Source: a virus. From it: 24,650 bases of DNA. Under the pieces are notes generated by a model that saw only the letters and a list, made by a program, of their open reading frames with translations, did no database searches and was not told where the DNA came from. The stretch spans positions 1-24,650 of the IMG/VR virus record IMGVR_UViG_3300006802_000536, one strand, 5' to 3'. Within the stretch, counting starts at the first letter, position 1; the number at the start of each line of letters is the position of its first letter. Positions 1 to 24,650 of the stretch are shown one piece after another. The translations under genes and the position numbers were made by a program.

Positions 1-1379
1 CCAACGTTACTAGCAACACCAGTGGCAGCTACAGTCCAATCAGTACCGTCAAAAGCTTTTAAAGCATCTGAAGTGGTGTTATAGAAAAGATCACCTTCAT
101 CGTTATCTACTGTTGGATCAGTAGGGCCTACACGATACCGAGCGTTAAAATCGTTAATATCATCACTAAGTTGAAGAATGTCAGCTTCCTTAGCAATTAA
201 TTTGTGATACGTATAAGTGTGTTCAGTTGAAGTAGTTTGAACTTGAAGCCCTAAACCATCAGCAACTGTTTCACTCTGCATACTGGCAGGGAACCCAGTA
301 ATTGTGACAATATCTGAAGTAGTAGTTCTACCAGTAGTACTTTCACCAGAAGCATCAACAACAAGACCACCAGCGTTTGCAATACTTACAACCGTACCAG
401 CATCGCCTTGAGGGTCAGGGTTTGTTGCAGGAAAACTTTGATCATCTTCAATAGCAACAAAACCACCAACAGAATCAACAATCGATGCAATACGACTATT
501 AATAGCGTTTGCTGTTGGATATTCTGTAGTAGAACTCCAAGTAGGAGAATTAGTAAGAGTGTTACCGTCTAGCTGGTTTAGCTCTGCTGTGGAAGCTGTA
601 ATACCATCAAGAGTTTGGATCTCTGCGTTAGAAAGAGCAACAAGTGAACTAGCTTGATCTGAACCAATACCTGCAAGAGTTTGTAGTTCTGCATCAGCCA
701 ACTTTGCGTTGGTAACTTGAGCGTCTCCAATTTTTACAGTGGTTACAGCGTTACTAGCAATCTTTACCTCAGTAACACTGCTATCTGCAAGTTCTGAAGT
801 GTCAATTTCACCATCAGTAACAGCAATGGTAATTTGACCAGCAGCAGGAGTGTCGTCAGTAACAGTAATTGCGTTACCACCAACTACATCAGTAGTTAGG
901 GCTGTGTCAATTTTTGTATCAATTTGACCGTCAATTGCTCCTGTAGTAGCAGCGTGAGCGTCGTCTGATAACCAAGCTTCGTTAGCACCAATAAAACCAT
1001 CAAGAACACTTAGATCGCCAGTACCAGTAGTAAGAGCGTCATAAGTATCAGAAAACTCTTGCAGAGCAAATCTGTTTTGTTTATCTGAATTGTTTAGGTC
1101 TTGTGCTGTAAGAGTTGAGCCAGCAGTAAAGCTAACTGTTGCGTCTTCAATAGATGTAGTACGTGACAAAACAACAGTGGCGTTGGCTACTGCCGTGTTA
1201 AGGACAATAGCCGTGCCTGCTGCGTTAAAGGTGTAGTCAGTAGTGATTGTTTGCAGAGTACCGTTGACTCTGACTGAAATGTCATCTTGGCGAAGGTATT
1301 CAATGGCGTTACCATCGCTGTTTGTTAAAGCAAACGTTGTGCCTGAGGCACTTGTGTATGTAATTGATGCGTAAGCCAT
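1..1379 (-). CDS. T7 gp17-like tail fibre protein, N-terminal part (gene cut by left edge)
   Basis: This open frame has an ATG at 1379-1377, directly after the TAA of the upstream gene, with GGAGAG just before it as ribosome site. It runs off the left edge, giving 459 residues without a stop. Residues 1-115 resemble the T7 gp17 N-terminus that anchors the fibre to the tail: IEYL near 26, TTDYTF near 46-51, an SRTTSIED stretch near 72, and the TAGSTLTAQDLN stretch near 85-96. Beyond this come short fibre-type repeats: VT..KI/AKL units at 202-228, and two related blocks at 231-238 (LQTLAGI) and 254-271 (IQTLDGITASTAELNQLDG). A GDLFYNTTSDALKAFDG motif near 429-445 is common in phage fibres. By family, the protein forms a trimeric receptor-binding fibre whose missing C-terminus would set host range. 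Confidence 0.9.
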   Translation of the reverse strand, partial: MAYASITYTSASGTTFALTNSDGNAIEYLRQDDISVRVNGTLQTITTDYTFNAAGTAIVLNTAVANATVVLSRTTSIEDATVSFTAGSTLTAQDLNNSDKQNRFALQEFSDTYDALTTGTGDLSVLDGFIGANEAWLSDDAHAATTGAIDGQIDTKIDTALTTDVVGGNAITVTDDTPAAGQITIAVTDGEIDTSELADSSVTEVKIASNAVTTVKIGDAQVTNAKLADAELQTLAGIGSDQASSLVALSNAEIQTLDGITASTAELNQLDGNTLTNSPTWSSTTEYPTANAINSRIASIVDSVGGFVAIEDDQSFPATNPDPQGDAGTVVSIANAGGLVVDASGESTTGRTTTSDIVTITGFPASMQSETVADGLGLQVQTTSTEHTYTYHKLIAKEADILQLSDDINDFNARYRVGPTDPTVDNDEGDLFYNTTSDALKAFDGTDWTVAATGVASNV

Positions 1380-4300
1380 TTACTCTCCAGCCATGCGTTT
1401 TTGTTGGATAAGACGTTTCAAATCTTCAGGAGCTTTGTAGCGTTGATTAGCAACAGTACCTAAGAGAAACTGCTCCCTAGCGATACTAATGAGTCTATCA
1501 ACTTCACCTTGAAGAATCACCCTACGTTGATTGTTATCGCGATCCCAATCAGCACCTTCTCCAACTTGAATACCAAACATACTTGTTTGTTTAAACGGAG
1601 AATCAACGCTGGGATATTGTTGATAAAGATCGCTGTTAATAAGATCTTTCAAATACCCATTAATTCCTTTATAGGCTTTGCGAGTAGGAACATCGTAGTA
1701 CTCAAATTCTGAGTTAAGGAAATGATTAAAGCTGTTAAGAACTGAATCGTTAATAGTCACCCCATCTGAAGCATACAGAGTATTTCTTGGTGGGGAAATA
1801 AGGTTGTAAACCATTTCTTTGGCTACAACGTCGTCTTCAAGCTTGTCAGGGAACGCCCAATAACGACCTAACACAGCTTGTAGTGGGTACCACTTACCAG
1901 CGTGGTTAGCGTTAACAGTTTCACCTGACTTGCCGTACCACAGAGCCTTACGAGAAGCCTCACGGAACCCAGGCTCATCACGAATAACAGCTGCAAAAGC
2001 ATCAGCCAAAGCTCCAACACCAGTGTACTCAGCAGCCATCCCAAACGTTCCAAGGGCTGTATCAGTCATACTGCCCAACAAGTTTGAAGAAGTTTCACTG
2101 AGTGTTTTACCAGTTTCATAGAACTGTTGACCTGAATAACGAGTTCCAGGGCTTGCAGGTTTACGAGGATCAATTCCTTGTGTAACCACTTTTCTAAGGT
2201 TGAGGTACGGATCACCAACTTTTGCTACAGACTCAGCAAGGATTTTTTGAATACGAGTTGCGTCACCTGTTGCTGCAGACTGTAGTGCTTTGTTAATTCG
2301 TTCAAAACCAGCAAGAGCAGGCACTTCAAGAATAGTAGTTGCAAGAGCAGCAACACTAAGAGCCATTACATCAGACGTATCTTTACCAGGGGCAAACTCT
2401 TGAAGATCTCGAATGTTTGTTTGAAACGCAAGAGTGTTGCCTAAAAGAGGTAGGTAACGGTAAGGGATCATCATATCCCCAACTTTCATGGTGTAAGGAT
2501 CACGAGCCCCTGTAGTCTCTCGGTACGTGTTTTCAAGACCACCAGTAATGTCTTGGTTACCGTCTCGAACAAGGAACCAAGCCATAGCGTTGATACCAAC
2601 TGAAAGTGCCAAAGCACCTTGAGCACGCACACGAACTTTTGGATCTTTGCTGAAATACTTACTTTCAAAGTTAATAATGTTTTTGTTCCAATCAGCAGGA
2701 AGCCTATTAAGAACTTGTTCAGGAAGAGCTTTAGCACCAAGTCGAGCAGTATCTACAGCAGCTTGAGCAATTTCACCGCCGTAAGAAATCATTACAGCTC
2801 GTTTAATTCCGTTAATTGGAGAAACAAGGAACGGAAATACATCTCGCCCAAAAGCTGCTAACTGTGGGTTTTTACTTTTTCTAAGGCTATTTACAGCTTC
2901 TTCAACGTTTTTAAGAGGACCAGTAAGTTCTTCAGTAAGGTTGACAGCTCTCGTAAGTTCAAGAATCTGAGAATCAAGAACAGAGTAGCCTACAGTTTTT
3001 TGATCAAAACCAACCTTTACAGGTTGATACATATCTGAAGTTTCTTTGACCAAACGCTTTTTAATTTCATTTCCACGGTCTGCTGGGTCAATAACTTTTT
3101 GAGAAATTAACTCATCAACTTCTCTATTAACCAAAGCCCGTACACGAGCGTTAGCAAAAAGTGCTGTAGACAGCTCGTCAGCAGTAGCTGACAACTGACC
3201 AAACAAAGTAAGGTTTACGTTTTCACCGCTTGGATAATAACTCTTTTTACCAACACCAAGTTTACGAAGAGCAGTAGTAGATCCACCAAGAATGTATTTA
3301 CCAATAGGACCACGTTTATCCCAAGCTTCGCCAGGCATAAAGTAATCGTGGAATACTTTAGTAAGAACACGAGCCTTATTAATTGTGTCAAACAATTGCT
3401 CGTTATCTTGACTACGCTCCATTACGTAGTTCATAAATGGGATCTTAACTTGCTTTGCAGCTAGATCTTGAGAAATTGCTTCTTCACGCCTTAAACCGCC
3501 ACTACGACGTAGTTCGTAAGCGTTGTTAGCAGCTTGAGCTGGATCTGTAATTGCTTTACCGTAAACAAAACGGTTATACGTTGCATCAAGAGCTTCTCCA
3601 ATAGAAAACCGAAGTTGAAGCAAAGTATCTTGAGACAGACGGGCTTCATCAAGACTTTCTTTAGCAAACTCAGTTTTACCAAGAAACTTAGCTAAACGAC
3701 CAGTAATTTGACCACTTACAGATTGACCAGTCAACTCAAGAGCTGTTTCAGAAATACCTTGAATAGGAATAGAAGCAACAGTTGCTGGGTTACTAAGAGG
3801 AGAACCGATCTGGAGGCGAGCCAACACAGAGTCACTAGTAACAGCAAGGGCGTCTAGTTTTTCTAAATCACCGCCAGCTTCATAAACTTTTTCAACAAGG
3901 TTCTCAAAACCAGCAAGTTCGTCTTCTGTTAGTTCTTCACCTTTTTTAACTTTTTCAAAGAACTCACCAATACGTTGATCAAATTCAATTTTTGAATTTT
4001 GAGCTTGCTTACTAACAGCATCTGCAAACTCATCAGTTGAACCTAGTTGAGCTAGTTGTTGGTTAAGTTGGGTGTAAAGGATTTTAGGATCTCTAACATC
4101 AAACTCTAAACGTGCCTTTTTAGAGAACAACCGCAGCGCGTTACCAACACCGTTAAATAGTTCGTTTAGTGCTTTAGCGTTAAGACTAAACACCTTAAAA
4201 TTACTTGCAAACTCTTCAAGAGCTGTAACTCGATCAAGACCTTCAATTTCTTCACCACGGATGATCTTTCTAAGATCCCGAGCAGAAGCAAGTGTTTGTG

Positions 4301-7154
4301 CAGCGTTGCTGTCCAACGTTGACACAGGAACCATAATTTTGTTTAGGTTGTTTTGAATTTCCTTACCAAACTCTGCTGATTCAATAAACGCAGCTGCCAT
4401 ACGAAGTTCAGAGTTTCCTTCTGTTAAGAAGGTGCTGAGTTTTCTAATAGCAGTGGCGTATTGAGCAGGAAGAATAGGTTTACGCTCAATGGTGTCAAAA
4501 ACTGCTTTAACAGCAGTGGCGTTTTCAAGATTGTTGGTGTATTTACGAGAGTTAGTGTTAAAAATTTGAACAGCTTTATTTGCAGCTTCTTCAGATCCAG
4601 TCTTTTTATAAACAGTATCCCAAAGATCAAATTTATTAGATTGACCTTGTGTAAACTCTTCAAGAGCTTCAAGAGTTTCTGCTGGGTTTTGTCCTAGTTG
4701 TAGTTCACGCTTAGCTTGAACAATTGCTTCTTCTGGAGTAATAGTTACAGAAGTACCAGGAGATACTTCTCCATCGACACGTCGAGACGTAAGAAGGTTA
4801 GTGTCAATGACAACTTCACCTTCGTCTGTTTTAGTGACAGGAACAACGTTTTGAATAGGAGCAGCAGCTTTAGGTTCTAGCTGAGCCTTTGGACTAATTT
4901 GACCTGACTCAAGATACAAATCAATTAGTTTCTGCTGTTGTTCTGCGTCAAGTTCGTTGAACGGAGTACGAGTAGCTTTTGCACCTGCAGTAAGTCCTTC
5001 ACCTTCTTCCCAAATACGTTGAGCCTGTTGTGCAAGAGTTTCTGCAGCTTCGACGTTAGCCTCTACAGCCTCTGCAGTAGGCTCGCTAACAGCTCTAGGA
5101 GCTTCTGTACGGGCTGCAAGTTCTTCAAAGTTAGGAGGCAGCTCAGGGAACGTAGGAGCAGTACCACCGTTTTCAATGACTTTGTTATGAACGTCATCAA
5201 CACGTTTAACAAAATCACGAACAAATTCAGGATTAATGTTGTTAGAAACAAGAGCTGCTTCACCTGCATTAAGAAGGTTTTTTAGCTCTTCATAAGCTTC
5301 ACCAAAAGCTCCTGGCAGTGTGTAATCTTTGTCAATTTCGTCTAAACGATTTTGTTGAAACAAAGCGTTGTTACGAGCTTCTAGATACCCAATACGTTCA
5401 GCGTTAATTTCTTCAATGCTGTTAACGAGAATACGAGCACTGTCGAGAGCGTTTCTAAAACCAATAGTGTTAGTAACAAACCCAAGAGAAGCTTGCTCAA
5501 TTTCAGCAGCTTTATCAGCACGCAGCAACTCAAAGTTTTCAAGTTGTAGACGCTTAAGTTCTAGTGCTTGAAGTTCCTGCAGTTCTTGTGCGGCACGAAG
5601 AGCGTTGTTATATCGGGTTTGGTTTTTACCGCGACGCTTGCCACTACCAGTGCTTTTGTTAATCCACTCTGGGTCTAGTTTAATTTCGTTTTCATAAGCA
5701 GCTAGACGAGCTTCCATCATGTCTCGTTTAGCAGCAATCTCTTCAGTAGTGCTAACGCTAAGACGTGTTTTTAGTGCATCCGTTTGTTGCGTGATGTTTT
5801 GAATATCAGCAGATACATCAGGCATCTCGCTAAGTTCTTGGTCAAGACGACGAAGCTTAGGTGCAAAATCAGTTTGCTTTTGTAGGTAATCTTCTGCGCC
5901 AGCTCGCATGGAGGTAGAAACACTACCTACGTTTTCATCAATTTTGTTATAAACACGAGCAGTAGAGTTACCAATGTTTTCTTCAAGAACAACTTCTGCT
6001 CGATTTAAAACAGCAGACTGAACTTCTAATTTAGTTATAGGCGCGATTTCTTCTACTGCTTCTTCAATAGCTTGTTCAGTAGTTTTACCAGCTCTAATCT
6101 TTTTAAGTGCAGCGTTTCCTCCTTTAAGGACTATACGAAATGCAATCATAAAGCCTGCACCACCAGCAATGTTATTAAGTTGCTCAATGGCGTAATCAAA
6201 GTCTTCATCAGTCTCAGCAAGCAACGCTTCCATTGCTAGCAACCGCTCTTCTTCTGTTTCTAGTTCTTTAATCTTTTCAAGTTGACTGCTAAGTACACCG
6301 TTGTACTCAGGAGCAAAGAACATAGCATCTTGAAGAGATTCAGGTAAAACTTCTTTAAGAACAAATTTAGTACTTTGTTTTAAACCTTCTTTAAGGTTTC
6401 GATCTGCAAGAATTTGCTTAAGACTAGCTCCAGCAACACCAGTAGTAGGAGCTTTTACAACACTAGAAACACCTCGATCAAAACCAATAGCAGCAAAAAT
6501 AGAAGCAGAGAATTTACCTACTGCTGTTTTAGGTTGATAAGATTGGACAAACTCGCTATCGCTACTAAGCAACGGACCCACAATAGGTACGTCAGGGCGC
6601 ACACCGTAACTAAAGCCTTCAGGGTCTTTACCTGTACGACGTAGAGCTTCTTGAGCAGCCTCTCGACGACGATTAACCCGTTCTTCTTCTTCAGGGCTTG
6701 GAGGAAGTAAAGGTCCAGTACCACCAGTTGCGTAACCACCATAACCGCCTGGTTGCTCTGTAACAGCAGAGATCATCGAAACAAGAGCAAGAGGATCGTT
6801 GATGATCTTTCTTGCACCTTCTGTTAAAGCACTACCAAGTTCCTGTCCAGCACTAGGTGTTTCTCCTTCTATCTTTTCACCCGGAAGAGTGATGGCTGAC
6901 ATTTCCCTTAACTTGTTAACAAGGGCTACGCCAGGGTTAACGTAACCAGCAATGTTACCTGCTACATCAGCAGCTTGTTGTAAAAAGTTTTTATCGTCAG
7001 GTTTCTTTTGGCTAGTAGGTTGAGTAGGAGTAGGAGTAGTAGGTCGTTGTGCTTCAGGAGCAGGTGATCCCCACTCCTCTTTGTAACGCTTTTCAGCTTC
7101 TTGCTCGTCTTCAATAAAAAGTGAACTACCGTCACGAAGAGGAATATAAGGCAT
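1380..7154 (-). CDS. Giant internal virion (ejectosome) protein, T7 gp16-like position
   Basis: This 1924-aa protein is assigned mainly by position: it follows the gp14- and gp15-like genes and precedes the tail fibre, as gene 16 does in T7. T7 gp16 (about 1318 aa) is ejected into the cell and, with gp14 and gp15, forms a channel for genome entry. The N-terminus (MPYIPLRDGSS) is followed by a Pro/Thr/Gln-rich linker at about 36-50. Charged Leu/Glu-rich stretches likely to be coiled coil lie at about 430-490 and 515-555. A hydrophobic stretch (SVGINAMAWFLV) lies near 1515-1526. I found no lytic transglycosylase (SLT) motif at the N-terminus, where T7 gp16 carries one. The ATG at 7154 is the only sensible start because an in-frame stop lies about 35 bases upstream. 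The size and lack of recognisable enzyme domains are its main oddities. Confidence 0.8.
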   Translation of the reverse strand: MPYIPLRDGSSLFIEDEQEAEKRYKEEWGSPAPEAQRPTTPTPTQPTSQKKPDDKNFLQQAADVAGNIAGYVNPGVALVNKLREMSAITLPGEKIEGETPSAGQELGSALTEGARKIINDPLALVSMISAVTEQPGGYGGYATGGTGPLLPPSPEEEERVNRRREAAQEALRRTGKDPEGFSYGVRPDVPIVGPLLSSDSEFVQSYQPKTAVGKFSASIFAAIGFDRGVSSVVKAPTTGVAGASLKQILADRNLKEGLKQSTKFVLKEVLPESLQDAMFFAPEYNGVLSSQLEKIKELETEEERLLAMEALLAETDEDFDYAIEQLNNIAGGAGFMIAFRIVLKGGNAALKKIRAGKTTEQAIEEAVEEIAPITKLEVQSAVLNRAEVVLEENIGNSTARVYNKIDENVGSVSTSMRAGAEDYLQKQTDFAPKLRRLDQELSEMPDVSADIQNITQQTDALKTRLSVSTTEEIAAKRDMMEARLAAYENEIKLDPEWINKSTGSGKRRGKNQTRYNNALRAAQELQELQALELKRLQLENFELLRADKAAEIEQASLGFVTNTIGFRNALDSARILVNSIEEINAERIGYLEARNNALFQQNRLDEIDKDYTLPGAFGEAYEELKNLLNAGEAALVSNNINPEFVRDFVKRVDDVHNKVIENGGTAPTFPELPPNFEELAARTEAPRAVSEPTAEAVEANVEAAETLAQQAQRIWEEGEGLTAGAKATRTPFNELDAEQQQKLIDLYLESGQISPKAQLEPKAAAPIQNVVPVTKTDEGEVVIDTNLLTSRRVDGEVSPGTSVTITPEEAIVQAKRELQLGQNPAETLEALEEFTQGQSNKFDLWDTVYKKTGSEEAANKAVQIFNTNSRKYTNNLENATAVKAVFDTIERKPILPAQYATAIRKLSTFLTEGNSELRMAAAFIESAEFGKEIQNNLNKIMVPVSTLDSNAAQTLASARDLRKIIRGEEIEGLDRVTALEEFASNFKVFSLNAKALNELFNGVGNALRLFSKKARLEFDVRDPKILYTQLNQQLAQLGSTDEFADAVSKQAQNSKIEFDQRIGEFFEKVKKGEELTEDELAGFENLVEKVYEAGGDLEKLDALAVTSDSVLARLQIGSPLSNPATVASIPIQGISETALELTGQSVSGQITGRLAKFLGKTEFAKESLDEARLSQDTLLQLRFSIGEALDATYNRFVYGKAITDPAQAANNAYELRRSGGLRREEAISQDLAAKQVKIPFMNYVMERSQDNEQLFDTINKARVLTKVFHDYFMPGEAWDKRGPIGKYILGGSTTALRKLGVGKKSYYPSGENVNLTLFGQLSATADELSTALFANARVRALVNREVDELISQKVIDPADRGNEIKKRLVKETSDMYQPVKVGFDQKTVGYSVLDSQILELTRAVNLTEELTGPLKNVEEAVNSLRKSKNPQLAAFGRDVFPFLVSPINGIKRAVMISYGGEIAQAAVDTARLGAKALPEQVLNRLPADWNKNIINFESKYFSKDPKVRVRAQGALALSVGINAMAWFLVRDGNQDITGGLENTYRETTGARDPYTMKVGDMMIPYRYLPLLGNTLAFQTNIRDLQEFAPGKDTSDVMALSVAALATTILEVPALAGFERINKALQSAATGDATRIQKILAESVAKVGDPYLNLRKVVTQGIDPRKPASPGTRYSGQQFYETGKTLSETSSNLLGSMTDTALGTFGMAAEYTGVGALADAFAAVIRDEPGFREASRKALWYGKSGETVNANHAGKWYPLQAVLGRYWAFPDKLEDDVVAKEMVYNLISPPRNTLYASDGVTINDSVLNSFNHFLNSEFEYYDVPTRKAYKGINGYLKDLINSDLYQQYPSVDSPFKQTSMFGIQVGEGADWDRDNNQRRVILQGEVDRLISIAREQFLLGTVANQRYKAPEDLKRLIQQKRMAGE

Positions 7155-7156
7155 TA

Positions 7157-7183
7157 GAGGAAGTAGATAAAATCCGCTTCCTC
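7157..7183 (-). promoter_or_regulatory. Hairpin covering the Shine-Dalgarno sequence before the gp16-like gene
   Basis: On the minus strand the arm GAGGAAG (7183-7177) pairs perfectly with CTTCCTC (7163-7157) across a 13-base loop. The second arm ends two bases before the ATG of the 1924-aa gene. The only good ribosome site, GGAGG at 7184-7180, lies about 25 bases from the ATG and is mostly inside the stem. No run of T follows the stem, so a terminator is unlikely. Translational control or an RNA processing site are inferences. Confidence 0.5.
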
Positions 7184-7210
7184 CAAACTAAGCGATATAA
7201 CTAAAAATTG

Positions 7211-9955
7211 CTATCTAGATTCCCTAAACAGTGGTAAATACGACCTACGCACAAAGGTGTTTTGCACTTCTTGGGAGTATTGGTGAGCCCAGTCAGCACC
7301 TCCAGGACGATACAACTGGATGTGAACATGGCCATTAGCGCCTTTACCAGTCCCTGAACGACCTGGGCGGCTATCAGAAGGACCAACACCGTCCCCAGAT
7401 ATACCAAGCACTGCTCCGCGATTAATGCGATCTCCTGCTTTAACTTTTAACGTAGCTAGGTGTGCAACACGCACTAGGTCTCCTTTTTGATAGCCAGGTC
7501 CAGCAGCAGAAGCTCTAATAACAACAGCTAAACCAAAACCACCTTGACGCCCAGCTTCAACAACTTGACCACTAAACGGAGCAGGAATTGGGTTTGCAAT
7601 TTGACCGTTTTGACGTTCAACAACAAAATCAACAGCTCGGTTCTGAGAATGACCGTGATGCCAGTTGGTAATAATAATTGCAGTGTTTTGAGGTTTTGTT
7701 CCGCTGCTAGCGCTTGCAACACGCAAAGATTCTTGAAGTTTACGAGCGTTTTGTACAAAATTAGCAGGGAACGTTTTACGGTTGTAAAACCTGTTGGTTT
7801 GTAATTTAACCAACTCTTCGGTTGTAATTCTGTTGTTAAACGCTCTTTGAAGATTAGTAAGACTACGACGAGTGCTGTTACTAAGTTTTGATGGGTCGCC
7901 AGTTTGAAGTGCTGCGTTTACTTCTCCTATTTCAGTTTGATTAAGAACAAAATTGTTTCTAAGATAATTACGCATGGCACCAACATTAGTGCCAAATTTT
8001 TGAGAAGCAACAGAAGCAAACGCTTGACGGTTGTCAGTATCGTTAATGTTAATTTTCCAAGGTTTAGTAGTACCACCACCTTGAGCAGCGTTATCGTTAC
8101 CAAGAGCTGGTCCAGTTGCAGGTTGTCCAGTAGTAACGTTTGAGTAGGCGTCTACGTCGTTATACTCGGGTCGTGCGTAAAAGACAGACTGTGCGCGTTG
8201 AAGAATTTCAAACTGAACATTAGGGTCAGAAATGTCTTTACCAGCACGTTCAGCTTGTCGAAGTTGTTCATTTACATAAGCGCTTGCTTCAGCGCGGAGA
8301 CGTGGAGATGCTTGAGTTACAGCAGTGTTAAGGCTGTCTTTAGCAATTTCTTTTGGTTGGCCTTTTAAACCAGAAGCTTTAGCATACTCTGGATCTTGTT
8401 GAAAATTACCTTTAAGACCATTTACAAGATCTTTAAGAATTTGATTTTTAGGTGCTTGAAAATCAACACTAGATGCTTGCCTAGCAGCATTAGCAAACTC
8501 AGTTATAGCTTTACCTAAAAGAGTAGTACCTTCAAGTCGATCACGTAGATCTGCAGGTAGTTCAGTTTCACCGTTATTAATACGGTCTTGAATTTCTGCT
8601 TCAAGAAGTGCTTGATCAGTAGGACCAAGTTCTTTGGTTTGGTATGGATACAGTTTGTCTATTTGCTCGTTTGCTTCAGCAAGAGACACACCTTCTGGAA
8701 GTAGCCCAAGACTTGCTGCTTCTAAGTTTCCTGCTTTAGCAAATGTTCTTTGTTCAGTAATTTGTGCTTCTGTAGGAGTAGGGTTATTAGCGTAAAAAGT
8801 AACTGAATCAGTAGTTAGCGCTTTAAAATATTCACGTTTTTTACGTTGAATGTTACGTTCAAGAGCTGCTTGGTACGTTTCACTGCGTTTTAAAGCTTGT
8901 GTAGCGCCAGCTTCAAGAATATCTCTAAACGTTTGTCCTTTAGAGTTTCTTAAATCTGTAAGAGAAATACCGTCTTTAGTCTTAATTTGACCAAGAGACC
9001 GGACCATATTTACAAAACCATAAGCCTCACCAATGTCGTTGTAGCTATCTTTATCGTTATCAATAAACAAACGACCAAGCTCACTAGAAAGAACTTCGTG
9101 GAATTGCTTTTCAGTATATCCTCGAACATTTACAAAATAGTTGTACGCTTCGTTGTAACCTTGTTGGACTTGTTGCTGACCAAGCAACATACCTTGAGCA
9201 GAACCTACTGAACCTTTAATTAAAGAAGCACCAAGGTTCAACCCACCATAAAACTTATCAACGGCTGTTTGTGAATCAGTAAGTACTTTGCGTTGATATG
9301 CTTTTTGAATAACATCTTTTTTGATGTCAACAAGAACGTTACTAATCTGAGGGTCAATTTTTGCAGATACAAACGCACTAGGAATGTCTGCATACGGATT
9401 AAGAAGTTCTTTAGTTTTAACAGCAATGGCTGCTGCACGATCATCTTCAGGCAGCTCAGCAAGCATGTCTGCGTTTTGCTTGCCCCACATTCCTAGATCA
9501 ACAGCTACAGAACGCCCAGCGTTAGTAGCTTTAGTGTCGTAGTAGAAATAGTTAACCCAAGGGTTACGAAGCTGGTTTTGACGTGCTAAAGCTTCTTGAT
9601 TGTTATCTCGAAGGATACGAGTTTCTTTAGCGTTATCTAAAGAGTCTTGATAAGCCCTGCTTTCAGAAGACAGGAGGTTAAGCGCTTCTTGCTTTTTCTG
9701 AGCTTTATAGTTTTCAAACGCACCTTTTTGAGTTTGATCATAAACACCGCCTTTAGCTAAAAAGTTTTCAATGCTTCGAAGGCTTTGCTCAGTGGCAGTA
9801 TCAGGTTGAAACTGACGACCATAAATTAGTTGACCACCAACACGTTGAGGAGTTTGAGCAGGCTCAACAGGTTTTGGTAGCGCTACTGGTGCTTCGGGGG
9901 TAGCTACAAGATCACGAATTTGACGTTGGGGCGTAATACCAAAACTGCTGGTCAT
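7211..9955 (-). CDS. Internal virion protein, T7 gp15-like position, with C-terminal M23 peptidase-like domain
   Basis: This 914-aa protein lies between the gp14-like and gp16-like genes. Its ATG overlaps the upstream stop (ATGA). T7 gp15 (747 aa) is an ejected core protein that spans the periplasm. Most of the chain is Gln/Ala/Lys-rich and probably helical. The last 150 residues look like an M23 (LytM/lysostaphin) zinc endopeptidase: a strand with D776 (NRAVDF, 772-777), GQVVEAG (796-802), VAHL with H832, the hairpin KVKAGDRINRGAVLGISG (837-854), and HVH at 876-878. In M23 enzymes these supply a zinc Asp, a catalytic His and the final His-x-His. The usual first zinc ligand (His in HxxxD) is Asn772 here, although His766, 767 and 769 are close. 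Such a domain could cut peptidoglycan cross-links during genome entry. Whether it is active is open. Confidence 0.8.
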   Translation of the reverse strand: MTSSFGITPQRQIRDLVATPEAPVALPKPVEPAQTPQRVGGQLIYGRQFQPDTATEQSLRSIENFLAKGGVYDQTQKGAFENYKAQKKQEALNLLSSESRAYQDSLDNAKETRILRDNNQEALARQNQLRNPWVNYFYYDTKATNAGRSVAVDLGMWGKQNADMLAELPEDDRAAAIAVKTKELLNPYADIPSAFVSAKIDPQISNVLVDIKKDVIQKAYQRKVLTDSQTAVDKFYGGLNLGASLIKGSVGSAQGMLLGQQQVQQGYNEAYNYFVNVRGYTEKQFHEVLSSELGRLFIDNDKDSYNDIGEAYGFVNMVRSLGQIKTKDGISLTDLRNSKGQTFRDILEAGATQALKRSETYQAALERNIQRKKREYFKALTTDSVTFYANNPTPTEAQITEQRTFAKAGNLEAASLGLLPEGVSLAEANEQIDKLYPYQTKELGPTDQALLEAEIQDRINNGETELPADLRDRLEGTTLLGKAITEFANAARQASSVDFQAPKNQILKDLVNGLKGNFQQDPEYAKASGLKGQPKEIAKDSLNTAVTQASPRLRAEASAYVNEQLRQAERAGKDISDPNVQFEILQRAQSVFYARPEYNDVDAYSNVTTGQPATGPALGNDNAAQGGGTTKPWKININDTDNRQAFASVASQKFGTNVGAMRNYLRNNFVLNQTEIGEVNAALQTGDPSKLSNSTRRSLTNLQRAFNNRITTEELVKLQTNRFYNRKTFPANFVQNARKLQESLRVASASSGTKPQNTAIIITNWHHGHSQNRAVDFVVERQNGQIANPIPAPFSGQVVEAGRQGGFGLAVVIRASAAGPGYQKGDLVRVAHLATLKVKAGDRINRGAVLGISGDGVGPSDSRPGRSGTGKGANGHVHIQLYRPGGADWAHQYSQEVQNTFVRRSYLPLFRESR

Positions 9956-10992
9956 GACGTTACTTGAATCGGTTGGGGTTGAGGAGGCTGCATAGCCTGA
10001 TAATTATTCAAAGCTTCTAAAGCAATAGAACCAAGGTTAATGCCTAAAGCAGTCGAACTGGGTTTAGATGTAGGAGCAGGCTCAGCAATTTGAATTGGTA
10101 GAGGAGCTAAAGGTTTTACTGGGTCAGCAATTGGTTGTGGGGTGTAGAAACGAACTTGGCTGATCTGGTTTTCACGAGCTACGTTTGCTGCTTCTCCAGC
10201 TCTTAGTTTATCTGCAACTCTAAACTTAGTAGTAATTTGACGGTTGCTTAGGTTTGCCAAATACTGCTGGTCGTACTGCTGCTTGAGAGCTTGAACAGTT
10301 CTACCTGCCTGTCCTTTAGAAGCAACACGAGCCGCTTTAGCTTCAGCTTCAAGGCGTAGGTTATCTAGCGCAATAGTGTCCCTAGCTTCTTCTTCGTAAA
10401 ACCTACCTTCAAGATCAGCAAGCTGACGTGCAAAATTATTAGTAGCTGCAACTGCTACGTCAGATTTGTATTGTGCTTGCTGTTCTTGTAGTTGTGCTTC
10501 GTATTGACGACGCTTTTCTACGTAGTCAGCAGCTTTGTAATAAGAGTCAAGTTGATACTCATAGTTACGTAGGTTTTCTTGTTGTTGGTTTGCTACTTGA
10601 GCCCAATAACGTTTTTTAGCTTCAGCATCTTGACGTTCAGCTTCTTGGCGTTCAAACTTGTCACGCTCAACGGCTGTAAAGGCTTTCATTGCTGCACCTG
10701 CCATGTTCAAAATAGATGGCAAGCTAAACAGATCGTTACCAGGCTTTACTGATTTATCTTGTCGCTGTTGTGGTGTAAAACCTACAGGTTCAAAAATGTT
10801 TGAAAGGTCATTAAACTGCCTGTAATCAATACCTAAACCAAGGTCAACATCAAAACCAGTTTCAAACGGAACGTTTAGCTCGTTAGAGATGTCTGAAAAG
10901 GTATCAAAATTAAGATCATAATCAGATGGGTTTAAACCAAGACCAGAATCAAAATCAAGCCCACCATCAAAACCAAAAAAGCTGTTTGTCAT
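9952..10992 (-). CDS. Internal virion protein, T7 gp14-like position
   Basis: This 346-aa protein sits between the gp12-like tail gene and the gp15-like gene, the place of T7 gene 14, whose product is ejected and forms the outer-membrane part of the entry channel. The first 60 residues are acidic and rich in Gly, Asp and Phe (repeated GFDGG, GLGL and GLGID patterns). A short apolar stretch near 90-105 (LPSILNMAGAAMKAF) is followed by a long Gln/Glu/Ala-rich helical region (about 108-250), probably coiled coil. The C-terminal part (280-346) is Pro-rich. The start overlaps the upstream stop by one base (TAATG) and its own stop overlaps the next ATG, so translation is likely coupled. The assignment is by context and composition; no catalytic motif is visible. 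Confidence 0.75.
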   Translation of the reverse strand: MTNSFFGFDGGLDFDSGLGLNPSDYDLNFDTFSDISNELNVPFETGFDVDLGLGIDYRQFNDLSNIFEPVGFTPQQRQDKSVKPGNDLFSLPSILNMAGAAMKAFTAVERDKFERQEAERQDAEAKKRYWAQVANQQQENLRNYEYQLDSYYKAADYVEKRRQYEAQLQEQQAQYKSDVAVAATNNFARQLADLEGRFYEEEARDTIALDNLRLEAEAKAARVASKGQAGRTVQALKQQYDQQYLANLSNRQITTKFRVADKLRAGEAANVARENQISQVRFYTPQPIADPVKPLAPLPIQIAEPAPTSKPSSTALGINLGSIALEALNNYQAMQPPQPQPIQVTS

Positions 10993-13900
10993 TAGCCGTA
11001 CTTCCTAGCAACATCAAAATACAAACCAGTCCATTCCAAAGCAATGAACTTTGCTTGATCAATGCTTGAGTTTACTAGTTCTACTGTAACTTGATCGTTT
11101 TTGCTTTGGATGTAAGCTCTAAATTTAGCTTCTTCAAAAGGTTCTTCTTCGCTTACAACAATGTTTGCGTTAAGAGGATCCCGACGATCAAACTCGTAGG
11201 TTACTTTATCGCGGTAGTAAGGAGTAACTTCTACTGTAAAGTAACGGGCATCGTTGTAGTAAACATCCATATACCGAAGCTGTAAACGACCAGTGCGGTT
11301 ACCAATGAAAGTGTTATCGGTCGCTGTTCGGCTATAAGGCATAAGCTGAGGCGGTCTAAAAGTGAACGTATATTGCTCACCAAAGATCCAAGAACTATTT
11401 GAAAAATCTCCCAAGCTATCGCATACAAAACTAGTAACACCAGCAGGCACGGAGTTAGCCACAATCCAACGTTTTTGAGATTCTGACGCATCTGAAGAAT
11501 CAACTTTTTGAATAATAAACTGACTAACGTTAGTAGTGCGGTAAGGAAGGTTGACTGTAGTTTTGTTAGTACCAGCGTTGTAAGTAAACGTTGCTGTACC
11601 AATGTCAGTAGTAATAGAACTAGAGATTTGACGATCAAGAAGATAAAGATCGTTTGCTTCTTGAGGAGGTCGAGAAGCGTTCAAACCTTCTAAATAAAAC
11701 TCAGCTGTACCACTGTTATCGTATTGAACCAAACTATAAAGAGTACCTTCAACAAAATCACACCAATGAATGTTTTTGTTAGGGAAGGTCCATTTATGCC
11801 AAGCGTTTTGTCTGTTGGTTAAAGAGCCTCCTGATGCTTCCCAGAAGAACTGATACACAAACAACGAAGAAGGTTCATCGCTGCTCAGTCCTACAAGATA
11901 TTGATCAGTTCTACTAACAGCAAGAGAATCAAGATTCTTAGGAATGTATTTAGGAACAGTTTCCGTAATGACTGCTGTTTGTCCAAGGTTAATACCAACG
12001 GTTCGGTCAGTAGTAATGAAGGTGTGAAGACCTGTAAAGTCGCCTTCTTTAACAGGGAAAATTACCTGCGGTCCAACCTGTTTAGGTTTAACTCGCGACT
12101 CCATACTGATGGAGCTAATCCGACCCACAGAAGCAGTCTCAGGACTAAACGTAACGTTATCACCAGAGTACAGACGGAACTGGTTTTCGTTAGAAAACAA
12201 CACAAGTTCATCCTGTTGCTGCAACGCGTAGTTCAACACAGCAACGTCGTTACTAACTGCTGTCAAATCAATGGTGTCACTGTCTACAACTTGAAGAGCT
12301 GACTGCTGCCAAAAATTGTAATAAGAACCAGCTTCACTGAGAATGACGTTTTCACCGCTTACAAAGCCAAGACGGTTTTTGAAAAACACAATATCGTTAA
12401 TTGCTTTTTCAGCAAACGATGGTCCTGGTAGTTCATCTTCATCACCAGCTAAACGGTTAGTCCAACCAGGAATGTCAAATGAAACTGTACCGTCTGTGTA
12501 AGCAGAACCAGTAAACGGTTGAAACGTAAACCTTGTAAGACCGTTTTGGTTCTTGTAATAAATAAACGCATGAGGCATGGTCGTTTGATCAAACTGACCA
12601 CGAGTACCCCACCCGCTACTTTCTTCCCACACACCACGTCCATAGTCACCATTAGTAGTGGTGTTTTCTGCGTTGAACTTTAGGTAGTACGAGCTTTGTT
12701 CTGCAGCACCATCAGGAGCCACAAGAACCGTATAGCCCTCCCAAGACGAACCAGGAAGCTCTGTAATAGCTGTTACTTGATTAGAAAATCCATCCATCAA
12801 GGTGTTACCACGAGCATCAGTAGCTTCAATGCTCGCAATGTAACGAGAGGAATTTGTTAGGCCAATAAGGATTTGAGATCCTTGACGTTCAAAAGTAAGT
12901 TGGTTATTAATGTCTGTTTGATCTAAACCTTCGCCAAGAGTCAGGGTTGTAGATCCGTTTGCTGTTGCGTTTACAGAAGTACCTGTGTAGCTAACAAGGG
13001 TAAAGCTATTAGCAGCCACAGTGCCTACAAACGTATTTGCAGGAATACCAGTGCCAGTAACCTTTTCTCCTGTTTGTACTTTTGCAATGTCTGTTGTTGA
13101 GACGCTTGTAACAGTGTTACTGCCGTTTGTAGTTGTACCTGCAATAGTGTCAGTATTGCTAATTAGTTTGGCAGCGATGTCTGCAGTGCTTACAACGTTT
13201 GCGTTACCGTTTTGATCTGTTAAAGAAGGCGTAATGTGGTTACCACGAATCACTTCTCCGTTATCAAGAGTGACAATAACTTGATATTGAGTATCGTAAT
13301 CAACAAACTTAACAGTTACCTGAGCTTTAATAGGTTGATATTCAGAGCTAATTTCTCCAATGTTAAATCGAGTTAGCGTTTCTGAGCTGTTGTATTCTGT
13401 GTTCTTTTGAATGTTAGTAACGAACACATAGTCTTGAAACGACGTAGCCCTAAACCGATCACGAGCCCTACCAGAGCCACGTAGATACCCAAGATTTCCT
13501 GACGTGATGTTTGCAAAATCTTGCTCTACAGGAACGACGGTAGGAAGAATACCGCTAATCGGTTCAACGTTAGAAACGCCAGTAACAAAAGTACGACTAG
13601 ATTCAACCGTTAAAGAAACCCCTGAATTTGTAGCAGTAGCGTTTTTATCAAGAGTAATCCGACTAGTAGCAGTATCAATATCAACGATTTTAGTGTTAGC
13701 AGGAATACCAGTACCAGTAATACCAGCTCCAACAAACAAATCTGCAGTAGAACTTACAGAAGTAACAACAGATGATCCATTAGTAGTGTCACCTGTTGGA
13801 GTAACAGTTCTACTATCATCAACCACCATCAAAATAAACCGCTCATTAGTACTGCGGTTATAGACAAAGCAAAAAGCTTCATCCCATTTAATTGGTGTAG

Positions 13901-14105
13901 TTAAAGCTTGACCACCAGCATTCTGTGTAAGAGTGTCTACACGTTTTACAGGAACTGATCCGAGACGTTTTTTGAGACCTTCAACCAGATCGCAATTAGC
14001 GTTTTCAAGAACTTTTGCAAAACCTGGCAGCACAAAACTGTCAGCTTGTTGATTAATACCTTTGTTTAACGGACCAATAATTTGGCTATAAAGTTCTCTA
14101 GACAT
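10992..14105 (-). CDS. T7 gp12-like tail tubular protein B (nozzle)
   Basis: This 1037-aa protein is the tail nozzle candidate: it follows the gp11-like gene with a TAATG junction and precedes the core protein genes. The N-terminus (QIIGPLNKGINQQADSFVLPGFA, about 8-30) and the stretches KNRLGFVSGENVILSEAGSY and FSNENQFRLYSG are typical of gp12-type tail proteins, in which such residues build a beta-propeller. T7 gp12 is 794 aa. Much of the extra length comes from two copies of a Thr/Ser/Gly-rich beta module at residues 106-168 and 323-390, both carrying TNGS, TSVS and GTGIPANT. The C-terminus (ALEWTGLYFDVARKYG) is also gp12-like. By family the protein forms a hexameric tube at the tail tip, gated until adsorption. 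Confidence 0.9.
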   Translation of the reverse strand: MSRELYSQIIGPLNKGINQQADSFVLPGFAKVLENANCDLVEGLKKRLGSVPVKRVDTLTQNAGGQALTTPIKWDEAFCFVYNRSTNERFILMVVDDSRTVTPTGDTTNGSSVVTSVSSTADLFVGAGITGTGIPANTKIVDIDTATSRITLDKNATATNSGVSLTVESSRTFVTGVSNVEPISGILPTVVPVEQDFANITSGNLGYLRGSGRARDRFRATSFQDYVFVTNIQKNTEYNSSETLTRFNIGEISSEYQPIKAQVTVKFVDYDTQYQVIVTLDNGEVIRGNHITPSLTDQNGNANVVSTADIAAKLISNTDTIAGTTTNGSNTVTSVSTTDIAKVQTGEKVTGTGIPANTFVGTVAANSFTLVSYTGTSVNATANGSTTLTLGEGLDQTDINNQLTFERQGSQILIGLTNSSRYIASIEATDARGNTLMDGFSNQVTAITELPGSSWEGYTVLVAPDGAAEQSSYYLKFNAENTTTNGDYGRGVWEESSGWGTRGQFDQTTMPHAFIYYKNQNGLTRFTFQPFTGSAYTDGTVSFDIPGWTNRLAGDEDELPGPSFAEKAINDIVFFKNRLGFVSGENVILSEAGSYYNFWQQSALQVVDSDTIDLTAVSNDVAVLNYALQQQDELVLFSNENQFRLYSGDNVTFSPETASVGRISSISMESRVKPKQVGPQVIFPVKEGDFTGLHTFITTDRTVGINLGQTAVITETVPKYIPKNLDSLAVSRTDQYLVGLSSDEPSSLFVYQFFWEASGGSLTNRQNAWHKWTFPNKNIHWCDFVEGTLYSLVQYDNSGTAEFYLEGLNASRPPQEANDLYLLDRQISSSITTDIGTATFTYNAGTNKTTVNLPYRTTNVSQFIIQKVDSSDASESQKRWIVANSVPAGVTSFVCDSLGDFSNSSWIFGEQYTFTFRPPQLMPYSRTATDNTFIGNRTGRLQLRYMDVYYNDARYFTVEVTPYYRDKVTYEFDRRDPLNANIVVSEEEPFEEAKFRAYIQSKNDQVTVELVNSSIDQAKFIALEWTGLYFDVARKYG
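12936..13139 (-). repeat. Second copy of beta module inside the gp12-like gene
   Basis: It encodes residues 323-390 of the nozzle protein and matches the module at 13602-13790 in order: TNGS, then TVTSVSTTD, then VTGTGIPANT, then SFTL and a closing TLTL strand. The GTGIPAN segment is also similar in the DNA, suggesting duplication within the gene or gain of the same mobile domain twice. Confidence 0.7.
13602..13790 (-). repeat. First copy of beta module inside the gp12-like gene
   Basis: It encodes residues 106-168 of the nozzle protein, carrying TNGS, VVTSVSSTAD, ITGTGIPANT, RITLDKNATAT and SLTV. The order matches the copy at 12936-13139. Modules of this look occur in various phage structural proteins as add-on beta domains. 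That comparison is from memory. Confidence 0.7.
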
Positions 14106-14743
14106 TAGCGGCTCAGGATGTCAGGACCAAAAACAGTAGTAACGCGACCGCCGTACATATCATCGGGACCGCTAATAAAGTTATAGTTTTGTGCCATATC
14201 TTCAGTACGTTTCAAAGTCTGCAACGCAGCAGCCTCATCTTCTTGAGTATAAGCTTCGAGACTTGCAGAGGTAACAGCTCGGTTAGAAAACATACGACCA
14301 GCGCGAATCATGATGTAACGCCGACCTGTTTCTGGAATGCTGTCCCAGTTAAGTTCTTCAACAACTTCAGCAACTAGATCACTAGTGTTACCAGTCATTG
14401 ATACACCAAAGCTGGTTCTCAAATCGTATGTATTTTTAACGCGATCAAAAAGCCGCAAACCACGAAGAACAAACCTTTGAGACGGGTACGTGAGCGGATT
14501 AAACCGTACAGCAAGAGTGTTGCTTGGGAGTTGGGACTGACCTGTAGCAGCGTCCAAAGGAATGGAGTCATAGAGCATAGTGTTCCAAGACCATCCTGCA
14601 CCTTGAACCTCTCGGCTAACTTCATCAAGGGTGCGTTCTGCCAGACTAGCGTCTCCAGTAAGAGGTGGGTTTAGAGAGTTAATAGGTGCTTCACCAATAA
14701 TGGCGAGAAGCGTGTTAACTGCACTTAGTTTTGAGGTTGCCAT
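14105..14743 (-). CDS. T7 gp11-like tail tubular protein A (adaptor)
   Basis: This 212-aa protein (T7 gp11 is about 196 aa) lies between the capsid terminator and the gp12-like gene. By family it forms the dodecameric adaptor between portal and nozzle. Typical features are the start MATSKLSAVNTLLAIIGEAPINSL, EVQGAGWSWN (about 46-55), LRLFDRVKNTYDL (about 95-107) and the closing DDMYGGRVTTVFGPDILSR. The ATG at 14743 follows the terminator hairpin by only a few bases and has no good Shine-Dalgarno sequence. Its mRNA must therefore come from read-through of the terminator or from a processed longer transcript. Confidence 0.93.
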   Translation of the reverse strand: MATSKLSAVNTLLAIIGEAPINSLNPPLTGDASLAERTLDEVSREVQGAGWSWNTMLYDSIPLDAATGQSQLPSNTLAVRFNPLTYPSQRFVLRGLRLFDRVKNTYDLRTSFGVSMTGNTSDLVAEVVEELNWDSIPETGRRYIMIRAGRMFSNRAVTSASLEAYTQEDEAAALQTLKRTEDMAQNYNFISGPDDMYGGRVTTVFGPDILSR

Positions 14744-14752
14744 TATTGCAAT

Positions 14753-14780
14753 AAAAAAGGGGAAACATTTCTGCTTCCCC
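14753..14780 (-). terminator. Rho-independent terminator after the capsid gene
   Basis: On the minus strand GGGGAAGC (14780-14773) pairs with GTTTCCCC (14766-14759), eight pairs including one G-T, around a six-base loop. Six T follow at 14758-14753. This is the place of T-phi after gene 10 in T7, which terminates part of the late transcripts and so lowers tail gene expression relative to capsid. Confidence 0.85.
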
Positions 14781-14811
14781 CATTGTATTGGTAATTAACT
14801 GAAAGTAATTA

Positions 14812-16224
14812 TCAATAGGGATTGCCGTCGTGCAGCAGGCTGACGCAGCACTCAGGACGCAGGATGCCGTGACCCACAGCGTAGGAGGCAACCATCATGG
14901 TGGACTGAGTCATTGCTTTGTACTCAGCGCCAGTCATCTGCATGGACACGTCTTTCAGCGAGACGGTACCCACGGCTTCTTTGGTGAAGCACAGACCGAA
15001 GCAGTTAGCAATGGAGCTGCCGTTGCCTTGCTCGTCCTGGTAGTAATCGTTGGTACCAGCAGCGGCTTGACCGTCAGAACCGTCGCGACCGTTCACGTAG
15101 TTAGGACGCTCACCACGGGTGGTAGCGGCTTGGTTACCGATACCGACGTAGGTTTGGCCGTTGGTGTAAGCACCAGTACCCAGGTGGTTAGAGGTCACCA
15201 GACGGAAACCAGCCACTTGAGCAACACGGTTATCAGCGAAGGTGCCGTTACGGCCATCGCCACCGTTGAAATCTACGTTAATCGCACGATCGGAAGCCAG
15301 CACATCATAATATGCGCCAGGGCTCAGAACGCAGGTACGACCCTCTTTAGGAGCATCTTTTTCGTCCAGGGACTGGCAAGCCTTGAACAGGTTCTCAACG
15401 ATCAGATCGCCACGAGCGTTGCGGTCAGCAGCACCGTTGAGGTTGATGCCAGTGTAAGAGGTACCACCAGGCAGCGAGTTCAGAACGAACAGACGCTCGC
15501 CAACAGTGAAGGTGGCGTTAGAGCCAGTACCAATAGCAGAGATGGGGCTGATACCGAAGGTGGCAGCACCGTTGGTAGGAGCAGTAGTGATGACGGCATA
15601 AGCACCGGAATCCTCACCGTAGACAACTTCACCAACAGCCCAATAGGTAAGCTCAGCGGTAGCGAAGTTAGCGCTCATGGTGACGGTGGTACCAGACACA
15701 GAAGCGTAGGTGCCGCCAGCCAGTTGGAAGCGCTTGGAATCCCAATCCTTCACACGACCGTCAGACTCAGAAGCAGTCAGCAGGGTGCGAGCAAGACGCT
15801 GGTCATAGGCCCGAGCAAGAGCACGTCCCAATTCCTGCGAGTAGATGCTGCGAACATCCCAGTGCAGTTTGGCCTCTTCTAGGTCATAAATTGATGCATC
15901 GGCAATAAGCAGATCATCGATCGTGATGATCTTCTCACCGATCATGCCTTTGTTACCTTGACCAGTGATCCAATCACCAGGGCGATGATAGCGGCTGCTG
16001 AAACGTCCCGTAATTGGGAAGCTTGCAGATTTTCCAGAGGAAATGCTGCGCTTCATCGTGAGGTCTTTGAAGACCGTGTCACGGTTGAAGGTGGTCAGAA
16101 CTTCCCCAGAAAAGATTTTCAGGAAGTTAGCGTTTTCACGCTCGTAGTTACCGGCGGCAGAACCAGCGTTGTACTGAACGCTGTTAATACTACCCAACCG
16201 GCTAAGAGATGCAAAATCTGGCAT
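14812..16224 (-). CDS. Major capsid protein, T7 gp10-like, with insertion
   Basis: This 470-aa HK97-fold capsid protein has clear gp10A signatures: FSGEVLTTFNRDT (38-50), KRSISSGKSASFPITGR (58-74), EKIITIDDLLIADASIYDLE (97-116), DVRSIYSQELG (123-133), KEAVGTVSLKDVSM (415-428) and YAVGHGILRPE (448-458). T7 gp10A is 345 aa and marine cyanopodovirus capsid proteins about 375 aa (from memory), so some 90 residues are extra. Most lie at about 170-262, a Gly/Thr/Ala-rich beta-type stretch with VGEVVYGEDSGAYAVITT; a smaller Gly/Asn-rich one lies at 363-405. The gene looks richer in G/C-ending codons than its neighbours, which fits very high expression. No Shine-Dalgarno sequence precedes the ATG. 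A hairpin with two repeated motifs lies upstream and a terminator follows. Confidence 0.95.
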   Translation of the reverse strand: MPDFASLSRLGSINSVQYNAGSAAGNYERENANFLKIFSGEVLTTFNRDTVFKDLTMKRSISSGKSASFPITGRFSSRYHRPGDWITGQGNKGMIGEKIITIDDLLIADASIYDLEEAKLHWDVRSIYSQELGRALARAYDQRLARTLLTASESDGRVKDWDSKRFQLAGGTYASVSGTTVTMSANFATAELTYWAVGEVVYGEDSGAYAVITTAPTNGAATFGISPISAIGTGSNATFTVGERLFVLNSLPGGTSYTGINLNGAADRNARGDLIVENLFKACQSLDEKDAPKEGRTCVLSPGAYYDVLASDRAINVDFNGGDGRNGTFADNRVAQVAGFRLVTSNHLGTGAYTNGQTYVGIGNQAATTRGERPNYVNGRDGSDGQAAAGTNDYYQDEQGNGSSIANCFGLCFTKEAVGTVSLKDVSMQMTGAEYKAMTQSTMMVASYAVGHGILRPECCVSLLHDGNPY

Positions 16225-16240
16225 TTCTAAGTTTGGTTGA

Positions 16241-16257
16241 AAAGTTTACGTTGCGCT
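16241..16257 (-). promoter_or_regulatory. Motif copy B upstream of capsid gene, candidate phage promoter element
   Basis: On the minus strand this reads AGCGCAACGTAAACTTT, close to copy A at 16291-16304 (AGCGAACGTAAAAT). Both lie in the one sizeable gap before the most highly expressed gene. The CGTAA core is reminiscent of the end of the promoter reported for the RNA polymerase of cyanophage Syn5 (from memory). Promoter function is inferred. Confidence 0.35.
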
Positions 16258-16267
16258 CGCTCTACTG

Positions 16268-16291
16268 TTGTTATCGCCGCAGCGGCAACAA
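16268..16291 (-). other. Hairpin between the two motif copies upstream of capsid gene
   Basis: On the minus strand TTGTT (16291-16287) can pair with AACAA (16272-16268) and an inner GCCG with CGGC around a three-base loop, leaving three unpaired bases on one side. It could be an RNase III-type processing site, a weak pause, or no more than a spacer. No T run follows, so it is not a classic terminator. Confidence 0.4.
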
Positions 16292-16304
16292 TTTTACGTT
16301 CGCT
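16291..16304 (-). promoter_or_regulatory. Motif copy A upstream of capsid gene, candidate phage promoter element
   Basis: On the minus strand this reads AGCGAACGTAAAAT, starting ten bases after the scaffold stop codon. It shares AGCG, one optional C, and AACGTAAA with copy B about 48 bases downstream. Two near-identical copies in an 89-base gap suggest a protein-binding or promoter role. I did not find the motif in the other two gaps. Confidence 0.35.
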
Positions 16305-16313
16305 ATTTTAATA

Positions 16314-16937
16314 CTAACCCCTAGGACCAAGAACGTCGCTACGTACTAGTTTTTCCTGCACATCATTTGTATATGCAGAATCTTTCAAATAACGAGGATC
16401 GTTCATTGCTTCCATAACTTCTGCAGTTGAACGGAACACATCGTTGCTGTTAGCAGAAAGTTTTCCACCAAGCAATTCAGGTTCAGAACCAGTGTTGTCT
16501 TGATACGCATAATGCAAAGACTGCAAAGCGTTACGAGCCCTGTAGTAATCACCGCTATTTACTTCGCGGTTATAGGCTTCCAGTTCTTCAGGATCAAGAT
16601 TTTCTTTAGCCCAGTCTTGAACAGCAGTGAACTGTTCAGAGCCACCAATACTTTCAACAATGGTTGTTTCTTGTTCTTCAGAAAGAACAGAAATTTCTTC
16701 TGGTTGTTCCTGATCTTCAGGTGTATCGGTTTGGTCTTCTTGAGAATCTTGAGGTTGCCTACCAAGCCTTTTTTCAAGTTGTTGGTAAGCCTCAAGTAGA
16801 TCTTCAGCAGATTTAAATTTGCCTCCGATCAGTTCTTCTTGTTGTTCTTGTTGTTCGCTTTGCTCAAGAGTTTGAAGATCTTGTTCGTTGTAAGGACCAG
16901 TCTCTTGAGACAACACGCCTTCAGCAATAACTTCCAT
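16314..16937 (-). CDS. Capsid assembly scaffold protein, T7 gp9-like
   Basis: This 207-aa, very acidic protein (rich in Glu, Gln and Asp) lies directly before the capsid gene, the place of T7 gene 9. Scaffold proteins line the inside of the procapsid and leave before or during packaging. The stretch GGKFKSAEDLLEAYQQLEK (about 38-56) is typical of podovirus scaffolds. It is followed by a disordered Gln/Glu/Asp/Pro run (about 60-92), then a helical part (about 98-150) and a C-terminal part (about 165-207) with a few basic residues near the end, as expected for capsid contact. At 207 aa it is shorter than T7 gp9 (about 307 aa). The ATG lies two bases after the stop of the preceding small gene. 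Confidence 0.88.
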   Translation of the reverse strand: MEVIAEGVLSQETGPYNEQDLQTLEQSEQQEQQEELIGGKFKSAEDLLEAYQQLEKRLGRQPQDSQEDQTDTPEDQEQPEEISVLSEEQETTIVESIGGSEQFTAVQDWAKENLDPEELEAYNREVNSGDYYRARNALQSLHYAYQDNTGSEPELLGGKLSANSNDVFRSTAEVMEAMNDPRYLKDSAYTNDVQEKLVRSDVLGPRG

Positions 16938-16939
16938 GA

Positions 16940-17128
16940 TCAGCCAATACGAACAGTCAGATCAGGATAAACCCAAACTGGTCGCTTTTGACGTACTGCT
17001 GCTACATATTGATCGTAAACAGCAGGCTTTTCTTCCCGAAGACGCTCGAGAAGAATCTGCATTTCCGATTTAGGTTCTTGCTTTTTAACCTCGGCTTGCG
17101 GTTTCTTGGTCGGTCCTGATTGAGTCAT
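16940..17128 (-). CDS. Small hypothetical protein between portal and scaffold
   Basis: This 62-aa protein starts MTQSGPTKKPQAE, with a Lys/Pro/Gln-rich first third, a helical middle (MQILLERLREEKPAVYDQYV) and a closing RPVWVYPDLTVRIG. It overlaps the portal 3' end by 44 bases and its stop lies two bases before the scaffold ATG, so it belongs to the head operon. A TTG five codons upstream (17143) would also be in frame, but neither start has a strong ribosome site and ATG is preferred. I do not recognise the family. Location suggests a head accessory or assembly role, which is inference. Confidence 0.7.
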   Translation of the reverse strand: MTQSGPTKKPQAEVKKQEPKSEMQILLERLREEKPAVYDQYVAAVRQKRPVWVYPDLTVRIG

Positions 17129-18668
17129 TTTCAGCTTTGACAAGTGCGGCTTGTTTTGCAGGATCGTTTTGTGGATCTTGCTGTGCCATTTGTTGCTGCA
17201 TCATCATAGCTTGTTGTTGATCTTCTGCCATCAATTGTTCTTCAGATTTAATAAGTTTGTAGGTATCAAGACCATCAGCAGCAGCAAGGCGTGTGATCAA
17301 CTCACGATTATCGACAAACCGAGCCATTGTTTCTGGACCAAGAGTTCCAGCAATAGTCTGAAGAAACTCAATCAGTTTGGCTTTATCGTTTCCACGTCCA
17401 AGTGCGTCTAGACCTGTAGTGATCTGAGGTCGGACAATATCTTTAGGAAGTTTAGGTAGACGCTTTTGACGCTCCATGAGAGCCATCTTGCGTTTGACTA
17501 GAGGAAGCTGCAACTCAACAGACAGCACGGAGTAAACCCCACCGAGTCCGCTTTCCAGTTCGTTTGCAACCATTTTGATCTCTTCCGCTGTGACGCGGTC
17601 ACGACCAGCAGCACCAGCTTGAATAGCGCTGTTAAGAAGAAACGCAAAACTCAGTCGTTGTTCAATACGAGCAATAGTATTTAGAGCAACAGTCAGATCG
17701 GCTTGTTTCTGCATCTGCAGAGGAGCCACATCATTAGGGTTTCCTGCCACGATCGAACCGTTTGCAGCTCGAGCTAGTGCATCAGGTCGAGTAGTACCGT
17801 TTGGATTGCAAAGGAAAATGATCTTTGCTGCTGCTGCAGATCCTTCAACAATTGCTTTTGAAAGATACTCAAGGCTTTTAAGATCACCAAGAAGTTCTTC
17901 TACATAACCACGTCCGTAGCTTTCGTGAGCTACTCGGAACATACGTAGAGGAATCCAAGGGCTTTTCTCAATAGGAGAAGAACCGTTTTTACCTACTTGT
18001 TTTCCGTAAGCTTCTTGATACCAAATACACTTATCTTTTTCGTAATCCCAAGTGATATAGGTATAAAGGAAAACAGTTTTATCAACAAGTTTACCGTCAA
18101 CATTTTTAGGTGCAGTTCCATCAGGAAGAAGATCAGGACTAACCTCTTCACGAACTACAGCTTCAAGAACGTTACCTTCTGGGTCACGGTTAACTACAAA
18201 AGACTTAAGTGGGTAAACCCTAGTACCGTTTTCTGCAATGTAAAGCAGAGCGTTGCCACCAATGATTAGATGCTTAAGTGCTTCAAACAGTGCAGTGCGA
18301 TCACCAGACTCTTCAATGTCACGCATGACGGAACGTTCCATCAGCGCTAGTTGTTGATCAAACTGCGACTGAAGTTCTTTATAGTTTTCTAGTTCTTGCT
18401 TGAGCTTCATATCGTCTACAGAGAGACGAAAGAAGGATTGATTAGGAGGGAGCAAAGCAATCAAAAGTTTGCTTGCCAAATTATTTACACCACGAGCACC
18501 AAGACCTTGGTACGTAGTTTGGATCTTGGTGTAATAGTTTTTACCCGTGCTGCGATCGTTATCGGTAATAAGAGTCGGCAGGGTGTATTTACTACACTCA
18601 ATAGCGCGATCAAGGTAGATGCTTTTTTCCGGCTCTAGTGCCGAATAACGAGCTGCAGCTTTAGACAT
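17085..18668 (-). CDS. Portal protein (head-tail connector), T7 gp8-like
   Basis: This 527-aa protein matches the T7 gp8 family in length (536 aa) and motifs: TTYQGLGARGVNNLASKLL (about 51-69), LLPPNQSFFRL (about 72-82), the ESYGRGYVEELLGDLKSLEYL stretch, and RDRVTAEEIKMVANELESGLGGVYS. By family it forms the dodecameric ring through which DNA is packaged and leaves, and it nucleates procapsid assembly with scaffold. The C-terminus is rich in Gln and Met (QQQAMMMQQQMAQQ) and probably flexible. The ATG overlaps the upstream 211-aa gene by eight bases. The 3' end overlaps the next small gene. Confidence 0.95.
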   Translation of the reverse strand: MSKAAARYSALEPEKSIYLDRAIECSKYTLPTLITDNDRSTGKNYYTKIQTTYQGLGARGVNNLASKLLIALLPPNQSFFRLSVDDMKLKQELENYKELQSQFDQQLALMERSVMRDIEESGDRTALFEALKHLIIGGNALLYIAENGTRVYPLKSFVVNRDPEGNVLEAVVREEVSPDLLPDGTAPKNVDGKLVDKTVFLYTYITWDYEKDKCIWYQEAYGKQVGKNGSSPIEKSPWIPLRMFRVAHESYGRGYVEELLGDLKSLEYLSKAIVEGSAAAAKIIFLCNPNGTTRPDALARAANGSIVAGNPNDVAPLQMQKQADLTVALNTIARIEQRLSFAFLLNSAIQAGAAGRDRVTAEEIKMVANELESGLGGVYSVLSVELQLPLVKRKMALMERQKRLPKLPKDIVRPQITTGLDALGRGNDKAKLIEFLQTIAGTLGPETMARFVDNRELITRLAAADGLDTYKLIKSEEQLMAEDQQQAMMMQQQMAQQDPQNDPAKQAALVKAENDSIRTDQETASRG

Positions 18669-19296
18669 TCAATCCACCAATACGGGTTCCAGTAGTAGCG
18701 CCAGTTCCTCCTCCGCTTCCAATTGCAAGAGCTGAACCAATGTCAACACCAGTTCTCATGCTTGCAGGAGTTCCGGTCCGCTTGCGAACCCGTGAAGAAA
18801 CAGGAGGTCGTGCCTCTTGTGAGCGAGCCATAGCAGCTTGAAGCTGACGCTGTTGAATAGCAAGTTTAGACGAAGCTTGCGCTTGTGCGATTTGCCGACG
18901 CGAAGATTTTTCAGCTTGTGCAATCTGTGCTTCAGAAGCTTGCTGTGCTTGTGCAATTTGAGCAGCAGAAGTTTTACGAGCTTGAGCTAGCTGTGCTTTC
19001 GATTGCTCTTGAGCTTGTTGCGCTTGCGTTTGAATAGCAAGGGTGCGTCCCCTAAGAGCTTCAAGTTCTTTTTGAGATGCTGCTGATTGCTGTGCAAGCT
19101 GAGCACGCATTTGCTCTTGTTGCTTAATAGCAGCTTTACGTGTAGCTGTTGCTTGTTTAATAGCAGCGTCAGTAGAAGCTCTAGAAAGCTTTGCTGATTG
19201 TTTAAATTGTGAAGCTTTTTGCTCTCTCGTTTTGTAAGCAGAGTAAGCACCTAAACCTGCTGTTGCGAGAGAGACTAGAGCGTTAAGCCAACTCAT
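18661..19296 (-). CDS. Ala/Gln-rich coiled-coil protein with hendecad repeats, probable tail/ejection protein
   Basis: This 211-aa protein starts with an apolar stretch (WLNALVSLATAGLGAYSAY, 3-21), possibly a membrane-interacting helix. A long Ala/Gln helix follows (about 25-160). Residues 101-144 are four 11-residue repeats: AQLAQARKTSA, AQIAQAQQASE, AQIAQAEKSSR, RQIAQAQASSK. Residues 170-182 (VRKRTGTPASMRT) and the tail at 189-211 (LAIGSGGGTG, ending GGLNV) are shared with the 247-aa protein encoded at 19459-20202. The tail also resembles the end of T7 gp7.3, a small virion protein needed for the tail and ejected with DNA (from memory). AGAGGAGAG seven bases or so before the ATG is a good ribosome site. 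Role in the virion is inferred from this and from the position just before the portal gene. Confidence 0.8.
   Translation of the reverse strand: MSWLNALVSLATAGLGAYSAYKTREQKASQFKQSAKLSRASTDAAIKQATATRKAAIKQQEQMRAQLAQQSAASQKELEALRGRTLAIQTQAQQAQEQSKAQLAQARKTSAAQIAQAQQASEAQIAQAEKSSRRQIAQAQASSKLAIQQRQLQAAMARSQEARPPVSSRVRKRTGTPASMRTGVDIGSALAIGSGGGTGATTGTRIGGLNV
18865..18996 (-). repeat. Four tandem 33-base units encoding 11-residue coiled-coil repeats
   Basis: The units encode residues 101-144 of the 211-aa protein. On the plus strand each unit contains a version of gcttgtgcaatttg at 33-base spacing, while the rest of the unit has diverged. They likely arose by tandem duplication, and the number may vary between related phages. 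Confidence 0.8.
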
Positions 19297-19462
19297 ACTT
19301 ACTCTCCTCTTGAAGCTTTAATTGCTCTTTAAGATGTCTAATTACTGAAATCTGCCCAGCATAAAACCAAACAGCCTTCTGATCCATACTAAGATCAGGA
19401 GCTTTATCTGGATACATTTCATCTAGATATTTAATAATATCAGGATCAATATAAACGTTCAT
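19283..19462 (-). CDS. Small hypothetical protein between the two coiled-coil genes
   Basis: This 59-aa frame starts at ATG 19462, overlapping the stop of the 247-aa gene (ATGA), and ends at TAA 19285-19283, inside the next gene by 14 bases. The protein (MNVYIDPDIIKYLDEMYPDK at the start, then LSMDQKAVWFYAGQISVIRHL in the middle, and a charged end) reads like a folded helical protein with normal codon use. Without it there would be a 162-base gap in an otherwise tightly packed operon. I do not recognise a family. Coupled translation with its neighbours suggests a role alongside the two coiled-coil proteins. Confidence 0.8.
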   Translation of the reverse strand: MNVYIDPDIIKYLDEMYPDKAPDLSMDQKAVWFYAGQISVIRHLKEQLKLQEESKYELA

Positions 19463-20202
19463 ATATTTAAACCAGTAGGAGTAAGTTGACCAGCACTGGT
19501 ACCACCATAGCCACCAACGCCGCTTCCTACAGTAAGACGAGTACGAGCTACGCGTGGCTGTCCAACAGGTGTTTTAGCTGCTGCTGGTTGAGTACGAAGC
19601 TGTTCTGGAGAACCGACTTTGGTTCGGACTTGTCCAGACTTAGCAGCTTGGGTTTGTGCAGAAGCAGCGGCTGCGTAGCGTTTAGACATAGCTTCAGCAG
19701 CTTCAGTAGCTTGTTGAATTTTTGCTTCTGCTTCTGCTCGTGATTTTTCAATTTCTGCAAGACTTCTAGTTCTTTCAGCTTCTGTAGCTGCAATTTGTTG
19801 ACGTGCAGAAGCTTGAGAAGAAGCAAGACCTTTTTGAGCAGCTGCAATTTCTTTAGAAGATTGAGCAATAGCAGCTTGAGTAAGTCGCCGTTGTTCAGCA
19901 ACTTCTGCAGCATAAAGATTTTCTTGACGAGTTAGTTCAGTTTGAATCAATCCGCCATAATAGTTTTCAAAATTTTGTGCGTATTTAAAAAGAGAACCAC
20001 CAGATTGATAACCTTTTCCTTTTGTTTCTCCACGAAGGACAAGGTTTTTAAAATTGTTAATTGCAAAGTCCCTAGACCTTTGCTGACTGTAAGCTCGCTT
20101 TCCATCGTCACCCAACTCACGTTCAGCTTCCCGCATAATTTCAGGAAGAAAAACATTACGAGCGTATTGATCGATTAAAGATTCTCTAGTAGGAAAGGCC
20201 AT
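19459..20202 (-). CDS. Ala-rich coiled-coil protein sharing the C-terminal tail domain, probable tail/ejection protein
   Basis: This 247-aa protein has an N-terminal globular-looking part (1-90; TRESLIDQYARNVFLPEIM near the start, aromatic FKYAQNFENYYGG at 72-84). A long Ala/Glu/Gln helix follows at about 91-188, probably coiled coil with partly 11-residue spacing. The C-terminus holds QVRTKVGSPEQLRT (191-204) and LTVGSGVGGYGG (223-234), ending GLNI. The last two elements appear in the same order in the 211-aa protein encoded at 18661-19296. T7 gp7.3 ends in a similar Gly-rich run plus Asn-Ile (from memory), which points to a virion tail or ejection role. It lies 20 bases after the reductase beta gene, with only a weak ribosome site. 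Confidence 0.8.
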   Translation of the reverse strand: MAFPTRESLIDQYARNVFLPEIMREAERELGDDGKRAYSQQRSRDFAINNFKNLVLRGETKGKGYQSGGSLFKYAQNFENYYGGLIQTELTRQENLYAAEVAEQRRLTQAAIAQSSKEIAAAQKGLASSQASARQQIAATEAERTRSLAEIEKSRAEAEAKIQQATEAAEAMSKRYAAAASAQTQAAKSGQVRTKVGSPEQLRTQPAAAKTPVGQPRVARTRLTVGSGVGGYGGTSAGQLTPTGLNI

Positions 20203-20222
20203 AGGGACAGACTGTTGCTTTA

Positions 20223-20939
20223 TTAAGCGTAGCTTGGAAGATCAGAGTTGCTCATCTCAAAAAACGCAGGCATACGAGAACGACGAGTTTCAATAAGACC
20301 CTCGGCTTTTCCTGCGTACATCAAGCTGTCACTTTGATCGATCCAAAACTGACGATCAAGGTGTTTATCTTCTGATTTTTTAAGAGGTTGCATCACCCAA
20401 TTAATTGTTGCCTTGCGGAGTTTATCAAGAGAAGGACTGACAGTAAGCCCCAGCTCCCGACAAACAAGGCTATTGGTAGCAACGTGAACTTGTTCATCAC
20501 GACTAATATCTGCTGAAACGGTTCTCAGTCCGCTGTCTCCACAGAAGCGAAAGAACGGGAGGAGAACGAAGAATACAGCTCTCTCAGCCACCATTGCTTT
20601 GAGTACGGTGTGGTCTGGATGAGCGATCCAAGCTTCTTTAAGGCGTCGTGCTTCCTCTTCAGCTTGTGGGTTTGTACCCAAAGCTGCTGCTGCATATCCG
20701 AGTGCTGTGTCATGTTTTTCCTCATCTTTAATGTTTGAAATGAGAAGCTCTCGTGCTGCTTGTGGGATCTCTTTTTGAAGAGCCTCGTGAATAAAATCAC
20801 CAACAGGGAGTTCAAGCTGACGAAGCGCAAGAGCGCGGTAGATTGTTTCCTCCGCGCCCTCTTTTAATTTACCTTTGGTTTGCTGTACTGGAGTCCAAGT
20901 ACGCTTTCGAGCAAGTAGTTTCTGATAAGGATTCATCAT
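20223..20939 (-). CDS. nrdB: Class I ribonucleotide reductase, beta (radical-generating) subunit
   Basis: This 238-aa ferritin-like protein overlaps the alpha stop codon (ATGATGA), the usual arrangement for a coupled alpha/beta pair. Metal-ligand candidates are present in order: E73xxH76 (DEEKH), E119 (VAERAVF), and E149xxH152 (DEQVH), with E43 a possible first ligand. The position equivalent to the E. coli radical Tyr122 (four after the first His) is Leu80; Tyr82 is two further on. The C-terminus (SDLPSYA) keeps a Tyr near the end, as needed for binding alpha and passing the radical. At 238 aa it is much shorter than E. coli NrdB (about 375 aa). Cyanopodovirus reductases of this type were formerly called class II and later re-read as an unusual class I form (from memory). 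Confidence 0.88.
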   Translation of the reverse strand: MMNPYQKLLARKRTWTPVQQTKGKLKEGAEETIYRALALRQLELPVGDFIHEALQKEIPQAARELLISNIKDEEKHDTALGYAAAALGTNPQAEEEARRLKEAWIAHPDHTVLKAMVAERAVFFVLLPFFRFCGDSGLRTVSADISRDEQVHVATNSLVCRELGLTVSPSLDKLRKATINWVMQPLKKSEDKHLDRQFWIDQSDSLMYAGKAEGLIETRRSRMPAFFEMSNSDLPSYA

Positions 20940-22321
20940 TCCGCGCAGTCACACTGAGGTTCAACATTTGCCCCTTCAATCAGATGGCTCAAGTAATCAT
21001 CAACATCTACATCTTTTAATGCAGCGTAAGCGTCAGATTTGTCTTGAGTATCAGACATCACTTGAAGTGAATAATACAAACTCTTCAAGGGGGAGTTTAT
21101 CCATCGTGACATAAATTGACGGTCCATTGTTGTCATATCTGACCACCAATTCATAGAAATTGCGTGAGCTTTTTTGGTGCTATCCATCAAACGCTGCCAC
21201 TCACAGTTAAGTTCAAAGAAAGTATCCCAACCAACTTCTTCAGCAGTTTCACATTTTGGATTAAATGTATAACTTTGAACGCCCAAAGTTGCACTATCAC
21301 GATCTACCTCTCGGCTAATCGGAGGTGAAATTTCGGGGGTTGTAGTAAACCCTTCACGATCCTCGTAGCGGTACGCACAAGACGCTGTAGGAGCCACAGT
21401 AAAAGCTCTGGACATGTTGTAGTCATCAGCCACCTTAGAGGCCGCTTGGAAGCCCTTGTAGAGCGCTTCAGCAATTTGGTGTGCTTTAGTGTCAAGCATC
21501 CAAAAGTTCATTCGGTTGTTTGCCAAACGAAGAGCTTTAACAAACTCTTTGTAGCTCACACCTTCAATAGCTAGAAGATTTGCAAGACCAAGAACACCCA
21601 ACCCAACTTGATTATCTTTGCGGGTATAGATTCCAGAATCATCAACACCAGTCTTTTCATAAAGTTCACAAAGGAACTTCATGCCATCAACAAACGCTTG
21701 CTCGATGTCTTCAATTTTAGTGATACCAAGATTGACGTGAGTAAGCAAACAGGTATCACGACTTTTAAGCAAAATCTCTTGACAAACGTTGGAGTAAATT
21801 CGCTCACCGTTTGAGTCGTACTGCTTTTTAACAATCCACACATCACCACGACGAGCAGCGTTCATGATTGCTGCTAGTTTGTCGGGCTCGTTGATGATGT
21901 CTGGATCAACGTTGACACAACGCTTGACCCAAGGAATACGAGCGCGATCGTAATTAACAAACTCCAAAATGTCACTATGGTCTGCGTCAAGATGACACAC
22001 AATCGCACCATTACGGTAGGTACCACCGCGACGAAGAATTTCGTTGAACTTGCTGTAAATCTCCATAAAACCACAGGGGCCTGATGCGACCATTCCGTGG
22101 CTGTTAGTGGTTCCTTTGGCACGAAGTTTAGAGAGGTGAACAGCAACGCCTGCACCATATCGCAAAGCTTTACTAGCAAACTGCCAGGAGCCTTCCAAGC
22201 CATCGCTGTTTTCATCCATGGTGTCTTCCACCACAAATACTGTGCAGCTAATTGGATAGCGGCGAGTTGGATTGTTGAGCCAGCTTTCAACGCGGCCCGT
22301 CATTGCAATAGCAGGGTTCAT
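20936..22321 (-). CDS. nrdA: Class I ribonucleotide reductase, alpha (catalytic) subunit, N-terminally short
   Basis: This 461-aa protein reduces ribonucleotides to deoxyribonucleotides. Counting from the ATG at 22321, Cys26 and Cys191 are the redox pair in the active site, and Asn178-x-Cys180-x-Glu182 (NVCQE) is the radical-cysteine motif. TVAPTAS (308-314) binds phosphate, and Tyr416-Tyr417 is the radical-transfer pair of class I enzymes. Cys457-x-Cys459 at the end is the usual C-terminal reducing pair. The first active-site Cys is at 26 instead of about 225 in E. coli, so the ATP-cone and most of the N-terminal helical domain are absent, suggesting no overall activity control by ATP/dATP. 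A TTG three codons upstream is possible but the frame is closed soon above it. It follows the MazG-like gene with a few bases' spacing. Confidence 0.92.
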   Translation of the reverse strand: MNPAIAMTGRVESWLNNPTRRYPISCTVFVVEDTMDENSDGLEGSWQFASKALRYGAGVAVHLSKLRAKGTTNSHGMVASGPCGFMEIYSKFNEILRRGGTYRNGAIVCHLDADHSDILEFVNYDRARIPWVKRCVNVDPDIINEPDKLAAIMNAARRGDVWIVKKQYDSNGERIYSNVCQEILLKSRDTCLLTHVNLGITKIEDIEQAFVDGMKFLCELYEKTGVDDSGIYTRKDNQVGLGVLGLANLLAIEGVSYKEFVKALRLANNRMNFWMLDTKAHQIAEALYKGFQAASKVADDYNMSRAFTVAPTASCAYRYEDREGFTTTPEISPPISREVDRDSATLGVQSYTFNPKCETAEEVGWDTFFELNCEWQRLMDSTKKAHAISMNWWSDMTTMDRQFMSRWINSPLKSLYYSLQVMSDTQDKSDAYAALKDVDVDDYLSHLIEGANVEPQCDCAE

Positions 22322-22326
22322 TGGAG

Positions 22327-22662
22327 TCAAAGATCTGTCAGGTTGGGAGCTTCATAGTCTGGTCCTTTTTGGACCTTTCCTTCAACCTTTGTAAAAGGAA
22401 ATTTGGAGTAGTTGGACGCGGCAATCCTGTCAAAGGCTTGATCAGGATCGACATTAAGAGTGTGCAACAAGCCATAGGTAACCCAAAGAAGATCGCAAGC
22501 TTCTTTAATAACCTCTGGTCTTGTTTCGTTCTTCCAGGCGTGAAGAAGCTCGTAAAATTCTTCTTCGACATACCTTAGTTGGTTTTCACTGTCAGGATCA
22601 ACAAGCTGTTCAGCTTTCTCCATCCAGTGTTTGACAATCCCAGCGTTAGAGTTCAAGTTCAT
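22327..22662 (-). CDS. MazG-like nucleotide pyrophosphohydrolase
   Basis: This 111-aa protein, counted from the ATG at 22662, has the all-alpha NTP pyrophosphatase pattern: EExxE at 34-38 (EEFYE) and ExxD at 54-57 (EACD), whose acidic residues bind Mg2+. A helix (WVTYGLLHTLNVDPDQAFDRI) and NYSKFP follow, as in the MazG/HisE superfamily. These enzymes split NTPs, dNTPs or ppGpp-type compounds to NMP and pyrophosphate; the substrate cannot be told from sequence. A TTG at 22701 would add 13 residues but overlaps the upstream gene further. Placed right before the reductase genes, it may supply or clean nucleotides for dNTP synthesis, which is inferred. Confidence 0.85.
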   Translation of the reverse strand: MNLNSNAGIVKHWMEKAEQLVDPDSENQLRYVEEEFYELLHAWKNETRPEVIKEACDLLWVTYGLLHTLNVDPDQAFDRIAASNYSKFPFTKVEGKVQKGPDYEAPNLTDL

Positions 22663-22912
22663 TTGTTTCAAGAATTGCTTTATAGATTTTTCTGTTGTCA
22701 AAATCTTCGTTGCGTTTAATTAGTCGTTCAAGATACCACTTTGCTTTTCTGAGATCTTCGGTTCCGTTTTTGTGTTGATACCGAGTTACGTATTTGATAA
22801 CGTTACCCTCAAGAAAATCAAACGCGTGGCTCTCAATGTAATCGATACACTCTATGACTCCTTCGTCATAGGCGTAGTGGTTTGGTCTGATTGGATCTGA
22901 AGTGGTGTCCAT
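22646..22912 (-). CDS. DUF3310 family protein
   Basis: This 88-aa protein fits DUF3310, a family of small phage proteins of unknown function: PNHY near the start (10-13), IECIDYIE (20-27), GNVIKYVTRYQHKNGTEDL (36-54) and KAKWYLERLI. The conserved pattern of a His-Tyr, a Glu-rich helix and NVIKYV..Y..K.G is clear. Members often sit beside replication or nucleotide genes. It overlaps the exonuclease 3' end by 61 bases and the MazG-like gene by 17. A nucleotide-related role is only suggested by the neighbours. Confidence 0.9.
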   Translation of the reverse strand: MDTTSDPIRPNHYAYDEGVIECIDYIESHAFDFLEGNVIKYVTRYQHKNGTEDLRKAKWYLERLIKRNEDFDNRKIYKAILETNELEL

Positions 22913-23634
22913 AATTGAAGTTCATCAAAGGTGTACTCAGTGTTGCGAAGAATGCGAGCTAAACGAGCTTGAGTTAAAGCGTAATCTGCTCCTAACCCTT
23001 TCTTTTTGTACTGTTCAACTACAGTTCTCCATGCGGAGGCTTCTGAAAAGTCGCTTTCTGAAATAAGCCTTTCGGCTGTTTTTGGGCCAACCCCAGGGCA
23101 ACCAGGATAGCCGTCAGTGGTATCACCGGTAAGAATCTGACGATAAAAATAGACATCGGCTTGAAGTTGAGAAATGTTGTAAATGTTGCCATCGTTATCA
23201 AGATGACGACCTGGGATTTGTTGTAGATCTTTGTCTCCAGACCAAATCACAGTTTTGTCTTCATTACGAGTGGCGAGAATACCAAGAACGTCATCACCCT
23301 CTAGGCTGTACCAGCTTTCTGAAGGAAACACCTCTTCTGCCCACATTTTGGTTGCCGCATAACCAACAGGTTTACGGCGGTGGTTGTTGACGCGGTTTCC
23401 TTTGTAAGTCGAATCAACGTTTTTTCTAAAGTTGATTTCAGAGGTCCAACAAAGAGTTGTACGTGTTGCTTTAGCTTGCTTCTCTTTTTGAGAGACAAGA
23501 GTTTTGAACATGGATTGAGCCTGTTTGACTGGTAGGTGAGTCGTGATGATGTCAGGCATCCATTCGATCTCAGTTTCGCAGCTAGCAACTGTTTGATACA
23601 GAAGCATGTCGGCATCAAGCAGCAGCCAAGTCAT
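22852..23634 (-). CDS. 5'-3' exonuclease, T7 gp6-like (FEN/XPG fold)
   Basis: This 260-aa protein uses the ATG at 23634; the GTG two codons above is part of the spacer. Acidic metal-binding residues fall as expected in flap/5' nucleases: D7 and D9 (LLLDAD), E112, D114 and D115 (EGDDVLG), D134 and D136 (SGDKDL), and D171 and D174 (GDTTDGYPG). PGVGPKTAERL (180-190) forms the helix-three-turn-helix DNA-binding motif, and YKGNR (77-81) is also typical. T7 gp6 degrades host DNA to feed phage DNA synthesis and removes RNA primers. Gene order (after DNA polymerase, before nucleotide genes) agrees. Its 5' end overlaps the endonuclease VII-like gene by 20 bases. Confidence 0.93.
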   Translation of the reverse strand: MTWLLLDADMLLYQTVASCETEIEWMPDIITTHLPVKQAQSMFKTLVSQKEKQAKATRTTLCWTSEINFRKNVDSTYKGNRVNNHRRKPVGYAATKMWAEEVFPSESWYSLEGDDVLGILATRNEDKTVIWSGDKDLQQIPGRHLDNDGNIYNISQLQADVYFYRQILTGDTTDGYPGCPGVGPKTAERLISESDFSEASAWRTVVEQYKKKGLGADYALTQARLARILRNTEYTFDELQLWTPLQIQSDQTTTPMTKES

Positions 23635-24031
23635 CGTCACCTCCTTGTTGGTGTTCCCATAGCATATTTTTCCTTTCCAAATAGTCCAGTGCCTTTAGGA
23701 CGCCTGTTGTATTGTCCCCAAGCTTACCTAAAGCTGTGTTGCAGTCGTTACAAAGCCAGCCTCGAAACGATTGCGTTTTATGGCAATGATCCAAAACTAG
23801 CTTCTTTACCTTTCTGCAACATTCACAGCGACTGTCTTCTGGAAGCGGGTTTTGTTCACGTAGTCTCCTACGGTTTTTAGTGTTCAGGTTGTTACACACC
23901 TTGCAGTGTGGATAATAACCATCTGGTTTTTGTTTGTCTTTAGAAAACGCTGTAACTGGTTTTTCTTGCTCACAAACCGTACAAACCTTAGTGGCATTCA
24001 GCCCAGTTGTTTCCGATTTTGTATTCGGCAT
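23615..24031 (-). CDS. Endonuclease VII-like HNH nuclease
   Basis: This 138-aa protein is counted from the ATG at 24031; the frame stays open to 24139, but that part lies within polymerase coding sequence. It has a zinc ribbon with C17/C20 and C43/C46 (CTVC, CKVC). The core is C69xxC72, DHCH (81-84) and LCNDCNTALG (93-102) with C94/C97. This matches T4 endonuclease VII, where a DHDH motif, a CxxC pair on each side and an Asn in CN..N (here Asn98) bind zinc and Mg2+. That family cuts branched DNA and Holliday junctions, but the same fold is used by mobile HNH nucleases. It overlaps the polymerase 3' end by 44 bases. T7 also has an HNH gene (5.3) downstream of its polymerase. Confidence 0.85.
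   Translation of the reverse strand: MPNTKSETTGLNATKVCTVCEQEKPVTAFSKDKQKPDGYYPHCKVCNNLNTKNRRRLREQNPLPEDSRCECCRKVKKLVLDHCHKTQSFRGWLCNDCNTALGKLGDNTTGVLKALDYLERKNMLWEHQQGGDDDLAAA
23640..23646 (-). promoter_or_regulatory. Strong ribosome binding site of the exonuclease gene
   Basis: AAGGAGG on the minus strand lies five bases before the ATG at 23634. It decides the start in favour of ATG over the GTG at 23640, which is part of this signal. It is the best Shine-Dalgarno sequence I saw in the window; most genes here have weak ones. Confidence 0.8.
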
Positions 24032-24650
24032 CGACTTTAATTCGTAATCCAAGAGCCTCTCCTGCCAAGGCAGCAGCTTCAACTGCCAATGATCCGACTC
24101 GTTCTGCATGTTCATCAAGGACTGAAAATTGAATTTCATCGTGGACGTGAGCTAAAAAGTACCAATCTTTGTCGTAAACCAAACCAGCGTTTGTTAACAA
24201 CTCATAGCACTTGATGTACCAAACCTTTGAAATTAGTGCTCCTGCTGATTGCAGAAGAAAATTTAAAGAACTATGCGAAGAACGTATCTGTATCTTTCTA
24301 CCATCTAAAGCTTTTACAAATCCTTCCTTTTCTGCTTTTTGTGTGACTCGTTTAGTTAGCTCACCAAGAGCTGGCATGTTTTTGAAATATCGCTGCTTAA
24401 GTTTTGCGCCGTTTTGATTTGTGATAGTACCTAGTTTTTCTGCTCCAGCACCATACATTAAGGCGTAGAAGAAAGTTTTAGCTTGATCTCTTGTTGTAAG
24501 ACCAGCAGCTTTTTGATTTGCTGTGTGAATATCGCCGTTCAATACTTCATCAGCAAACGATCCCCCATCAAAAGGAAATGTGTAATGCGCTAAGCATCGT
24601 GCCTCAATACCACTGAGATCCACGCCAACCTGTTTCCTTGGCTTCCGTAA
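23988..24650 (-). CDS. Family A DNA polymerase, C-terminal part (gene cut by right edge)
   Basis: The frame is open to the right edge and gives the last 220 residues. Motif A is VGVDLSGIEARCLAHY (8-23) with catalytic Asp11. Motif B is RDQAKTFFYALMYGAG (54-69) with Lys58 and Tyr62. Motif C is HVHDE with the second catalytic Asp, and the end NNWAECH closely matches T7 gp5 (NWAICH). The 3'-5' exonuclease and thioredoxin-binding parts lie off the window. Tyr at the position of E. coli Pol I Phe762 is also found in T7 and in many lytic marine podoviruses. The enzyme replicates the phage genome, probably with a helicase-primase encoded further right. Confidence 0.97.
   Translation of the reverse strand, partial: LRKPRKQVGVDLSGIEARCLAHYTFPFDGGSFADEVLNGDIHTANQKAAGLTTRDQAKTFFYALMYGAGAEKLGTITNQNGAKLKQRYFKNMPALGELTKRVTQKAEKEGFVKALDGRKIQIRSSHSSLNFLLQSAGALISKVWYIKCYELLTNAGLVYDKDWYFLAHVHDEIQFSVLDEHAERVGSLAVEAAALAGEALGLRIKVDAEYKIGNNWAECH

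Follow-up and report, generated by a model that had tools for sequence, protein, structure and literature searches.

Two tail-sharing predicted rod proteins of matched length at the gp7.3 position of a P-RSP2-like, T7-related phage

Two proteins encoded upstream of the portal gene in the IMG/VR virus record IMGVR_UViG_3300006802_000536, a stretch of 24,650 bases analysed here as a whole and hereafter called the window, are best read from their sequences as paralogue-like structural proteins that a T7-related marine phage resembling P-RSP2 encodes at the gp7.3 position. These proteins, X and Y, end in homologous tails, exchange heads among relatives and have bodies whose lengths co-vary almost 1:1, and an extension of a third protein, resembling gp14 of T7, varies in length along with them, which suggests that X, Y and this extension form one matched unit in DNA delivery. 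Neither the pair nor the matching of its lengths was described in the papers covered by literature searches. An earlier sequence-only reading had proposed the shared tail and its resemblance to T7 gp7.3; it did not include the matched lengths, the exchange of heads or the connection with gp14.

The late genes of the window all lie on the minus strand in T7 order: nrd genes, X, a small ORF, Y, portal (gp8), scaffold and major capsid protein, followed by gp11, gp12, a gp14-like gene and the genes of the proteins at the gp15 and gp16 positions. The nearest named phage is the Prochlorococcus phage P-RSP2, an outlier clade among cyanopodoviruses (PMC9860041), whose portal is 84% identical; the host of the window virus is therefore likely a cyanobacterium. 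The two ORFs were found as the sequence-only reading had described them, with the strings that it quoted. The features used below are as follows.

19459..20202, minus strand: X, a 247-residue ORF upstream of Y, ending PTGLNI, with a helical head, a predicted single long helix and a conserved tail
19996..20202, minus strand: head of X (residues 1-69), three short predicted helices at 6-56; its type differs among relatives
19621..19995, minus strand: rod of X (residues 70-194), predicted as one continuous helix, of variable length, with an 11/18-residue periodicity in the family
19591..19629, minus strand: extra VRTKVGSPEQLRT stretch of X (residues 192-204), shared by the window with its sister L085 alone
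19462..19566, minus strand: conserved tail of X (residues 213-247), VGQPxxxxTR...GGYGGT...PTGLNI, predicted disordered
19283..19462, minus strand: small ORF between X and Y, 59 residues, conserved, of the Syn5 gp35 type (phrog_4970)
18661..19296, minus strand: Y, a 211-residue ORF ending IGGLNV, directly upstream of the portal gene (the gp7.3 slot)
18814..19251, minus strand: rod of Y (residues 16-161), predicted as one continuous helix
18664..18789, minus strand: conserved tail of Y (residues 170-211), VRxRxGTPxxxRT...GGLNV, predicted disordered
17085..18668, minus strand: portal, T7 gp8 homologue (phrog_449, E 1.5e-165), fixed neighbour downstream of Y
10992..14105, minus strand: tail nozzle, T7 gp12 homologue (phrog_457, E 7.7e-140)
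9952..10992, minus strand: gp14-like internal virion protein, 346 residues, assigned by PF24072 T7_gp14 (E 0.0017, below the curated cut-off) and by its position after gp12
10735..10992, minus strand: F/D/G-rich segment that extends the gp14-like protein at its N-terminus; long forms occur only in phages with long rods

The small ORF overlaps both of its neighbours, its start lying over the stop of X (ATGA) and its end over the start of Y. Relatives, mostly metagenomic contigs and many of them short, were drawn from IMG/VR and picked by position and ending, giving 86 members of the X family and 94 of the Y family. About 80 related phage contigs retain both; wherever a relative covers the region, Y lies directly upstream of the portal gene and X two genes further up. 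In P-RSP2, the only cultured close relative, Y ends GALNV and the protein in the X slot has no such tail. No match to X or Y was obtained by tblastn in 50,697 phage records, and searches of Pfam, PHROGs and PDB assigned neither to a family; matches to spanins and other scattered, weak coiled-coil matches were dismissed as compositional.

Almost all invariant residues of the two families fall in the tail (P216, T221, G230, G231, T243, L245 and N246 in X; R171, P177, R181, T182, G207, L209, N210 and V211 in Y), the heads and bodies being variable. Across each family the C-terminus is nearly fixed, as GQPGVSxTRVSx(4)GGYGGTAPGRVNPTGLNI in X and as RVGTPAALRTSLEIQS...GGLNV in Y. Compared as full-family profiles, X and Y match with a probability of 94.7% (E 5.8e-8) over 77 columns, all of them C-terminal, and the tail-only profiles match over 42 columns (E 1.3e-4), a score equalled by none of 60 column shuffles. 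Reciprocal searches with tail HMMs in 13,863 ORFs and their reversals agree: outside its own family the X-tail model first recovered Y proteins (E 0.002, the first reversed decoy at 2.3), and the Y-tail model first recovered X proteins (E 0.0005, the first decoy at 0.83). Since the X and Y of the window alone are barely detectable as a pair (BLASTP E 0.044), relatives were needed to see this. On these alignments the tails of X and Y are homologous and form one shared-tail family; the common C-terminal domain proposed by the sequence-only reading, one tail duplicated on different helical bodies, is borne out. Its residue pairing is not, as the family-wide X counterpart of the Y motif VRxRxGTPxxxRT is VGQPxxxxTR (X residues 213-222); this alignment replaces the pairing of VRTKVGSPEQLRT with VRKRTGTPASMRT as a general homology, VRTKVGSPEQLRT being an additional stretch of similar sequence limited to the window and L085. 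The strict C-terminal motif G[LIV]N[ILV], present in both families, ends 119 of 1465 distinct ORFs lying within 2.6 kb upstream of portal genes versus 0 of 6632 others.

What such a tail may do is indicated by T7, where the C-terminal loop of gp7.3 (residues 84-98) is seen six times at the nozzle-adaptor junction, every copy lying on a pair of neighbouring gp12 nozzle subunits, with K84 and K85 contacting DNA and residues 1-83 unresolved in the channel (PMC11784390). Because residues 84-98 are resolved on the nozzle, the C-terminal tail of gp7.3 is a docking tail in T7. The protein has been proposed as a scaffold for nozzle assembly, its N-terminus surrounding the DNA in the channel (PMC11784390), and a gp7.3 homologue was found by mass spectrometry in virions of phiPsa17 (PMC4517105). 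Comparable tails occur across T7-like phages on the protein encoded immediately before the portal. An iterated profile started from Syn5 gp36 alone gathered 157 tails, including 52 of the T7 gp7.3 type and pelagiphage proteins, and no reversed decoy; for 153 of these tails a mapped portal follows within 1.2 kb, and the remaining four belong to portal-upstream genes of named phages. By this profile T7 gp7.3, Syn5 gp36 and the pelagiphage proteins form one tail family, delineated in the present work.

X and Y were not recovered with the Syn5 gp36 seed (best Y at E 3.5, best X at E 42), nor did the PF11653 and phrog_1320 models match them. When they were compared with the gp7.3-type family, shuffled controls that kept the last six columns scored as well in 14 of 50 cases for Y and 20 of 50 for X. 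The similarity is therefore confined to the last six residues, and no profile similarity was found beyond them. The ending of T7 gp7.3 described by the sequence-only reading was checked and is KKSLSVARSSGGGINI. The terminal Gly-Leu/Ile-Asn-Ile/Val is present in X and Y, and Y occupies the gp7.3 gene slot; the profile test proposed by that reading held between X and Y but failed for the gp7.3-type profile. X and Y are like gp7.3 in position and terminal residues, a weak likeness that stops short of demonstrated membership. By analogy, it is plausible that the X/Y tail docks these proteins for incorporation into the virion in the manner of T7 gp7.3, with the tail nozzle (the gp12 homologue) as its presumed partner.

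The tails are attached to predicted rods. AlphaFold2 modelled X (41 relatives, mean pLDDT 80.6) with head helices at 6-56, one helix at 70-194 and a disordered tail, and Y (46 relatives, mean pLDDT 78.9) with a short N-terminal helix, which is hydrophobic and Gly/Ala-rich, one helix at 16-161 and a disordered tail; pLDDT is mostly above 90 in the rod helices. At 1.5 Å per residue the rods would measure about 19 nm in X and about 22 nm in Y. The bodies are rich in Ala and Gln and show the 11-, 18- and 25-residue periodicity of a hendecad/heptad coiled-coil pattern; the Y gene carries a 33-bp (11-residue) tandem repeat at 18913-18984. Foldseek found no match below E 1 for the X model in BFVD and PDB. 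Simple charge pairing of the rods was considered and rejected, Y averaging +4.2 per 100 residues and X being near neutral at +0.7. The heads move between the two families: a RHDAKFVDPxFYVDP head is carried by X or by Y depending on the phage, and by both in L017, the best match across the swap reaching E 5e-15. This head was found in X and Y proteins only, among them a fragment that lies at the end of a contig. The usual Y head, the short hydrophobic helix, could insert in a membrane.

The lengths of X and Y are matched. Among 61 distinct pairs their total lengths correlate with r 0.86, and body lengths, counted from the start to the tail motif, correlate with a raw r of about 0.87-0.88 and a slope of 1.08. 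Contrasts of body length on the portal tree, which allow for shared descent, give r 0.91 with a slope of 1.12 (n=56; as good in 0 of 20,000 sign flips), versus r 0.07 for the neighbouring scaffold gene used as a control. X and Y rod lengths thus co-vary almost 1:1. The match can be exact: L020 or L041 differ from L010, L100 and L024 by indels of 18 in X and 18 in Y, the latter three differ from L080 by 54 and 54, and L020 or L041 differ from L080 by 72 and 72, reflecting at least two steps, and L080 carries 54-bp tandem arrays in the X and Y genes alike. The rule has exceptions: a Y protein bearing the RHDAKF head exceeds the length expected from its X partner. It could be argued that this matching has no function, both genes being repetitive and slippage or recombination altering both in the same lineages, as the in-frame 33- or 54-bp repeats in both bodies and the related, mosaic nature of the sampled phages would allow. 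We consider this quite improbable, given the slope near 1, the exact matches of 18, 54 and 72, and the scatter of long-rod states over the portal tree, although the number of independent length changes is uncertain because portal genes recombine.

A further argument against such a coincidence comes from the gp14-like protein, whose gene lies 8 kb away from X and Y and whose length difference sits in the N-terminal F/D/G-rich extension, a flexible segment with no coiled coil. In 18 longer records the length of this protein follows the rods, whereas those of the major capsid protein, gp12 and gp15 show no such trend. Taken as the segment between the start and N[FY]RxY, the extension correlates in length with Y at r 0.90 (20 distinct pairs); it has at least 129 residues in all phages with a Y of at least 211 and at most 89 in all others, and contrasts on four gene sets give r 0.83-0.91 (p 0.0004-0.016). 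In T7, gp14 is ejected and forms a channel in the opened nozzle after ejection, and together with gp6.7 it connects the portal to the core (PMC11784390). The latter observation, together with a gene order resembling T7 6.7-7-7.3-8 and the co-variation with the gp14-like protein, would fit X and Y as extra members of the internal core, their rods reaching up into the head and tying the core to the portal as T7 gp6.7 does, and their tails acting as packaging signals rather than nozzle anchors. This we hold to be very unlikely: the lengths of the gp15-like and gp16-like proteins do not rise with the rods, and gp6.7, which the sequence-only reading had included in its proposed profile check, lacks the motif at its C-terminus and bears no tail of the X/Y type.

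X and Y might instead be assembly aids only, like T7 gp7.3, holding the DNA end, helping the nozzle attach and being expelled at the start of infection; their rods would then fill or line the portal-tail channel, and the length match would reflect channel geometry with no conduit outside the particle. The scaffold role and channel position proposed for gp7.3 (PMC11784390), and the gene slot and terminal residues that X and Y have in common with it, speak for such a role. Portal and nozzle lengths, and hence probably channel length, are nearly constant, whereas the rods vary about two-fold, and the gp14-like extension co-varies with them; we regard a purely assembly-related role as unlikely.

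Since the gp14-like extension co-varies with the rods and T7 gp14 forms a channel, a role in ejection is the most economical reading. That X and Y are co-assembling, tail-anchored rods acting with gp14 in DNA ejection is our preferred explanation, held tentatively at somewhat less than an even chance. The tails would probably clip X and Y to one site, which by analogy with T7 gp7.3 may be the inner wall of the nozzle-adaptor junction, and the helices would lie alongside one another in a mixed helical bundle, parallel and in register, an arrangement in which rod lengths would have to match residue for residue. At ejection, the bundle and the gp14-like protein would become part of a conduit through the cell envelope, probably aided by the hydrophobic N-terminal helix of Y. 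A bolder version, which we find doubtful, is that X and Y build a mixed helical tube or sleeve, anchored at the nozzle by the duplicated C-terminal clip, stepped in length by coiled-coil repeats and tuned with the gp14 channel protein, by which these phages would adjust the length of the ejection conduit and exchange membrane- or host-facing heads. How short-tailed phages form a conduit through the cell envelope has so far been observed only in part, and small proteins encoded at the gp7.3 position usually carry the annotation "hypothetical"; the gp7.3-type tail is now delineated across T7-like phages. A testable prediction follows, namely that X, Y and the extension of the gp14-like protein must stay matched in length, and, if true, the natural length variants would constitute a ruler series for the study of DNA ejection.

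Several known systems offer partial parallels. The pilot protein H of phiX174, whose tube has a long helix with 11-residue repeats and is Gln-rich like X and Y (PMC7354561), is an analogy only, as it is a homodecamer from an unrelated phage type; a phiX174 H-like tube with a Gln-lined lumen is not supported, no significant Gln stripe of the amide/guanidinium type being found on a helix face of X or Y, with a weak 11-residue Gln periodicity in Y. T7 gp6.7 and gp14 are both ejected channel proteins; the gp14 homologue co-varies with X and Y lengths, and gp14, like Y, combines a hydrophobic N-terminal helix with a long helix, but neither X nor Y matches the gp14 or gp6.7 family in sequence. T7 gp7.3 (PF11653 VirionAssem_T7, phrog_1320; PDB 9jyz) occupies the pre-portal gene slot, as do X and Y, and has the same succession of a basic stretch and a Gly-rich C-terminus ending G-L/I-N-I/V, but it is a single protein of 99 residues with neither long rod nor head, whereas X and Y are two proteins with both. 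Syn5 gp36, HTVC120P gp25 and LUZ100 gp33 hold this slot as well and have tails that unite with that of T7 gp7.3; they differ from X and Y in being short, Pro-rich or Lys-rich and mostly one per phage, and in their tail core, SLRIPLN...GGGLNI in the Syn5 gp36 type versus GTPxxxRT...GGLNV in Y or GQPGVSxTR...PTGLNI in X. Adjacent pairs of proteins with such ends are nevertheless encoded by the pelagiphages HTVC011P (gp21 and gp22) and HTVC120P (gp24 and gp25). In pelagiphages both tail genes come after the small phrog_4970 ORF, whereas in the lineage of the window X lies on its other side, and the two doublings, being differently placed around this ORF, probably had separate origins.

Many of the proteins encoded in the slot upstream of the portal gene, the position of gp7.3 in T7, have an N-terminus like that of T7 gp6.7: Met-Cys, and after it a stretch that is basic or rich in Pro. 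In the phage contigs and records compared with the window, this set includes:

L104:5874-6125, L116:4250-4603 and L117:5868-6125, Met-Cys portal-upstream proteins
L131:5877-6182 and L145:926-1240, further members
Syn5 gp36 and P-SSP7_023, named members, with T7 gp6.7 as comparison

Several of these also carry a gp7.3-type C-terminus (a Gly-rich end closing in G-L/I-N-I/V), and gp6.7-like and gp7.3-like ends are possibly joined here in a single protein. In uncultured phage MedDCM-OCT-S39-C11 (L438:1103-2986), the slot is occupied not by a short protein but by one of 627 aa, which ends in NPLAGLQLA.

In most of the marine T7-like phages that were compared, the gene upstream of the portal is preceded by a relative of a small phrog_4970 protein. 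The member in the window is of the Syn5 gp35 type, with the motif GQxSVI/V:

19283-19462, - strand, 59-aa ORF overlapping the end of the 247-aa and the start of the 211-aa tail-sharing protein

A late gene cluster like that of Prochlorococcus phage P-RSP2 is also held by contig IMGVR_UViG_3300042503_000838; at 125.8 kb, about three times the P-RSP2 genome, this contig may be a chimera, a concatemer or a larger phage.

Three further late genes of the window invite comparison with T7:

10992-14105, - strand, tail nozzle, 1037 aa
14812-16224, - strand, major capsid protein, 470 aa
7211-9955, - strand, gp15-position protein with a C-terminal Peptidase_M23 domain (Pfam E 3.8e-9)

Both the nozzle and the major capsid protein are far shorter in T7. 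The window nozzle contains the motif GTGIPANT in two mutually similar Thr/Ser/Gly-rich stretches, and the major capsid protein a Gly/Thr/Ala-rich stretch. Finally, whereas the cell-wall-cutting activity of T7 is located in gp16, that of the window phage seems to lie in another core protein, the one at the gp15 position, to judge by the peptidase domain at the end of that protein.
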